A stretch of DNA of 64,000 nt, taken from NCBI GenBank assembly GCA_019744775.1, contig JAIETZ010000001.1, forward strand, positions 682,001 to 746,000, written 5' to 3'. The stretch's first letter is position 1. Every line of letters starts with the position of its first letter. This DNA is from Candidatus Obscuribacterales bacterium. GTDB taxonomy: Bacteria > Cyanobacteriota > Vampirovibrionia > Obscuribacterales > Obscuribacteraceae. A program made the position numbers and the translations under genes. Below the pieces are notes generated by a model, which saw nothing but the letters and a program-made list of their open reading frames with translations, did not search any database and was not told where the DNA came from. Below are positions 1 to 64,000 of this stretch, one piece after another.

Positions 1-225
1 AGGTGTCGAGTTGCCGTGAGCTCTCAATCGACGGCAAACATCAACCCCACTAAGTCCGGGCATCATCCAATCCAAAATGATTGCGTCGTATTTATTTACT
101 CTTAGTAGATCAAGCGCTGCTTGTCCGTCTCTTACCGACTGCACAAGAAAGCCGCGATTAGCCAAAGTAAGTTCAAGTATTTCCGATAACTCGCAGTCAT
201 CTTCAACTAATAGAACTTTAGACAT
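1..225 (-). CDS. Response regulator receiver domain (partial, cut by window edge)
   Basis: The first 75 residues of a two-component response regulator; the rest lies outside the window. The receiver fold is readable: an early acidic pair (VEDD, residues 7-10) and the phosphoacceptor Asp in IILDWMMPGLSG at about residue 53, followed by the usual LCRRLR-like helix (here VCRRLR). The start is the ATG at 223-225. It lies 58 bases downstream of the LOV histidine kinase on the same strand, so the two are probably one operon and a cognate pair. The output domain cannot be seen. Confidence 0.85.
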   Translation of the reverse strand, partial: MSKVLLVEDDCELSEILELTLANRGFLVQSVRDGQAALDLLRVNKYDAIILDWMMPGLSGVDVCRRLRAHGNSTP

Positions 226-283
226 AATAATACTTAGATCTCTCAGACAACACCCGCATATTGAGTATTCTACATCGAGAGCT

Positions 284-1372
284 TCATGTCAGTTGTTCCA
301 ATTCGAACCAAAAAGTACTTCCTTCGCCCAGCCTGCTGAAAACACCGACTTTGCCACCATGAGCTTCCACTATTGCCTTACAAACAGCCAGTCCCAAACC
401 GGTGCCACCACGGCTCCGGCTATCGGGAGATTCTAGTTGTTGAAACTTGTCGAAAAGTTTATTTATATCTGAATCTGCTATTCCCGGACCAAAATCAGTC
501 ACTTCCACACGCGCCCATTTATCATGCGAAGTCAACCTGACATCGACCTGAGCACCCGGTTCTGAAAATTTCACGGCATTACTTAGCAAATTCTCCAACA
601 CTTGAACTATCCGTTGCCCGTCGGCGTTTACTGTCGGATTTACCTGGCACTGACAACAAATGGTAATTGATGCAGTTTCAGCAACCGGCTGAAACTCCGC
701 TACTGTACTGTCAACCAATTGCGCCAGCGACAAGCGCTGACACAAGAAGCGAAATTTGCCGGATTCCAATTTTTTGAAATCCAAAATATTTTCAATCAAT
801 CTCCAGAGGCTATCAGCCGCATTTGCTGAAATGCTGATGAACCGTTTTACCGACTCATTTATTGGACCTGCTTCACCGTCGGCGATAACCGACAGCGAAC
901 TTTTGATTTTAGCAATAGGCGTTCGCAACTCATGTGAAACAACAGAATAAAAATCGGAAATCCTCTCCTCTGCTTCAACGCGTCGCGTAATGTCATGCTG
1001 AATACCGACAAAAGCAACCAACCTATTTTCGCTATCACGCACCGGTGAAATTGTCAGCTCATTGAAAAATCTCTTACCATCCTTTCTGTAATTGCGCAAA
1101 ACCGCAGAGACCGGTCGTGCCTGTTCTAGAGCCAGGCGGATTTCATTTAGCGCAGGTTGATTTCTGTCATCTGCCTGCAAGAAGCGGCAATTGCGTCCTA
1201 ATATTTCCTCAGCTTGGTAACCGGTAATTTCGGTAAAAGCAGGGTTTGTATAAATAATCGGGTTGTCTGCACGATTAGGATCGGTAATAACCACGCCATT
1301 GCGCGCTGCCTCTACAGCCTGAAACATCAAGGTCAGCTGGCGGGAATCATCAAAGTGATCTTTGAGAAACAT
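284..1372 (-). CDS. LOV-domain sensor histidine kinase
   Basis: A 362-residue soluble kinase without membrane segments. The N-terminal PAS domain (about residues 15-130) carries the LOV hallmark GRNCRFLQ, with the flavin-adduct cysteine at residue 62, conserved Asn at 94 and 104, and the Gln of FVGIQ at 125. In known LOV proteins these bind FMN and respond to blue light. The HisKA H-box is VVSHELRTP with His147, followed by an HATPase_c domain with the N-box (NLLSNAVKF), DFGPGI and GTGLGL. GGAG lies just upstream of the ATG. The downstream response regulator is the likely partner. Blue-light sensing is inferred from the motif residues, all of which are present. Confidence 0.9.
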   Translation of the reverse strand: MFLKDHFDDSRQLTLMFQAVEAARNGVVITDPNRADNPIIYTNPAFTEITGYQAEEILGRNCRFLQADDRNQPALNEIRLALEQARPVSAVLRNYRKDGKRFFNELTISPVRDSENRLVAFVGIQHDITRRVEAEERISDFYSVVSHELRTPIAKIKSSLSVIADGEAGPINESVKRFISISANAADSLWRLIENILDFKKLESGKFRFLCQRLSLAQLVDSTVAEFQPVAETASITICCQCQVNPTVNADGQRIVQVLENLLSNAVKFSEPGAQVDVRLTSHDKWARVEVTDFGPGIADSDINKLFDKFQQLESPDSRSRGGTGLGLAVCKAIVEAHGGKVGVFSRLGEGSTFWFELEQLT

Positions 1373-1587
1373 AAACTCCGTCTATCGATTACTAACTAGA
1401 CAAAATCTACCCAGCCCGGAGCTAATGCAAGCACTTGGTTAACCAATGTTATTTGCCTGCCGAAATCAATTCGAGGGTTTTAGAAGGACAATAATACGAT
1501 TGACTAATCACCATCAAATAGGTGCAAAAGGCACAAGCTTACGTTGCGCTTGGATTAGTTTAGATTCCGTGCGCCCTGGACTAGGTT

Positions 1588-2819
1588 CTATGTCCTCTGT
1601 CGATTGAGTGAGGGTAAACAACTCAAGTAAAGGGCATAAGGCAGAAGCAGCGGTATTGCATGCCGTTCATATGCCCAACCAAAAATATACGGCAAAGAAT
1701 ACGCAGCAACCAGTCCGAAAAAGTTAACGGCTGCTTGCCTGGTTGCAGGCTGTCCCCACAATTGGAAAGTCAATATGAGAGCCGCCAGTTGAATTGATCG
1801 ATTGGCAAGCATGAATGTGACACATGTCCATGCCATCCATCCAGATGGATTCATATCGCCGTTTTTCGTTGGCGTGTTGCGCACCTCGCCAAAGAGAATC
1901 CAGGACCGGCGAATAAGCAACTCCAAAAAGTTCTTGGGGTGAGTAGTTATCCAGCTGAGACCAAGCTTCATGAAGTGTGAATCGCGCTCCCATTCGTTTT
2001 TGAAATTATTTGCTTCAGCTGTAGCATCAATATATGGCGGAGCCATTGGCACCCTGTCGACACTTAGTGCCGGGTAATTGACGTAATTCCAATTGTTCTC
2101 TGCTCGCCAACAATAAATTCCGGTCAAGGAAGTTCCGATATTAAATGTCCCAGTGAATTCGTTATCCCCCAACAAAGCACGGACAGCATGGTTGGCACAG
2201 CTGTTACTAAAGCGACCTTCAAAGATTTTTCTGAAATGCCACGAGCTATTGCAATCCAAACGGCAACAAAAACCATGCTGCTTTTGATCAGATACTCGAC
2301 TGCCGCCAATACCGACAGAAGATAAGGGTGTTTATCATTGGCTTTCGTTTCTACAAGGAGAAGCGCTGTGGTTACCGCAATAAGTTGAATTAGATAACCT
2401 TCTTCATAATCAACTGAACCGGAGTGAAAAACGGTCTGTGGTGTCAAGAGCGCTATGGCTATTATCAACAGCCCAAGCTTTCCGATTTGATGGCGTTTAA
2501 CAAACATCGTGATTGTTGAAAACAAAATTGCATTTAGCACTATGTTTTTTATGCACATCGCTAATGCAAGACTGTCACTCAACCGATAAATGATTGCTAG
2601 AAAGATTGGAATTAGCGGCATACGACTAGCCGATGCATGTAAATAATCAGTCCATGGATCAAACGCTATTTTGAAAGAGCCGGACTCAGCTAAATGCGTC
2701 GCCACTGGACCAAAACCAAAGCCGATATCGAATATCGTGCCCGATAGGCTTTTGCCATGGCAGTAGTAAATGACCATTTGCAAAAGCCAATAGAAGATTG
2801 TCACCGACAAAGTAAGCAT
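1588..2819 (-). pseudogene. Frameshifted multi-pass membrane protein, GT-C/ArnT-like
   Basis: Two overlapping reading frames together make one protein of about 400 residues. The first (from 2819) starts with a membrane helix and has an ASRMPLIPIFLAIIY stretch typical of ArnT/PMT-like GT-C glycosyltransferases, then several hydrophobic helices. It stops at 2124. The second frame continues with GTFNIGTSLTGIYCW and a C-terminal hydrophobic block ending at 1588. The frame must change between about 2124 and 2180, where a run of five C occurs, so either the gene is broken or one base was miscalled. The lipid-linked sugar substrate cannot be told from the sequence. Confidence 0.65.
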
Positions 2820-3147
2820 CTTCCTATCCTACCCGTTCACAACTCCACTATGGTCACCACAACACTAAACTCCGAAACCTTCTTGAATGGTCTAAGACAT
2901 AGTTATAGTCTTGCCCCAAACGGGTTGTCGAGTGTCCACAACATTTTCTCCTCTAGATGAATATAGCCGAGATCATACTGCATAAAGCTAACTCAAATAC
3001 CCTCATCCTGTAGACGCGACATAGATCTCGTGTGGTCGTTCGTCGTTGAGTTTTTCTACCAACACGTCAAACTTTGCTTGTTGTTGAAAGAGATTACCTC
3101 CTTTTGGGGCGCGTAGCTTCCTTCTTCAGCGTTAAGTACATTTGCTC
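2820..3147. other. Intergenic region with no recognised gene
   Basis: This stretch separates the minus-strand membrane protein gene from the next weak plus-strand frame. No frame has a convincing start, ribosome site or recognisable protein. I see no clear RNA gene or terminator hairpin in it. Confidence 0.5.
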
Positions 3148-3327
3148 ATGTCCGTCATTTTGCTGTGGGTTTCCGGGCTTAATGCGTTCGATGCTAATGC
3201 CCAAACGCAACCACCAAAAGGAGAATGGGGAAGTTTTCATCTGACCATGCCAATCAAGGAATATTGCAATAAGATTGGGGAGTGCAGCCAGTGCAGATCA
3301 TTATTGAAGTTTGGTGAGACTCAGTAA
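3148..3327 (+). CDS. Possible small secreted protein, or gene remnant
   Basis: A 59-residue frame from the ATG at 3148. Its first 18 residues (MSVILLWVSGLNAFDANA) read as a short signal peptide with an A-x-A cleavage site. The mature part has three cysteines (CNK, CSQC). No good ribosome site precedes it. It ends against the tail of the convergent patatin gene. It may be the 5' remnant of a longer secreted protein. Family not recognised. Confidence 0.3.
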   Translation: MSVILLWVSGLNAFDANAQTQPPKGEWGSFHLTMPIKEYCNKIGECSQCRSLLKFGETQ

Positions 3328-4409
3328 TTGCTCGGGATTCCAGAATTTCTAAATCCAGCGGACGAGACGTCGAGTTGCCGAAACCTTTCCTTTATTTCAG
3401 GTATAACGGCCCAGGCGGCTTTCTCTCCTGCATTAATGGCTTGCCTGGCATCTTTGACTTTTGTAGAAATCAGACCGATGCCATCAACATTTGGGTGAAT
3501 GACAAAATCTGCTTTCTCGAGCTGGACCGCGTCACTCGAGGCAAGTTGCAGGGTTACCAGTCGCTTAGCCACACTGCCAACTGCCTTGAAGCTCTCAAGC
3601 GGCACCGTGCCGAATCGTTCATCGACATTTACTGCGATGACTATATCAGCTCCCATCGCTCTGGCTACATCAACAGGTATATTGTCGACAACACCGCCAT
3701 CAACGAACAGTTGATTGCCAATCTGTACCGGTTCCCGCAAACCTGGCACCGCGGAGCTGGCCTGCAAGGCATAACCAAGGTTACCCCGGTTCAGCACCCA
3801 AGGCTTGCCATCAACGAGATTCAGCGCAACGGCAGCAAAAGGAATTCTCAAATGTTCGATATTGTGTTGGTACTCCGGCACAATTCGGTCCAAATATTTT
3901 CTTAACGCAGCGCCATTGTAGAGACCGTCGTATTGGTTGTGAGCAACAGTGCGAGGCAAAACGCGCACAGGTGCAGTGGCTAGAGACAGCGTTAAAGGAA
4001 CATTCATGACGGATCTCATTAGAGATCCGTCTTCAAACATGTTTTGTAGAGAGTCGGGACTTATTCCAGCACTAAATAACCCCCCAATTATTGCACCCAT
4101 ACTGGTTCCGACAATCATGTCAATTTGAACGCCAGCCCTCGTCAGGGCACGCAATGCGCCAACATGTGCCGCCCCCCTTGTGCCACCACCTCCCAACACT
4201 AATGCGACCCTTGGTCCGCTGCGAAGGAAAGGCGTATTACCGATTTTCCGCAAGTCTGAGATTGGAACACCTGCCGGATCAATTGATTGTCCTGCACAGG
4301 CAAGTTGCATCAAGCTGACTGAGGAAATTGCGGCAATGATAGCGACAAAACGGACTAGGCGCCGATTCAATCTAGATTGTTCCCCATCCCTCAGGCTCAT
4401 AGTATCCAT
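3321..4409 (-). CDS. Patatin-like phospholipase (RssA type), exported
   Basis: A 362-residue serine lipase or esterase. After a basic N-terminus and one hydrophobic segment (about residues 19-40, probably a signal peptide) comes the patatin domain. It has the oxyanion loop GGGGTRG at 73-79, the nucleophile elbow GTSMG with Ser103, and the catalytic Asp in DGG at 237-239, so the Ser-Asp dyad is complete. Patatins hydrolyse acyl esters of phospholipids or other lipids. The Cys at residue 38 is not in a good lipobox, so a lipoprotein is less likely. It is transcribed away from the diiron-tetR operon and shares its promoter region with the palindrome at 4463-4482. Confidence 0.88.
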   Translation of the reverse strand: MDTMSLRDGEQSRLNRRLVRFVAIIAAISSVSLMQLACAGQSIDPAGVPISDLRKIGNTPFLRSGPRVALVLGGGGTRGAAHVGALRALTRAGVQIDMIVGTSMGAIIGGLFSAGISPDSLQNMFEDGSLMRSVMNVPLTLSLATAPVRVLPRTVAHNQYDGLYNGAALRKYLDRIVPEYQHNIEHLRIPFAAVALNLVDGKPWVLNRGNLGYALQASSAVPGLREPVQIGNQLFVDGGVVDNIPVDVARAMGADIVIAVNVDERFGTVPLESFKAVGSVAKRLVTLQLASSDAVQLEKADFVIHPNVDGIGLISTKVKDARQAINAGEKAAWAVIPEIKERFRQLDVSSAGFRNSGIPSNY

Positions 4410-4462
4410 ATTCTACTCCGGTATCGACCAGAGCTTAAACTTAAAATGTGACAGCCAGTTAA

Positions 4463-4482
4463 TTGACCGACCGTTCGGACAA
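4463..4482. promoter_or_regulatory. Candidate TetR operator
   Basis: An imperfect 20-base inverted repeat, TTGACCGACCGTTCGGACAA, with matching outer arms (TTG/CAA and CCGA/TCGG). It lies 39 bases before the diiron protein gene and about 54 bases from the patatin start. Its size and symmetry fit a TetR-family operator, and the operon it precedes encodes a TetR regulator. It could control both directions. This is inference from symmetry and context. Confidence 0.5.
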
Positions 4483-4521
4483 TGATTTAATAAAACAAGT
4501 AACCCGCTGGAGGATCGACAA

Positions 4522-5628
4522 ATGGCTCAAGATGAGCGCTATTCCAAGCAAAACGTGGCAGTTTCAGAATCTTCAATAGTGCCCTCGCCGACAGTTCAAA
4601 CACACATGCCAAGTCCTGAGCAAATTCTTGCCGACACGGAAGCGGCACCGAAAATTCTGGATAGATTGAATATCTTTCCATTTGACTGGCGTGTAGAAAC
4701 TCCTCGCTTGATGGAAATCTATGAAAGCTCACGTGACCCAGGCTGGTCGCCAAGCAAACTACCGTGGGACACCCTTGATGTCAGCAAATTTACACTAGAT
4801 CAGCGCTACGCAATAGCTTACTGGTGGACTCTACTATCCGTATTCGACGCCTCAGGTCCGGCAGTGTTTGCCCGAGCCATGATTCATGCCTACGAAGTGC
4901 ATGAAGAAGATGCCATACGCAAATGCTTCTTTGCAGTAACCCGCGATGAAATGAATCACGAAGAAGTTTGTGGACGCGCCATTACACTAATGACACAAAA
5001 TGGTCCTTTAGGATACGAACCGGAAACGCTACTCGGCAAATTGGCTCGCAATAACATTGAATGGCTCTATCACAATGGCGCTCGTTATTGGACCGGCTAC
5101 AAAAAGGCTGTTGAACATTACCCAATGCCGATTCTTTTCAGCTCCTTCTTATTTGGTGAAGTAGCGTCATCGACTCTCTTCCACAGCATGTACGAAAGCA
5201 CTGATATTCCCGTATTCAAAGAAGCTTTCAAAAATATCGGCCGCGACGAAGGTCGACACTTGAGTTTCTGTCTTGCTCTTCTAAAAGAAATTCTTCCTCG
5301 ATTGAGCGAAGAAGACAAAGACATGATCACCAAGCAATTCCGTGCCGGCTTCATATTCCTGTCAGGGATTCTCTACGAGCCTCCAAAAGAATTTTGGCAA
5401 TTGCCTGATACGTTTCTTCCCGCTCAGCGCTTATTGGAGGAGAAAGCACGCGAGGCAGGCTTCAACATCTTGACACTCGAACAACGCCGCGAGAATTGGC
5501 GAACTGCTGTGGTCAGACTTAAGACTATCGTCGAGCCTTACGGCATTAAGTTTCCTGCCTTACCGGAAGTAGGCATTGATGGCGAAGACGTGGCGTTTGA
5601 TGCAGACAAGATAGTTCCTATCTTTTAA
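4522..5628 (+). CDS. Ferritin-like diiron protein (AurF/oxygenase-like)
   Basis: A 368-residue soluble protein with two ExxH iron-ligand motifs, DEMNH (E143, H146) and DEGRH (E243, H246). It also has helix glutamates in EVHEED (125-129) and FGEVASS (213). This is the layout of four-helix diiron carboxylate proteins, such as AurF-type N-oxygenases and ribonucleotide-reductase-like oxidases. The substrate is not known. A strong GGAGG ends eight bases before the ATG. It forms an operon with the tetR gene that begins two bases after its stop codon, so the regulator probably senses the substrate or product. The first 30 residues are low complexity. Confidence 0.8.
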   Translation: MAQDERYSKQNVAVSESSIVPSPTVQTHMPSPEQILADTEAAPKILDRLNIFPFDWRVETPRLMEIYESSRDPGWSPSKLPWDTLDVSKFTLDQRYAIAYWWTLLSVFDASGPAVFARAMIHAYEVHEEDAIRKCFFAVTRDEMNHEEVCGRAITLMTQNGPLGYEPETLLGKLARNNIEWLYHNGARYWTGYKKAVEHYPMPILFSSFLFGEVASSTLFHSMYESTDIPVFKEAFKNIGRDEGRHLSFCLALLKEILPRLSEEDKDMITKQFRAGFIFLSGILYEPPKEFWQLPDTFLPAQRLLEEKAREAGFNILTLEQRRENWRTAVVRLKTIVEPYGIKFPALPEVGIDGEDVAFDADKIVPIF

Positions 5629-5630
5629 AT

Positions 5631-6224
5631 ATGGTTAGACCTCGCGCTGACAATTATGATGAGCGGCGGCAATCCATTCTCGATGGCGCAGCAGAAATGT
5701 TCGCCCAGCATGGTTATGACGGCACTTCCATTGCCACCATCGCTCGCCACTTAGGTGTGTCAAAGGCGCTTCTTTATCACTACTACCAGTCAAAAGAGGC
5801 TTTGCTTTTCGACATTCTCAACTTGCATTGCGAATTGCTAGCCGACACAGCGGTTAGTGCTGTAAAAACAGAGACGGTCCCCGAGAAACAATTGCAGGCA
5901 GTCGTTCGAGCATTGATGCGTCTGTATGCAACATCTAGAGATAAACACGTCGTGCTCTTGAATAACTTGCATTGCCTATCATTGCCGCAACAAAAGCAAA
6001 TTAAAGACCTAGAGAAGAAAGTAGTACAGGTAATCAAAGACCTGCTTGCCAAATTGCAGCCACAATTGAAGCCTACTGAAAGATCAGCAATGGCCATGTA
6101 TCTGATGGGAGCAATCAACTGGACCTATACTTGGTTTCAGTCCCGTGGCGCCGTATCGGAAAAAGAATTTGCTGATCTGGCTACGTCATTGTTTCTCAAT
6201 GGTATAAACAATTCATCGGCATAG
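5631..6224 (+). CDS. TetR/AcrR family transcriptional regulator
   Basis: A 197-residue regulator. The N-terminal TetR HTH is clear: residues 10-60 contain AAEMFAQHGYDGTS, IATIARHLGVS and LLYHYYQSKEALL. The rest is an all-helical ligand-binding domain. It begins two bases after the diiron protein gene and is co-transcribed with it. The likely operator is the palindrome at 4463-4482. The last 103 bases (6122-6224) have a second, partly diverged copy at 13475-13577, on the far side of the efflux cassette. This copy is complete and looks functional. Confidence 0.92.
   Translation: MVRPRADNYDERRQSILDGAAEMFAQHGYDGTSIATIARHLGVSKALLYHYYQSKEALLFDILNLHCELLADTAVSAVKTETVPEKQLQAVVRALMRLYATSRDKHVVLLNNLHCLSLPQQKQIKDLEKKVVQVIKDLLAKLQPQLKPTERSAMAMYLMGAINWTYTWFQSRGAVSEKEFADLATSLFLNGINNSSA
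6122..6224 (+). repeat. Direct repeat, copy 1: 3' end of tetR
   Basis: The last 103 bases of the intact tetR. The first 49 bases are identical to 13475-13523. The remaining 54 differ mainly at third codon positions (for example ctg/ctc, acg/aca, ttg/ctc), with one amino-acid change (Ser to Pro) and tag/taa stops. This marks the left edge of the efflux cassette. Confidence 0.93.
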
Positions 6225-6279
6225 GGCATTTAACTTGAGGGAATTCACGGAAGTCCCTCAAGGATACAAGGACGACAGA

Positions 6280-7491
6280 ATGGAAGAAGCCTTTGAAACC
6301 CGTGACCGGCAGCGACCGTTGAAGGTGTACGTCACCCCAACGGAGCGCCAGGGATGGCAGCCCGTCACCCGCTCCCTGTGCGCCTGGGGCCTGGTGCTAA
6401 GCCTGAGCACCGGCGCCTCGCAGTCCGTTTGGTCAGCCGACACCCCGACCGAAGGCTGCGGGTCCCCGGTGCTGCACGGCACCGTTATCCAGACCGAATG
6501 CAACCGTCCGCAAAGCCCGAGCGTCAACAAGGCGGATGTGTGTGTGGTGACCCCGGGCACGGTGTTGGAACTGGTTCTTTCCACCGAGATTGCCGCCGAC
6601 GAGACCGTGGAAGGCGATCAGTTCTTCGGCAAAATCAGCAAGGACGTGCTGGTGGATGGCCGGTTGGTGATACCCAAGGGCACAGTGGCGCACGGGGTGC
6701 TGAGCACTCTTGAAGGGCCGAAGCGAGCCGGACGCAATGGCTACATCAACGCGCGCTTTGATTATTTAATAACGCCTGACGGGCGTGAAGTCCCGATTGA
6801 GGGCAACAGCACCACTCGGGACTCCAAAGGCACGGCCGCAGCCAAAGTTGTCGGACGCGCGGCGGGCTATACCGCCATTGGTGGCGTGGTAGGCACAGTG
6901 ATGGTGCTGCAATATGGTGGTCTGGCGGCGGCGGTGGCCAGCCACGGGTACGACCTGGCGGGTGGAGCGGCCATTGGTGGTGCTGCCGGGCTGACAATCG
7001 CCATGCTGACCAAGGGTAAAAGCGTCATGCTCCAGCCCGGCGCTGAAATGCACGTCATACTCAGCGAGCCGCTGCAACTGCCCACCATGAACATGCCCGA
7101 TGAGACGGCGGAAGATTACAGCATCCCTGGTCTGAAGGTGAAGGTGGCGGGTATGCGCATTGACCGGCGCCCGTGCGGCGGAGTGGGCGAAATTACGCTG
7201 ACGCTGGACATTTTGAATCAAAGCGAAAATACGTTCTCCGCATTTGATATCGGACTGGAGGACGAGCGGGGCAACGTGTTCTTCCCCTCTCCCATTGGCG
7301 ATACGAGCATGTGGTCCAGCAAAATCAAGCCCAGAGGTCACCTCAAAAACAACATCACCTTCAGCGTGGACAACGTCAAAAGCCGCCACAAGCTGGTGTT
7401 TTTCAAGCCGTATTCCCGTGAACCGCTGGCAGAATTCGCCCTGACCGATGCCATGCTGGCAAGCGGCAAAGTCAGCTCCAAAGTCCACTGA
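6280..7491 (+). CDS. Secreted protein with VirB10-like barrel pattern, GC-rich, unknown function
   Basis: About 403 residues from the ATG at 6280, which has AAGGA eight bases upstream; the frame could extend to a TTG at 6235. An exported N-terminus (about residues 25-52, ending SVWSA) is followed by a beta-rich domain with the pattern PGTVLELVL...GDQFFGKISKDVLVDGRLVIPKG, then a Gly/Ala-rich hydrophobic stretch and a C-terminal beta domain. The PGT...GxFxGxL...VIPKGS layout recalls the TrbI/VirB10 barrel, but the function is not known. The next protein outside the cassette (13591) shares this layout. Base use is very unlike the neighbours: the line 6361-6420 is 45/60 G+C. This points to a different donor. 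Confidence 0.72.
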   Translation: MEEAFETRDRQRPLKVYVTPTERQGWQPVTRSLCAWGLVLSLSTGASQSVWSADTPTEGCGSPVLHGTVIQTECNRPQSPSVNKADVCVVTPGTVLELVLSTEIAADETVEGDQFFGKISKDVLVDGRLVIPKGTVAHGVLSTLEGPKRAGRNGYINARFDYLITPDGREVPIEGNSTTRDSKGTAAAKVVGRAAGYTAIGGVVGTVMVLQYGGLAAAVASHGYDLAGGAAIGGAAGLTIAMLTKGKSVMLQPGAEMHVILSEPLQLPTMNMPDETAEDYSIPGLKVKVAGMRIDRRPCGGVGEITLTLDILNQSENTFSAFDIGLEDERGNVFFPSPIGDTSMWSSKIKPRGHLKNNITFSVDNVKSRHKLVFFKPYSREPLAEFALTDAMLASGKVSSKVH

Positions 7492-7503
7492 AGCGCGCTG
7501 GCG

Positions 7504-7518
7504 ACTGGCGTTGCCAGT
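7504..7518 (+). promoter_or_regulatory. Small hairpin between the GC-rich gene and the efflux operon
   Basis: A perfect 6-base stem, ACTGGC/GCCAGT, with a GTT loop. No T-run follows, so it is not a standard terminator. It sits near the change in base composition at the end of the GC-rich gene. Confidence 0.3.
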
Positions 7519-7579
7519 AGGAACCCACAAATTCCCCACAATGTTTCTGTAACCTGACGGTGAAAGTAACAAACAATGG

Positions 7580-8728
7580 ATGATGAAACTGTTTAAAACA
7601 CTGACACTGTGTTGCAGCGCCTCACTGCTCGTACTGTCTATATCAGGCTGTCAGGTGGTGCCTGACAGCAAAGAAGCATCGCATACAACTGTCAAAGACC
7701 TTGCGCTGAATGATGAAGAAGCATCGCATACGACTTACCAGGTCAGTAAACCCCTTGTCAAAGACCTAACGATGAATGATGAATATGTCTGTCAGATTAG
7801 AGCCATACAGCATATTGAAATTCGTTCATTAGAGAAGGGATACCTGCAAAATGTCCTGGTAGACGAAGGAGAAGCTGTTCGTCAGGGACAATTGCTTTTT
7901 CAAATAAAGCCTAGTGTCTACAAAGCCGATGTTCAAAAATCAGAAGCAGAGGTTGAACTTTCCAAAATTGAGCTGAAGAATAACCAGGCACTTGTTGAAA
8001 AAGATATTATTTCTGACACTGAAGCCGCCATGTCTGCCGCCAAGCTGGCTAAGGTTCAAGCAGAACTAGAGCTAGCCAAAACGCATTTAGGCTTTACTGA
8101 AATTCGAGCCCCGTTTGACGGGCTGATAGGCCGCTTCGGTGATATCAGGGTGGGCAGCCTGCTGGAAGAAAACCAACTGCTGACGACCTTAAGCGATACC
8201 CATCGACTTTGGGTGTACTTCAATGTGCCCGAAGCTAAGTACCTGGACTACATGAAAAACAGCGGGAAGGGTGTTTCTCAGAACGTTCAATTGGAACTCG
8301 CCAACAAGGAAATTTATTCTGAAACTGGAACGATAGAAAACATTCAGTCGGACTTTAGTAGCACCTCAGGCAATATTGCCTTTCGAGCGAGCTTTAGTAA
8401 CCCACAGGGACTGCTGCGTTACGGACAAACAGGCAAAATACTATGGCCCAAGAAGATCAATCAGGCGGTCATTGTGCCCCAAAAATCCACGTTTGAAATT
8501 TTAGATAAGCGCTTTATTTTTGTTGTCGATAAAGCAGGGGTGATTCACGAACGTGAGATTAAAGTGGCCCATGAGGCACCCAACATTTACATTGTCGCCT
8601 CTGGAATAACCCCTGATGAGATGTACCTGCTTGAGCGGCAGAACAAGCTGGATAAAGGCGACAAAATCCGTTACCAGCTGATTGATCCCCAACGTGCTAT
8701 TGAGGACTTAAAACTGTATGCAGAGTAG
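7580..8728 (+). CDS. RND efflux membrane fusion lipoprotein (HlyD/AcrA family)
   Basis: A 382-residue periplasmic adaptor. The signal peptide ends in a lipobox LSISGC with Cys24, so it is probably lipid-anchored. The biotinyl-lipoyl-like half is seen in VRQGQLLFQIKP, followed by a coiled-coil hairpin (about 120-170), LGFTEIRAPFDGLIG, and a beta-barrel domain (LWVYFNVPE). The N-terminus contains an imperfect internal duplication (7673-7717 and 7718-7783), giving EASHTT...VKDL..NDE twice. It is the first gene of the MFP-pump-channel operon, 17 bases before the pump. It links the pump to the outer membrane channel. Confidence 0.93.
   Translation: MMKLFKTLTLCCSASLLVLSISGCQVVPDSKEASHTTVKDLALNDEEASHTTYQVSKPLVKDLTMNDEYVCQIRAIQHIEIRSLEKGYLQNVLVDEGEAVRQGQLLFQIKPSVYKADVQKSEAEVELSKIELKNNQALVEKDIISDTEAAMSAAKLAKVQAELELAKTHLGFTEIRAPFDGLIGRFGDIRVGSLLEENQLLTTLSDTHRLWVYFNVPEAKYLDYMKNSGKGVSQNVQLELANKEIYSETGTIENIQSDFSSTSGNIAFRASFSNPQGLLRYGQTGKILWPKKINQAVIVPQKSTFEILDKRFIFVVDKAGVIHEREIKVAHEAPNIYIVASGITPDEMYLLERQNKLDKGDKIRYQLIDPQRAIEDLKLYAE
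7673..7783 (+). repeat. Imperfect tandem duplication inside the adaptor gene
   Basis: Unit 1 (7673-7717) and unit 2 (7718-7783) both start with gaagcatcgcatac and end with gaatgatgaa. Unit 2 has about 21 extra bases in the middle. The frame is kept. It falls just after the lipobox, where length changes are tolerated. Confidence 0.8.
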
Positions 8729-8745
8729 TTTAGGTTGGGCAAGCT

Positions 8746-11700
8746 ATGTTTCGTAACATTCTTAAACGGCCGGTACTCGGGATTGTTATCTCAGTTTTAA
8801 TCGTTTTCCTCGGCTGTTTGGCCGTCGTGCAACTTCCTATCTCACAGTTCCCCCAAATTGCGCCAACCGTCGTCGAAGTCTATATTGCCTACCCCGGTGC
8901 CAGTGCCGATGTGCTTACAAATTCGACGCTGGTACCACTGGAAGCGTCCATTAACGGGGTGCCGGGCATGCGCTATATGGCCTCTGATGCAACCAGCGCC
9001 GGTGAGGCCACCATCCGTGTGATATTTGAACCAGGTACAGACCCCAATCAGGCGGTGGTTAGTGTCAAAATCCGGGTGGATCAGGTGCTGAATCAATTAC
9101 CTCCTCTCGTTCAGCGAGAGGGTGTCATCGTTTTGCCCATCCAGTCTTCCATGCTGATGTATGTGAATTTATATTCCGACACCGACTCCTTTAAAGAGCA
9201 GTACCTTTTTAATTACGCCTATACCAAGCTGATACCGGAAATTCAACGGATTCCAGGGGTTGCGAAAGCAACCTTATTGGGCACCAGAACGTATGCCATG
9301 AGGCTGTGGCTTAAACCTGATCGCATGCGAGCCTACAACATCTCTGCTGAAGAAGTGGTCGAGGCCGTTAAAGACCAGAGTCTTATTGCCCGCCCTGGCC
9401 GGCTCGGGCGCAGCTCGGGGAAAAAATCCCAGTCTACTGAATATGTGCTCAATTATCTCGGCCGCTATTCCGAGCCTGAGCAGTACGAAAATATTATTAT
9501 CAAAAGCTCCGGGTTTGGTGAAATGGTCAAGCTTAAAGACATTGCCTCCGTGGAGCTGGGCAGTGAGTTTTATGATATTTACACCAATCTGGATGGAAAG
9601 CCCTGTGCGTCTTTGGTGCTGAAACAGACGGCCAATAGCAATGGCAGGGAAGTCATCAAAATGGTCAAAGACAAAATCAAAGAACTCTCCAAGGCGTTTC
9701 CAGACGGCATACACGTCGAGTACGCCTACGATGTCTCTAAGTTTTTAGACGCCTCGATTGAGCAGGTAATCGACACCATCCGAGATGCCTTTATTCTGGT
9801 CACGCTCGTCGTCTTTCTGTTTCTGGGGGACTGGCGTTCCACCGTCATTCCTGTCATTGCCGTACCTATTTCATTAATAGGTCCCTTTTTGGTGCTCTCG
9901 ATGTTTGGTATGTCCATTAACCTGATTACCTTATTTGCTTTGGTACTGGCCATCGGCATTGTGGTAGATGATGCCATTGTGGTGGTTGAAGCCGTCCACA
10001 GCAATATGGAGAAAAACCCGTCGCTATCGCCTTATGCGGCAACACAAAAAGCCATGAGCGAACTGGGAAGCGCTATTCTGGCCATCACGCTGGTGATGAT
10101 TTCGGTGTTTGTGCCAATAGCCTTCATTCCCGGCCCGGTGGGTGTATTTTACCGGCAGTTTTCCATCACTATGTCTAGCGCCATTATAATTTCGGCGTTG
10201 GTGGCATTAACGCTAACGCCTGTTTTATGCGCCATGTTTCTTAAAAACCATGCCGGTCACAAGCCCTCTTTTAACGTATTTCAATGGTTTATTGGGCAAT
10301 TCAATGCCCTTTTCGAAGCATTCACCCGTGGCTACTTGGGGCTGTTAAATCGTATCGTCACAAAAAAAATAATGTGCCTGGGGGTCATCCTATTATTTGC
10401 TGCCGGCATTTTTTATATGAGCCAAAATGTTTCCTCCGGCTTTGTCCCGAATGAAGACCAGGGCACCATCTACGCTATTGTTCAAACACCACCGGGGTCT
10501 ACGCTGGAGTATACAAACAAAGTAATGCGCCAGCTGGAAAAAATGTGCAAAGTGGTTGACGGGGTCGACTCGGTGACGTCGATGGCGGGCTTCGAAATCA
10601 TGACAGAAGGCAGAGGCTCCAATGCGGGGACCTGTCTTATCAACCTCAAAAACTGGGAAGACCGCAAACAAAACGTCCTTGAAATTATTGAGGAATTAGA
10701 GCATAAAGCTGTTGGGTTGGGAGGCAGGGTTGAATTTTTTGAGCCGCCGGCCATTCCCGGCTTTGGCACTTCCGGCGGATTTTCCTTGCGGTTACTGGAT
10801 AAAACCGGCGATCTCCGCTATCAGGAGCTGCAAGTGGCTACTCAGAACTTTATGCAGGCCCTGAGCAAACGCAAAGAGATTTCAGGGCTGTTTACCTTCT
10901 ACAATGCGTCCTACCCGCAATATGAAATCAAGATCGATAACCAGTCGGCCATGCAGAAGGGGGTTTCCATAAAAACGGCTATGGAAAACCTGGATGTTCT
11001 AATCAGCGGCTCTTATGAGCAAGGTTTTGTTAAATTTGGCCGGTTTTTTAAGGTCTTTACCATGGCAGCCCCTGAATACACAAGAAATCTGGATGATTTG
11101 AAGACCCTGTTTGTCAAAAATGAGCAAGGGGAAATGGTGCCCTACACGTCGTTTATGACCCTGGAAAAAACAAGAGGGGCCAATGAAATTACGCGCTATA
11201 ACATGTACAACTCTGCTGCCATTCGGGGATTCCCGGCAAAAGGGTATACGTCTGGCGACGCCATTCAGGCTATCCGCGACGTGGCTAAAAACACCCTGTC
11301 CCGCGAGTTCGACATTGCCTGGGAAGACCTGTCCTTCGACCAAGCGAAACAAGGTAATGAATTTGTTGTTATTTCCGTGATTGTTGTGCTTTTTGTCTAT
11401 TTAGTGCTGGCGGCCCAGTACGAAAGCTTTGCACTACCTTTGGCTGTACTCTTTTCCTTGCCCGTCGGTATTTTTGGCTCCTTCTCAATGCTCAAACTGA
11501 TGGGCCTGGCCAACGATGTGTATGCACAAATTGCCATTATTACCCTGATTGGACTCTTGGGTAAAAATGCTGTATTAATCGTCGAGTTTGCGGTTCAAAA
11601 ACGCAATGAAGGTTTATCGTTGCGAGACGCTGCACTGGAAGGCGCCAGAATGCGGTTTCGACCTATCCTGATGACGTCCTTTGCCTTTGTCGCAGGGCTT

Positions 11701-11985
11701 ATCCCCCTTGTGTTGTCTGAAGGCGCAGGCGCAGTCGGGAATAGAACCCTTGGTTCATCTGCCATGGGTGGGATGATGACAGGCACCATCATCGGCGTGT
11801 TGATTATTCCGGGGCTCTACTTTGTTTTCGCCACCCTGGTTGATGGCAAAAACCTGCTGAAAGATGAAGTACATACCAGTATCACGGACGCCATTGCAGG
11901 GATTCAAAAGAACCGTTGGGAAATACACAGACATCTAAAAGGACAACTTAAATTACTGATCAAAAAAATGAAGCCTAAGAATTAG
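8746..11985 (+). CDS. RND multidrug efflux pump, HAE1 family
   Basis: A 1079-residue inner-membrane proton/drug antiporter of the AcrB type. Twelve membrane segments and two large porter loops are recognisable. The proton relay is intact: the DD pair falls at residues 408-409 (IGIVVDDAIVVVEA) and the Lys of GLLGKNAV at 940. Family signatures FVPNEDQG and FRPILMTS are present. It sits between the adaptor and the TolC-like channel, giving a full tripartite pump. The substrate cannot be read from the sequence. It lies in the block bounded by the duplicated tetR end, so it was probably gained by transfer. Confidence 0.97.
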   Translation: MFRNILKRPVLGIVISVLIVFLGCLAVVQLPISQFPQIAPTVVEVYIAYPGASADVLTNSTLVPLEASINGVPGMRYMASDATSAGEATIRVIFEPGTDPNQAVVSVKIRVDQVLNQLPPLVQREGVIVLPIQSSMLMYVNLYSDTDSFKEQYLFNYAYTKLIPEIQRIPGVAKATLLGTRTYAMRLWLKPDRMRAYNISAEEVVEAVKDQSLIARPGRLGRSSGKKSQSTEYVLNYLGRYSEPEQYENIIIKSSGFGEMVKLKDIASVELGSEFYDIYTNLDGKPCASLVLKQTANSNGREVIKMVKDKIKELSKAFPDGIHVEYAYDVSKFLDASIEQVIDTIRDAFILVTLVVFLFLGDWRSTVIPVIAVPISLIGPFLVLSMFGMSINLITLFALVLAIGIVVDDAIVVVEAVHSNMEKNPSLSPYAATQKAMSELGSAILAITLVMISVFVPIAFIPGPVGVFYRQFSITMSSAIIISALVALTLTPVLCAMFLKNHAGHKPSFNVFQWFIGQFNALFEAFTRGYLGLLNRIVTKKIMCLGVILLFAAGIFYMSQNVSSGFVPNEDQGTIYAIVQTPPGSTLEYTNKVMRQLEKMCKVVDGVDSVTSMAGFEIMTEGRGSNAGTCLINLKNWEDRKQNVLEIIEELEHKAVGLGGRVEFFEPPAIPGFGTSGGFSLRLLDKTGDLRYQELQVATQNFMQALSKRKEISGLFTFYNASYPQYEIKIDNQSAMQKGVSIKTAMENLDVLISGSYEQGFVKFGRFFKVFTMAAPEYTRNLDDLKTLFVKNEQGEMVPYTSFMTLEKTRGANEITRYNMYNSAAIRGFPAKGYTSGDAIQAIRDVAKNTLSREFDIAWEDLSFDQAKQGNEFVVISVIVVLFVYLVLAAQYESFALPLAVLFSLPVGIFGSFSMLKLMGLANDVYAQIAIITLIGLLGKNAVLIVEFAVQKRNEGLSLRDAALEGARMRFRPILMTSFAFVAGLIPLVLSEGAGAVGNRTLGSSAMGGMMTGTIIGVLIIPGLYFVFATLVDGKNLLKDEVHTSITDAIAGIQKNRWEIHRHLKGQLKLLIKKMKPKN

Positions 11986-11995
11986 TCAGTCAACC

Positions 11996-13468
11996 ATGAG
12001 CGGAATAAACAGAAAAAAAATTGTTAGTCTTTTAACACCCATAGCTCTTATGGGAGTCCTGCAAGCACCTGTTTTTGCAAAATCATGGATTCATCCGCTT
12101 AGTCTGTTGGAAAGAAAGCCGACATTCAACGTACCAAAGAAGTATGACACTCCGCTGCTGAAGGGCTCTGTTGAAGTTGATAGCGCGGCTACTATTAGCT
12201 GGCGGCATTTTTTTTCTGATCCTTATCTTGTCTCCCTGATTGAAACAGCCCTGGCAAATAACCAAGAATTCAATATTGCAATACAGGATATTGAAATTGC
12301 TGCCAATGAAGTGAAAGAAAAACGAGCTGAGTATTGGCCTAAAGTCGGCTTGGGGTTTGGCGCAAGTTACATTAAGCCATCCGAAAACACCCAGGAAGGC
12401 GTGTTGGATAAAATTATTGTTGAGAGAGGTATTATTAATAACCCGGATTTTAACCTGAATCTGGGTCCGTCGCTGAGCTGGGAAGTGGATATCTGGAAAA
12501 AATTCAGAAATGCCAAAGAGGCAGCCAGACTGCGTATGGTGGCACAATATGAGGTCCGCAATTTTCTTATTTCCAGGCTCGTTACTGAAATAGCACGCAA
12601 CTATTATGAATTAATGGCTCTGGATACGTCTTTGAAGATACTGGATGCAAACATCAGCATCCAGGAAGCGGCTTTCCTTAAAATGCAGACCTTGAAGCGT
12701 TATGCCAAAGCGAACCAATTAGGGGTCAATCGGTTTGAAGCCCAGTTAAACAACACTAAAAGCCAGCGGTTTGAAACCAGTCAAAGAATTGTTGAAAAAG
12801 AGAATCGTCTGAAGTTCCTCTCCGGTATCTATAATGAAGCGCCAATATTGAGACACTCTGACCAGTTTATGGCGATTCCGGTGGATGAATTGCAGACGGG
12901 TGTGCCTGCTCAGCTTTTGGAAAACAGAGCCGATATTCGTCAGGCTGAAGCGGCGATTAAGGCGGCAAAGCTCGATTTAAAAAGTGCCAAGGCCCAGCTA
13001 TACCCCAACGTGACGATTAGGGCAGGTACTGGCTTTTCGGGGTTTGATCCTCAACTGCTGTTTCAACCACAGTCGTTGTTATACAATGCAATGGGTGACT
13101 TAATGCTTCCATTGATCAACCGAAACGCAATCCTTGCACGAATACAGACAGCCGATGCCCACCAAACCCAAGCGGTTTTGACTTATGAGCAGACTTTACT
13201 AAAAGCCTACACCGACGTTCTTAATCAGGTGTCAAATATAAGAAATATGCAGCAGGCTTTTGATAAAAAAAACCGAGAAGTCGTATTGCTTGAGCAGTCT
13301 ATCGGTACGGCAAACATGCTGTTTAAGTACGCCAAGGCGACTTACATCGAAGTGCTGCTCGTCCAGGAAGAGGCACTGGAAGCCGAAAAAGAACTGGTTG
13401 AAGTGAAAATGAACCTGGTCGGGTCCAGAGTTGACCTCTATCGAGCACTAGGGGGCGGCTGGAAGTAA
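11996..13468 (+). CDS. Outer membrane efflux channel (TolC/NodT family)
   Basis: A 490-residue outer membrane factor. The signal peptide ends near residue 28 (APVFA). Two internal OEP repeats are visible, with the family signatures WRHFFSDPYLVSLIETAL near the start, LSWEVDIWKKF, and ENRADIRQAEAAIKAAKLD at the start of the second repeat. There is no lipobox Cys. It starts 10 bases after the pump gene and completes the tripartite system. Six bases separate its stop from the second copy of the tetR end, so the cassette boundary is here. Confidence 0.94.
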   Translation: MSGINRKKIVSLLTPIALMGVLQAPVFAKSWIHPLSLLERKPTFNVPKKYDTPLLKGSVEVDSAATISWRHFFSDPYLVSLIETALANNQEFNIAIQDIEIAANEVKEKRAEYWPKVGLGFGASYIKPSENTQEGVLDKIIVERGIINNPDFNLNLGPSLSWEVDIWKKFRNAKEAARLRMVAQYEVRNFLISRLVTEIARNYYELMALDTSLKILDANISIQEAAFLKMQTLKRYAKANQLGVNRFEAQLNNTKSQRFETSQRIVEKENRLKFLSGIYNEAPILRHSDQFMAIPVDELQTGVPAQLLENRADIRQAEAAIKAAKLDLKSAKAQLYPNVTIRAGTGFSGFDPQLLFQPQSLLYNAMGDLMLPLINRNAILARIQTADAHQTQAVLTYEQTLLKAYTDVLNQVSNIRNMQQAFDKKNREVVLLEQSIGTANMLFKYAKATYIEVLLVQEEALEAEKELVEVKMNLVGSRVDLYRALGGGWK

Positions 13469-13474
13469 GTAGTA

Positions 13475-13577
13475 GACCTATACTTGGTTTCAGTCCCGTG
13501 GCGCCGTATCGGAAAAAGAATTTGCCGATCTCGCCACATCACTCTTTCTTAATGGTATAAACAATTCACCCGCATAA
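13475..13577 (+). pseudogene. tetR 3'-end fragment (direct repeat, copy 2)
   Basis: Encodes the last 33 residues of the TetR regulator and its stop, without the rest of the gene. It matches 6122-6224 exactly for 49 bases, then differs mainly by synonymous changes. Those differences mean the two ends evolved as working genes before being placed here, so this is a remnant of a related allele or paralogue rather than a fresh duplication. It marks the right edge of the efflux cassette. Confidence 0.9.
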
Positions 13578-13590
13578 GAGGTTTTCTATT

Positions 13591-14277
13591 GTGAGTTCAA
13601 GAACGCCGTTGCTACTCTCTACGCTCTGCTTGTTGTTACTTAGTAGCACGTCTGGTGCACTCGCCGACGAAACCGAATCATTTTTAAGAGGCGGGGTTGC
13701 TAGTAGTCCGTCCGAACTCACAGTTCCTGCAACATTTAAGGTCGTCTTTTTTGAGCCGCTTGATCTTCATAAAATGCATACAGGCACAGAAATAAGCGGT
13801 CGTCTAAAAGAAGATTTGAAAGTTAACAAGAATGTTGTTGCCCCTGCCGGCTCCATTGTTACCGGCTACGTTCAAATGGTAGATAAGAAAGGTAGCGATG
13901 CTGTCGGCATAACAGAGGAAAAGCGAAAGCATTCGGGCTACAGACTTGTCTTTGACGAAATTATTCTCAGTAACAAAGAGCGACTGAAAGTACAGGCGTT
14001 GCCTATTGAAACTATCTCAGTCTTCAACAACAAAGGTGAATTTCGCTCGATAACAGTAGGACCTGGTGGAGTAATTAAAAAAGTTGAGTCGCTAGATGTA
14101 GTCGAATCTGTACTTGATATAGTGGTTTCACGTTCAATGGTTGAACGTGGAATGTACTTCAAGAGAAACGATGAAATTGAAGTTAGGCACAATTATTTAG
14201 GTTCCGAAAGAGTTGCAAGCAAGGCAGAAAAGAGCAGACGAAGACAAACTGCTATCAAGAAACAGATAACACTCTAA
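13591..14277 (+). CDS. Secreted barrel-type protein, unknown function
   Basis: A 228-residue protein from a GTG start preceded by GAGG. The signal peptide ends at ALA (about residue 26). The mature part has PATFKVVFFEPLDL...GTEISGRLKEDLKV...VVAPAGSIVTGYV, the same layout as the N-terminal domain of the 6280 protein. The C-terminus is basic. It begins 13 bases after the tetR end fragment, as the 6280 frame closely follows the intact tetR. The ancestral order was therefore probably diiron-tetR-barrel protein. Function not recognised. Confidence 0.72.
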   Translation: MSSRTPLLLSTLCLLLLSSTSGALADETESFLRGGVASSPSELTVPATFKVVFFEPLDLHKMHTGTEISGRLKEDLKVNKNVVAPAGSIVTGYVQMVDKKGSDAVGITEEKRKHSGYRLVFDEIILSNKERLKVQALPIETISVFNNKGEFRSITVGPGGVIKKVESLDVVESVLDIVVSRSMVERGMYFKRNDEIEVRHNYLGSERVASKAEKSRRRQTAIKKQITL

Positions 14278-14284
14278 GAATTCT

Positions 14285-14369
14285 GCACCGTATTTGCACT
14301 CAAAAAAACTGAGGGTTCCCACAAACCCCAAAGCCCTCACAAAATGGCGCCTTCGGAGAGATTCGAACT
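14285..14369 (-). repeat. Degenerate attachment-site remnant: tRNA 3' end plus terminator
   Basis: Read on the minus strand, this holds a tRNA-like 3' end (TTCGAATCTCTCC then GGCGCCA, about 14345-14369), a hairpin with GTGAGGG/CCCTCA arms, a T-run, and GTGCAAATACGGTGC (14285-14299). The same order occurs just downstream of the intact tRNA-Arg (28691-28750, with GTGCAAATAGGGTGC). The 5' half of the tRNA is missing and the T-stem does not pair. Best read as the outer end of an integrated element. Confidence 0.6.
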
Positions 14370-14404
14370 GCCAGCACCAAACAGTAAAAGCTCGATAGTC
14401 AAAA

Positions 14405-14668
14405 TCACACTAAACTCTGAAGGTCGGATGCCGGCTCAAAGAGAACCCCACGCTCACTAGGTCGCAACAAATTCCTGATGAATTGTTGTTCTCGCTTATC
14501 TTTCCTTACGGGAATAACAACATGATCTTGTCTACTTTCCTTATGTATTGTCCACATTTCAGACTGTGTGGGCGCCCGTTCTGCCACCGCGGACACTATT
14601 GGGAAAGCAAAGATACACATGCTTCCCCATAAACAAGATTTGGCAAAACTGGCCGACAATGATTTCAT
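14405..14668 (-). CDS. Small secreted protein, unknown
   Basis: About 87 residues from the ATG at 14668, chosen because AGGAGG lies at a normal distance; a GTG nine bases earlier would overlap that site. The N-terminus is a signal peptide (about residues 1-29, ending VSAVA). The mature part is short, charged and lies downstream of the LRV-repeat gene on the same strand. No family recognised. Confidence 0.55.
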   Translation of the reverse strand: MKSLSASFAKSCLWGSMCIFAFPIVSAVAERAPTQSEMWTIHKESRQDHVVIPVRKDKREQQFIRNLLRPSERGVLFEPASDLQSLV

Positions 14669-14721
14669 GGTGACCACCTCCTGCCTACAAGTTAAATGTC
14701 AGAAGTCATTACTTTATGACT

Positions 14722-15168
14722 TTATGCAAAACGCTGGCGATTCAAGCCGGGCCACATATACAACCGGTTGGGTTCCGCGGGCTCGGGCGTGAGTAATCCT
14801 AGAGCCTGCATTGTCTTCCTTGCCCGACAGCTTACATACGGATTGCTATCCTCCAATAACACTTTCAAAATTTCACAAGGCGTATTTGGATCTTCCGCCA
14901 ACCCATGTCTCACTGTCGGATCAGTGTCATGAGCCAGCATACGGATCATTTCCAAGGAGGAATTGGAATTGGTTGCAACCGCTAACCGAACATCCGAATT
15001 CTCGTCCTTAGATAGATATTCCAGAACTTCTATCGGTGTTCCGGAATTTTCGGCAATCCGCATTCTTATCTTGTGATCTTTATTGTGAGCCAGGAGTGCC
15101 AACTCATCCAACGGCGTTTCCGGACACCCAGCTTTGAGATAATCTTCAATCCAATTCATACCTAACAT
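14722..15168 (-). CDS. Leucine-rich-variant / HEAT-like repeat protein
   Basis: A 148-residue protein starting at the ATG at 15168, which has GGAGG eight bases upstream. It has about four helical repeats of roughly 24 residues. Each follows the pattern LA.....D..VR..LA.N..TP.E.L..L (for example LAHDTDPTVRHGLAEDPNTP and LSKDENSDVRLAVATN). These LRV repeats form curved solenoids used for protein binding. No catalytic domain or signal peptide. It faces away from the heat-shock genes across a 480-base region. Confidence 0.72.
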   Translation of the reverse strand: MLGMNWIEDYLKAGCPETPLDELALLAHNKDHKIRMRIAENSGTPIEVLEYLSKDENSDVRLAVATNSNSSLEMIRMLAHDTDPTVRHGLAEDPNTPCEILKVLLEDSNPYVSCRARKTMQALGLLTPEPAEPNRLYMWPGLNRQRFA

Positions 15169-15648
15169 CGAAATCACCTCCGCGCCTCCATAGTGGAATG
15201 ATTTTGTTGTTTGTGTATTTCGTAAATTAATTCGCTAATCAGAAAGCACCTTTCTCTGAGGCGGCAGTACCTTTGTACTGCCGCCCGATCCGTGCTTTAA
15301 GGCCAGCCTGACGGGCCGGCAAGTTGTATAAACAGTATTCAGATTTTCAAACCGATCAAGTAGGGTAAACCAACCTCCTTCAAATAGTCATGAAAATGGT
15401 GATTCAACTAACTCAAACGGAAGGAAACTGAAGCCTTCCAAGAATTTTTATAGCAAAAACCTTTTTACCGGTCAAGAGTTTTCAGCATTTTTTTGTGCCG
15501 CCTGAAACCCAGTCCACCAGCGAATATTTTTCATGGCAGGTTTAAAAAAAAGTGTATTTTCAAAGCCGGGTGCATCGCAATCAGTAAATTATTTAGTGGA
15601 TACGAAATCCAATTTTATGACAGCGTTATATAGAAGGAGGCGTAAGTT
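15169..15648. other. Divergent intergenic region upstream of the heat-shock operon
   Basis: 480 bases without a gene. They must hold the promoters for the repeat protein (minus) and the heat-shock genes (plus). The main visible structure is the nested hairpin at 15243-15298. I see no CIRCE element and no clear ROSE thermometer next to the first heat-shock start. A strong AAGGAGG precedes the ATG at 15649. Confidence 0.5.
15243..15298. promoter_or_regulatory. Nested inverted repeat / strong hairpin
   Basis: The inner stem is a perfect 11-base repeat, GGCGGCAGTAC/GTACTGCCGCC, with a CTTT loop (15260-15285). It is enclosed by a second pair of arms, AAAGCAC (15243-15249) and GTGCTTT (15292-15298). 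It could be a terminator, a structured leader or a protein-binding site. The stem is long enough to be non-random. Confidence 0.6.
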
Positions 15649-16089
15649 ATGTTGCTACAGAGAATTGCAGACACGGATCTGTTCAGCTCTCTTAGAGACA
15701 TGCAGCGGCTTCAGCAACAGTTAAGTCGCTTAATGTCGGTAGAGAAATGGCCATCGACTCAAGAATTCCCACCTATTAATGTATGGACTTCCGAAAACGG
15801 AGCGATCGCCCGCACGGAAATCCCGGGGATAGATCCAAACGATATTGAGATTTCGCTAGTTAATGACTCTCTTACAATTAAGGGATCTAGAAATCCCGAA
15901 ATCGTCCAAGAGGGACAAACATATCATCGCCAAGAGCGTGGACACGGTCAATTTACCCGCTCGCTCCAACTTCCATTTAGGGTGGAAGCTGATGAAGTGC
16001 AGGCTCATTTTATTAATGGTGTTTTGGAAATCACCTTGCCGCGGGCCAAAGCCGACCAGCCACGGAAAATTGGCGTCATATCAGAATAG
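15649..16089 (+). CDS. Small heat-shock protein, HSP20 family (1)
   Basis: A 146-residue ATP-independent holdase chaperone. The alpha-crystallin domain spans about residues 38-140: PPINVWTSENGAI, EIPGIDPNDIEISL, and the signature GVLEITLP near 125. The IGV at the C-terminus serves as the I-x-I/V oligomer contact. A perfect AAGGAGG precedes the ATG. First of three adjacent HSP20 genes, each with its own strong ribosome site. Confidence 0.93.
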   Translation: MLLQRIADTDLFSSLRDMQRLQQQLSRLMSVEKWPSTQEFPPINVWTSENGAIARTEIPGIDPNDIEISLVNDSLTIKGSRNPEIVQEGQTYHRQERGHGQFTRSLQLPFRVEADEVQAHFINGVLEITLPRAKADQPRKIGVISE

Positions 16090-16118
16090 TATTTCTTCTC
16101 TAACAAAGGAGGATTGTT

Positions 16119-16520
16119 ATGCCTACTGAATTAATGGAGACAAACAAAGTCGAAGCCGTGCAAAATGGCACAGAGCAGACCAGAACAAATAAGGTGTTCA
16201 TTCCAAGAACAGACATATATGAATCCAAAGATCATTTGCTACTTATGGCGGATATGCCTGGCGTGAAACAAGACGCAGTCGATATCACACTTGAGCACAA
16301 TATACTCACAATCTACGGTCGAGTAGAACCGCCAAAGGTTGAAGAATTTGGCTTAACTTATGCCGAGTATGGCATTGGTGACTATCGGCGCGTTTTTACT
16401 TTGTCAAATGAAATTGACAGAGATGGAATTCAAGCATCAGTGAAAAACGGCGTACTCAAATTGGTACTGCCCAAGAGTAAAAACGCCATCCCGAGAAAAA
16501 TTACTGTGCAAACCGCATAA
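16119..16520 (+). CDS. Small heat-shock protein, HSP20 family (2)
   Basis: A 133-residue HSP20 chaperone. The alpha-crystallin domain covers about residues 28-128, with FIPRTDIYESKDHLLL, ADMPGVKQDAVDITLE and the closing GVLKLVLPKS. ITV near the C-terminus is the oligomer motif. AAAGGAGG lies upstream. It differs clearly from its neighbours, so the three genes are old paralogues rather than recent copies. Mixed oligomers with the 15649 product are possible. Confidence 0.93.
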   Translation: MPTELMETNKVEAVQNGTEQTRTNKVFIPRTDIYESKDHLLLMADMPGVKQDAVDITLEHNILTIYGRVEPPKVEEFGLTYAEYGIGDYRRVFTLSNEIDRDGIQASVKNGVLKLVLPKSKNAIPRKITVQTA

Positions 16521-16566
16521 AAGCCGGTTTCAATCTACACAACGAGCTTTTGAGAAGGAGGTTTCG

Positions 16567-17316
16567 ATGAGTTACATTTCGAAGTATCCAGAATCTTTTG
16601 CCGTTCACTGGGCAAAATTCGGTTTACTTATATTATTGCTGGCCTTATCTCTTTTTTTGGCCAGTGGTCAGATGCTACATTCTTACGCGGCAGACAGTGG
16701 CAATACTAATAACATCACCAAAGATAAATCCGGCGAGCCCGTGCGTATCCACTCGGGCAAATCAAAGCATGACCAAAGGCCGTTGGATCTGGATTCCACT
16801 ATTAACAAGATGCGTGAGTCGGCATCGAAATTGAGTTTACCATCCAGCATGTTTGAGCCGTGGTGGCGGACAATGTTGCATGATCCGGACGCTGATTGGC
16901 TTATGAGAAATTTTGATGTGATGTCATCAAATCCGGATAAGAACTGGGCATTTCCAGTTGGCTTGGGTGCATACATTCCACGACTCGATACTTCTGAAAC
17001 CGCCGATACAATTGAGATCACCGCTGAAGTTCCTGGTATCGATGAAAAGAACCTCGATGTGACCGTAACTGACGACTTGGTCACAATAAAAGGAGACAAG
17101 AAATCAGAAACTACACAAAAGGCGTTGAAGGACGGCAGCGGATTTCAGGCTATAGAAAGAGCCTATGGGTCTTTTGAACGGACTGTTGCTCTTCCCTGCA
17201 AAGTACAGAGTGAAAATGCTCAAGCTAGTCTAAAAAATGGTATCTTGACCATTATGATACCCAAAAAACACGCCCCCAAAAGCGAGGGCAAGAAACTAAC
17301 CATCAAAAGCGAATAA
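16567..17316 (+). CDS. Membrane-anchored or exported HSP20 protein
   Basis: A 249-residue HSP20 with an unusual N-terminus: a hydrophobic helix at about residues 18-36 (GLLILLLALSLFLASG), then a linker of about 95 residues. The alpha-crystallin domain follows (about 138-245; RLDTSETADTIEITAEVPG and GILTIMIPKK), with LTI at the C-terminus. The helix should place the chaperone domain outside the cytoplasm, as an anchor or uncleaved signal. Most bacterial HSP20s are cytosolic. AGAAGGAGG precedes the ATG. Third gene of the heat-shock block. Confidence 0.88.
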   Translation: MSYISKYPESFAVHWAKFGLLILLLALSLFLASGQMLHSYAADSGNTNNITKDKSGEPVRIHSGKSKHDQRPLDLDSTINKMRESASKLSLPSSMFEPWWRTMLHDPDADWLMRNFDVMSSNPDKNWAFPVGLGAYIPRLDTSETADTIEITAEVPGIDEKNLDVTVTDDLVTIKGDKKSETTQKALKDGSGFQAIERAYGSFERTVALPCKVQSENAQASLKNGILTIMIPKKHAPKSEGKKLTIKSE

Positions 17317-17350
17317 GATGATTAGATTCAACCGCTAAATAATTCCCACT

Positions 17351-18907
17351 ATGAAACTTGACTTACGGCAATACCATTGCGTACAAGACCTCCTTCCTTC
17401 CCTTGTAGTGTTTCTTGTCGCCTTGCCTCTGTGCATGGGTGTCGCCATAGCATCGGGCATGCCTCCTGCCGCTGGACTAATTGCTGGTATCATCGGTGGT
17501 ATCGCGGTAGGCATGACGTCCAGCTCACCATTTCAAGTGAGCGGTCCTACCGTCGGTCTTGCCATGATTGTCTGGGATATTGTGAATCAGCATGGAGTAG
17601 GTGCTCTAGGGCTAGTTGTGTTCTTTGCAGGGCTTTTACAACTTTGCTTTGGAGCACTTAGACTGGGACGTGTATTTCGAGCTATTTCTCCAGCTGTAGT
17701 TCAAGGAATGATCTCCGGTATAGGTCTTTTGATTTTAGTAAGTCAGTTTCATTTAATGCTTGATGATAAACCAAAAGGAAGCGGACTCGCCAATTTAATT
17801 GCTCTGCCAGAGTTGTTATTTAAAGTGCTTACTTTTAACGATGGCGTCCACGAAGCAGCTGCTTTGATTGGTCTTTTAACCATCGCAACTATTTTGATCT
17901 GGGAAAAACTACCGATCGAAAAGTTGCGCAGTGCCTTTCCGCCAACCCTACTTGCCATTATCCTTTCGACCGCTGCTGCAACAGCACTCGGACTAAATGT
18001 ACTTCGTGTACAATTGCCGGATAGTATATGGTTAGCTTTGAAGCCCCTGGAACTCTCCGCTGTCGGACAATACGGCTGGTTTTTACTGCAACAGGCACTT
18101 GTTGTAGCCCTTGTCGGAGGCGCTGAGACTCTCCTTACAGCCAATGCGCTCGACAGGATGCTGCCTGGACACAAGAGTAAATACGATCAAGAACTAATCG
18201 CCCAAGGAGTAGGTAATACTATTTGTGGTGCAATTGGTGCCTTACCCGTAGCCTCTGTCATCGTCCGCAGCTCAGTTAACGTGAAAGCCGGCGCTCAAAC
18301 TAAAGCATCCACGATTCTACATGGCGTTTGGCTCTTGCTCTTCACATTGTGCTTTCCAAAGCTGCTCAGCCTTATTCCAGCCGCCTCTCTTGCCGCCATC
18401 TTAGTTTATGCAGGTTACAAGCTTATAGATATCCGAGCGGTAAATCGAATTGCCGACCATGGGCGTTCTGAATTACTTATCTTCAGTGTTACAACACTTG
18501 CGATCTTAACAACAGATCTTCTGACTGGTGTACTTTTGGGAGTAGCAATGAGCGCGGCAAAACTTCTGTACGTGTTCTGCAAGCTTGATATCGTTAAGAC
18601 ACAAACCAACGGACGCATCACACTCCAACTGATTGGTGCTGCTACTTTTTTGAGCTTGCCAAAACTTTCTGACGTTCTCGAAAATCTGCCCTTAGATACC
18701 GAGCTTCACGTCGATTTCTCTCGCTTGGCGTACATCGATCACGCCTCGCTCGACCTTCTTATGAAATGGGAAGAGCAATACAAAAGTGAAGGAGGCACAC
18801 TTACAATCGATTGGGGTTCGCTTCAAGCGAAATTCAACTCAAAAACACCGCCTGTATCAACAGCTGAACAAGCAACGGACACATTTCCAAATGTTACTAA
18901 GGGTTAA
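17351..18907 (+). CDS. SulP family anion transporter with STAS domain
   Basis: A 518-residue inner-membrane carrier. The N-terminal 390 residues hold about 12 hydrophobic helices. They include the SulP signature region (GMPPAAGLIAGIIGG and SSSPFQVSGPTVGL) and GGAETLLTANALDRMLP. A cytoplasmic STAS domain follows (about 410-490; LHVDFSRLAYIDHASLDLL). The substrate may be bicarbonate, sulfate or another anion. It follows the HSP20 genes by 34 bases. Its stop codon lies only 11 bases from the tRNA fragment at 18918, so it is the last gene of the inner island. The tail after the STAS domain is low complexity. Confidence 0.92.
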   Translation: MKLDLRQYHCVQDLLPSLVVFLVALPLCMGVAIASGMPPAAGLIAGIIGGIAVGMTSSSPFQVSGPTVGLAMIVWDIVNQHGVGALGLVVFFAGLLQLCFGALRLGRVFRAISPAVVQGMISGIGLLILVSQFHLMLDDKPKGSGLANLIALPELLFKVLTFNDGVHEAAALIGLLTIATILIWEKLPIEKLRSAFPPTLLAIILSTAAATALGLNVLRVQLPDSIWLALKPLELSAVGQYGWFLLQQALVVALVGGAETLLTANALDRMLPGHKSKYDQELIAQGVGNTICGAIGALPVASVIVRSSVNVKAGAQTKASTILHGVWLLLFTLCFPKLLSLIPAASLAAILVYAGYKLIDIRAVNRIADHGRSELLIFSVTTLAILTTDLLTGVLLGVAMSAAKLLYVFCKLDIVKTQTNGRITLQLIGAATFLSLPKLSDVLENLPLDTELHVDFSRLAYIDHASLDLLMKWEEQYKSEGGTLTIDWGSLQAKFNSKTPPVSTAEQATDTFPNVTKG

Positions 18908-18917
18908 CTCACCCAGA

Positions 18918-18960
18918 TGGCACCCGCGAAGAGACTCGAACTCGCGACACCCTCGGCAGG
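18918..18960 (-). repeat. tRNA-Arg 3'-end fragment (attachment-site remnant)
   Basis: A 43-base copy of the 3' part of the tRNA-Arg at 28755-28830, differing at only a few positions. It starts at the encoded CCA (TGGCACCCGCG on the plus strand) and runs to the anticodon stem. The 5' half is absent. About ten bases of the tRNA downstream sequence (ctcacccaga) are also kept. This is what a site-specific integration at a tRNA 3' end leaves at the far end of the island. Confidence 0.82.
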
Positions 18961-19024
18961 ACCAAAAACACCATTGCTTCTCTCTTCATTTGCAATTCAC
19001 GCCGGCGAGTGGTAGGTTTGATGA

Positions 19025-19297
19025 ATGTCTATTTGGTTTTCATCCGATCATCACTTCGGACACGCAAACATCATCAAATATTGCGCTCGCCCATTCAATA
19101 ATACCCATGAGATGAATGTGGCGATGGAAGCTGCTTGGAACCGAGTTGTCCAGCCGGAAGATATTGTTTATTACATTGGTGATTTTGCCATGAACATGCA
19201 TTTTGTGCCGTCGTGGTCAGGCAGGTTGCACGGCAGGAAAATTCTCATTGCCGGCAACCACGATAAATGCTGGAAGAAGCTAATTGGTACGCGCTGA
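19025..19297 (+). pseudogene. Truncated calcineurin-like metallophosphoesterase
   Basis: The first 85 or so residues of a small phosphoesterase. Metal-ligand motifs are readable: SSDHHFGHANII (D8, H10), GDFAM (D53) and GNHD near 78-81. The usual family length is about 170-200 residues, so the C-terminal half with the remaining histidine ligands is missing. After GNHDKCWKK the frame ends shortly at 19297. At the same point another frame begins to encode an unrelated protein end. It looks like a deletion junction. Confidence 0.75.
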
Positions 19298-19520
19298 GGC
19301 GGAAGAAAAGCAACCAGAATTCTTTGCCATTCAAGTAAAGGAAAAGTTTGGCGGACTCCGCTTCTATCTAAGTGGAACCACAAAGGAAATGCTGGATGCA
19401 ACTCAGGAAGCGCAAAGATGCAGTTATGAGATCTGCGAAAAATGTGGGGCTGCGGGTTGCCTGCGCGAAGGCAATTGGTTGAGAGTGTTATGTGATAGCT
19501 GTACCGGGAAAGCTGCGTAA
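19284..19520 (+). pseudogene. C-terminal fragment of a zinc-ribbon protein of phage type
   Basis: From about residue 10 the frame reads FFAIQVKEKFGGLRFYLSG...CSYEICEKCGAAGCLREGNWLRVLCDSC. This is the C-terminus of a protein family common in phages and islands, with two CxxC pairs that probably bind zinc. The N-terminal part is missing and the reading runs straight on from the truncated phosphoesterase in another frame. The two together look like the scar of one deletion. Confidence 0.6.
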
Positions 19521-19553
19521 ATGAATTGAATCGAGTAACGGAGCAACTCAATT

Positions 19554-20483
19554 CTACTTTAGCTTCTTCTGCTTTCTAATTTTTACAATCCTACCACTAC
19601 CACCGGTGCCACCATTTCCGCTGTCGCCACCAATGCCACTCAGCTTGGAAGCATTGCCACCTGGACCGCTATCGCCTCCGGCACCGCCGGGGATATGGCA
19701 AGAACCGTTTGCTCCATTCCCCCCATCGCCACCGCTCCCTCCATGCCCTCCTGGTTCATTTGCATCTCCGCCGGGACCACCTTTCCCACCAGTCTGTCCA
19801 GCACTGAAAGCATTACCGCCGGTGCCACCTTTTCCGCCTTTGGTACCTCCTAGTCCGCCTGGTCCGCCTTTTCCTGGCACCATCGTTGGGGTACCTGGTC
19901 CGCCATTACCTCCTGGTCCTCCTCTCAAGAACCCTCCACCACCTCTGCCACCATTTTGTCCAGGACAACCATCCCCACCACGGCCTCCTTCTCCCATTCG
20001 GGCAGGATGTGGATATGGGCTATAAACCAGTTTGTTGCCAACTCGAGCGTAATTGTCGAGGACCCAGTCGTTACCAACCGGCTTGAACTCGATCAGGGTG
20101 CGTTCCGGCGTACTCAATGGCGACTGAGCATAAACTAGTTGTCTGGTACGTTTATCTGCTTTTGTGAAAACCAAATAGGGGGCGTTGTCCGGGGACAAAG
20201 TCTTCTTTAATTCACCGATAGTGAAGGCGACTTGCATAGGTGTGGAATATACAGGAAACGTTTTCGATGTGCACAAACAAGTGATGTCAGACGTCATCAT
20301 CCAAATTGGCACTTCGTTTAGCGACCCATCTGTAACAAGATGTGGAGCTACTTCCGCCTCTTCGGCGAAGAACCTGACCACACATGGAAATAATTTTGCT
20401 TCCGCTCTCAGGCTGAAAAATGCGGACGTTAGTATCAATCCCAAAACAATAATCAAAAAACGTTTTTCATCAATAAGGAACAT
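19554..20483 (-). CDS. Secreted glycine-rich repeat protein (large)
   Basis: A 309-residue protein with a signal peptide (about residues 8-29, ending RAEA). A unique domain follows (30-160). The C-terminal 140 residues are almost all GGxGGxGG repeats with interspersed D, N and P (for example GGKGGPGGDANEPGGHGG), ending in a basic tail (KIRKQKKLK). Gly-rich tracts of this kind make flexible extracellular or surface structures. It is the last gene of a minus-strand run that starts with the antitoxin-toxin pair, 21 bases after its smaller relative. Exact function unknown. Confidence 0.7.
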   Translation of the reverse strand: MFLIDEKRFLIIVLGLILTSAFFSLRAEAKLFPCVVRFFAEEAEVAPHLVTDGSLNEVPIWMMTSDITCLCTSKTFPVYSTPMQVAFTIGELKKTLSPDNAPYLVFTKADKRTRQLVYAQSPLSTPERTLIEFKPVGNDWVLDNYARVGNKLVYSPYPHPARMGEGGRGGDGCPGQNGGRGGGGFLRGGPGGNGGPGTPTMVPGKGGPGGLGGTKGGKGGTGGNAFSAGQTGGKGGPGGDANEPGGHGGSGGDGGNGANGSCHIPGGAGGDSGPGGNASKLSGIGGDSGNGGTGGSGRIVKIRKQKKLK

Positions 20484-20504
20484 GAGAAGTAGTTATTCCT
20501 CTGA

Positions 20505-21125
20505 TCACTCAATTAGAACGGCATCGCCACCGTCTCCGCCTTTTCCAGAAGAACCATTCATTAAACCACCGGTCCCGGGCTTGGCAGCATTACCACCTGC
20601 ACCACCAATGTTTTCACCGTCAATTTTGATTGTAGTTTCTGAAATACCCGTTTGTGAGGTTTTCTTTGACTTACTGAGTAAGACATCTCCGCGCTTTACA
20701 TGAACAGCTTTGCCGCCATTACCTGGTTGTGCGCCTTCGCCTCCAGAACCGCCTATGTTTCGTCCAGAAATTTGAATAGTCAATCGCTGGCTGTCTTGGT
20801 CCGATAGGGGAGTCATATAGTCAGCCCTTCGCACTGCTTTCGAGCTTACGTCGGACTGATCGGATGAGCTTGTGGCGACGCGTGACGAGGCTAGTGGTAT
20901 CACATTATTTATTATGGTCGGATTGGCTGATTGTGTTACCGTAACGGCAGGAGTTTCTTTTGCTCCAATTGATGGACACACAAACTTGATCCAGGATTGT
21001 GTTTCAGCCGGATGAGTAAAGAGAAAACTACCTAAAGCAACAAATGCGGTTAGCACAAATCCAAGCAATCCTTGTTTGACTAACTTGTTACTGTTGCTGC
21101 TGGTCTTTTTCTTATTCTTGTTCAT
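20505..21125 (-). CDS. Membrane-anchored glycine-rich protein (small)
   Basis: 206 residues from the ATG at 21125, preceded by AGAGGA at a normal distance; an upstream in-frame start is less likely. A basic N-terminus is followed by one membrane helix (about 20-37). The middle is Ser/Thr/Val-rich. Two parallel modules follow, each of the form TIxIxGxNIGGxGGxxAxPGxGG. The C-terminus is GGDGGDAVLIE. It begins 43 bases after the RES toxin gene and precedes the 309-residue Gly-rich gene. The shared motif makes the two Gly-rich proteins a likely functional pair. No family recognised. Confidence 0.65.
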   Translation of the reverse strand: MNKNKKKTSSNSNKLVKQGLLGFVLTAFVALGSFLFTHPAETQSWIKFVCPSIGAKETPAVTVTQSANPTIINNVIPLASSRVATSSSDQSDVSSKAVRRADYMTPLSDQDSQRLTIQISGRNIGGSGGEGAQPGNGGKAVHVKRGDVLLSKSKKTSQTGISETTIKIDGENIGGAGGNAAKPGTGGLMNGSSGKGGDGGDAVLIE

Positions 21126-21168
21126 ATTGATCCTCTTGCTTATGGCTGGCAAAATTTGAGGCAAGCCA

Positions 21169-21753
21169 CTACGGTATTCGTCTCCAAAGTTTGCTGTTTC
21201 GATCTAATATCTCGACAAAGCTTGTCCCTTTTAGCAGTCCGGTCCAGATTACTAGGTTGACTTGACCGACAACTTGAGCAGAGGGAAATCTGATTGCTTG
21301 AAAGCGGTCTGTTGCAAAGGCAGCTTCGGCAAGCAAATGAGTAGGAACCACATCGCTGTTCAACATTTGCATTTGCCAGGATGAAGTTAACTCCGTCAAA
21401 TCGGTACCAAGGAGTTGCTGAATGTTCTGCTGTGTAATGTCTAGAACATTTTCCAGGCTCACTTGAATCGGCAAAGCTACCAATGGGGACAGAGTTGATT
21501 CATTGGTTATTGTCGAAAACAGTCCTCTAGCCTCAGAAAGCGCAGTCTGCTCGGTTTCTGAAACATATAGGCAATCGGGTCCACCTGGCGGCGTGTATCT
21601 CTGCCCCTTCTCTCTCGCTCCTCCAGACCAAAGTGCATTCGGTGGATTCCTGCTCATAAGCGCGTCAAAATTAACCGCACGAAAAACCATGCCAGTAATC
21701 GACTGGATGGGAAGTGATTGCAGAACATCGGAAAGGATTTGTGGGGAATGCAT
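21169..21753 (-). CDS. RES-domain toxin
   Basis: A 194-residue RES-family protein. Diagnostic residues are in order: VFRAV (R25), WSGGAREKGQRYTPPGG (R52, Y53), then LYVSETEQTALSEA (Y63, E74). Characterised RES toxins degrade NAD+ and are held in check by an Xre/MbcA/ParS antitoxin. Its ATG follows the antitoxin TAA directly (TAAATG), so translation is probably coupled. The usual length is about 150-230 residues, so it looks complete. The NAD-degrading activity is inferred from the family. Confidence 0.85.
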   Translation of the reverse strand: MHSPQILSDVLQSLPIQSITGMVFRAVNFDALMSRNPPNALWSGGAREKGQRYTPPGGPDCLYVSETEQTALSEARGLFSTITNESTLSPLVALPIQVSLENVLDITQQNIQQLLGTDLTELTSSWQMQMLNSDVVPTHLLAEAAFATDRFQAIRFPSAQVVGQVNLVIWTGLLKGTSFVEILDRNSKLWRRIP

Positions 21754-22494
21754 TTACCTTGGTTGTCCCAATAAAGCATCCTCTACGATGTCGGCGAGCA
21801 ACTCAAGTTTGCCCTTTTGTAAAAATTCAACCGGACAAGTCTTATCAAAATGCGGATTAGGCGTATTGAGCCACGAACGCAATGATTTCACTGAACCCGT
21901 AGCGCGCGTTATTCCAGAAGCAATTCGTTCAAAGTGAAATAGTCCGGATTGAATCGATTGCGAATCAGGAGTCTTATGAATAGCTTGCGGTGTTTTGCCA
22001 ATGCATCTAGCGATATCGGCCATTGTGATACCAAAAGTCTTACTGATCAATTCCGCGTCGAGACGACCACTAGTGTCATTGCGTAACTCTTGAATCATCG
22101 GTACAAGTATTTTGTTCACCGGCTGCGAATCAAAATCGCGCATGAGTTTAAAAATGCGCCAAAGCAATTCGTTGGCATCAATAGGGGTTCTCACAAAGTC
22201 AATGCGAATATCATGGGTCTGTTCCAGATCTTCAATTGGAGCACTGCCGAGAAATATTACTGGACCTGACCAATGTTGGCTCCTCATTTGTCTCAAGAGC
22301 TCAAAGCCAGATAGGTTAGGCAACTCAACGTCTAGAACGACCAGGTCTGGTTGTTTGGTTGCGAAAGAGGCGTGCCACTGCTCTATAGACTGGGCCCGAT
22401 CAAATTCCAATCCTAGATGGTTTGACAAAGCGACCTGAACGTCCTGTCGGAGACACGCATCCGGATCAAAAACTAGAGTTCTTTGTAAGTTCAT
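21754..22494 (-). CDS. REC-domain / Xre-type (DUF2384) antitoxin fusion
   Basis: A 246-residue protein with two parts. Residues 1-120 form a response-regulator receiver: acidic FDPD (D10, D12), phosphoacceptor Asp55 in VVLDVELPNLSGFELL, Ser84, and Arg102 where Lys is normal. Residues 145-246 form an Xre/ParS-type antitoxin: an HTH (ADIARCIGKTPQAIHKTPDS), then WLNTPNPHF, CPVEFLQKGKLE and VEDALLG, the usual toxin-binding end. Antitoxins of RES systems normally lack a receiver. The next gene is the RES toxin. The receiver may tie antitoxin action to a kinase, or be a degenerate dimer module. Confidence 0.85.
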   Translation of the reverse strand: MNLQRTLVFDPDACLRQDVQVALSNHLGLEFDRAQSIEQWHASFATKQPDLVVLDVELPNLSGFELLRQMRSQHWSGPVIFLGSAPIEDLEQTHDIRIDFVRTPIDANELLWRIFKLMRDFDSQPVNKILVPMIQELRNDTSGRLDAELISKTFGITMADIARCIGKTPQAIHKTPDSQSIQSGLFHFERIASGITRATGSVKSLRSWLNTPNPHFDKTCPVEFLQKGKLELLADIVEDALLGQPR

Positions 22495-22614
22495 GCCTGT
22501 TACCCAAATAGTGAGGAGCGACGAGTTTAGATAAACCCATTATAAACCATTTATCAACCAAAAATCAACCCTCCACTCTTGCCGCATACAGACATTGACA
22601 GTTTTAGAAGTTTG

Positions 22615-22635
22615 CGTACATAATGATAATGTACG
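22615..22635. promoter_or_regulatory. Inverted repeat in the antitoxin / mobile-protein divergent region
   Basis: CGTACAT and ATGTACG flank the 7-base spacer AATGATA. It lies about 120 bases from the antitoxin start and 17 bases before the ATG at 22652. The symmetry suits an Xre-type or other operator. Confidence 0.4.
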
Positions 22636-22651
22636 AGGTTATTTAATACAT

Positions 22652-22879
22652 ATGAGACAAAAAGATCGAGATAAATTCGTAAAGTTAGCGAATCAACGCG
22701 TAAACAGGGTTATTAAAGGACTGCAGTTGATCGGCAACCTGGCAAACAGGTCCAACTACTCCTATACAGAAGAGGACATAAGGCAAATCTTTCAGACCCT
22801 GAAAGCTGAAATGAAACGCTCCGAAGATCGCTTCCTGGCTATGAACGCAAGGGAAACAGAACGATTTCGCCTGGAATAG
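22652..22879 (+). CDS. Small conserved mobile-element protein
   Basis: 75 residues from the ATG at 22652. The core RVNRVIKGLQLIGNLANRS plus NYSYTEEDIRQIF matches a small family common in conjugative and integrative elements (LIGNLSNRSNYxYT). It is helical and lacks membrane segments. Its biochemical role is not known to me. It supports the view that this block derives from a mobile element. Confidence 0.65.
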   Translation: MRQKDRDKFVKLANQRVNRVIKGLQLIGNLANRSNYSYTEEDIRQIFQTLKAEMKRSEDRFLAMNARETERFRLE

Positions 22880-23274
22880 GCAAAATCGAGCACACCGTCT
22901 CGCATCGGGACTGGAATAACAACTAACATTAATCGAAGGGTGACAGAGATCGCGTGCCACTTCGTTTGCGTTCGGTCATGCCTGCTCAAATTCATTGTTG
23001 AGCAGGCATGACGTCCTTGCCAGGGAACATCTGAAAAATGGCATCGTCATTTACCGTCTAAGTACGTCAACTCAATCCGCGGCAGCGTGAATCATCCCAG
23101 AAAGTAACAGATTCAAAGCCAGATTGGAAAAAGAGCTAAGCAAATGGAAAGCAGTGTCAGCTAGTCCCGGTAATCCAACACATCTGGCTGATTTAAGTAT
23201 GAACGTTGATGGTTTTCCCAACAGAAGCGTTCTTTATTGATCACTAACCTATTTTTTAAATTGGAGTACAAACT
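22880..23274. other. Intergenic region with a long hairpin
   Basis: 395 bases without a convincing gene. The clear structure is the 14-base inverted repeat at 22976-23011. The rest may be decayed coding sequence, but no family is readable. Confidence 0.45.
22976..23011. repeat. Perfect 14-base inverted repeat
   Basis: TCATGCCTGCTCAA and TTGAGCAGGCATGA with the 8-base loop ATTCATTG. No T-run follows, so it is not a typical terminator. A recombination or protein-binding site of the element is possible. Confidence 0.65.
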
Positions 23275-23892
23275 ATGAAAACCGCACTTGCAGCGGCCGA
23301 TGCCCCTGAGACACTAATGGCTTCAATCAAAGCTGAAGATGAAAAAGAAATCCCTGATTACAAGCGTCTGGAAAAGCTTGTCGGCAACTTTGTTGAAACT
23401 GCCGACCCGGATACTTATTGCATCGACTTTTATGTCGCCGAGGCAATGTACATCCTTACCAGAGCTTACATCTTAAATAATGAACAAGGCAAAGCAAAAA
23501 CAACTCTTGCCCAGCTCTACGACTTTGTTCGAAACGCCGAGTCAGAAAACAGTCCGCAGGCAACTTACCTCTATCACTTGTTCGATCAGCTTCACGACTA
23601 CTCGGGGCTAATTGAATACTGTGATTACTTGTTGCCGGTTGTTGAGAAATACTACGCCACCGAGATCAAGGAACGTGGTGGTGTCATCTACAAAATCGGC
23701 ATGCCGCCACATCAGAAGGAGCGACTCCGGGCTGATGTACTCACCGCCGATTTGGAAATAATGAAGGAACGCATTGCACGTTTTCGGAATAAGGCACAAC
23801 AAGCCATCAACGAAATACAAGCTGCCGAAAATTTGATCCGCGGCTGCACCATACCAAGCACATCTCTTACTAAAGAGAAGACTGCCATTTAA
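23275..23892 (+). CDS. Helical protein of unknown function in the island
   Basis: A 205-residue soluble protein with GGAG eight bases before the ATG. It is predicted all-helical and TPR-like in parts (YVAEAMYILTRAYILNNEQGKAK and LYHLFDQLHDYSGLIEYCDYLL), and a long C-terminal helix could be a coiled coil. No catalytic motif is visible. It is followed by a hairpin and the excisionase-like gene on the same strand. Family not recognised. Confidence 0.6.
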   Translation: MKTALAAADAPETLMASIKAEDEKEIPDYKRLEKLVGNFVETADPDTYCIDFYVAEAMYILTRAYILNNEQGKAKTTLAQLYDFVRNAESENSPQATYLYHLFDQLHDYSGLIEYCDYLLPVVEKYYATEIKERGGVIYKIGMPPHQKERLRADVLTADLEIMKERIARFRNKAQQAINEIQAAENLIRGCTIPSTSLTKEKTAI

Positions 23893-23905
23893 TTACTTAT
23901 TTTGC

Positions 23906-23933
23906 GTCTCCGCTGGGCTTCGCCGGCGGAGAC
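23906..23933 (+). promoter_or_regulatory. Hairpin just before the excisionase ribosome site
   Basis: GTCTCCGC and GCGGAGAC form an 8-base stem, extended by a T-G pair and GG/CC, with a GCTTCG loop. It ends where the ribosome site (AGAGGA) of the 23947 gene begins. Such a position suits an attenuator or a structure that limits translation. Confidence 0.5.
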
Positions 23934-23946
23934 AGAGGAAAACACT

Positions 23947-24195
23947 ATGTACAGAGAAAGAGCTAATGATGCTCCATCCACAGAGCTACCGTTTTATCAC
24001 AAAGAGTCCGCCGGAGTTGTTAACTCCTATTTGCTGAAGGCACCAGATGCAGCTGCTTATCTTGGAGTCAGCCTAAGCTGGCTAAAACAAAAAGGTAAAA
24101 GCATCCCCTACGTCAGGATTGGGATCAAAAACAAAAGATGGCGCATTCAAGATCTTGACGCCTTCATTGCGAAGAACGTTCGTAACGCACAATAA
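23947..24195 (+). CDS. Excisionase-type helix-turn-helix protein
   Basis: 82 residues from the ATG at 23947, preceded by AGAGGA. The C-terminal two thirds are a winged HTH of the excisionase/MerR-like class: LLKAPDAAAYLGVSLSWLKQ, then VRIGIKNKRWRIQDLDAFI. Such small proteins direct excision or control element genes. No integrase partner remains nearby. It fits the remains of an integrative element next to the tRNA-Arg. Confidence 0.8.
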   Translation: MYRERANDAPSTELPFYHKESAGVVNSYLLKAPDAAAYLGVSLSWLKQKGKSIPYVRIGIKNKRWRIQDLDAFIAKNVRNAQ

Positions 24196-24454
24196 GCAGG
24201 AGAGGGCTTTTCAATCGAATTCAAGCAGGGTTACAAAAGCACTCATCGAAAAGTTGAAGGCTTTGATATCACTTCCTCCACTTTCACCGCAAAACTCTGT
24301 CAACCGATAAGGCAACACAGACTTTCTGTCTATGCCTGTGCACTCTTCTTATCAATTTCCCGTTTGTCAATTTGTCGAGCAGTATTTATGATAATAGGCA
24401 GCTTTGTACATGTAGAATCGTACAGTGAAGCGAAAAACAATCCAAGAGGAAAAA

Positions 24455-24958
24455 ATGTCAGACGATGATCGATTTGACGAAGATAAACAAGATGGAGACG
24501 AAGCTGGATACAGCCTCCCGAACACCTTCAAATCTGCTAACACCAACTCTCAGTGGCATCTGACTCCAAAACAACTCCTGAGAATATTTGGAGTCGTTAT
24601 CTTCGCTACACTATTTGTGATCTCGCTTCCTTTCCTGTATTTTGGGGGACAGATTTTTTGGGAGTACAATCGTCAGCATATTGCTCCTATTCCATTCGAC
24701 CGACAAACCTGGCTCAAATCGGGATCCACGAGCAGCATGCGTCAAAGAATGATCAACGATCTTACTGAAAAGTACAGACTTGAAGGACTGAGCAAGGAAC
24801 AAGTCGTTGAGCTATTGGGTCCCTATCAAAAATTCGGCAATAGTGCCGACTGGGGCGATATGGTTTACCCTATCGGGTCATTTGGAATGGATACGATGTG
24901 GCTTTCCATTTGGCTTCACGAAAACAAAGTTGACAAGCACCGGATTCAACCAGATTAA
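24455..24958 (+). CDS. Single-pass membrane protein, unknown
   Basis: 167 residues from the ATG at 24455, which has AGAGGA just upstream; an earlier in-frame GTG at 24425 is less likely. The first 30 residues are acidic. One membrane helix (about 48-66, FGVVIFATLFVISLPFLYF) is followed by an extracytoplasmic domain. It contains RMINDLTEKYRLEGLSKEQVVELLG, a pattern seen in small lipoprotein-like domains that bind partner proteins, and ends with MVYPIGSFGMDTMWLSIWL. Role unknown. Confidence 0.6.
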   Translation: MSDDDRFDEDKQDGDEAGYSLPNTFKSANTNSQWHLTPKQLLRIFGVVIFATLFVISLPFLYFGGQIFWEYNRQHIAPIPFDRQTWLKSGSTSSMRQRMINDLTEKYRLEGLSKEQVVELLGPYQKFGNSADWGDMVYPIGSFGMDTMWLSIWLHENKVDKHRIQPD

Positions 24959-25134
24959 TTGAAGCACCTTTTACCCAAAACGATAATGCGCCGTGCCATT
25001 GATAGTTAATTCTGAGAGCGACAGATGAATCCAGGAACCGTTCGTATCGGACTGCGTGCGAAACCAACATTTTCCCACTGAAAAATCCTGAAGAATCGGT
25101 AAAAGTAATATAGTAAGCAAGAAAGGGTGCATTG

Positions 25135-25437
25135 GTGTTAGAGAAATTCCCGATTACTGCCGCATTTGTTTTGCTGTTTCTGATTGCAAACTCGTTTTGT
25201 GCTTGTTGTGGACCGGGTAGCATTATTCTCTTTTGGTTTTCGCATCTCCTTCTGTTCTTCGTTGCTCTAATAACGATACCGATTGATATAACAATGCATA
25301 AGCGAAAACGAAGTGATGATACCACAGCCCAACAACAACGCCCGTTCAATCCTGTTTGGATTTTAATTTGCTTCTTAAGTGTCCCCACGTTGATTATATA
25401 TTTGCAAGTGGTTATAGCATTTTTGGCAAGAAAGTAA
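25135..25437 (+). CDS. Small membrane protein, unknown
   Basis: About 100 residues starting at a GTG (25135) or at the TTG one codon earlier, behind a weak AAAGGG. Two or three hydrophobic segments (about 6-27, 29-50 and 73-96) surround a basic cytoplasmic loop (HKRKRSD). It has an unusual NSFCACCG. No family recognised. Confidence 0.45.
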   Translation: MLEKFPITAAFVLLFLIANSFCACCGPGSIILFWFSHLLLFFVALITIPIDITMHKRKRSDDTTAQQQRPFNPVWILICFLSVPTLIIYLQVVIAFLARK

Positions 25438-25558
25438 CGTTACGGCCCAAAATCCAGCGAAGGCAAGCAAACCTTGCTCCATAACATTTGCGACCTGGCA
25501 AGTTGTGAGATACTTGATATAAAAGATCAGCACAATTTCCAAAGGATCAGAGTCCAAA

Positions 25559-25828
25559 ATGAATGTATGTAAGTCATGGTGGCAAATAGTTGACGAACTT
25601 CCCCCGAAGAAGAGGAGCTTTACCTATGGCATACTGGTCGGGGCGATAGTCAGCCTCCTTATTCAATCTCCGCTCATAATACAGCAGACCCTTCTCTACT
25701 TGGAACGCCATCGACTCTTATCCTTAATCATTGTTCTTGGCGCAATTGTCTTGATTAGCTCATTTATTGCAGTGATGTTCGGACTTCTTGCTGCTGCTGC
25801 AACAAAGAGCGAGCCAAGTGAGCAATAG
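25559..25828 (+). CDS. Small two-helix membrane protein, unknown
   Basis: 89 residues; AAAGGA lies upstream of the ATG. Two membrane helices (about 22-42 and 53-78) are separated by a short charged loop (YLERHRLL). The N-terminus is basic (PPKKRS). Its neighbours are also small membrane proteins. Function unknown. Confidence 0.5.
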   Translation: MNVCKSWWQIVDELPPKKRSFTYGILVGAIVSLLIQSPLIIQQTLLYLERHRLLSLIIVLGAIVLISSFIAVMFGLLAAAATKSEPSEQ

Positions 25829-25922
25829 AGTCATAAAACGATCTCCGATTAACGTTAACCGTATAATTTTGATGGTACATAGAAAGCTTATAGAAAAGTA
25901 GACGTGATGGAATATTGCCTGA

Positions 25923-26669
25923 ATGACCACAGCCCCCGACCCCGGATGTAACTATATGCCCTTAGTAGATGATCTAAATTTGTTCTTTGAAGATCCCTTG
26001 CTACCGCTAGACCAGGCAGGCGTTCCTGACACAAATCCGAGCTTGTTAGGAGGAACTTGCAGAAAATACAGCACCTTATATCTTTTGCGCCGAGATATAG
26101 GACGGTGCTTCGGCGCAACACCCCCGATTTACTGGCCAGGCACCATGGCAGTTCTGGCGGGTGTTGATTTGTTGGCAAAGCTGTACGCTGGTAACGATGC
26201 CACCTCTGGTGGTGCCATTGGTCAACGCTTTAGGACCTTCGCGGATCAACGTATGAGTGGAGGAGACGGGGCGAGTTTGTGGCAATTGAGAAATGCTGTT
26301 TTACACTCCTATGGAGTTTATTTCGAAGAACCAGCACCGGCGCCTCCGGGTGGTCGCGGCGGATCGTCACTTTTGCCATCCGTTCCAAAGAAATTTAGGC
26401 TTTCGGCAACGGTCAACTCACTGATAACGCCAATTGCGGGTTCTCTATTTGCAAATTTGCCAAACGATATTATTGAGATCGATGTTAATGAACTGAAAGC
26501 ATCATTTGATGCAGCCATCGCTAATTATGAAACGTATATTAGGGGCAATGCAACAGAACAAATCTCTCATTTCGAACCGATGTTCAAGAAGTATGGTTGG
26601 CTATACATTTGCGAAGAAACCATTACAGGCTCAGGACTTCTACTGACCAAAGGCGCTTCTGGAGGATGA
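25923..26669 (+). CDS. HEPN-like protein with RNxxxH motif
   Basis: A 248-residue protein. Residues 45-135 form a helical domain with LLRRDIGRCF, WPGTMAVLAGVDLLAKLY and the motif LRNAVLHSYG. The R123-x4-H128 spacing matches HEPN ribonuclease motifs (RNxxxH), although similar motifs also occur in proteins with other roles. A proline/glycine linker and a second domain follow (about 150-240). No obvious ribosome site precedes the ATG. It sits among defence- and island-type genes, but no nucleotidyltransferase partner is adjacent, so a toxin role is not shown. Confidence 0.5.
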   Translation: MTTAPDPGCNYMPLVDDLNLFFEDPLLPLDQAGVPDTNPSLLGGTCRKYSTLYLLRRDIGRCFGATPPIYWPGTMAVLAGVDLLAKLYAGNDATSGGAIGQRFRTFADQRMSGGDGASLWQLRNAVLHSYGVYFEEPAPAPPGGRGGSSLLPSVPKKFRLSATVNSLITPIAGSLFANLPNDIIEIDVNELKASFDAAIANYETYIRGNATEQISHFEPMFKKYGWLYICEETITGSGLLLTKGASGG

Positions 26670-26728
26670 CACCATGTTTATAGAACTCAATAGGTTGTTG
26701 GTCATAACGATCCGAGAGCGAATCTGCA

Positions 26729-27166
26729 CTATTCAATTGCTCCAGCATCTTTCAGCATTTGAATAATTTCTGGTTTGGTTCAGGAATTATATACTGCAGC
26801 TTTCTTGAGCGACGTCCCATTACTCTCAAAGAAAGCGCTATTAACCTCGACACCATCGTCAATAAATAGTTTGACCATTTCTGGACTATTTACATCAATT
26901 GCCGCACCAAGAACCTCTTTGCCAGTTCTGCCCTCAATTGTCCAATTTAGCTCCCATCCAGAGCAATCGCTTAGCAAGTTTCACATCACGCGAACGGCCT
27001 GCACAAGACAATTAGGTGACCGAGTGTCATTGTTGTTAACTGCAGTCCGATTCATGACACTGCAAAATGTCATAGACTCGTCAGAAGCAAGATGCGCAAG
27101 GATTGAAGCCCTTGTCCTGCTGAGGAGATTGGTTGATTGTCTTCTACCTGCCAACTCATTTTGCAA
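26729..27166 (-). pseudogene. Ankyrin-repeat gene, broken by frameshifts and a stop
   Basis: Minus-strand pieces in three frames build a coherent ankyrin protein. In order they are NNNDTRSPNCLVQAVR, then DVKLAKRLLWMGAKLD, then a piece with LGAAIDVNSPEMVKLFIDDG, then a TGA, and TKPEIIQMLKDAGAIE up to the stop at 26729. At least two frame changes (about 27000 and 26945) and one in-frame stop (26780) are needed. It is therefore a decaying gene in the island. Ankyrin repeats bind proteins. Confidence 0.72.
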
Positions 27167-28436
27167 GCTCTAGAGACTTGGGTTCAACGAACAGTTCGCA
27201 GCGCTTTGCATACAAGTCTTGCTCATCGGAAAGAACAGCAAGTCTGCGCAGACCGCCAGCAATGAAAACTCGCCCGTCATTCAAGACAGTGGCCGTTTGC
27301 CATAGCCTAGGCAGGATCATAGATTTCGCAATGAACTTGTTATTGATAGCATCGAAAAGCTCAGCTTGGTCTGAGGCAAATTGTCCTACACCCATCACTA
27401 ACACGTTCCCAGAAGGCAATAAGACCGTCTGGCAACGAAGCCTCCAAGTTGACATTGGAATCAACGGTCCAAAAGAATTAGTCTTTGGATCGTAAATTTC
27501 TGCAGTGTGTGTAAAATCAGCTTTTCCCGCGGTACCACTCAAACCGCCAATAACCAATACTCGACCATCAGCTAGCACTATTGTCCTATGCCTACTTCTA
27601 GAAACCTTCATGAGTGGTCCATTAGTAAATCTTCTGGTACGAGGATTGTAGATCTCTGTTGAACGGAGGTAAGTAATCTTTCTGGACATTCTAGAATCTT
27701 CTGGAATGCCAGGATCCACGAGATCACCTCCAGTGAAAAGAATGCGTCCATCTTTCAATACTGCGGGTGCAGCATTGCCCCTCGCCACATTTAATCGACC
27801 CACTAATATTTGTTTGTTCGTTGCTGCGTCGTAAAGTACTACCTTTGTAATGGTGTCACTACATGTATCCAGCATGTCCCTGCCTCGAGTCGAACCTCCA
27901 GCCAACAATATTTGTTCATGAGGGAGAGACACGATATCCGGTTGCCAGTCTTTCAGTATCGGTGTTTTAGATAATGCACGGAACACCAACTTATTTCTAG
28001 ATTCCGCTGTATCCGCAAGTCCATGGCCGCCTATAGACATTAACCCAGATGCTGACTTAGTAATTTCACAGCCATATTCATCAGGTGCGAGTGTGATGGT
28101 GTCTTGCATTGGATCAAATAGCTGTACCTTCAGCTCATTTCGAGGATCACGACCTACCAACAGAACTTTCCCATCTTGTAATAGGTATGCCTCATGACTG
28201 CGTAATTCAGCACACAGTGGCGCGGCTGGAGCGAAATCCCCTGAATTAGACTTGGTCCGTGTTGCGGCACTTTTGACAATTGATTCTTCCGATACAGGTC
28301 GTGTACCCACGACCCACGCGCCTAAACATGCCACAAATCCGACGAATATCAGCGCTCCCAGTAACAGCACAACTGCTATCGTCCCAACAAGCGTGGACAA
28401 AAGAACTCTCAGTGTGGCCTTCATGTTACTAATCAT
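27156..28436 (-). CDS. Membrane-anchored Kelch-type beta-propeller protein
   Basis: A 426-residue protein. One membrane helix (about 9-43) is followed by a propeller with about six Kelch-like blades, recognised by their DGRVLVIGG core (for example GKVLLVGRD, EQILLAGGS, GRILFTGGD, GRVLVIGGL, GNVLVMGVG and GRVFIAGGL). Each is followed by a TEIYDP-like strand. Such propellers bind partners or sugars. No catalytic residues of galactose oxidase are evident. It is the gene nearest the intact tRNA on its downstream side. Confidence 0.82.
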   Translation of the reverse strand: MISNMKATLRVLLSTLVGTIAVVLLLGALIFVGFVACLGAWVVGTRPVSEESIVKSAATRTKSNSGDFAPAAPLCAELRSHEAYLLQDGKVLLVGRDPRNELKVQLFDPMQDTITLAPDEYGCEITKSASGLMSIGGHGLADTAESRNKLVFRALSKTPILKDWQPDIVSLPHEQILLAGGSTRGRDMLDTCSDTITKVVLYDAATNKQILVGRLNVARGNAAPAVLKDGRILFTGGDLVDPGIPEDSRMSRKITYLRSTEIYNPRTRRFTNGPLMKVSRSRHRTIVLADGRVLVIGGLSGTAGKADFTHTAEIYDPKTNSFGPLIPMSTWRLRCQTVLLPSGNVLVMGVGQFASDQAELFDAINNKFIAKSMILPRLWQTATVLNDGRVFIAGGLRRLAVLSDEQDLYAKRCELFVEPKSLELAK

Positions 28437-28754
28437 TCGTCCTACCGAAAATTGTTACACAAGCCCTTTTTGCACTCACACCTATCGCACTTGCTCAAAT
28501 AAAGCATTCATACGTCTGAATCAACCATGCTATTTCTGCAAACAATATTCCCAGTGGTTAAGTAGATAAAGCACAACATCGGCGGCAGAAGAACTCGAAC
28601 CGCTAATCCCTTCGCTTACAACTACGAGGCCGGCACGCGGCAGGCATATCCGTGTAAGGCGCGAAAACGCCCTAAATCAACATTGATTTCGCACCCTATT
28701 TGCACCCGGAAAGAAAAGTGAGGGCTGGGGCGATCCCCGAAACCCTCACCCAGA
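28437..28754. other. tRNA-downstream attachment region
   Basis: No gene. It holds the tRNA-Arg terminator (28711-28749), the GTGCAAATAGGGTGC element (28691-28705, minus-strand reading) and a further tRNA-like scrap around 28581-28605 (GGTTCGAGTTC, minus strand). The region probably was the integration target. Confidence 0.55.
28711..28749 (-). terminator. Rho-independent terminator of tRNA-Arg
   Basis: On the minus strand, GTGAGGG and CCCTCAC enclose a second GGGG/CCCC stem, followed by TTTTCTT. It begins five bases after the tRNA 3' end. Confidence 0.8.
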
Positions 28755-28830
28755 TGGCACCCGCGGAGAGACTCGAACTCCCGACACCCTCCTTAGGACG
28801 GAGGTGTTCTATCCACTGAACTACGCGGGC
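28755..28830 (-). tRNA. tRNA-Arg (anticodon CCT)
   Basis: A 76-base cloverleaf with GCCCGCG/CGCGGGT acceptor arms, the anticodon loop GTCCTAA between CCTCC and GGAGG, a T-loop TTCGAGT, and an encoded CCA. The CCT anticodon reads AGG. Fragments of its 3' end at 18918-18960 and possibly 14345-14369 show it was an integration site. Confidence 0.96.
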
Positions 28831-28921
28831 TAAGTTATAAGAATATTAGTCTACCACTACCCAATAACGACTTTTCAGGGTTCATTTTGGGCATATTAGC
28901 GTTGGGAGTAGAGAGATTATC

Positions 28922-29512
28922 ATGCGTTTGGAACCAACAATTACTGCATTAATGGCAACCTGGCTTGTGTTTACGCCTTGCTGCCGGGCCGAATTCACCC
29001 TTGAGATGGGCAATGAAGGCAAGGAAGCAACCCAGGAGCCTGCCGAGGGAGCCTGTTCAGAAATTCCGCAGAGGAAAAGCTCCTGTCAAATGTCAGAGCC
29101 AAATGTGCAGGCACCGTCATTGCCGGAACCTAATCGTAATGTCGAGTCTTATATGAATGTTGATGGCTCACAACAATATGTGAAGGGTGACGATGGACGA
29201 CTTCGATCAGTCGGTCAAGCTGCAGTTGAATTAAACAACGAAGCTGTAAGACGCATGAACGAAGGCAGACACGACGAAGCCAGACCATTATTTGAAAAAG
29301 CTCGCGAAATTATGGGCGAAGCACCGGAAGGTCCTTGCGTTGAAGAAACTCAACTAGAGAAATTCAATCGCAACGTCATCAATCAAAATAACGACACAGT
29401 ATTTAAATACGACGCCAGCAGATACGACAAATCCGCCGATCGACCTTCAGTACAAGATGTTTTAAATGCAGTTGAACCTAGCAGCGATACCACACATGAC
29501 TCAGGCTACTAG
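28922..29512 (+). CDS. Secreted protein with one TPR-like unit
   Basis: A 196-residue protein. The signal peptide runs to about residue 23 (CCRA). A low-complexity Cys-containing region (30-75) is followed by a single TPR-like helix pair (AAVELNNEAVRRMNEGRHDEARPLFEKA, about 100-130) and a charged tail. Its stop overlaps the stop of the convergent 29509 gene. No family recognised. Confidence 0.6.
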   Translation: MRLEPTITALMATWLVFTPCCRAEFTLEMGNEGKEATQEPAEGACSEIPQRKSSCQMSEPNVQAPSLPEPNRNVESYMNVDGSQQYVKGDDGRLRSVGQAAVELNNEAVRRMNEGRHDEARPLFEKAREIMGEAPEGPCVEETQLEKFNRNVINQNNDTVFKYDASRYDKSADRPSVQDVLNAVEPSSDTTHDSGY

Positions 29513-32061
29513 ACCCGACGAAGCGAAAAGCGCAAAAGCAGCAAAAGAACAATTAGTGCCACGATTGCCATCTTAATACCATCGCTCAGGCTATCGGGAT
29601 CGTATCTCAACTCGACAGTGTGCAATCCGCCAGTAACATGGACAGCCATAAGTACACCATTTGCTCTATGAATTACTGCCGGCTTGCCGTCAATCAGACA
29701 TTTCCAGCCAGGATAGTAGTGATTGGAAATTAGAAGCATGCCTGGAATTGGTGTGGCGATGGAAAGTTTCAATTTGCCGGCAGAATTTTCAAAAACATTT
29801 ACAAGCAAATTCTTCTTCAGATCACCCACCATAAAGTCGGGCATTGGCAGGGGACACATAACACCCGGCTGTTGATCAATGAGAGTGGACACCCAGGGGT
29901 TGTAGCCGGACACATGGGCGTTGGCGATAAGCCCCAGCGCTAACTTTTGCGTCGGTACGACGTACCATTTGTAGGTGAAGTGTACGTTTGGCAACGGCCT
30001 ATCTACTTTGTAAACACGTAAATTCCATTTTTCATCAGAGTGGACAAGGGAGAAAAAGCGCCCGTCCAACAGCGGAATTTCCAGCTTCTTGCCTTTATAA
30101 GTGCGAATCATTTGCGTACAAACAAACTCAGTTGAAGTTATTTGGCAGAATCTATAGAGAGGCACATCCGTCCTCTTACTCAAATCAGGCGGCGGCATCA
30201 GCTTGTTAAAACTAGCCCTGCACTTCCTTAAAGCGCCTATGAAAAGCCTTCTATAATCGAGCGTTTCTGCTGCCTCATATCCGAACGAAGATGGAATTGC
30301 CGCGTCGATATTTGTATTGGGCAAAAGCATTTGCCGCCCAAACTGATAAAAACTATACGTTCTTTGCCTGTTGGTTCCTCTGCCGGCATTAAATTCCGAA
30401 CCCGGATCATCAGGTCGCGCTAGTGGATCAGAATACAAAGGCAACACACGTCTACCAATAAAACTCTGCGAATTCTTTTGCATTGTCTCTCGTATCACAT
30501 CAGCAACATGGCTATCCCGATAAAAGAAATCCGGAGGTGCATCATGCCGCGAATAGACAAAAGCATGAACAACAAGGCTCGCCACAAGAGAAGACAAAGT
30601 GATGACGATGAAATTTCTGCTAGTGAGTTTATCTCGACTATAAAGCCAAGTCACAAGAACAATTGCCAGACCAATGCCGGCAGCAATAACGCCGGCACGA
30701 CCAAGAAGGTAAAATGCCGGCGTCAGCAAATCAACATGCACTCCTCGCTTAACGAAAAACGCCCAGTTGCCGGCAATGACAGCCAAATTCTTCCAGGCAA
30801 GCAACGTCAAACCGGCAATTCCTAAAAGTGACCAAAGTGCAATAGACAAAGCCTGCGCAATTTTGGAAACCCGCTTTTCGATTGCCATTCTAAATCCACA
30901 AGCAGCAAATATTGCCAGACACCAAACAGGGAAATAGAGAAGCTTCACCGGATAGCGAAATATATTGAGGTAAGGCAAGTGACTAATGAGCCATGGCGCA
31001 ACAACTGTACCGTTGCCTAAAGCCATAATTAGACTGCCCACAAGAATAGCCAGCAGCACAAATCGCCACTTCCATGATTTATCAAAGAGCCCCCAGAGAG
31101 CAAATGTCACGACGATAGGGCCGACAAAAGCTGAGGCTAGATAAGGAATATATGTAGCACGTCCAGCGGCAACTGAAAGAAATCTTGTCCCTTGTAAATG
31201 AAAGTCACCCAATGGCTGCGGCAAAACAAGACACAGCATGTCGTACCAATTGGCAGACCAAATGAAAATCTCAGACAAGCCGAGTCCAAGCGCACGAGGA
31301 GAAATTGGTTTCCATTCAATAACAGGTAGCAGTCCGGGAAAGGCAATACAAAGGCCAAGCACGAGCGCCACACCCCGCCAGAACAATTGACGAAAAGCAT
31401 CACTTTTGCCTTTTGCTCCGTCAACAAATATTGCCACTATCAAATACAACCCCAGAATCATAAGCGCCGGCTGGAAAATTTCTGGTCGCCCGGCAAGCAC
31501 AAGCATTCCGGTGGCAATACTTGCAGCAATCACATAGAGCATGTTTGACCGAGTGTAGCAGCTGGTTATCTTGGTCAAGAAAAACAACGCCAAAGGCAAC
31601 CAGGCAGCCGACGCCATGAGCGTGTAATTGGCTTCCAGTGAAAACATGTAAGCCGACAGCGCTGCAACTAAACCGGCAAGCCAAGCTGGTCCTAGCCCCC
31701 AACCAACACCGGCGACCAAAAGAAAATTGCCAATGCCGGCAATCAGCTGATGCAAAGCAAGGTTCATTGCAAAAGCCGAATCAAAAGGCAGGACAGCAAA
31801 CAACCAATTCAACGGATAGAAAACACCCGGTGAAGGAATAGCTACCTGCGACATTCCGCAATAGCAGTAGGGATTCCACAAAGGCAATTCGCCTTTGCGC
31901 AAAGATTCACCTATGAAACGCAGGAAAGGCTCAAAGTAGTAGGTAATATCCGAGAGGAAAAATGACCGCTGCCCTGTCAGCCATGGGGAATAAAATCCCG
32001 CAAGAATTACAAACAGAACAAGTGCAAACGCAGCTAAGTCTTTTAAGCCCTTGCGCAACAA
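29509..32061 (-). CDS. YfhO-type multi-pass membrane protein
   Basis: An 850-residue membrane protein with about 13 helices and a C-terminal extracytoplasmic domain. The YfhO/GT-C signature is seen near the N-terminus: PLWNPYCYCGMSQ and PGVFYPLNWLF (about 60-95), preceded by an aspartate-rich loop. YfhO proteins are glycosyltransferase-like and may modify lipid-linked or wall glycans. The gene starts just after the nuoN stop, so the two are probably transcribed together although their roles seem unrelated. Confidence 0.85.
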   Translation of the reverse strand: MLRKGLKDLAAFALVLFVILAGFYSPWLTGQRSFFLSDITYYFEPFLRFIGESLRKGELPLWNPYCYCGMSQVAIPSPGVFYPLNWLFAVLPFDSAFAMNLALHQLIAGIGNFLLVAGVGWGLGPAWLAGLVAALSAYMFSLEANYTLMASAAWLPLALFFLTKITSCYTRSNMLYVIAASIATGMLVLAGRPEIFQPALMILGLYLIVAIFVDGAKGKSDAFRQLFWRGVALVLGLCIAFPGLLPVIEWKPISPRALGLGLSEIFIWSANWYDMLCLVLPQPLGDFHLQGTRFLSVAAGRATYIPYLASAFVGPIVVTFALWGLFDKSWKWRFVLLAILVGSLIMALGNGTVVAPWLISHLPYLNIFRYPVKLLYFPVWCLAIFAACGFRMAIEKRVSKIAQALSIALWSLLGIAGLTLLAWKNLAVIAGNWAFFVKRGVHVDLLTPAFYLLGRAGVIAAGIGLAIVLVTWLYSRDKLTSRNFIVITLSSLVASLVVHAFVYSRHDAPPDFFYRDSHVADVIRETMQKNSQSFIGRRVLPLYSDPLARPDDPGSEFNAGRGTNRQRTYSFYQFGRQMLLPNTNIDAAIPSSFGYEAAETLDYRRLFIGALRKCRASFNKLMPPPDLSKRTDVPLYRFCQITSTEFVCTQMIRTYKGKKLEIPLLDGRFFSLVHSDEKWNLRVYKVDRPLPNVHFTYKWYVVPTQKLALGLIANAHVSGYNPWVSTLIDQQPGVMCPLPMPDFMVGDLKKNLLVNVFENSAGKLKLSIATPIPGMLLISNHYYPGWKCLIDGKPAVIHRANGVLMAVHVTGGLHTVELRYDPDSLSDGIKMAIVALIVLLLLLRFSLRRV

Positions 32062-32062
32062 A

Positions 32063-33589
32063 TCAATTGGTATGGCTCGGGAGAGAACCCAATGTCGGCG
32101 GCGCAGCCATTGTATTTACTGCAGCGCGCGAAATGTCCATTACCGAATCAACTTTAAAGCTGCCGAATGTAATGCCAATCAAGCAAAGAATCATTGCTGC
32201 ATAAACCCAGTTGTTACCGGGCATAGCAACTTCCTTGTCTGGCATTGCCAAGACTTTTTCTGAGGGCTCGCGAACAACCATCTTAATTACCACACGTGTG
32301 TAGTAGTAGATGGCCGGTACGGAAGTCACAAGAGCTGTTGCTACAAGCGCCCAACCAAGTGTGGTTTGCAAATTGACTGCTGACCAGAAGACAAACACTT
32401 TGGCAAAGAAACCTGCCGGAGGAATTGGCAATCCTGCCAAATTGACCAAACAGATAGCCAAGCCAGTAGCCAACACCGGACGCTTGCGGATAAGTCCGGC
32501 AAAGTCGTTGATATTGTCCGAGCCTGTTTCATTTTCAAATATGATTGCGCCGGCAAATGCACCCAGGTTCATAAAGCCATAGACGATCAAGTAGAACATT
32601 ACTGCCGGCAGTCCATCTTTTGGATCAGCAATTAAGCCAAGCAAGATATAACCGACGTGAGCAATTGATGAATAAGCAAGCATTCTCTTAAACGAGGTCT
32701 GCGCCAAAGCAATTAAATTGCCGGCAATCATTGAAAGAATTGCCAGCGTGCCGACAATTAGACTCCAATCTAAGTAAGCGCTGCCGAACACTAAAACAAG
32801 CAGTCTTATTGCCACAACAAATCCACCAAGCTTAGAACCAATAGCCAAGAAAGCTGTCACTGGTGTTGGTGCACCTTCGTACACATCAGGCGCCCACATA
32901 TGGAATGGCACGGCAGCCAGCTTGAAGCCAATTCCGCTCAAAACAAACATCAAACCAAGCATGACGAGCAGCGATGGTGTCTGTGTCAATGCAGCCAGTT
33001 TCAAATGCAATTCGTAGTAGTTGGTCGAACCGGTCAAGCCATAGATGAAAGAGAAGCCATACAGCAATGTTGCCGTAGTTGCTGCTGTGGACAAAAGATA
33101 TTTAAGTGCAGCTTCGTTGCTTTTGCGATCTTGCTTCATTACACCGGACAGAAGTACACAGCACAAGCTAAGTGTTTCTAGTCCAACGAAGAGCATAACG
33201 ATGTCAGTCGCACCACCCAATAGGCAAACTGCCAAAACAGCCGTGACGATAAGCACGTAATACTCGCCTTGGTTGCGACCAAAGTGCTTTTCATAACCCA
33301 TGGACATCATGACGATAATGGCGCCAATGATGGTTGCGATAAATCCTGTCGCCACCGATAAGTTATCGACGGTATAAAGGCTACCGAACAAATAAGTCGG
33401 TGCAACCGGGAATTGGGACCAAAAACTTATAGCGGACGCTATCAAGACCAACAAACAAATCCTTGGGGTCCAGTTTTTCGCTTCCGGAAAAAACAAGTTC
33501 CAAAGAGAAGAGAAGATAATAGCCACAAGCAAAAAGGTGGCTGGTAGTAACATCGTCGTCGCTGTTAAATAGTCCTGAATACTGTTCAT
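32063..33589 (-). CDS. nuoN: NADH-quinone oxidoreductase subunit N
   Basis: A 508-residue membrane subunit of respiratory complex I, with about 14 helices of the antiporter-like family. Signatures are clear: MLFVGLETLSLCCVLLSG, KYLLSTAATTATLLYG, KLAAVPFHMWAPDVYEGAPTP and YSSIAHVGYILLG. The acidic and lysine residues of the proton path (the Glu in GLETLSL and the Lys in NEAALKYL and GFKLAAVPFH) are present. No other nuo gene is in the window on this side. The gene suggests an oxygen- or electron-acceptor-dependent respiratory chain. Confidence 0.94.
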   Translation of the reverse strand: MNSIQDYLTATTMLLPATFLLVAIIFSSLWNLFFPEAKNWTPRICLLVLIASAISFWSQFPVAPTYLFGSLYTVDNLSVATGFIATIIGAIIVMMSMGYEKHFGRNQGEYYVLIVTAVLAVCLLGGATDIVMLFVGLETLSLCCVLLSGVMKQDRKSNEAALKYLLSTAATTATLLYGFSFIYGLTGSTNYYELHLKLAALTQTPSLLVMLGLMFVLSGIGFKLAAVPFHMWAPDVYEGAPTPVTAFLAIGSKLGGFVVAIRLLVLVFGSAYLDWSLIVGTLAILSMIAGNLIALAQTSFKRMLAYSSIAHVGYILLGLIADPKDGLPAVMFYLIVYGFMNLGAFAGAIIFENETGSDNINDFAGLIRKRPVLATGLAICLVNLAGLPIPPAGFFAKVFVFWSAVNLQTTLGWALVATALVTSVPAIYYYTRVVIKMVVREPSEKVLAMPDKEVAMPGNNWVYAAMILCLIGITFGSFKVDSVMDISRAAVNTMAAPPTLGSLPSHTN

Positions 33590-33900
33590 GGAAAAGTGGC
33601 GTCCTTCAAAGGCGTGCGGTCTTGATTAATCGGGCAATATTCTACATTAACTACTAATTTTTACCTGGCAACGCCTTAAACTTCGGCCCTTTTTAAACGG
33701 AACAAAACCACGCAACGCAAGACGAATTGACCTTTTCGGGCTAATATAGAAATTGCAAAACGTAGTTTAATCCAACTTTTCAAGTGTTGTTTCGGTAAAG
33801 AGGCGAAGCAAGGGTTGTGATGAACAATCCGCCAGCGAAGCAAACCCGTTATGCCGGATGGCAAGCGAAGGTATAGTAAAACGGAACCGGAGCGTTATTT
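33590..33900. other. Divergent intergenic region between nuoN and carA
   Basis: 311 bases without a gene, carrying promoters for both directions. I see no convincing -35/-10 pair, riboswitch or RNA gene. Confidence 0.5.
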
Positions 33901-35010
33901 ATGTCCCAATCAAAAAACGAACCATCCTCCAAACCTTGTCTCTTGGCATTGGAGGACGGCACTACTCACCTGGGCAAATCCTTCGGGGCATCCGGCACAA
34001 CAGTCGGCGAGCTGGTTTTCAACACAAGCCTCACTGGCTATCAGGAGATAATGACCGACCCTAGCTACGCTGGGCAAGTGGTAACTCTCACATATCCCGA
34101 AATAGGCAATTACGGCTGCAACGACAGCGATGTCGAGTCCCACAAGATTTTCGCAAGAGCGCTTGTGGTCAGGCATTTGAGCCGCAGGCATTCTTCTTGG
34201 CGAGCCGAGTCATCGCTCTCCTCGTTCCTGGAAAATCAGAGTATTATGGGAATAGAGGGAATCGACACGCGTGCAGTCACGCGTCATATCAGGGAAAAGG
34301 GAGCGATGCGATGCGCGCTCTCTACTGAGGTCCTCCAAGAAGACAAGCTAGTTGAAATAGCCCGCACGTCACCCGAAATGACAGGGGCTGATTTCACTTC
34401 CGAGGTAACGACGAAAAAGCAATACAAATTAGGAAACCAGGGTATCAAGGTAGCAGTTATGGACTTCGGCATTAAGCGCAATATTCTCAATAGCCTTGTA
34501 AATCAGAACATGGCGCTGACCGTATATCCAGCCGACACCCTCGCTGACGAGATTTTAAAGGACAAGCCCGAGGCTATCTTCCTATCTAATGGACCAGGCG
34601 ACCCCGCTGCCTGCTCAGGGGTTTTGGCTGAATTGCCCAAGTTAATCGACTCGGGATTGCCTATTTTCGGCATCTGCCTGGGTCACCAGCTCTTAGCAAT
34701 AGCCATGGGTGCCAAAACATTTAAACTTAAATTCGGGCACCGAGGCGGGAACCAACCCGTCAAAGATCTCACCACTGGGAAAGTAGAAATTACCAGTCAA
34801 AACCATGGCTTTGCTGTTGACAGCCAAAGCCTACCTAAAGACCTCGAATTGACTCACGTCAATTTAAATGACAACTCTGTGGAGGGTTTCAAACACCGTA
34901 CAAAACCAATCTTTTGTGTTCAGTACCATCCAGAGGCAAGCCCAGGACCTCATGACTCACATTACTTGTTCGAGAGGTTTGCCCAATTAATTCAGAAAAC
35001 AGGACGGTGA
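33901..35010 (+). CDS. carA: Carbamoyl-phosphate synthase small subunit
   Basis: A 369-residue glutamine amidotransferase subunit that releases ammonia from glutamine for carbamoyl phosphate, needed for pyrimidine and arginine synthesis. The N-terminal CPSase small-chain domain ends near residue 145 (TGYQEIMTDPSYAGQ, GIDTRAVTRHIR). The class-I glutaminase domain has Cys259 in GICLGHQ and His343/Glu345 in YHPEASPGP, so the triad is complete. carB is not adjacent in this window. A HAD phosphatase starts seven bases downstream. Confidence 0.96.
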   Translation: MSQSKNEPSSKPCLLALEDGTTHLGKSFGASGTTVGELVFNTSLTGYQEIMTDPSYAGQVVTLTYPEIGNYGCNDSDVESHKIFARALVVRHLSRRHSSWRAESSLSSFLENQSIMGIEGIDTRAVTRHIREKGAMRCALSTEVLQEDKLVEIARTSPEMTGADFTSEVTTKKQYKLGNQGIKVAVMDFGIKRNILNSLVNQNMALTVYPADTLADEILKDKPEAIFLSNGPGDPAACSGVLAELPKLIDSGLPIFGICLGHQLLAIAMGAKTFKLKFGHRGGNQPVKDLTTGKVEITSQNHGFAVDSQSLPKDLELTHVNLNDNSVEGFKHRTKPIFCVQYHPEASPGPHDSHYLFERFAQLIQKTGR

Positions 35011-35017
35011 TTCCAAC

Positions 35018-35743
35018 TTGTATAAACTCATAATTTTTGACTTTGACGGAACTCTGGTTGACTCGGCTCCAGGCATAGTCGACGTAATGCATCAAGTAGT
35101 AGATGAATACCTTTTGTCAAAGCAGATCCTGGAGAAATGGGAACCATTAGTGGGAATTCCATTGATGGCTCAAATGGAAGTGATATTTCCAGACAAAGGT
35201 ATCGATTATCACGAAACCGTGGCTAATCGCTACAGAGCAATTTACGACACTAAAGCAATCGAGATTTGCCCGTTGTTTCCCAACTTGCTGCAAATCTTGA
35301 AAAAATTGCAGGATAGCAAAATTGACTTGGCTATTGTGTCGTCAAAACGCCGCAATCTCGTAGAGCTAGTTTTAGACCACCACGATCTAGGCAAATACTT
35401 CCGTGTGGTTATGGGACAACAGGATGTGCAAAATCACAAGCCACATCCAGAACCCGTGCACAGCACACTGAAGAAACTCAATCACATTCACAAACATTCA
35501 GTGGTTATCGGTGACAGCACCTATGACTTAGACATGGCACGCAATGCCGGTGTCGATGCCATTGGTGTAACAACCGGTATTCACACGCGTGAAATTCTGC
35601 AAGGCTCCAAGCCGGCGCACATCGTGGATGCGCTCGACGACATATTGCCGCTCATTCTCAAGAACGGAAATGGCAATGGAAATGGGAATGGCAAAAACGG
35701 CAATGGAAATGGTAACGGCAACGGACACAACGGCAGGCATTAA
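35018..35743 (+). CDS. HAD phosphatase (Gph/PpaX-like) with NG-repeat tail
   Basis: A 241-residue phosphatase from a TTG start. HAD motifs are in order: DFDGTLVDS (D8, D10), VSSKRR, HKPHP, and GDSTYDLDMA. This fits phosphoglycolate or pyrophosphate phosphatases. The last 25 residues are a string of Asn-Gly repeats encoded by a six-base microsatellite (about 35665-35740). The tail is not part of the fold. It is close behind carA, so probably co-transcribed. Confidence 0.9.
   Translation: MYKLIIFDFDGTLVDSAPGIVDVMHQVVDEYLLSKQILEKWEPLVGIPLMAQMEVIFPDKGIDYHETVANRYRAIYDTKAIEICPLFPNLLQILKKLQDSKIDLAIVSSKRRNLVELVLDHHDLGKYFRVVMGQQDVQNHKPHPEPVHSTLKKLNHIHKHSVVIGDSTYDLDMARNAGVDAIGVTTGIHTREILQGSKPAHIVDALDDILPLILKNGNGNGNGNGKNGNGNGNGNGHNGRH
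35665..35740 (+). repeat. Six-base (Asn-Gly) microsatellite in coding sequence
   Basis: Repeated AAYGGN units at the end of the HAD gene. Length change here would not shift the frame if it occurs in whole units. Confidence 0.8.
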
Positions 35744-35775
35744 GTCCGCCTGTTAGGGCGATTCAAAAACCAAAT

Positions 35776-38157
35776 ATGTCACGAGTTCCAAGAAATGTGG
35801 TCTCCTTTGTTGTGTGCTATTTATTTAGCCTACTAGCGCCTGCATTCGCAAAGGATTATTCCTATCCGGACTACAGTTACTATTTTGAACGCATTGTTTC
35901 CAGTCAACTATCGGGAAAAACCCAGTCCGAAAAGACTGCCATCCTTGAAGGCAACAAGGACTTGGATGGGCTTTGGCTTCCTGATCCGACTTTGGAAGAT
36001 CTAGCTGCAGTATCACGACTTCCAAAATTGAAAAGGTTGAGCTTACAGCTTCATTCATTGTCAACTGAGACTCTTAATGAGCTAAGAAAATGTCCAGTTC
36101 TTGAAAAACTCAACATCTCGACAGGTTTCGATGACGCCCATCCATTACCTCGTGCGCTCAACTTACCAAAAGTTCGAGAAATCACTATTCGAATCATACC
36201 AAGCTGGATTCTACCGGAGCCAACTGATTACCGCCGTTCTTTTGGACTCACTCAAATACAGCCGCAATCTATAGATTGTGAATTGATCCCGCATGATCCA
36301 AACATTGTCGAACTACTAGTTGTTGGATCATCGCTTAAGCATGGAAAAGCACTTTCAAGCTTTAACCATCTTAAGTACTTATGCCTAAACGCAAACAATA
36401 TTTCTGCCGATGCTTTTCCAACCATAGGTGAACTCAAAAACTTGAAAGAGGTCGGTCTTTTTACTACTAGTGAAATTAGCAGGGACCAATTGAACCTCGT
36501 ACTAGCTAACAAAACCTTAGAAAGAATTTCAATCATCAACCCTTCAAGTGACAATCTGGAATCAATTTGCACCTGGGACCAGCCGAAGCAATTAGTTGGA
36601 AGATTGCAATCCGGTCCGAACGAACCAGAACTGATTCAAGCCAAAAAAAATGAGTCCATAACAATTACGGAAAATAGAGATGGACAAGGTTTTTCTATCG
36701 CAACGTGCCTGAAATTTACTCCAACACTAAAAAGGTTTGCTTGGCATACAGGCTTTCTTGGTCCACAAGACCAAATTCGGTTTTATTTGTGGGCACCCTT
36801 ACTCAACAGCCTTGAGTCACTGGAAGAAATAGACTTCGCGGGTCAGCCCCTATATGTAACACCGGATAATGCAACTTGGCTATCGAAACTGACACGGGTG
36901 AAAAAAATTTGGATTTGCCCTCCTCCAGAAGGTGCTCCTGAACGACTAAAAAGGTTAGCTCCCATGCAGGGAATTACTTGGTTGGACCTTGGACAAACAG
37001 ACATTGCCAAAGATCCAACCGCACTTCTATGTTTTCCAAACATTAGATCATTAGACCTGAGCTATTGCGAGTTGTCTCCGCAACTTCTAACTACCTTAGC
37101 AAATCTGCCAAACCTCACTTCACTCGACCTTAGCGAATCGTCGCTAAAAGACTCCGATGTTAAACTGCTGGCGAGCTTGGCAGAACTAAAGAACCTGAAC
37201 TTAAGTGGTACACAACTGACCGATGCTGCGCTAGGCGTCATTGGTACATTCAAAAACCTTGAAAGTATCGATTTGTCGTCTACCCATGTCACAGGCAAAG
37301 GACTAGCCAAACTGTCAGGACTTCGCAGTCTAACCACAGCCAACTTTCATGGATGCAAGTTATCCCGGCTTACCGATGAATTCTTTTCAAAGTGCAGGAA
37401 TCTAAAATCTCTCGATCTTTCTAACACCAGTCTCACGAACCTGGACCTGCCAAAGATTTTGAAAGCTAATCTAAGCAATTTGAATCTATCTCTCAACTGG
37501 ATATCGACCAATCAAATCGCCCGGCTCAATAACATGCCCGACCTAAAAGAGTTAAATACTACAGGCACAGCTACCGCCCGGTCCCTAAAGGGTCGCTTCG
37601 TCGCTCCCGTCAAAGTGATTAGCTGGGACGATCCATATACCAACACAGATCTAGCTGCTTTATCCAGCAGAAAACCAGGTTACGCGTGGAAGCCACACAT
37701 TTATTGGATAGAAAAGGATTGGATCCATGTTATTCAATCTCTTCGACCATTACAACAACCGCACAAGGTAAAGACACGCATGACACACTGGTGCGGGACC
37801 GGTGCAATGATGCAGCACCAGGAAAAAGTCAAAGACTCATATCTACGAGGTACGTCCTACTTGGGACTGCAAGACTATCCAAACGCATTTAAATCGCTCA
37901 ACGAACTTGTGCTAAACGCACCGAACTCCGCACTCGCCCACGCATATCGCGGATTATGTCTACTGAAACAAAAAGACTACGAGAGAGCAGGCTGTGATCT
38001 CGATTTCGCAATCGAGTTAGATCCAAAGCTTTCTATTTCCTACGCCTATCGAGCAAAACTATATCAACAGATTGGACAACTTCAAAAATCAGAACAGGAC
38101 ATGCAGAAGGCTTCGCAACTAGGGTACAATCCAAGTTCGGCAATTATAAAACCTTAG
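35776..38157 (+). CDS. Secreted leucine-rich-repeat protein with TPR end
   Basis: A 793-residue exported protein. The signal peptide ends near residue 25 (APAFA). The middle (about 65-600) holds many LRRs of the bacterial type, with LxxLxLSxTxLTDAAL and LExIDLSSTHVT units. Two to three TPRs follow at the C-terminus (about 685-790; LNELVLNAPNSALAHAYRGLCLLKQKDYERA). Such proteins bind other proteins or surfaces. No catalytic motif is seen. It overlaps nothing and is followed nine bases later by the amidase gene. Confidence 0.82.
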   Translation: MSRVPRNVVSFVVCYLFSLLAPAFAKDYSYPDYSYYFERIVSSQLSGKTQSEKTAILEGNKDLDGLWLPDPTLEDLAAVSRLPKLKRLSLQLHSLSTETLNELRKCPVLEKLNISTGFDDAHPLPRALNLPKVREITIRIIPSWILPEPTDYRRSFGLTQIQPQSIDCELIPHDPNIVELLVVGSSLKHGKALSSFNHLKYLCLNANNISADAFPTIGELKNLKEVGLFTTSEISRDQLNLVLANKTLERISIINPSSDNLESICTWDQPKQLVGRLQSGPNEPELIQAKKNESITITENRDGQGFSIATCLKFTPTLKRFAWHTGFLGPQDQIRFYLWAPLLNSLESLEEIDFAGQPLYVTPDNATWLSKLTRVKKIWICPPPEGAPERLKRLAPMQGITWLDLGQTDIAKDPTALLCFPNIRSLDLSYCELSPQLLTTLANLPNLTSLDLSESSLKDSDVKLLASLAELKNLNLSGTQLTDAALGVIGTFKNLESIDLSSTHVTGKGLAKLSGLRSLTTANFHGCKLSRLTDEFFSKCRNLKSLDLSNTSLTNLDLPKILKANLSNLNLSLNWISTNQIARLNNMPDLKELNTTGTATARSLKGRFVAPVKVISWDDPYTNTDLAALSSRKPGYAWKPHIYWIEKDWIHVIQSLRPLQQPHKVKTRMTHWCGTGAMMQHQEKVKDSYLRGTSYLGLQDYPNAFKSLNELVLNAPNSALAHAYRGLCLLKQKDYERAGCDLDFAIELDPKLSISYAYRAKLYQQIGQLQKSEQDMQKASQLGYNPSSAIIKP

Positions 38158-38165
38158 ATTGAAAT

Positions 38166-39365
38166 ATGGCTTCTGTAGAACACAAAGACAGCGCATTCAT
38201 AAAACGACGGGTCATAGAACCCACTAAAGAAGGACAACTTTCCAGGTTGACTTTTGCAGTCAAGGATCTGATCGATACCGCAGGAGATGTCACCACCTGC
38301 GGCAATCCTGATTGGGCAGCAACGCATGCACCAGCCAAAGACAATGCATCATGCGTACAAAAGCTCTTGGACTCAGGCGCACAGTGCGTCGGCAAAACAG
38401 TAACCGACGAGCTTGCCTTTAGTCTCATTGGTGAAAATTATTTCTACGGCACGCCACTCAATCCAAAATCTCCTAAAAGAGTTCCAGGCGGATCATCTTC
38501 AGGATCTGCGTCTGCTGTTGCCTGTAATCTCGTTGACTTTGCTCTCGGCACAGACACTGGCGGATCAGTGCGAGTGCCTGCAAGCAATTGCGGGCTTTTC
38601 GGGCTTCGCCCGTCACATGGAATCATTTCCATGGATGGCATCATGCCCTTTGCACCGAGTCTTGATACGGTCGGGATATTTGCACGCTCTATGAATGTTT
38701 TGAAAAATGTTGCTTCGATTCTTTTGCAATTAGAAGATCAGGAGGTACAACTTCCGTCAAAAATCTATGTTCTTGAAGAAGCGTTTGATTTAGCAAATGA
38801 CGATGTGCAAGAAACAGCAATGTCAGCGCTGACAAATTTGTGCGAACAGCTGGAAACTTCGTTCGAAACCCTATCCATAAGATCAATTGATGCAGAGACC
38901 GTAAACAAAGGGCTCATCAATTGGCTGAGCACTTACAACACAATTCAGAGAGCAGAGATTTGGGATTCGCTCGGCAACTGGATTGAGTCCACTAGCCCCA
39001 AACTTGGACCGGCTACGAAAATCAACTTTGAACACTGCAAAGACTTAAATCGCAAGAAGTTGCCCGATTGTCATAACAAACGAGAGCTGTATGCGAAAAA
39101 CATCAATGGCATACTTTCCGACAACGCACTAATTTGCATTCCGACTACACCAAGCCCTGCTCCACTTAAAGGCACCATCGGTACAGATAGGGACACTGAC
39201 ACATATTACCCTCGTGCACTTTCACTTACATCAATAGCAGGACTTTGTCGCTTGCCCCAATTGACTGTGCCAATTCTGGAAGTCGATGATGCCCCAGTCG
39301 GATTGTCGCTAATTGCCGCCCATAGCAATGATAGTCTATTGCTCAACTTACCCTTATGGGGATAA
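38166..39365 (+). CDS. Amidase (amidase signature family)
   Basis: A 399-residue hydrolase of the amidase signature family. The Ser-Ser-Lys triad is complete: Lys in FAVKDLID (about 36), Ser in PGGSSSGSA (about 110) and Ser in GTDTGGSVRVPAS (about 134). It is short for GatA and lacks the GatB/C neighbours. It resembles small amidases such as indoleacetamide hydrolase/AMI1 more than GatA. The substrate is not known. The gene ends just before the convergent vapC. Confidence 0.85.
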   Translation: MASVEHKDSAFIKRRVIEPTKEGQLSRLTFAVKDLIDTAGDVTTCGNPDWAATHAPAKDNASCVQKLLDSGAQCVGKTVTDELAFSLIGENYFYGTPLNPKSPKRVPGGSSSGSASAVACNLVDFALGTDTGGSVRVPASNCGLFGLRPSHGIISMDGIMPFAPSLDTVGIFARSMNVLKNVASILLQLEDQEVQLPSKIYVLEEAFDLANDDVQETAMSALTNLCEQLETSFETLSIRSIDAETVNKGLINWLSTYNTIQRAEIWDSLGNWIESTSPKLGPATKINFEHCKDLNRKKLPDCHNKRELYAKNINGILSDNALICIPTTPSPAPLKGTIGTDRDTDTYYPRALSLTSIAGLCRLPQLTVPILEVDDAPVGLSLIAAHSNDSLLLNLPLWG

Positions 39366-39371
39366 GAGTAG

Positions 39372-39773
39372 TCATCGCCAGTTCTCAATCTTGAGTTTAT
39401 CTACCCGCTTAAATTCACGAGTGTTGGATGTAACGAGAATAGAATTGCTTGCTAAAGCAGTGGCTGCGATCAAAAGATCGAATGAACCAATCGGAGTTCC
39501 TTGAACTTTGAGCTTTGCCCGAACAACAGAAGCCGCTTCCGCTGCTGCCTGGTCAAATGGCAAAATTTGAACGGATGCACAAAGGCTTCCAAATGCAGTC
39601 GAAAACTTTTTTGCTATTGCAAGATTAAGCTCAAAACCATAAAGAATTTCCATAATAGTGACAGTTGAAAGTGCCACACTGGAGGGAGACATAGCGCCTA
39701 ACTTCTGCTTGGTATTGCCATTACCGGCAAAAAAATCACTAAGAGTACAAGTATCCAAAAGATAGAGACTCAC
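39372..39773 (-). CDS. vapC: VapC-type PIN-domain toxin
   Basis: A 133-residue PIN-domain ribonuclease. Acidic metal ligands are in place: D7 (LLDTCTLSD), E42 (MEILYG) and D99 (SFDLLIAATAL), with the usual TSNTREF near the end. VapC toxins cut tRNA or rRNA. The start overlaps the antitoxin stop by four bases, which is typical of the operon. The antitoxin-toxin order is normal. Confidence 0.93.
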   Translation of the reverse strand: MSLYLLDTCTLSDFFAGNGNTKQKLGAMSPSSVALSTVTIMEILYGFELNLAIAKKFSTAFGSLCASVQILPFDQAAAEAASVVRAKLKVQGTPIGSFDLLIAATALASNSILVTSNTREFKRVDKLKIENWR

Positions 39774-40018
39774 TTCTTCCGCCTTTGGAAAATATCGTCA
39801 CGATCGGCAGACAATTCACTACGCAGAGACTCAAATGGGACGAGACGAGGTTCCGGCTTGAAATTGAAAACAGCCGCAGGCCATGCTTTGTTTAAGTGTT
39901 TTTCGAGGTAATCACGTAATGCTTCACGCACCAAGCTATTTCGCTTGCGGCCAGTCTGCTTAATCAAAATCTCAATCCCGGACTCTAATTCCGGCTCTAG
40001 GTAAACGTGGAAAGACAT
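39770..40018 (-). CDS. vapB: VapB-like ribbon-helix-helix antitoxin
   Basis: An 82-residue protein. The N-terminal 45 residues read as a ribbon-helix-helix (FHVYLEPELESGIEILIKQ, then KRNSLVREALRDYLEKH). The C-terminal half is extended and charged, as expected for toxin binding. It precedes vapC with a four-base overlap and probably represses its own operon at the palindrome at 40044-40057. Confidence 0.88.
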   Translation of the reverse strand: MSFHVYLEPELESGIEILIKQTGRKRNSLVREALRDYLEKHLNKAWPAAVFNFKPEPRLVPFESLRSELSADRDDIFQRRKK

Positions 40019-40043
40019 AGCAAAACCTCAATATATATTATAT

Positions 40044-40057
40044 TATAACATGTTATA
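40044..40057. promoter_or_regulatory. Candidate vapBC operator
   Basis: A perfect 14-base palindrome, TATAACATGTTATA, 25 bases upstream of the antitoxin start and inside an AT-rich stretch that could hold a -10 element. It also lies before the plus-strand acetyltransferase gene. Confidence 0.6.
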
Positions 40058-40086
40058 TAGGATCTGTCCATCTATCACTGAGTGCT

Positions 40087-40632
40087 ATGATTCCTTTCCT
40101 AGCCCTTATTCTCACTGGAGTGGAATTGACCAAGCCCGTACACAAGCGCATAGAAATGATTCGGGAGACAACTCTTCTGGATGTTAGCCCAAGCAAGTTT
40201 GAGGTCAAAGACCTCACGCCTAGTGATGGCGACAAACTGGGACGACTTCTATACATTGCCTACAAAGGGACAATCGATGATGAAGGCGGTTCAGAGACTG
40301 ACGCCATAACTGAAGCAACAGAGACACTAGGCGGCAGATATGGGAATGTAATTTGGTCGGCATCGAAGATTATGCAAGATGGCGACAAATTCATAAGCGC
40401 AACAGTGATTACTAATTGGCCGAAATTGAATCCGCTTTTGGCCTTTGCAGCTACTAATCCGGACTATCAAAGACAGGGATTGTCGGCGCAACTTATTCAA
40501 ATGAGCCTGGATAGTCTTCACAAACTCAATATTCCAGTTTTGCACTTGGTCGTCACTGAAGGAAATGAGCATGCAATCAGGCTGTACAAAAGACTAGGAT
40601 TCCAAGAGGATCTTGCTTGTCAGAAAGCATAA
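40087..40632 (+). CDS. GNAT-family acetyltransferase
   Basis: A 181-residue GNAT protein. Motif A is TNPDYQRQGLSAQLIQ (acetyl-CoA binding), with NEHAIRLYKRLGF near the C-terminus. The first 25 residues do not belong to the fold, and an internal ATG (MIRETT) is a possible start. The substrate is unknown. It diverges from vapBC. Confidence 0.82.
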   Translation: MIPFLALILTGVELTKPVHKRIEMIRETTLLDVSPSKFEVKDLTPSDGDKLGRLLYIAYKGTIDDEGGSETDAITEATETLGGRYGNVIWSASKIMQDGDKFISATVITNWPKLNPLLAFAATNPDYQRQGLSAQLIQMSLDSLHKLNIPVLHLVVTEGNEHAIRLYKRLGFQEDLACQKA

Positions 40633-40730
40633 GCCACTTCTGCAAAACTTTCTAATGTCAGTAGCGGGTTCCATTGGCAACCGTATATCGTCTGCTATCA
40701 TATGGCGAGGTTTATATGAGGTGAATGCAC

Positions 40731-41858
40731 GTGGACAAGTTACGTTGTTCAGTTCAGGATTTGTTTGTTTCCTCACAGAAGACCAGCGCAGTTGCGTTGG
40801 TTTCTCTAATTGCGTCAGGACAAATTTGTCTGGCTGCAACAAGCACAAGCACTGACCCGGCTACACAAACAAGCCAGCAGGCTTCCACAACTACGCAAGC
40901 AACTCCAGCTCCGGCAGCAGATGCAGATGCTGATGCAGTTGTTTCAACAACACTTGAGACAAGTGCTAACCAAGACGAATTAGTCACAACAGACGATGTA
41001 CCGCTTGCACGCAAGCAAGTTGAAAGTTATCCGGACAATCCGGAAGCGCACTTCATCTTAGCTGTCGCTCTGACGCGTACAAGTCATGTCGAAGAAGCAC
41101 TGCAAGAAGTTCGCTTGTCGCGCAAACTCGCTCAATCAAAAGGTGGCGCTGAATATTTCAATCAACTAATTGCCACTTACGAAAAGATGCTCACTTATAC
41201 GCCGAATGAAAATCGCGTGCGTTACAGCCTGTCCTGGGCTTATTACATGAAGGCTTATTTGCTTGCACAACAATCAGAAAAGCTCACACGTGATAAAGCT
41301 ACCTGGGCAATGGTGCAGACACTGCAAGCAGCAAAAGTTCCAGTCAATGAAATTCAGCAAGCAGCAATGCAAGTTCAATCAGGCAGAATGGATCCCGATG
41401 TTGTGTTGGCAAATTTAAAAGCCGGCAGACCGTTAGTTGATACATCCAAGAATAAGCAAATCAATATAGATAACGTTGGAAAGACACTCGCTGCACAAGC
41501 TGGTATCGCCAATGTGCCAACTGCGATAAAGCCAATTCAAGGCGCATTGGACAAAGCAGATCCATCAATGGCTCCGGAGATCAAAAAATATTTCGAGTCT
41601 GCACTCAAGCAACTCGATGAAATTATTGCTCAACAGCCAAATGATATTTGGGCTCGTGTTTATCGCGCTCACTTGAAAGCCGAATACACAGGCAATCTTG
41701 AAGAAGCCATGAACACTTGGCGTCAATGCCAAAAGATGGCGGCTGATAATCCGGCACCATACTTCTTTTTAGGAGAAGGTTATCTCAAGCAAGGAAATTT
41801 AAAGGAGAGTGTTAACAACATCTCCAAAGCCGTTGCTTTACGCGCTCTAGGGAAGTAG
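40731..41858 (+). CDS. Exported TPR-like protein of the lpt operon region
   Basis: About 375 residues from a GTG at 40731, favoured because GAGGTG lies seven bases upstream; an ATG at 40725 would be too close. An N-terminal hydrophobic stretch (about 18-36) with a signal-peptide-like end (ICLAA) is followed by a Thr/Ala/Asp-rich linker. TPR-type helix pairs follow (PEAHFILAVALTRTSHVEEALQEV and PYFFLGEGYLKQGNLKESVNNI). It ends 15 bases before lptC. It may help in envelope assembly, but no specific role can be read. Confidence 0.75.
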   Translation: MDKLRCSVQDLFVSSQKTSAVALVSLIASGQICLAATSTSTDPATQTSQQASTTTQATPAPAADADADAVVSTTLETSANQDELVTTDDVPLARKQVESYPDNPEAHFILAVALTRTSHVEEALQEVRLSRKLAQSKGGAEYFNQLIATYEKMLTYTPNENRVRYSLSWAYYMKAYLLAQQSEKLTRDKATWAMVQTLQAAKVPVNEIQQAAMQVQSGRMDPDVVLANLKAGRPLVDTSKNKQINIDNVGKTLAAQAGIANVPTAIKPIQGALDKADPSMAPEIKKYFESALKQLDEIIAQQPNDIWARVYRAHLKAEYTGNLEEAMNTWRQCQKMAADNPAPYFFLGEGYLKQGNLKESVNNISKAVALRALGK

Positions 41859-41873
41859 CCTACAAAACACGAC

Positions 41874-42473
41874 ATGGCAATCATCAACGCACGAGTTATC
41901 AAGCTTATAGTTGCAATTGCAATTCCAGCCGGTATGGTCTGGGGTTTCATGTCTGCGCAAAAACACGCAGACAAGGAGATCGCAGAATTCCACACTAATC
42001 AAACAGCAGATCCAACAAAGCAAAACGTTGAGATCAAGGGTTATGAACTGAAAGAAGTTGATGACCAAAACAACGTTCGTTGGCAATTGAAGGCTGACCT
42101 AGGAACTAGAGACAACAACACTCACATGGTTAACCTCACAGGCATAACCGTTGAATACTACAAAGACGGCCAAGTCAAAATGAAATTGTCTGCTCCTACA
42201 GGCGAAGCCAACGAACAGACAAATCACGTCAAACTAGCCTCCAGTAGTGGACACCGCGTTGTTGCTGAAGGCGACGGCGGCAAAACCCACATGGAGACAA
42301 GCTCACTGGAATTAAGTAAAAACAATCAGTTCATTGCCACAGATGGTGTTAACATCAATCTCCCCGGAGTAGCCAAGATATCCGGCAACCGGGCCGAAGG
42401 CAATATCAATATCAGTGAGCTGAACAACTTCAAAATCATCGGCAATACGCACGCGGAGATAGTTGTCAACTGA
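41874..42473 (+). CDS. lptC: LPS export protein LptC
   Basis: A 199-residue protein with one membrane helix (about 8-25) and a periplasmic OstA/LptC-type jellyroll (KGYELKEVDDQNNVRWQLKADLG, then LSAPTGEANEQTNHVKLASSSG). LptC links the LptBFG transporter to the LptA bridge and passes lipopolysaccharide outward. Followed directly by the LptA-like gene and lptB and lptF/G, so the assignment is supported by order. Confidence 0.85.
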   Translation: MAIINARVIKLIVAIAIPAGMVWGFMSAQKHADKEIAEFHTNQTADPTKQNVEIKGYELKEVDDQNNVRWQLKADLGTRDNNTHMVNLTGITVEYYKDGQVKMKLSAPTGEANEQTNHVKLASSSGHRVVAEGDGGKTHMETSSLELSKNNQFIATDGVNINLPGVAKISGNRAEGNINISELNNFKIIGNTHAEIVVN

Positions 42474-42515
42474 GTTTAATCACGACGATAACGATATATT
42501 GTCAAGCGGAGACAA

Positions 42516-43763
42516 ATGATAATGAGCAAATACTTAGCGAAAACAACCAAAGCAATTTTGACACCAGCATTACTGGTTTCACTTGCTGCCACATTCTCGC
42601 TTAATCCCGCCAACAGCCAGGATATGCCAGGCGCAGGAATTTCCGGTCCTGTCGACATTCAAGCGCAAGAGCAAGAATTTGCTCAAGACCACGTTGTCGC
42701 CAAAGGTGCTGTAAGAGTTGTCTACAAAGAAAGCGTTATTAATGCGCCACAAGCTGTTCTATATAAAGATGCTGCCGGCAATTTGCGCAGTGCAGTATTT
42801 ACCGGGCATCCAAATTTAGTGCAAGGCACAAGCAAGCTTGATGCCGACACTATTACTTTTGAAATGTTGTCGCAAAAGGTCCTCGCTGAAGGTCATGCTC
42901 ACTCTGAAGTAATAAGCTCTGGCGATTCAAAAAAAGAAGGCAAGCCGGAAACCAACAAGAATTTGACTCCAAATTTGGCCGGTGGCAAACCAGCAGAAAA
43001 GCCTTCCGGCACTGTTGAGAAAATCATCACTGATTCAGACAAGCAAGAATACGATCAGGGATCAGGCAAGTTTATTGCCATCGGACATGTGAAAGTGAAA
43101 AACGGCGACATCACTGCTTCGGCAGATAAGCTGCAATTGATGTACGGCACCGACAAAAAGCCTGAGACCGCAATATTCACAGGCAATGCAGTTGCTACAC
43201 AAAATCGCAACAGCACATCAGCCGACAACATTACGTACTTCATGTCGACAAAGAGATTGCAAGCGACAGGTCACGTGAAATCACAGGTAATTCAACCAAA
43301 AAAGGCGGAAGCCCCTAAAAAAGGGGCTCCAACCAACCAAAAACTTGGTTCTCTACCAATGCCGAATTTAGTTGCTGCCGGTAACAGTGCTGTTGAAGCA
43401 GTTCAAGAAGAGCCCATTATTATCACGTCAGACAGCCAAGACTTAAGCCAGGACAATGGGCGTATCACGGCAAACGGCAATGTGCATGTTTTCTATGAAG
43501 ACACTACAGGCATAGGTCCAAAAATCGTTGTCTTGCGTACACCGGAAGGTAAAGCTGAAAAAGTCTACTTTGTAGGACGCTCACAAGTAAGCCAAGCCGG
43601 CAGACGCTGGATAGGAGACAGAATTACTATGACCGTTGCCACCAAGAAGGTTCTTGCTCAGGGCAACACCAAGGCATATATCATCAACACTCCACAAAAG
43701 GTTCCTTCAATTCAACAAATTGAAACCCAATTGGCAGCAAGCAAAATCGAGAGGCCGCAATGA
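42516..43763 (+). CDS. LptA/OstA-like protein with three jellyroll units
   Basis: A 415-residue exported protein (signal peptide to about residue 34). It has three OstA-type units at about 45-135, 170-260 and 300-395. Each has the pattern xxQxFxxDxxxxxAxGxVxVxYxxxxxxAPxxVLYxxxxGxxExxxFxG (for example VVAKGAVRVVYKES, IAIGHVKVKNGD and ITANGNVHVFYEDT). Linkers are Lys/Pro-rich. Normal LptA has one unit and oligomerises. Here three may form a built-in bridge. Its ATG is preceded by a weak GGAG, and its last codons overlap lptB. Confidence 0.85.
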   Translation: MIMSKYLAKTTKAILTPALLVSLAATFSLNPANSQDMPGAGISGPVDIQAQEQEFAQDHVVAKGAVRVVYKESVINAPQAVLYKDAAGNLRSAVFTGHPNLVQGTSKLDADTITFEMLSQKVLAEGHAHSEVISSGDSKKEGKPETNKNLTPNLAGGKPAEKPSGTVEKIITDSDKQEYDQGSGKFIAIGHVKVKNGDITASADKLQLMYGTDKKPETAIFTGNAVATQNRNSTSADNITYFMSTKRLQATGHVKSQVIQPKKAEAPKKGAPTNQKLGSLPMPNLVAAGNSAVEAVQEEPIIITSDSQDLSQDNGRITANGNVHVFYEDTTGIGPKIVVLRTPEGKAEKVYFVGRSQVSQAGRRWIGDRITMTVATKKVLAQGNTKAYIINTPQKVPSIQQIETQLAASKIERPQ

Positions 43764-44482
43764 GCATCGTTGTAGAACATATTCAAAAAACATACGGCGG
43801 CAGACGTGTCGTAGACAACGTCAGCTTCCATGTTAATCCAGGCGAAGTTGTAGGACTCCTGGGTCGTAACGGTGCCGGCAAAACGACATCATTCGATATG
43901 GTGCTCGGTCTTGTTAAACCGGAAAAAGGCAAGATAAGCCTCGGCAGTCATGATCTAACAAAATTGCCAATTCACAAAAGAGCCAAGCTTGGAATTGGTT
44001 ACTTGCCTCAAGAAGCATCTAACTTCCGTAAGCTTACTTGCGGCGACAACTTGCGCTTGATTCTGGAATTGAGAAATTTCAATCGTCGCCAGATAGAAGA
44101 CAGAACTCGCTCGCTACTGGAACAATTTGGATTACTGCACTTGATAGACATTCAGTCTATTCAGCTGTCCGGCGGTGAAAGAAGACGTCTGGAAATTGCT
44201 CGCTGTTTGGCATGCGAACCAAAATTCATTCTTCTTGACGAACCATTTACCGGCGTTGACCCAATTTCAATCAACGACATTCAAAATCTTGTGCGTCGCT
44301 TAAGAGACGATTGGGGCTTGGGCGTTTTGGTCACAGACCACAACCCACGAGCCACGCTAAAAATATGCGACCGCTCCTATTTAATTGATCAAGGCAAAAT
44401 TCTGGTTGCCGGCACAAACTTCGAAGTTGCCGCTTCCCCAATTGCCCGCAAACACTATCTCGGTGAGGACTTCTCAATATGA
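43760..44482 (+). CDS. lptB: LPS export ATP-binding protein LptB
   Basis: A 240-residue ABC ATPase that powers lipopolysaccharide extraction. It has Walker A GRNGAGKTT (35-43), the Q-loop in YLPQEAS, the signature LSGGERRRLEIAR (136-148), Walker B ILLDEP with Glu161, and the H-loop His194. Family-specific residues (RNGAGKTTSFDMVLG, FTGVDPISINDIQ) match LptB. It overlaps the genes on both sides by four bases (ATGA), so translation is coupled. Confidence 0.96.
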   Translation: MSIVVEHIQKTYGGRRVVDNVSFHVNPGEVVGLLGRNGAGKTTSFDMVLGLVKPEKGKISLGSHDLTKLPIHKRAKLGIGYLPQEASNFRKLTCGDNLRLILELRNFNRRQIEDRTRSLLEQFGLLHLIDIQSIQLSGGERRRLEIARCLACEPKFILLDEPFTGVDPISINDIQNLVRRLRDDWGLGVLVTDHNPRATLKICDRSYLIDQGKILVAGTNFEVAASPIARKHYLGEDFSI

Positions 44483-45579
44483 CCTTCGGCGTCAAGATGC
44501 TAGATCGCTACATTGCCAATGAATTTTGGCAACCATTATTGTTTGGTATCGGCATCGTAACAGGTGTCTGGTTCGGTGCTGAACAGCTCCGCACAATCTT
44601 CAATTTGATCATGAAGTCCGGCGTGCCAATCACAATGGCATTCGAGATCTTAGGCTTGCACATGCCTGCAGTTATCGTCATGACCATCCCAATTGGTGTG
44701 TTGTTGGGAACATTGCTTGTCTTCAACCGCTTATCAGGCGATTCAGAAATTATTGCCTTGCGCACATCAGGTGTTAGCTTCTACCGAATAATGGTCGCTC
44801 CACTTTTGTTTGGATTGATAACAAGCGCTGCCAGCTTCTTCATCAGTGAATTAGTTGTACCGGCTGCCAACCAAACATCCAAGAAGTTGGAATTTTTAGC
44901 ACTCTATAAGAGTGAATTGCCAAAAGGACAAGCCAACTTTACCTACATGGAACGCGGTAAAGATCTCAACCTTGATCGTGTTTTCTATGTGGGCTATTCA
45001 AACGGCAAAGAAATCTACAACGTCATCGTTCTTGATTTCACTAGAGACAAGCTAGTGCAGATTATTGCTGCATCATCCGGTCTCTGGAATAACGGTGAGT
45101 GGCTCTTGAATAAAGGACGGACTTACGTTTTAGGTGGCACGAGTGATATCACTCGCATCATGCGCTTTGACCAATTAACATTGCCTGGCGTTCAAAACGT
45201 ACAAAAGGCCATGGATACCGGCAAAGTTGCGCCTAAGGATATGAATTTGTGGGAGCTTGGCCGTTACATCGACATGCTCAAGCAGTCCAATGCCGTGAGC
45301 AACGACATTTTGGTGCACTACTACCAGAAATTCTCCAATCCGTTAGCCTGTTTAATCGTAGCTCTAGCCGGTGCGCCACTTGGTCTTTTGGCTCGCCGTT
45401 CACGCAACAACATTGGTTTCATCTATTCAGCCGCAATTGTGTTTATTTATTACGTGCTGCAGTCGACATCCGGTGCCATGGGTGAAGCGGGTCGTATCGA
45501 TCCTCTACTTGCCGCCTGGTTGCCTAATATCGTCATCGGCACTTTAGGCGCGGTCATCCTATATTTCAAAGCCAAATAA
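44479..45579 (+). CDS. LptF/LptG family permease
   Basis: A 366-residue permease (YjgP/YjgQ family). Six membrane helices are arranged as three near the N-terminus and three near the C-terminus, with a periplasmic jellyroll between (about 130-265). The opening MLDRYIANEFWQPLLFGIG and the C-terminal FSNPLACLIVALAGAPLGL are family signatures. Only one such gene is present; proteobacteria have two (LptF and LptG). Either it forms a homodimer or the second gene is elsewhere. It ends the lpt operon. Confidence 0.93.
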   Translation: MTFGVKMLDRYIANEFWQPLLFGIGIVTGVWFGAEQLRTIFNLIMKSGVPITMAFEILGLHMPAVIVMTIPIGVLLGTLLVFNRLSGDSEIIALRTSGVSFYRIMVAPLLFGLITSAASFFISELVVPAANQTSKKLEFLALYKSELPKGQANFTYMERGKDLNLDRVFYVGYSNGKEIYNVIVLDFTRDKLVQIIAASSGLWNNGEWLLNKGRTYVLGGTSDITRIMRFDQLTLPGVQNVQKAMDTGKVAPKDMNLWELGRYIDMLKQSNAVSNDILVHYYQKFSNPLACLIVALAGAPLGLLARRSRNNIGFIYSAAIVFIYYVLQSTSGAMGEAGRIDPLLAAWLPNIVIGTLGAVILYFKAK

Positions 45580-45621
45580 CGCCTTCATTGGTGTTAATAC
45601 GAATTGACTAAGCTTAGATAT

Positions 45622-45641
45622 GTTGTAGCCTAGCCTACAAC
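45622..45641 (+). promoter_or_regulatory. Small hairpin after the lpt operon
   Basis: GTTGTAG and CTACAAC form a 7-base stem with the loop CCTAGC. There is no T-run, so termination is uncertain. Confidence 0.4.
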
Positions 45642-45676
45642 TAACCATTTGCACCTGGTCTTCAAGGCAGCATATT

Positions 45677-47023
45677 TTGACCTCGCAAACTCAGACTAGA
45701 AATAATTCGCAGGAATCCCGGCAAAAGTCGCGACTACTTATCGTATTTGCCTTTGCTCTGCTTTTGGCCAGCGTACCTGTTTTGCCTCTGAAATTCCTAG
45801 GCATCCCAGGACCGGATGGCGACCTTAATCTAGCAAGCATAGGTTCCTTGCCGTGGATTCAGAACCTATTTAACAAACCAAAAACAGCCAAACGCGCAGC
45901 AGCAGCAATCGCACCAGCAAAGCCTGCCAGCGAAGTTGAATTGTTGGATCAAGCAGCCAAGCAGTTAGCTGTAGAAATTTCACGTTCACCATCTGACCCG
46001 GCGCTCTACAATCGCCTCGGTCTTATTTACTCAGGACTTGGCGAGCTTGATGCGGCCGAAGCCCAATTCCAAAAAGCAGTTGAATTAGGCAGACAAAAAC
46101 TTGCCAATGCATCAACAACTCTAAAGAGCCAACTGGCGCAAAATAAAAGGCAAGAAGCTTCCGAAACGCTCATTGAACAATCAAGCACTAACGTTGAGCT
46201 GGCAGCCGCACACAGTAATTTGGCACGCATCTACGAAAAACTCGGTGAGCAAGACAAGGTTGTATCCGAACTCAATCAGCTCAATGCACTGACACCGGTT
46301 GCTGAACAAGCAAATATTCACAACAAGTTAACCGCCGGCATGAACGCTTCAACCTCACGCTTGTTTATGAATGCACAGACTCTTATGGCATCAGGATTTC
46401 TCCCTGAGGCAATCAAGAAATATCAACAAGCAGAACTTGTTAGCCCCAATGTGCCAATCATTCATCAACAGCTGGGTCTGGCAAATCTATTGATCCAAAA
46501 CCACGCCGAAGCTGCCCGCGAATTAGAAAAGGCTGCCGGACTCGATCCAAGAAATGCCGACATACACAACAATTTAGGGCTTGCCTATGAAGCGCAGGGC
46601 TACACGGGCAAAGCTCGTCACGAATTTGAAACAGCGCTCAAACTAAAACCCAAACTGGCTACAGCCGCACTAAATCTAGGCAATATCAATTCAGCAGGCG
46701 GACAGTGGTCGGCAGCAGAAACAGCCTACAGAAGAGCAATTGCCGCCGACGCGCATTCAGCTGTAGCGCACAATAATTTGGCGGCCATTTATTCCATGGA
46801 AGGGCGCTACGCCAAAACCATTGAAGAATTCCAAAAGGCCATTGCAATAGAGCCTAAGATGGCATCTGCCCACTATGGTCTAGGTCTTGCTTATTACAAT
46901 AGCGGAAAATATATAGCTTCAATTCCAGAATTCCGTCAGGCAGCCGCCTTGAACCCCAGCTTGAGCGATGCTCAGGCTAAAATAGATGCGGCAGTTAGAA
47001 AGTCCGGACAGAACTCGCTTTAA
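45677..47023 (+). CDS. TPR protein with N-terminal membrane anchor
   Basis: A 448-residue protein from a TTG start. One hydrophobic segment (about 21-42) is followed by TPR blocks (about 95-160 and 175-445), with the LxxAxxxxGxxxxA pattern in most units (for example NNLGLAYEAQGYTGKARHEFE and AHYGLGLAYYNSGKY). This gives about nine repeats. Its ochre stop overlaps the aroK start by one base. It may scaffold an envelope or assembly process. Confidence 0.8.
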   Translation: MTSQTQTRNNSQESRQKSRLLIVFAFALLLASVPVLPLKFLGIPGPDGDLNLASIGSLPWIQNLFNKPKTAKRAAAAIAPAKPASEVELLDQAAKQLAVEISRSPSDPALYNRLGLIYSGLGELDAAEAQFQKAVELGRQKLANASTTLKSQLAQNKRQEASETLIEQSSTNVELAAAHSNLARIYEKLGEQDKVVSELNQLNALTPVAEQANIHNKLTAGMNASTSRLFMNAQTLMASGFLPEAIKKYQQAELVSPNVPIIHQQLGLANLLIQNHAEAARELEKAAGLDPRNADIHNNLGLAYEAQGYTGKARHEFETALKLKPKLATAALNLGNINSAGGQWSAAETAYRRAIAADAHSAVAHNNLAAIYSMEGRYAKTIEEFQKAIAIEPKMASAHYGLGLAYYNSGKYIASIPEFRQAAALNPSLSDAQAKIDAAVRKSGQNSL

Positions 47024-47580
47024 TGAAAAACATCGTCCTTATAGGTCCACCTGGCGCAGGAAAGACAAGCTGCGGCAAAATTCTTGCCGAACTTTTGAAC
47101 AGGTCGTTTTATGACACAGATGCGCTTATTGAAAGGCAAGCCGGAAAAAGCGTCAGGGAAATTTTCAGCCAGGATGGTGAGGAGCATTTCCGACAACTTG
47201 AGACGAATCTGCTCGACACCCTGATTAATGAGCCGGCAAAGATTTTGCCGTCAGTCAAAACCTTTGTGCTTTCCACAGGTGGCGGCACGCCAATTCGGGC
47301 AGGCAATTTTGCCAAACTTAACAAGATCGGCGATGTTATCCTCGTCGAGGCCGGCTTAGACGCTCTAACAGAAAGGGTCTGCCAAGTAAGCGGCAGCCGT
47401 CCATTATTATCCGACAGTTCGGCAGACACCCCTCAAACAGCAGCCAGGATGCGATTGACGCAGCTTCTAGCTGACCGAAACCCGATTTATCAGCAAGCTG
47501 GTTACAAGATTGATACAACTCAATTGAGCCCGCAGGCAACAGCCCTTAGAGTAATTGACCTTCTCAAGCTAGATGCCTGA
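47023..47580 (+). CDS. aroK: Shikimate kinase
   Basis: A 185-residue kinase that phosphorylates shikimate in aromatic amino-acid synthesis. P-loop GPPGAGKTS (8-16), shikimate-binding D32 and R58-like residues (DTDALIERQAGKSVREIF, GEEHFRQLE), and the loop STGGGTPIR are present. The lid ends with RPLL and RNPIYQQ. Its ATG overlaps the preceding stop. aroQ lies one gene downstream, so part of the shikimate pathway is clustered here. Confidence 0.96.
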   Translation: MKNIVLIGPPGAGKTSCGKILAELLNRSFYDTDALIERQAGKSVREIFSQDGEEHFRQLETNLLDTLINEPAKILPSVKTFVLSTGGGTPIRAGNFAKLNKIGDVILVEAGLDALTERVCQVSGSRPLLSDSSADTPQTAARMRLTQLLADRNPIYQQAGYKIDTTQLSPQATALRVIDLLKLDA

Positions 47581-47640
47581 AAAATCCGGGCATAATACAA
47601 TGACGTAGGTTGTTTTTCCATTGGTGGGAAAGGAGTGCAT

Positions 47641-48252
47641 GTGTCAGTTTCGCGTGATGAACTGATGTACCTTCAATCCCAGCTGGAAGGTCTAGAGTCA
47701 ATTTTCCTGGAGCTCATGCCGTTTGGCATTGGGCTCAAGCGCCATGACGTCCAAGAGTTTTATAACAAGCGCCTGGATCATGCAACCAAACCAACTGCCT
47801 GCGTTGCTGAAGGAGAACTTAGACGCCAGTTCAACACCAAAGCCAATCAGGTACGCAACCTTGTCGACAGCGCTGAATCATTAGGTGATGTGACCAACAA
47901 ACTCAATCTCATTCGCGCAGCAGCCAGTTTGCCCGACGATCGCAAACAACCACTTAAGGGCGGTGTCGGTGACTTCTGTCAAAAACTTATCAATGAAGAA
48001 ACAGCCGATATGGCTGTGCTGGACTCCATACTAAACAATAATGAAATTGGTTCAGTAGAAGCACGTGTCTTACTAGCATCGGCAATGTTTTTAATTACTG
48101 ATGAAGTAAACTGCAATGGCGGCAAGATGCCCGTGGCAGACTTGCTCAATAAGTTGCTGGACAGAACATCCAAAAATCTTTTATCACGCAATGATCCATT
48201 TTTGGTGGAAGCACAGTGTGCGGTAGAAGCTCTGCAAGACGAGGAATCATAA
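47641..48252 (+). CDS. Unknown helical protein between aroK and aroQ
   Basis: About 203 residues from the GTG at 47641, which follows AAAGGAG at a good distance. An in-frame GTG six bases earlier would overlap that site. It is mainly helical ([20 protein letters not shown] and [14 protein letters not shown]) and lacks membrane segments. It ends one base before aroQ. It could be an accessory of the shikimate cluster or a bystander. No family recognised. Confidence 0.65.
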
Positions 48253-48253
48253 G

Positions 48254-48697
48254 ATGAAAATACTCGTCATCAATGGACCCAATATCAACATGCTCGGCGT
48301 GCGCGAAACTGCTGTTTACGGGCGCCTTGTTTGGTCGCAGATAGAAGACAAATTAAAGCGTCTAGCAGATGAACAAGGAATAGACATTCAGATTGTTCAA
48401 TCCAATCATGAAGGCGCATTGATCGATACTATTCAGGACGCACCAGGAAAAGGCTTTCAGGGCATCCTCATTAATCCCGCCGGCTATGGTCATACATCCA
48501 TCGCTCTAAGAGATGCACTGTTGGCTGTGAATCTTCCCTTTATCGAAGTGCATATTTCCAATATTTTTGCTCGTGAAGAATTTCGCCACAAGACTTACAT
48601 CTCAGATATAGCTAAAGGTGTCGTCGTCGGACTGGGCGCCGATAGTTATTTGCTTGGACTGCGCGGACTAAAAGACATCCTTAGTCATAAGCCTTAG
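48254..48697 (+). CDS. aroQ: 3-dehydroquinate dehydratase, type II
   Basis: A 147-residue enzyme of the shikimate pathway. It has GPNINMLG (8-15), the catalytic Tyr22 in AVYG, the substrate loop [16 protein letters not shown] and the closing [18 protein letters not shown]. The type II fold forms a dodecamer. Its start is one base after the preceding gene. Its 3' end overlaps the convergent 48668 gene by 30 bases. Confidence 0.95.
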
Positions 48698-50197
48698 ACT
48701 ACTTGCATTTTTCGGCGGAAACTCTTTATCCAGTCTCTTGTCACGCTCTGTTCTGTAAATGGGCTCGCCGGTCTTTGTATTTGTCTTAGGTGGAGTATTA
48801 TCAATAAAGGCTTGTATGGCCATGCATTCGCCTTCAACATCTTCCGGAATGTTTGCCACGTTAGCCTTGCGCAAATAAGACTCACATCCACCCCAGCCAT
48901 ATTGATTGGCAACGTCTGCAACTTGAGCAATGAAGCGTGTTGAGTGGTGGGCATATTTATCCGCTAAGATGATTGCTCGACGAACATTGTTGCGTACAAG
49001 TTCGTCTTGGACGTGACAGAAAAGGTCGTCACGCAGTGCTTCCTTTAAGCACCTCATCATATCTTTTGCTTCGTCAGTATCATCTGTAAACGGATACTCA
49101 CGCACTGATTTTTCATCCAAGAGAGTCTGGCTATGAACGCCGAAAATTCTCTCGAAACGATTGGGTTCAACCGCAGGTCCGAATTTGACAGGCGGATCTT
49201 GAAGATTAGATTCAGCGGCTTTTCTCCAGCCTTTGAAGAGTTCCGGTAATTGTCCTTCTCGCTCAGCTTCAGAGGCGTCAAACCAAGCTTTAAGCAGTTT
49301 GGGTAATTCACCCTTTTTCTGATTCCACTGAGCAATACCTACCGAAATTCCGTAACCGTTATCGTTAAGCGCGATAGTGGTGTAGCCGCCCTCATTTCTG
49401 CTGATTAGCTTCTTCACGCGGTCAATAAATTTGGCACGTTGATCATCAGGCATCTGATCCACGCGATCATACTCACCGCATTGTCTTCCTTCAGCAGAAT
49501 CAAATAGATGCCATTGTGGTTTTTCCCAAATATGTATCCTTGCATCTACTTTTGGTAGTTTTGGCCATTCAGTTATGTCAGTTGAAACATTGGTCTCATC
49601 AGTGTTTGGTTCAGAAAATACTGCCGACAGAATACGTTTTTGAGGATCCTGCGTGCATTCATCGAGCGGCAAATCTACAGACCAATTTGCTTGGACATAG
49701 GAGATAAGTTGCCTGAGTGCCGCCTTTTGCTTCTCACTGTAAGCATTGCCTTCACCCAAAGAGCCATTCATCATCTCAATCGACAGCACTGAGTCACTGT
49801 CAGTCATTTTTTTAGAGGGGTCTCGAATTTCTTTTATCGTCCCGTCAGAGTCAATGCGAAAGTTTGCCGGAATACTGTCCTTACAGTTAGAAGACTCCCT
49901 GATTACCAGGCTTTTCACTTCGTCTTTTGCCCGTTCTAGAGGCTGCTCAAGACGTTCCGAGAGGTCGAATACGCCGGCAGCGCCAAGTTCAGCACAATCA
50001 ACTGATCGGCTGTCACAAAGATAAAATGCCTCCGGAGCAGTCACCGGTCCTGGTTTTGACTTGCCGCAAGACAATTCTTTGCTGCATGCATGCATATCGC
50101 CGGCAAGCTCCGCAAAGCCCGGCAAATGCCTCTCCGTGACGCTTTCAGGCATCCGGACTGCTAATTCTATGCTGTCAAAATCGCGATTTGTGGGCAT
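48668..50197 (-). CDS. Lysozyme-like protein (1), no signal peptide
   Basis: A 509-residue protein. Residues 1-255 have no recognised fold, and part of this region is acidic and polar. Around 265-310 a muramidase-like segment appears: [39 protein letters not shown], with a Glu in a place suited to catalysis. The C-terminal part is helical ([20 protein letters not shown] and [16 protein letters not shown]), which fits this muramidase family. No signal peptide or membrane helix is seen, so how it reaches the wall is open. Its neighbours (50329 and 51773) are similar in kind. Confidence 0.6.
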
Positions 50198-50328
50198 ATA
50201 TTCAGGTGGAGGGGTTACAAATGCCTATATTGGCTTAAATGGAGATTAATTAAGATGGGAAAATCCGCATGATTTTTCGTATTTTCCCCAGGGTAAAAAT
50301 GCCCATCTCTAACTAGAATTGCAAGACT

Positions 50329-51765
50329 ATGGTAGCCAACTCAGACAAACCGCTAAACGCCAAAGACCAAGCCGAGCACTTGCTGGACAAACAGCATGAC
50401 CACTCGGTGCTTTCGCGCGACATTCATCATGCATCGTTCAAAGAACAGCAAGAAAACCAGAAGGCGGCCCTGAAGGCGAATGAAGTTTTGGAAAAGCCGA
50501 AAGCCAAAGGTGTTGATCTAAGCGAAGCGCAAGTCGATCAATACGGTCATGTTATTAGCGGCAAGATAAAGCTGCCTGGCGGCGACAGTTATGAGAGCAC
50601 CGATGGCGGAAAGACCTGGCAGTGGCATACCATGAAAAACGGTGAGCCACGTACCTACAAAATAGTGGGCATGAAAGACGCTGTAATGGATACAGACGGC
50701 AAATTCACCATGCGCTTTGCCGATGGCAGAAGACACGAAATAGACAAAAACGGCAAATTCACCTCCTTTGATGACACAGTGAGAATAGTTTACAAAGACG
50801 GGCGTCCTGCTGAATATTTCAACAGAGATGAAGTAGCCAATACTGTACCTGCCGGTGCAATACGTGAAGACAGACATCACGATGCCGAAGGTTTCATCAC
50901 CAAGATTGATGCAACCAACGACGCAGGACAACTTGTTACCAGAACCACTTTTAGCTACGACGAAAACGATCAACTAAACGGCATGCGCGAAGAAGACATG
51001 CTGACTCATCAAGTAAAACTGCGCCAGAAAAAAGACGGCGAATGGTTCTACGTCGATGAACAAGGGAACACTCTTGAATCGTCAGATGAAAATGGTCAAA
51101 GAAGTGCTTCCCGCATCCCAATGGATTTTCAACTCAATCAACAAACTGGAGAGTTGGAAGCCAGACACTCCAACGATTGGGATCTAGACCTCGCCAGCGG
51201 CAAGAAAAAAGGTTGGCTATCTGCAAAATTTGAAGCAAATGGTGATCCTGGCAAAATCAATATGGATCCCAACAGAGCCAGCGGCTGGGATTATGGTCCA
51301 TGGCAAATGAATCAGGGTGCCGGAACTCCTCAGAGATTTACTGAGTGGACAAAGAAACACGCCCCGGACGTTTACGAAAAACTAGGACCTCACACAAGCT
51401 CCGTGGGACAAGGAACCAATGGCGAATTTGGTCAAGCCTGGAAAGAAGTGGCTGCCAGCGACCATGACCGATTCCTTGAACTACAAAGACAGTTTATGTT
51501 GCAGAGCTACTTGGGTCCACTGCTGTCAGGATTTGGCAGCCGTCTAAGAGACAACGAGATTTTGCAGGAGCACGCCTACGCCATGGCAGTGCAGTTTGGA
51601 CCACAAGGCGCTAGTCGCTTAATGAGACGTGCAGGTGCTCTAGACTCAAGCATCTCCGATGTGGAATACACAAAGAATCTAGTTGCCGAAGCTTCATCGG
51701 CTTATTCCAAGAACAGCAGCCGCTATAGAAAAGAAGGACAAATCGTCATCGACAAATTGACGTAG
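50329..51765 (+). CDS. Lysozyme-like protein (2) with YD-like N-terminus
   Basis: A 478-residue protein. The N-terminal half (60-290) is made of short beta units of YD-like character (DGKFTMRFADGRRHEIDKNG, VRIVYKDGRPAEYF and TTFSYDENDQLNGMREED). The C-terminal half (about 300-478) looks like a phage/VgrG-associated muramidase: LSAKFEANGDPGKIN, GWDYGPWQMNQG, FGQAWKEVAA and LQRQFMLQSYLGPLL. The Glu in KFEANG is the candidate catalytic residue. No signal peptide is visible. It diverges from the 48668 gene. Confidence 0.65.
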   Translation: MVANSDKPLNAKDQAEHLLDKQHDHSVLSRDIHHASFKEQQENQKAALKANEVLEKPKAKGVDLSEAQVDQYGHVISGKIKLPGGDSYESTDGGKTWQWHTMKNGEPRTYKIVGMKDAVMDTDGKFTMRFADGRRHEIDKNGKFTSFDDTVRIVYKDGRPAEYFNRDEVANTVPAGAIREDRHHDAEGFITKIDATNDAGQLVTRTTFSYDENDQLNGMREEDMLTHQVKLRQKKDGEWFYVDEQGNTLESSDENGQRSASRIPMDFQLNQQTGELEARHSNDWDLDLASGKKKGWLSAKFEANGDPGKINMDPNRASGWDYGPWQMNQGAGTPQRFTEWTKKHAPDVYEKLGPHTSSVGQGTNGEFGQAWKEVAASDHDRFLELQRQFMLQSYLGPLLSGFGSRLRDNEILQEHAYAMAVQFGPQGASRLMRRAGALDSSISDVEYTKNLVAEASSAYSKNSSRYRKEGQIVIDKLT

Positions 51766-51772
51766 TCTTAAC

Positions 51773-52648
51773 TTATAGCTTTTTGTAAGAGACTTCTACG
51801 ACACCAGTTCGAATCATGTCGATTTTGCGTGCTGCCCCTTCTGAAAGATCAATTACACGATTACCGTGATAAGGTCCTCTATCGGTAATAGTCACAACAG
51901 TGCTCTTGCCATTTTTCAAATTGGTAACTTCCAGCTTGGTACCAAACGGTAGCGTTTTATGAGCTGCTGTCGCCCCGTCCTTATCAAATCGTTTGCCGGA
52001 AGAGGTTAGACGACCATGAAACTTTCCACCGTACCAGGAGGCTTTTCCCGTGTGGGCTTCTTCGACAACATGATTGGGACCATGGTTCAACTCGACATTA
52101 GGCAATGACACACTTGCTTTGTCGAGCTGAGTCTCGCTAACATGTTTGAGATCTTTTGCAGCCCCGCTCTTGTCAGGTTGATCTTTGTCGTGTTTTTGGG
52201 CCTTCAAAGTCGGATCATGATATTCACCGCTAGCTGAAAGACTCTTTTTAACGCCACCAATTGTCCAGGTAAGATTTTTGTCTTCGTCGATTTTGACATT
52301 GGACATCTCAACATTTTTGCCAATCAGTTTTCCTTGATAGCTTATGTTCCAATGCTTCTTATCTTTGCGTGTCCAGATTTGACCATCTGCGTGCACGATT
52401 TTCGAAATCGCGCCATTTTTCATTTCCCAACTACGTTGGCGACCGTCATTGTAGATAGCCACGTTGGGCAAAATGTCTTGCATAGCAGAAACATCTTTGT
52501 TCGCCCGAGAAGTGTTTAGATCTTGAAGGTAGAGCTTATATTGATCTTCGGCCGAGCCTAAAAGCGAAGCAGTCTGGCTATATGCAATGCCATCAGTACT
52601 TATATGCTTTTGGTTTCCGGCATCACTGCCGGAGTATCTATGACCCAT
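51773..52648 (-). CDS. RlpA-like double-psi beta-barrel protein, no signal peptide
   Basis: A 291-residue protein. The N-terminal 110 residues include a short module like that of the 50329 protein ([18 protein letters not shown] and [18 protein letters not shown]). The C-terminal 95 residues are an RlpA-type barrel: [35 protein letters not shown] and TITDRGPY, with the conserved His and Asp positions of lytic transglycosylases. RlpA enzymes normally carry an export signal; none is seen here. It converges on the 50329 gene with seven bases between stops. Confidence 0.8.
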
Positions 52649-52851
52649 TAATGTTTCCGATTAGTAAGGGGCTGCCACGCCTGAAATTCAGCGTAGGCAG
52701 GAGTATAAGGGTGGTTTTAACCCATGTCAAGATGAAAACCCATTAAAAATGCCAGCGAAAATCCCCAAAACCAGCTAAAATCGGCAATTGTCGCCATTTT
52801 GGTGGCCGTTCCTTAGGGTTTTAGACCCTGTTTTTACGAGAAAGAGAAACC

Positions 52852-53667
52852 ATGTCGCTTAATGCCAAATTTGCCCTCAGCGCCCTGGCAGCAGCCTTAA
52901 TTCTAAATATCCCGGTTGCAGCTCAAGAGAGCGCCAAGCCAACAGCTGCCCCTGCGCCGGAAGCAGAAGCCTCCACCGCTGAACCGGGCAAGAAAAAGCG
53001 CTACAACGCAATGGCAATTAAGCATTACAATCGCGGCGTAGAGCTTCACCAAACCGGTTTTCTCAATCAAGCCGTCGAAGAGTACAAAGCGGCAATCGAA
53101 TCCGACCCAACTCTACTTGAGGCTTACACCAACCTCGGTCTTATATATTCATTTCAACGCAGTTATGCAAAAGCAATTGAGGCTTTCAACAAAGCTCTTG
53201 AGTTAAAGTCTAAAGATACAACTGCACTAAATGGCTTAGCGACAGTTCTCTATGCACGCGGTCGCGTTGACGAAGCAATGGCAAAATGGAAAGAAGCAAT
53301 AGATATAAATCCACGTTTTGCATCTGCTTACTGCAATATGGGCACAGCATTAGAAAACGAAAAGGACTACAGCAAAGCACTTGGTTGTTTTGTCAAAGCC
53401 TTGAGAATAAATCCAAAGATGGCAGATGCGTACTATTCCATCGGCAACATCTATTACAAAGACAAGCATCCGGCGCAAGCTTACTTATTCCTATCAAAAG
53501 CAATAGTGCTTTCTCCTGAAGCGGAGTTTGTACGCGAAGCCAAACATCAAATTTCCACTATAGATGGACAATTAGGCAAAGATGAGCCGGCAATTTCCCC
53601 TGACCTGAGAATGAATTTGATTCCGCCGCAGGAACAACAACAAAATCAGCAGAACCAACAGAATTAA
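52852..53667 (+). CDS. Exported TPR protein
   Basis: A 271-residue protein with a signal peptide (about 1-24, ending PVAAQ) and an Ala/Pro-rich linker. About five TPRs follow between residues 55 and 235 (AVEEYKAAIESDPTLLEAYTNLG and AYYSIGNIYYKDKHPAQAYLFL). The C-terminal QQN-rich tail is low complexity. AGAAAGAG precedes the ATG. The next gene begins five bases after its stop. Confidence 0.8.
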   Translation: MSLNAKFALSALAAALILNIPVAAQESAKPTAAPAPEAEASTAEPGKKKRYNAMAIKHYNRGVELHQTGFLNQAVEEYKAAIESDPTLLEAYTNLGLIYSFQRSYAKAIEAFNKALELKSKDTTALNGLATVLYARGRVDEAMAKWKEAIDINPRFASAYCNMGTALENEKDYSKALGCFVKALRINPKMADAYYSIGNIYYKDKHPAQAYLFLSKAIVLSPEAEFVREAKHQISTIDGQLGKDEPAISPDLRMNLIPPQEQQQNQQNQQN

Positions 53668-53672
53668 GCTCC

Positions 53673-54245
53673 ATGAGCAGCAAAGAAACAGACGCAAGAG
53701 CAGCCGCCATCGCTAAAATAATTGACGGTCGCAGAGTTGAGGACAACCGTCCGTTAGAAGTATGCGTTAAAGGTTCCGTCCTTGGTTTCCCTGCATCAAT
53801 TGAAGCAATCAATGCAAACTGGCCGTTTGGTGTCACATACAACTTAGACACAAAAATTGTCATTGATCCGGGAAAGCAACAAGGCAATGTACCTCTGAAA
53901 ATGACCATCACACCGAGATCGGTGAAGGGAATTGCATCAGTTTTTGCTCGCCTGTTTTTGTTTGAAGCAAAAGGTATGCCTGTAGGCGACAAGCGTTTTG
54001 AATCGCGCTACATCATAAGCTACAACAATGTGCGCCTGGCAGAACGGTTTGGCCGTTATCCAGGAGTGTTTGAAAACATCGTCAAACTAGAACAATTTTG
54101 CAAATTCAGCGAACTGCACATTTTGTCGGACGCCGGCATTTCATTAAACCAGCCACGGGCTTTCAACAGTCTTGACCTCGATATATGCCGTGAGACCTTC
54201 CGAATCATGGGTGAACTCGGGCAGGTGCTCTTTGATGCCTTCTAG
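53673..54245 (+). CDS. Unknown protein, co-transcribed with a TPR gene
   Basis: A 190-residue soluble protein. There is no hydrophobic segment and no catalytic motif that I recognise. A mixed alpha/beta core is suggested (LEVCVKGSVLGFPASIEAIN, WPFGVTYNLDTKIVI and SRYIISYNNVRLAERFGRYPG). It starts five bases after the TPR gene stop and precedes the IscA-type gene by 124 bases. Family not recognised. Confidence 0.6.
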   Translation: MSSKETDARAAAIAKIIDGRRVEDNRPLEVCVKGSVLGFPASIEAINANWPFGVTYNLDTKIVIDPGKQQGNVPLKMTITPRSVKGIASVFARLFLFEAKGMPVGDKRFESRYIISYNNVRLAERFGRYPGVFENIVKLEQFCKFSELHILSDAGISLNQPRAFNSLDLDICRETFRIMGELGQVLFDAF

Positions 54246-54369
54246 CCGGCCTCTGAGACGTTGGCAATTGTTAAGGAATACAGGCAATTTAGATATATAA
54301 TGATATAAAAAAGTAGGATAAATAACGTAGCTCTCATTAGGGCGCGTCTCTTTTACAAGGAACATAGCC

Positions 54370-54714
54370 ATGACAGAAACAACTGCCAACACAGAAGTCG
54401 TAAGCATCACCGAAAACGCAGCCCAAGAAGTTAAAAAGCTGTTGGCCAACGAGCCTGGCATGACCGGTCTACGCGTCGGCGTACGCGGCGGCGGTTGCTC
54501 CGGATTCTCCTATGGTCTGGGTTTTGACAATCAGCGTGACGGCGATCAAATAACAGAGCTTCACGGCGTCAAAGTATTCATCGACCCGAAAAGCGCCATT
54601 TACCTAAAGGGTGCTGTAGTTGATTTTGAAGCCGGCTTGGAAGGCAAAGGCTTCACCATCAAAAATCCACAAGCTAAAAGCTCTTGCGGATGCGGCGAAT
54701 CCTTCACCGTTTAA
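54370..54714 (+). CDS. IscA/ErpA-type iron-sulfur assembly protein
   Basis: A 114-residue A-type Fe-S carrier. It has the three conserved cysteines: Cys43 in GGGCSGFSYG, and Cys106 and Cys108 in SCGCGESF. It passes clusters to target enzymes. AAGGAAC lies upstream of the ATG. A strong terminator follows 20 bases after the stop, so the gene ends its transcript. Confidence 0.95.
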   Translation: MTETTANTEVVSITENAAQEVKKLLANEPGMTGLRVGVRGGGCSGFSYGLGFDNQRDGDQITELHGVKVFIDPKSAIYLKGAVVDFEAGLEGKGFTIKNPQAKSSCGCGESFTV

Positions 54715-54733
54715 TTAGGCGGTAATGCATCTG

Positions 54734-54761
54734 AAAACAGGCGCGGTTACGCGCCTGTTTT
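54734..54761 (+). terminator. Rho-independent terminator
   Basis: A perfect 12-base stem, AAAACAGGCGCG/CGCGCCTGTTTT, with a GTTA loop and a following T-rich run (TTTTGCTTT). It follows the IscA-type gene. Confidence 0.93.
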
Positions 54762-54813
54762 GCTTTAATGACATTAAGAGTAGTGACTGGTCAAGAGCGT
54801 AGACTAATACATC

Positions 54814-56514
54814 GTGAAAAGCGAGACATTAGCAACACTGAGAGAAGTAGGCGGGTTTGCCGCTCTAGATGACTGGTCACTTATCGCCGTGACCGGAGTC
54901 GACGCGCAGCAATTTTTACAAGCGCGAGTGACAAGTGATGTCAAAGCGCTTAAGCCAGGAGACGGACAAGAAAGTGCCTTGCTTGATAGAAAGGCGCATT
55001 TAGTCGCCTACTTTTCTCTCTATTTCCTGGATAACTCTTATTGGATAGTCTGCACAAGCAATCAGGTAACAACTATTCTCAAAGAACTGGAGACTTACTT
55101 ATTTGCTGAGAAAGTTTCATTCAAAGATGAATCAGCAAACAAAATCTTTTTTGCAGTTCAGGGCGCTTATTCACAAAAACTCTTATCCGAGCTAATTGCC
55201 CAAGACAATCAAATTGGTCAAACCGCAGTAGATGGTCATTCAATAATTTGGATACGCAAATCCATAACGGGCGAACTGGGATATTTTCTAGTCATAGACA
55301 AAAAAGACAGTTCGCTAATTGCCAGGTTCGAAAAAAGCGCTGAAGAAATAGGCATGGCACCTTTATCAAAAGAGATTCTCAATACTGCGCGCATTGAAGC
55401 CGGGTTACCCCAAGTCGGCATCGATGTCGGCTTGGACAATCTTTTACCAGAAACAAGTCTTGATGCCCATTGCGTAAGCTATACAAAAGGCTGTTATCTA
55501 GGACAAGAAGTGATTGCTCGCGTGAAAGCACAAGGTGCACCAAGGCGTGGCTTGATGGGTCTTGTTTTTGAAAAGAAAACACCAGACTTCGCAGTTAATA
55601 CTGAAGTATTAGTTGACGACAAATCAATTGGACAACTGAAGAGTAATGTGTTTTCACCAACTCTAGGCAAGTCAATTGCTTTGATACTGATCACTCGCGA
55701 GTATCGCGTACCAGATAGTGACCTCAGCGTAGATATAGACGGCACCAACTACAAAGCACGCGTAATAAGTTTGCCATTCATTATTGCCAAGGAAAATAAT
55801 GAGCGGGCTCAAGCCATATACGAATTAGCCCTTTCACTTTACACAAAAGACGACGAAGACAAGGCAATTGAACTCTTGCGCCAGGCAATAAGCCTCCATC
55901 CGACGCATGCGGATTCTTATGAAATGCTTGGTGTAATGCTCGGCAAACGCGGTCAATTAGATGAAGCTATTAGCTTGATGAAAAAGCTCGAGCACATTGA
56001 CCCCGAATCCGTCATGGCTCACGCCAACCTTTCTCTCTTCTACGTGCAACAAGGTGATAAGGAAAAAGCCGAAGAAGAAAAAGCCCTCGCCATGAATTTG
56101 CGCATGCAACAGGCCACTCGTGAACTTGGCCAACAACAAGAAAAGCAAGACGAGAGAAAACGCAAAGCAGAAGAAGCTCAGCAGCGCATGGGAATGTTCA
56201 AGCAAGTAATTGCTATTGACGCAGAGGATCTTTTAGCCAATTTTGGCCTAGGAAATTTATATGTCGAGCTTGAACAATATGAGCCGGCAGTGCCGCTACT
56301 TAAAAAAGCCATTGCCGTAAAACCTGATTACACTGCCGCATTTCTTGCTCTTGGACAAGCGCTTGCAGGAACTAAGAAATATACGGAAGCCATGGATATC
56401 TACAGGCAAGGCATCGCTGTCGCCAGCAAGCGTGGCGATTTCGAGCCAATGAACAAAATGAAAGAGAAGCTTGCAGCTTTAGAAGCACGTGAAGTTTCCA
56501 CCGGTGCAAACTAA
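54814..56514 (+). CDS. YgfZ/GcvT-like folate-binding protein fused to TPRs
   Basis: A 566-residue protein from a GTG start. Residues 5-325 form a YgfZ domain with its signature KGCYLGQE (225-232, Cys227), known to bind folate and assist Fe-S enzyme repair. Residues 335-560 add a TPR-rich arm with a Lys/Glu-rich coiled coil (about 415-455, EEEKALAMNL and QQEKQDERKRK). Most YgfZ proteins end after the first part. The fusion may let the protein act on specific partners. The stop overlaps the potC start (TAATG), so they are coupled. Confidence 0.9.
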   Translation: MKSETLATLREVGGFAALDDWSLIAVTGVDAQQFLQARVTSDVKALKPGDGQESALLDRKAHLVAYFSLYFLDNSYWIVCTSNQVTTILKELETYLFAEKVSFKDESANKIFFAVQGAYSQKLLSELIAQDNQIGQTAVDGHSIIWIRKSITGELGYFLVIDKKDSSLIARFEKSAEEIGMAPLSKEILNTARIEAGLPQVGIDVGLDNLLPETSLDAHCVSYTKGCYLGQEVIARVKAQGAPRRGLMGLVFEKKTPDFAVNTEVLVDDKSIGQLKSNVFSPTLGKSIALILITREYRVPDSDLSVDIDGTNYKARVISLPFIIAKENNERAQAIYELALSLYTKDDEDKAIELLRQAISLHPTHADSYEMLGVMLGKRGQLDEAISLMKKLEHIDPESVMAHANLSLFYVQQGDKEKAEEEKALAMNLRMQQATRELGQQQEKQDERKRKAEEAQQRMGMFKQVIAIDAEDLLANFGLGNLYVELEQYEPAVPLLKKAIAVKPDYTAAFLALGQALAGTKKYTEAMDIYRQGIAVASKRGDFEPMNKMKEKLAALEAREVSTGAN

Positions 56515-57305
56515 TGCTGGGCAAACCAAAGTGGCTTACAGCAATAGCTTTTATGGTGTATGCCTTCATGTACATACCCATAATTGTTCTCGTGGCGTAT
56601 TCTTTTGAAAACTCGCGCTTGGCTGTTCATTGGACTGGCTTTACGCTCAAGTGGTACCAAGCTGTGTTTGCCGATGCAGCTATAGGCAATGCTTTATTCA
56701 ACAGTCTTACAGTAGCCGGCATTGCTGTCTTCGTTGCAGCAATTATGGGCACGCTAGCTGCTGTTGGTCTCAGTCGTTTTCGCTTCAAAGGTCAAAAAAT
56801 ATATCAAGGCGCAATTATTCTGCCGATTATCGTGCCGGAAATTGCCATGGCGGTATCTGCATTGTCGCTCTTCGTGGCTTTAGGGCTTAACCTGTCACTT
56901 GCCACCATTATTGTTTCGCACATTGTCTTTTGCACCGCCTACGTTGCATTGACTGTCATGGGCAGACTGCAAGGTTTAGATCCACGACTCGAAGAAGCAG
57001 CGCAGGATTTAGGGGCTTCGCCGATTGAAGCATTTTGCAAAGTCACTTTACCCTTGCTGATGCCGGGCATTGTCGCCGGTTGTCTTCTAGCCTTTGTAAT
57101 GTCGCTTGATGATTTCATCATCACGCAGTTTACAGCAGGCGTAGGAGCAACTACTTTGCCTCTTAGAATTTACAGTCTAGTTAAGTTTGGTGTCAGCCCT
57201 GAGATTAACGCTCTGTCGACGCTAATGCTCGCAGGCACCGCCAGTCTGACGCTTGTCGCTGAACTCATAAGACGGCGCCAACCCGGGACTCCAAGCGGTC
57301 ATTAA
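56514..57305 (+). CDS. potC: ABC transporter permease, PotC-like
   Basis: A 263-residue inner-membrane permease with six helices. It has the EAA loop EEAAQDLGASPIEAFCKVTLPLLMPGI (about 160-187), and its sequence is closest to the spermidine/putrescine permease PotC. potA, potB and potD are not nearby in this window, so its partners must be elsewhere. Its ATG overlaps the YgfZ-TPR stop by one base. Confidence 0.88.
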   Translation: MLGKPKWLTAIAFMVYAFMYIPIIVLVAYSFENSRLAVHWTGFTLKWYQAVFADAAIGNALFNSLTVAGIAVFVAAIMGTLAAVGLSRFRFKGQKIYQGAIILPIIVPEIAMAVSALSLFVALGLNLSLATIIVSHIVFCTAYVALTVMGRLQGLDPRLEEAAQDLGASPIEAFCKVTLPLLMPGIVAGCLLAFVMSLDDFIITQFTAGVGATTLPLRIYSLVKFGVSPEINALSTLMLAGTASLTLVAELIRRRQPGTPSGH

Positions 57306-57337
57306 CTAGTCTGCCGACTAAATGACAAGTAACAAGT

Positions 57338-57343
57338 TATAAT
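57338..57343 (+). promoter_or_regulatory. Possible -10 promoter element for glyS
   Basis: A perfect TATAAT 64 bases before the chosen glyS start. The -35 match is weak (CCGACT, about 18 bases upstream), so this is only a possible promoter. Confidence 0.3.
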
Positions 57344-57407
57344 TAGCCAGTTGTCCTATTGGTATTTTTACCAGGCAGGGACTTTATTTACGCTGCTTAA
57401 TATTGAG

Positions 57408-59594
57408 ATGGCTAACTACTTACTGGAAATTGGAACTGAAGAACTCCCGGCAGATCACGTGGGCGAAGCGCTTGAACGCTTGGAAACACTGCTTGGCGAT
57501 GCCCTTAGGCAAGCCAATCTTAGCTTTCAAGGGATTAAGACTTACGGCACCCCACGCCGATTAGCCGTCATCGTCACAGGACTGCCGGACAAGCAGGAAA
57601 CCATCCACAAGAAGGTCAAGGGACCACCTGTTAAGTCCTCACTCGATGCCAGTGGTAAACCACTTCCGCCGGCACAGGGGTTTGCCGCCAAGCAAGGTCT
57701 CAAATTCGAAGACCTCCAACAAGAAGAAGTGGGTGGTGTCACTTATCTCATGGCAAATGTCACTATTGCCGGTCAGTCATCATCCAACGTAATAGCCGAA
57801 ATAATACCTACGATAATCGGGCAACTTTCAGGCGAGCGTCTCATGCGCTGGGCGGATTTGGAATTCAAATTCTCACGTCCAATTCGCTGGATAGTTTCGT
57901 TGATGGACAAAAACGTAGTGCCGTTTTCGCTGGCAAATTTAACCGCCGGTCGCAACTCTTTTGGTCATCGCATTTTGGCTCCAGGAACAATTGAAATTAC
58001 TTCCCCGGAAACTTACATCGAGCAACTGAAAACAAAGAAAGTGCTCGTTGATAAAGAAGACAGACAGAAAGTAGTTGCCGAGCAAGTAGTTGCACGGTGC
58101 AAGGAATTAAAGGGCCAACCAAGACAATTGAAAGGCTCATTGCTTTCAGAAGTAACTAATATCACCGAATGGCCATCAGCCGTCATTGGGTCCTTTGCTG
58201 TCGAGTACTTGGATCTTCCAGATACTCTTATTGAAACTATTATGGTGCACCACCAGCGCTATTTCCCTGTTGAAGATACAAGCGGCAAACTCTTGCCCAA
58301 CTTCATTTCCATCGCCAATAACGACTTGAAAGAAGCCGAACCTCAAATACGTGCCGGCAACGAAAGAGTGCTTCGCGCCAGACTGGCTGACGGACGCTTT
58401 TTCTACTTTGACGATCAAAAGGTCAAACTAAGCGATCACAAAAATGATCTTGGTCAACTGACTTTCCATGAAGGACTAGGCAGTTATTCAGACAAACAAC
58501 AAAGATTGGTTGATGCAGCCAAACTTTTAGGCGGCGAAATATCGCTTAACGCCGAACAAAAGATTTGCTTAGAACGCACGATGGAATTATGCAAGCTCGA
58601 CTTGGTTACAAGTCTTGTTCGTGAATTACCGGAGTTACAAGGCTTTGTCGGCTCCTGGTATGCCCTCAAACAATCAGAGCCACCACAGGTAGCGGCAGCT
58701 ATTGCCTCGCATTATGCTCCTCGCTCAACTGATGACAGCATCCCTGCCGATGTAGTCGGGCGCCTGGCGGCAGTATTGGACAAGCTGGATAACTTAACCG
58801 GCGTCTTTTTACTGGGCAAACGTGCGACAGGCTCAAGCGACCCATATATTTTGCGCCGCCAAGCACAAGGATTGATTGACATTCTGGTTGAGGAAAAACA
58901 ATACCGTATCAACACGTCGAAGCTTATGGATTGGTTGTCGACACAGTTCTATCCGTATATAGAAACTGCCAAAAGACAAAAACGATCCAAAAAGAATAAT
59001 GATCTCATAGAGGTAAACGCTGGGGACCAAATTCTAGACACTCAAATAAAAAAGGATGTTAGCGATCTTCGTGAATTTCTTTTGGTTAGATTAAAAACCA
59101 AACTTACAGACAAAGGATTTAAGCGCGAAGCAATTGAGGCAGTTTTAGCTTCCGGCGATCCCTTGTCCGATGTAACGGACGTCATTGAAAGACTGTCATG
59201 CCTTGAAGAAGTTATGGGCGAAAACGGCGGAATAGCAGTCGTGCGTGCCGGCGTGCGTGTCGGCAATATCATTTCGGCCGATTCGCCGGAAACAGTCAAT
59301 GAAGGACTCTTTGGCGAAGAATCGGAAAAGGCATTGTGGCAATCGTTCAACAAAGAAGTTGTCTCCGTATGGGGCAATGGAGCCACATTGAAAAAACCCG
59401 CCAACAAAGATGAATATCGACAGTTGATGAATCTTTTGTCCAAAATAGCTCAGCCCATCGACAGATTATTCGATGAAGTACTAGTCAATGATCCGGACAA
59501 GGCTAAGCGCGACAACAGGCATGCTCTTTTGAAAAATGTGGACAGATATTTCAAAACAGTTGCCGATTTCCCCAAACTACAACCACTTCTATGA
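57408..59594 (+). CDS. glyS: Glycyl-tRNA synthetase beta subunit
   Basis: 728 residues from the ATG at 57408, which gives the family N-terminus MANYLLEIGTEELP; an upstream in-frame start adds 19 residues of no known fold. The beta chain helps charge tRNA-Gly in the alpha2beta2 enzyme and is present in full (TYGTPRRLAVIVTGL, DLEFKFSRPIRWIVSL, and HHQRYFPVEDTSGKLLPNFI). The C-terminal region holds the anticodon-binding domain. The alpha subunit gene (glyQ) is not adjacent. Confidence 0.95.
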   Translation: MANYLLEIGTEELPADHVGEALERLETLLGDALRQANLSFQGIKTYGTPRRLAVIVTGLPDKQETIHKKVKGPPVKSSLDASGKPLPPAQGFAAKQGLKFEDLQQEEVGGVTYLMANVTIAGQSSSNVIAEIIPTIIGQLSGERLMRWADLEFKFSRPIRWIVSLMDKNVVPFSLANLTAGRNSFGHRILAPGTIEITSPETYIEQLKTKKVLVDKEDRQKVVAEQVVARCKELKGQPRQLKGSLLSEVTNITEWPSAVIGSFAVEYLDLPDTLIETIMVHHQRYFPVEDTSGKLLPNFISIANNDLKEAEPQIRAGNERVLRARLADGRFFYFDDQKVKLSDHKNDLGQLTFHEGLGSYSDKQQRLVDAAKLLGGEISLNAEQKICLERTMELCKLDLVTSLVRELPELQGFVGSWYALKQSEPPQVAAAIASHYAPRSTDDSIPADVVGRLAAVLDKLDNLTGVFLLGKRATGSSDPYILRRQAQGLIDILVEEKQYRINTSKLMDWLSTQFYPYIETAKRQKRSKKNNDLIEVNAGDQILDTQIKKDVSDLREFLLVRLKTKLTDKGFKREAIEAVLASGDPLSDVTDVIERLSCLEEVMGENGGIAVVRAGVRVGNIISADSPETVNEGLFGEESEKALWQSFNKEVVSVWGNGATLKKPANKDEYRQLMNLLSKIAQPIDRLFDEVLVNDPDKAKRDNRHALLKNVDRYFKTVADFPKLQPLL

Positions 59595-61312
59595 TTTTAG
59601 ACAGCGTTTTCAACAAAAAATTTGCAGCAGGCGCAACCACGCTTGCCTTGTTGTTTAGTTGTACGCTTCCGGCAGTTGCCGCAACAGCTGCACCAATTCC
59701 AAAGCCAAAGCTAAAAATCCCTGAGTTGGTCAAAGAAGTTTCCATAAGCACTTATGTACCGTCATCAGTAGCTCCGGGCAAAGGACTTGCGGTCAATGTA
59801 ATTTATCCGGAATCGCCGCGCTATTCAGAAGGTGCACCTATTGCCGTAGTCGTACCAGGCGGCCAACGTTCTGACGGGCTGGCGACAACCACGCACACCG
59901 CCCAACAAGGTTTTGCTGAAGTTCGCTTTGCATTTCCCGGCGGCGGCACTGAGGCTTTTAGGTCGACAGGCGACTATGACAGCCGTGGTCCAATTTGCCA
60001 GATAGCTTTGAAAGATGTTCTACTGTTTGCCTTAGGAAAAACAAGCGATTACCAGGGAAGAACAATCAAGCAGTTGGTACCTTCGCCTGTAACGACTAAC
60101 AATGTCGGCATTCTTGGTTGGTCCAATGGTGGCAACATTGCTCTAGTGACGATGGGCAAGTACGCAAAAGAGCTAAAAGATCTGGCTTGGATTTGTTTGT
60201 TTGAGAGTCCTGTAGGTCCGCTCTTCTACCCAGGCAATTTAGGCAGCGCGCTAGATCAATTTATCAATAAACACTATCGTGAGGGCAGCTCCGCCACCGG
60301 ACAACCTCTTGTCGATTGGCGAAAGATTGCCTATCAGGCAAACGCGCAAAAAATGCCCGGCGAGCATAAAAAAGTCGGCGAACCGGAAATTGAAGGCGTT
60401 GCTTTCTTCGATGACAACAAAAACGGCATCTGGGATGAAACAACAGAGTTTGCTCTAAGTTATGCAACAGATTCAGGTGTAGACAAACAGTTTTACCCAC
60501 CGGAAGCTACAAAAGCATTTTTGCGCTTCCACGTAGATCCAGGTGGCTGGTTGCACGTCGCTAACCCTGAAGAAGCAGAAAATTACTTCAACGAGCGCGA
60601 TGGTTCGCTCTACATAAATGACATTTGTGAAGCGTATCCAAATTTGCTCGTGACCTTAGTCGGCACGCAAATTGATCACTACCAGAGACAAAACGACCAT
60701 CCGCATATCGGCTATCTCTACAATGCCTTCCTCACAAAGAAAATTCGTTTTCTTTGTTTAAATCCTGATCCACGTTATGTGGCTAAGATTGCCAACATGA
60801 ATGTCGGCAACTTTGTCGACAACAAAGTATCAACTCCATTGGATGCCTCCGACATGGATGCACATATGGAACCGGAAGGCATAGTTCCGGACTATGTTTA
60901 TACAGAAGCAGCCGTTGCCGAACTTGCTGACCGCAAGCGCAACAGCTCCTACGCCGAGTTGGCAAAAGCACCGCTTATTCCATATCCCAACAATGGTACG
61001 GAGGCTCCGCCGCCGCCAAGCGCGTCAATGCCAAAACTGTCTCCTGTTATCCGCACACATAACGAGACCCCAGAACAAGCTCCATCTCTTGATGAGTCGT
61101 TGGAAGCCAACTTAGAACCCTCTTCCAGGGTACCTATTCATGCTCCCCAAAGCCTGCCTAGAATTATTCCCAAGCAAGCTCCGGCTATCTCGGCCCCCGT
61201 GCCGTCACTGGCTCCAGCCAAGCAGCCTGCAGCTCCTGTGTCTACAGTCCCGACGCCGGCAGCCCAAAAGGACGAAGAAGGGCAACTGGACGACCTTTTT
61301 CAAGACCCTTAA
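59591..61312 (+). CDS. Secreted alpha/beta-hydrolase-like protein
   Basis: A 573-residue exported protein. The signal peptide runs to about residue 31 (PAVAA). The hydrolase-like fold has the nucleophile elbow GWSNGG (Ser178), preceded by VVVPGG. Later a calcium-loop-like DDNKNGIWDE (274-283) appears, and the C-terminal 120 residues are a Pro/Ala-rich linker. Other catalytic residues cannot be placed with certainty. The ATG overlaps the glyS stop by four bases. The activity is not known. Confidence 0.72.
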   Translation: MILDSVFNKKFAAGATTLALLFSCTLPAVAATAAPIPKPKLKIPELVKEVSISTYVPSSVAPGKGLAVNVIYPESPRYSEGAPIAVVVPGGQRSDGLATTTHTAQQGFAEVRFAFPGGGTEAFRSTGDYDSRGPICQIALKDVLLFALGKTSDYQGRTIKQLVPSPVTTNNVGILGWSNGGNIALVTMGKYAKELKDLAWICLFESPVGPLFYPGNLGSALDQFINKHYREGSSATGQPLVDWRKIAYQANAQKMPGEHKKVGEPEIEGVAFFDDNKNGIWDETTEFALSYATDSGVDKQFYPPEATKAFLRFHVDPGGWLHVANPEEAENYFNERDGSLYINDICEAYPNLLVTLVGTQIDHYQRQNDHPHIGYLYNAFLTKKIRFLCLNPDPRYVAKIANMNVGNFVDNKVSTPLDASDMDAHMEPEGIVPDYVYTEAAVAELADRKRNSSYAELAKAPLIPYPNNGTEAPPPPSASMPKLSPVIRTHNETPEQAPSLDESLEANLEPSSRVPIHAPQSLPRIIPKQAPAISAPVPSLAPAKQPAAPVSTVPTPAAQKDEEGQLDDLFQDP

Positions 61313-61361
61313 TGACCAGTGTGTTACGATCTATTAGGTAAAGGACAGAGAGGCCCAGAAC

Positions 61362-61610
61362 ATGCTTAACAGCCCAGTAGACATTGCACTTCTTTTCGGC
61401 GTCGCGCTCTTAATCTTCGGACCTAAGAAGTTACCGGAAATTGGCAAAGCCTTGGGACAGGGGATTGGCAACTTCAAACGCTCAATGACGGAAGCAAAAG
61501 ACGAAGTCACTCATGCACTAAAGGCAGAGGACAGCAAAAATCCTCCGACAGGCTCACCAGTAGAGCCGGAGACATCAACCCCGGCAGGGACCTCTGACGC
61601 TAATCGATAG
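61362..61610 (+). CDS. tatA: Sec-independent protein translocase TatA/TatE
   Basis: An 82-residue TatA-type protein. One short N-terminal membrane helix (about 4-19, VDIALLFGVALLIFG) is followed by the FGPKKLPEIGKALGQGIGNFK signature and a charged tail. It forms the pore ring of the twin-arginine pathway. tatB and tatC are not nearby. GAGAGG lies upstream of the ATG. uvrB begins 12 bases later. Confidence 0.95.
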   Translation: MLNSPVDIALLFGVALLIFGPKKLPEIGKALGQGIGNFKRSMTEAKDEVTHALKAEDSKNPPTGSPVEPETSTPAGTSDANR

Positions 61611-61622
61611 CGACAGCAATAA

Positions 61623-63650
61623 ATGGCCAAATTTGAAGTAATCTCAAAGTTCACGCCATCCGGAGATCAGCCAAAAGCTATAAGCGAGCTATCTGCAGGG
61701 ATAGCAAAAGGTGCTCGCTTTCAGACGCTACTTGGTGTAACCGGTTCAGGCAAAACAATGACAATGGCGCATGTCATCAAAGAGACCCAAATGCCTGCTC
61801 TTATTTTGGCGCACAACAAGACTTTGGCGGCACAACTCGTTAATGAGATGCGCGATTTTTTCCCAAATAACTCTGTCGAATACTTCATAAGCTACTACGA
61901 CTATTACCAACCGGAATCGTACATTCCTTCAACCGATACTTTCATTGAGAAAGAAGCCAATATCAATGAAGAGATAGACAGACTGCGTCACTCAACCACA
62001 CGGTCGCTTTGGGAAAGAGATGACGTAATTGTTGTTGCTTCAATAAGCTGTATATACGGTCTTGGAGTACCTGAGCGATATTTGTCGGCAGCCGTTGAGA
62101 TCAAGAAGGGGCAGAACCTCGATCGCAATGATTTATTGAAACAATTGGTAGGCATTTACTATGAACGCAATGACATCGTCGTTGAGCGTGCGCGCTTTAG
62201 AGCGCGTGGGGAGATAGTCGAAGTTTATCCCGCTCACGAAGAAAGAATAATTCGTGTTGAATTTTTTGGCGATGAAGTCGAGCGCCTTGCATTTGTTAAC
62301 CCGGTTACCGGCGAGATTGAAGAATTGCCGGATGTTGTACGCATATATCCAGCCAAGCACTATGTAGCAGACGAGTTGGAATTAGATAGAGCAATTGAAC
62401 AAATAGAATTGGAATTGAACGAGCGCCTTGGAGAACTCGTCAGCGAGAATAAATTAGTTGAAGCTCAACGCCTGAAACAACGTACTCGCTTCGATATCGA
62501 AATGCTCAAAGAAGTAGGCTATTGCAACGGCATTGAGAACTACTCGCGTATTCTTGAAGGTCGCACTCCCGGCGATCCTCCGCAGACTTTAGTTGATTAT
62601 TTTGTGCGCAAGTTCGGACAAGACGGCTTCCTTACCTTTATAGACGAGTCTCACGTGACTTTGCCGCAATTGCAGGGCATGTACCACGGCGATAGATCAC
62701 GCAAGGATGTCCTTATCGAATATGGATTCCGTTTACCTTGCGCCCGCGATAACAGGCCACTAACCTCAGAAGAATTTTGGAACAAAGTCGGCAAGACAAT
62801 ATTTGTTTCCGCAACACCAGGCGATCGCGAATTAGGCGTCAGCCAAAACGTAGTTGAGCAAGTAATTAGGCCCACAGGCTTAGTAGACCCGGAAGTCGAA
62901 GTACGTCCTATCCAAGGTCAAATCGATGATTTGATCAAAGAAATAAAAACCCGTTCGGCCAAAGGTGAAAGAGTACTTGTAACTACTTTGACCAAGCGCA
63001 TGGCAGAAGACTTAACAGAATATCTACAAGAGCTTGGTATTAGGGTGCGTTGGTTGCACAGCGATGTAAAAGCTTTAGAACGCATTGAATTGCTTCGTGA
63101 TTTACGATTGGGTACTTTTGACGTGTTAGTTGGCGTCAACCTATTGAGAGAGGGTTTGGACTTGCCGGAAGTTTCCCTTGTGGCAATTATGGAAGCAGAC
63201 AAAGAAGGCTTCCTACGCGCAGAAAGATCACTAATTCAAACTATAGGCCGCGCCGCACGTAATGCCGCCGGACAAGTTGTCTTATATGCCGACCGCATGA
63301 CGGACTCCATGGACAAAGCAATTACAGAAACTAGAAGACGGCGTGAAAGACAAACTGCCTACAATATAGAACACAACATAACACCGCAGACAATCGTCAA
63401 AGAAACAACCAATAGCTTGTTGGAGACACTGCGCGGCAGGGAAATCCTGCCCAAACCGATCAATAAGGAAGCGCTTGAAGCTCAAGCTGACGAATTGGGC
63501 AAAGACCTAGCCAAGGCCATCAAGAAGATGGAAGAGCAAATGAAGCAAGCAGCACGGGATTTGGACTTTGAAACTGCCGCCCAGCTGCGCGATCAATTAA
63601 AAGTATTACAGGAACTAGCAGCCAAAAAACGTCGAAAGGGCGGCAATTAA
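61623..63650 (+). CDS. uvrB: Excinuclease ABC subunit B
   Basis: A 675-residue DNA repair helicase-like subunit. It has Walker A GVTGSGKT (38-45), the beta-hairpin ([20 protein letters not shown]), the DEAD-like DESHV, and helicase motifs V and VI ([26 protein letters not shown]). The C-terminal UVR domain ([22 protein letters not shown]) binds UvrC. It verifies damage in nucleotide excision repair. The gene is complete and of normal length. Confidence 0.97.
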
Positions 63651-63822
63651 GGTATACAGGCCCTATTTCACTAGTGGAAATACGCTGTCAACTGTTTAAA
63701 CTACCTTAACGAGGCGCGCATAGACAGAAAAGCGCACTTATACTACTCTCGCCAGCGTTGCCAAGCAACCACTTTTAGCAACGCTACGGCTTAGATTCCC
63801 TAATAGCCCAAGAGAGGAAATA

Positions 63823-64000
63823 ATGGCCAAAGCAAAGTCTCTTGATAGCGACAGATCAATGAACAACCTCCTAGTAGAGGACGAGAACATTGCGAAGCGC
63901 AACGAACTCGAAGAACTTGATCTCGATGACAACGATGATTTCACTATTATCGATGACATGGACGATTCCATGGAAGACGACGACGAACCAGTCGAGCTTC
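63823..64000 (+). CDS. Acidic protein, N-terminal part only
   Basis: At least 59 residues, cut by the window end. AGAGAGGAAA precedes the ATG. The visible part is highly acidic (LEELDLDDNDDFTIIDD and DDSMEDDDEPVEL) with no recognised fold. An acidic N-terminus of this kind occurs in some sigma factors and chaperones, but identity cannot be decided from this piece. Confidence 0.6.
   Translation, partial: MAKAKSLDSDRSMNNLLVEDENIAKRNELEELDLDDNDDFTIIDDMDDSMEDDDEPVEL

Follow-up and report, generated by a model that had tools for sequence, protein, structure and literature searches.

In the window, a 64,000-nucleotide stretch of the genome of a Candidatus Obscuribacterales bacterium (G000 below), an uncultured non-photosynthetic relative of cyanobacteria, a tetR gene is followed by a four-gene operon and then by a second copy of its own 3′ end (Table 1). 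The insert between the two copies (6225–13474; 7.25 kb) encodes a TrbI-like protein, an RND adaptor, an RND permease and a NodT-family channel. The adaptor, the HAE permease and the outer-membrane channel all scored over their cut-offs (TIGR01730, TIGR00915 and TIGR01845), as a tripartite RND pump demands, and we assign the operon to RND tripartite efflux pump genes with a predicted role in export. No recombinase or integrase was found among the genes of the insert by matches to Pfam and TIGR families. The start of the TrbI-like gene was placed at ATG 6280; the longest open reading frame begins at TTG 6235, and family homologues align from residue 16 of that longer frame. The linker upstream of this start contains a palindrome with 13-bp arms (6234–6262) that is a possible operator.

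Table 1: Features of the tetR locus, in window positions
Feature	Position	Strand	Evidence and remarks
Gene for an AurF/ribonucleotide-reductase-R2-like diiron protein; ancestral partner upstream of tetR	4522..5628	+	Weak Pfam AurF and Ribonuc_red_sm matches, below curated cut-offs; AurF–tetR pair kept in relatives
tetR, intact, 197 aa	5631..6224	+	TetR_N and TetR_C_24; 96% aa identity to G001; in the preferred reading a hybrid of a host 5′ part and an imported last ~52 bp
Left copy of tetR 3′ end	6122..6224	+	6122–6172 identical to 13475–13525 of the right copy; 6173–6224 imported tail (preferred reading)
55-bp linker, tetR stop to TrbI-like start codon	6225..6279	+	Replaces ~150-bp upstream region conserved in relatives
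TrbI-like envelope protein gene	6280..7491	+	TrbI match just under Pfam cut-off
RND periplasmic adaptor (membrane fusion protein)	7580..8728	+	TIGR01730 RND_mfp over cut-off
RND permease	8746..11985	+	ACR_tran; TIGR00915 over cut-off
RND outer-membrane channel, NodT family	11996..13468	+	TIGR01845 over cut-off
6-bp right junction, operon / orphan tetR fragment	13469..13474	+	Homology sets in abruptly at 13475
Right copy, orphan native tetR 3′ end	13475..13577	+	Runs on into native downstream DNA; alignment with G001 carries on past the stop and into the downstream gene
G228, native gene downstream of tetR	13591..14277	+	85% aa identity across 200 aa; gene order as in G001

Pairwise comparison of the two copies confirmed that the last 103 bp of tetR lie on both sides of the efflux cassette, with 93 of 103 positions identical. 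The original prediction described the first 49 bases as an exact match; the match is exact but slightly longer, at 51 bp. All 10 mismatches fall in the remaining 52 positions (0/51 versus 10/52; Fisher's exact test, p = 0.001), and these differences are, as predicted, almost entirely silent: by codon, 7 are synonymous, including the stop codon (TAG in the left copy, TAA in the right), and 1 is non-synonymous (Ser/Pro). The repeat begins abruptly, with ...AATCAACTG as left neighbour and ...AAGTAAGTAGTA as right neighbour, and beyond the stop codon the copies are no longer homologous. In a background survey of 1.6 Mb from three family genomes (G000, 800 kb; G046, 400 kb; G053, 400 kb), the tetR case was the only unique direct repeat of a protein-gene 3′ end across an insert, so the repeat is not due to chance. 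A genome-wide habit of 3′-end duplication was likewise rejected, as no other case occurred in this 1.6 Mb.

A search of relatives identified an empty version of the site. In G001, a member of the same genus and the closest relative found (tetR 96% identical in amino acids), the locus reads patatin–AurF–tetR–G228 without the cassette; this is the arrangement for which the original prediction had advised looking, a strain with tetR directly before the gene at 13591. The cassette is also missing behind the AurF–tetR pair in six other relatives with a readable downstream flank. G001 is the one relative with the empty site, too narrow a basis for placing host and donor breakpoints inside AurF–tetR. 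Because the right tetR copy runs on into G228 as it does in G001 (TAAGAGGTTTTCTATTGTGAG versus TAAGAGTTTTTTATCATGAG), it is tetR's native tail and has kept its original downstream neighbour. Homology of the left copy to G001 is lost right after the stop, and the left tail seems to have come together with the cassette. The direction of the event can be read from the orphan native tail, and an empty site in a close relative combined with an orphan native end on its native flank is the pattern expected of a single-crossover or one-sided-homology import without a recombinase.

The differences from G001 indicate what kind of sequence the two tails are. All 12 codon differences between the right copy and G001 are silent, as are 11 of the 12 between the left copy and G001, whereas random changes would be silent in about 24% of cases. 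As these differences are almost wholly silent, both tails are samples of tetR genes that were working until recently. An old, decaying duplicate of the tetR end is ruled out: an orphan should decay regardless of codons, yet the right copy is silent at 12 of 12. Over the last 53 bp the tails show 7 and 8 differences from G001 and differ from each other at 10 positions; the distance between the tails is no smaller than that of either tail from G001, and the left tail therefore stems from a third lineage. The empty site in G001 and the silent differences together support the earlier proposal that simple tandem duplication does not fit and that recombination between tetR alleles, one of them carrying the efflux genes, fits better. 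Relatives with the same two tetR copies, which would have spoken for old fixed duplicates, were not seen in any of 50 family genomes.

The further suggestion that the exact-match stretch is the crossover area is plausible but unproven. The 51-bp identity is statistically distinct from the rest of the repeat; it is not proof, as mismatch positions in the alignment of the same tetR gene from G000 and G001 also leave identical runs of 41–50 bp. For alleles that differ by about 10%, 51 identical bp in a row is unusual, yet it does not prove a tract boundary. The run may be a recombination anchor or simply a conserved run and, taken alone, does not locate the crossover.

We found the same four genes in other Obscuribacteraceae genomes at 62–90% amino acid identity. 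The channel gene is present in 18 of 50 family genomes and the TrbI-like gene, at 65% or more, in 19. Close relatives of the operon occur almost only in Obscuribacteraceae; the Cryomorphaceae label on the bin of one carrier contig probably reflects misbinning. The cassette is therefore a family-specific, patchy operon. A foreign, proteobacterial origin, our first guess from composition, was rejected, as the relatives form a family-wide Obscuribacteraceae operon. Phage or plasmid carriage was rejected because the TrbI-like protein has no relatives in plasmids or viral contigs; relatives of the channel on plasmids are all under 60%, and neither tetR nor its core occurs in viral contigs.

The pump tree pairs G000 with G015 at 100/100, in conflict with rpoB, which places G000 with G001. 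(Most family genomes have two rpoB-family genes; those of G000 are at C1:72911–75406 and C4:208962–211511.) The operon has different neighbours in most genera, and some synteny is seen inside genus g37 and among a few genera; part of the distribution is therefore vertical, and the G000 copy is displaced. Most relatives have ~150 bp of conserved sequence ahead of the TrbI-like gene; c0 and c1, two small genes, are linked to the operon. In G000 this upstream region is cut off about 55 bp before the TrbI-like start codon. The G000 genome lacks c1, which led us to reject an intragenomic move that left the linked c1 behind. Both c0 (secreted, PPPPPY-rich) and c1 (96 aa) are uncharacterised and have no Pfam match; they sit downstream of the operon in L068, L069, L071, L076, L077, L080, L085, L059 and other loci. 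The c1 gene was seen in operon-carrying genomes only, and the c0–c1 pair is inverted or relocated among them. Another carrier genome has a broken second copy of the channel gene (L091, G007:C8, 3816–4377) and an intact operon elsewhere.

We consider it probable that the operon was imported from a relative that already had the cassette behind its own tetR allele, through homologous recombination with tetR as the anchor. Import is supported by the empty site, the native right copy, the coding-type divergence of the tails, the patchy and horizontally exchanged operon, and the lack of a recombinase in the insert. The ancestral locus would have been AurF–tetR–G228, and in the donor the tetR allele would already have been trailed by the TrbI–RND efflux operon. 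Incoming DNA would have entered by homologous recombination anchored in tetR, producing a full-length gene made of the host 5′ part and the donor's last ~52 bp, followed by the donor operon; the hybrid TetR protein would be intact because these ~52 bp differ almost only silently. At the far side, the incoming DNA would have been joined to host tetR about 100 bp before the stop, orphaning the native tail and G228 behind the operon. This could have happened through a circularised fragment and one crossover in the 51-bp identity, through homology at the left and an illegitimate right end, or through double-crossover transfer of an insertion whose end was already duplicated, with the right crossover inside the orphan copy. 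All three routes are recombination between tetR alleles, one carrying the pump genes. A donor with such a tetR allele followed by the operon was not found among the 50 family genomes.

The 51-bp identity could count against import if it were an attachment core. The locus would then be the remnant of an integrative element that used the 51 bp in tetR as its core, carried a substitute tetR 3′ end, and had its integrase lost or supplied in trans. Such integration would explain an identical core that has unrelated sequence before it at the right junction and a silent-divergent substitute 3′ end after it, and it has a parallel in prophage e14 in icd of E. coli K-12, where a 165-bp 3′ end is duplicated with 12 changes (PMC11148124). 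As in that type of element, the core is present at both ends here, and the substitute 3′ end restores the gene (51 bp, then the silent-divergent tail, with tetR intact); moreover, in G001 a tyrosine integrase and tRNA-Arg att-like repeats adjoin the locus. However, the 7.25-kb insert has no integrase and holds the TrbI-like, adaptor, permease and channel genes only. Nor is the core reused by other carriers, which have different flanks: the repeat at carrier locus L059 and the tRNA-Arg site have no common core with the tetR repeat, the longest string shared by L059 and tetR being 7 bp. We therefore regard site-specific integration as unlikely. A tRNA or tmRNA target beside the cassettes was also rejected, none being found close to them.

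An assembly artefact would have to join two coexisting strains, with and without the cassette behind tetR, at their common 51 bp. A stretch of 51 bp falls in the range of assembly word lengths and is compatible with such a switch, and contamination of the genome assembly is estimated at 2.4%. But a shared word accounts for one strain switch and not for the adjacency of channel gene and tetR fragment at 13474/13475, and both junctions lie within one 841-kb contig of a 13-contig genome, so that a chimera is highly improbable. Still harder to credit is an insertion that simply duplicated the end of tetR, after which the copies diverged in place while partial gene conversion kept 51 bp identical: two copies with a homogenised block would indeed result, but the orphan should have gathered non-silent changes, and instead all 12 of its codon differences from G001 are silent, and the insert is missing from G001. 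Equally hard to credit is a cassette ancestral at this site in the genus and lost from G001. A deletion between the repeats would produce just the empty site that G001 has, although an old orphan would keep neither the all-silent pattern nor the 51-bp identity, and no cassette lies behind the AurF–tetR pair in the six relatives with a readable flank.

Among 14 carrier loci with both flanks readable, one besides the tetR case has a duplicated 3′ end. At L059 (2260–2498 and 12504–12742) a 239-bp, 98.3% repeat of the 3′ end of the upstream gene spans the operon insert; as with tetR, it extends to the stop codon, and the complete gene is the left-hand one. Relatives of this upstream gene occur in G048 and G046, and neither L059 neighbour follows it there. 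The carrier loci total about 230 kb and yield this single extra case, against about 0.14 expected if the tetR case sets the rate; as a second instance it is suggestive but not statistically convincing, and we claim no mobile element. At L080, a resolvase-family serine recombinase gene lies upstream of the operon (2796–3377) and a 58-bp fragment of the same gene lies downstream (14425–14482). G008 has the permuted order MFP–RND–OMF–TrbI (L070, 4916–12033), in which the start of the TrbI-like gene follows the stop of the channel gene by 8 bp. The L059 duplication, the circular permutation in G008 and the inverted or relocated c0/c1 genes hint that the operon might be a recombinase-free mobile unit of the family that forms circular intermediates and repeatedly lands behind host stop codons, duplicating 3′ ends, a reading that we think has little chance of being correct.

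Other repeats were also noticed. Att-like copies of the 3′ end of tRNA-Arg(CCT) form an array (window 14335–14378, 18908–18962 and 28745–28830; L021 12283–13764). In G001, one such copy and a tyrosine integrase lie directly behind G228, and a SulP gene is on the other side of patatin–AurF–tetR; this arrangement implies that modules at tRNA-Arg have been shuffled between both species. A dispersed repeat family of ~87 bp (GCTCCGGTTTCGCTTCGC...) has up to 24 matches in 800 kb of G000 contig C1 (for example, at 381431, 420236, 610885, 618316 and 783701).

Import through tetR, if correct, would provide a natural record, in an uncultured lineage, of how a multi-gene efflux operon can come to lie behind a conserved gene that stays whole, with no integrase visible. 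An intact gene, its cargo and an orphan 3′ end with silent divergence form a usable search signature for similar imports. The event is ordinary in kind: it left a clear mark of recombination between relatives, but one that has precedents. Like the locus described here, e14/icd has a 3′ end duplicated across the insert, an intact gene with a mostly silent substitute end and the native end orphaned on the far side. By contrast, e14 has an integrase gene, intE, whereas the insert in tetR encodes no recombinase and consists of one metabolic operon, and the tetR carrier has no fixed attachment core in common with L059. Re-circularised linear DNA integrating by a single crossover generates partial duplications of 109–950 bp (PMC3240628); as here (103 bp), a partly duplicated end of a homologous gene flanks non-homologous cargo, although that system used laboratory plasmid substrates and fully homologous lacZ and ours occurred in nature and involved diverged alleles. 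Homology-facilitated illegitimate recombination has been proposed for the orphan 3′ ends of T6SS effector and Rhs loci, where new cargo also lies behind a conserved anchor and the old 3′ end is left downstream (PMC5361080). In those loci a variable effector end or immunity gene is displaced, whereas here the anchor gene is intact and the orphan is its own tail. Finally, the cargo resembles HAE-1-type RND operons with a NodT-family channel in having adaptor, permease and channel in one operon, here with an adjoining tetR, but it differs from them in being headed by a TrbI-like gene and in that the neighbouring tetR comes from the AurF locus and is not ancestrally the pump's.
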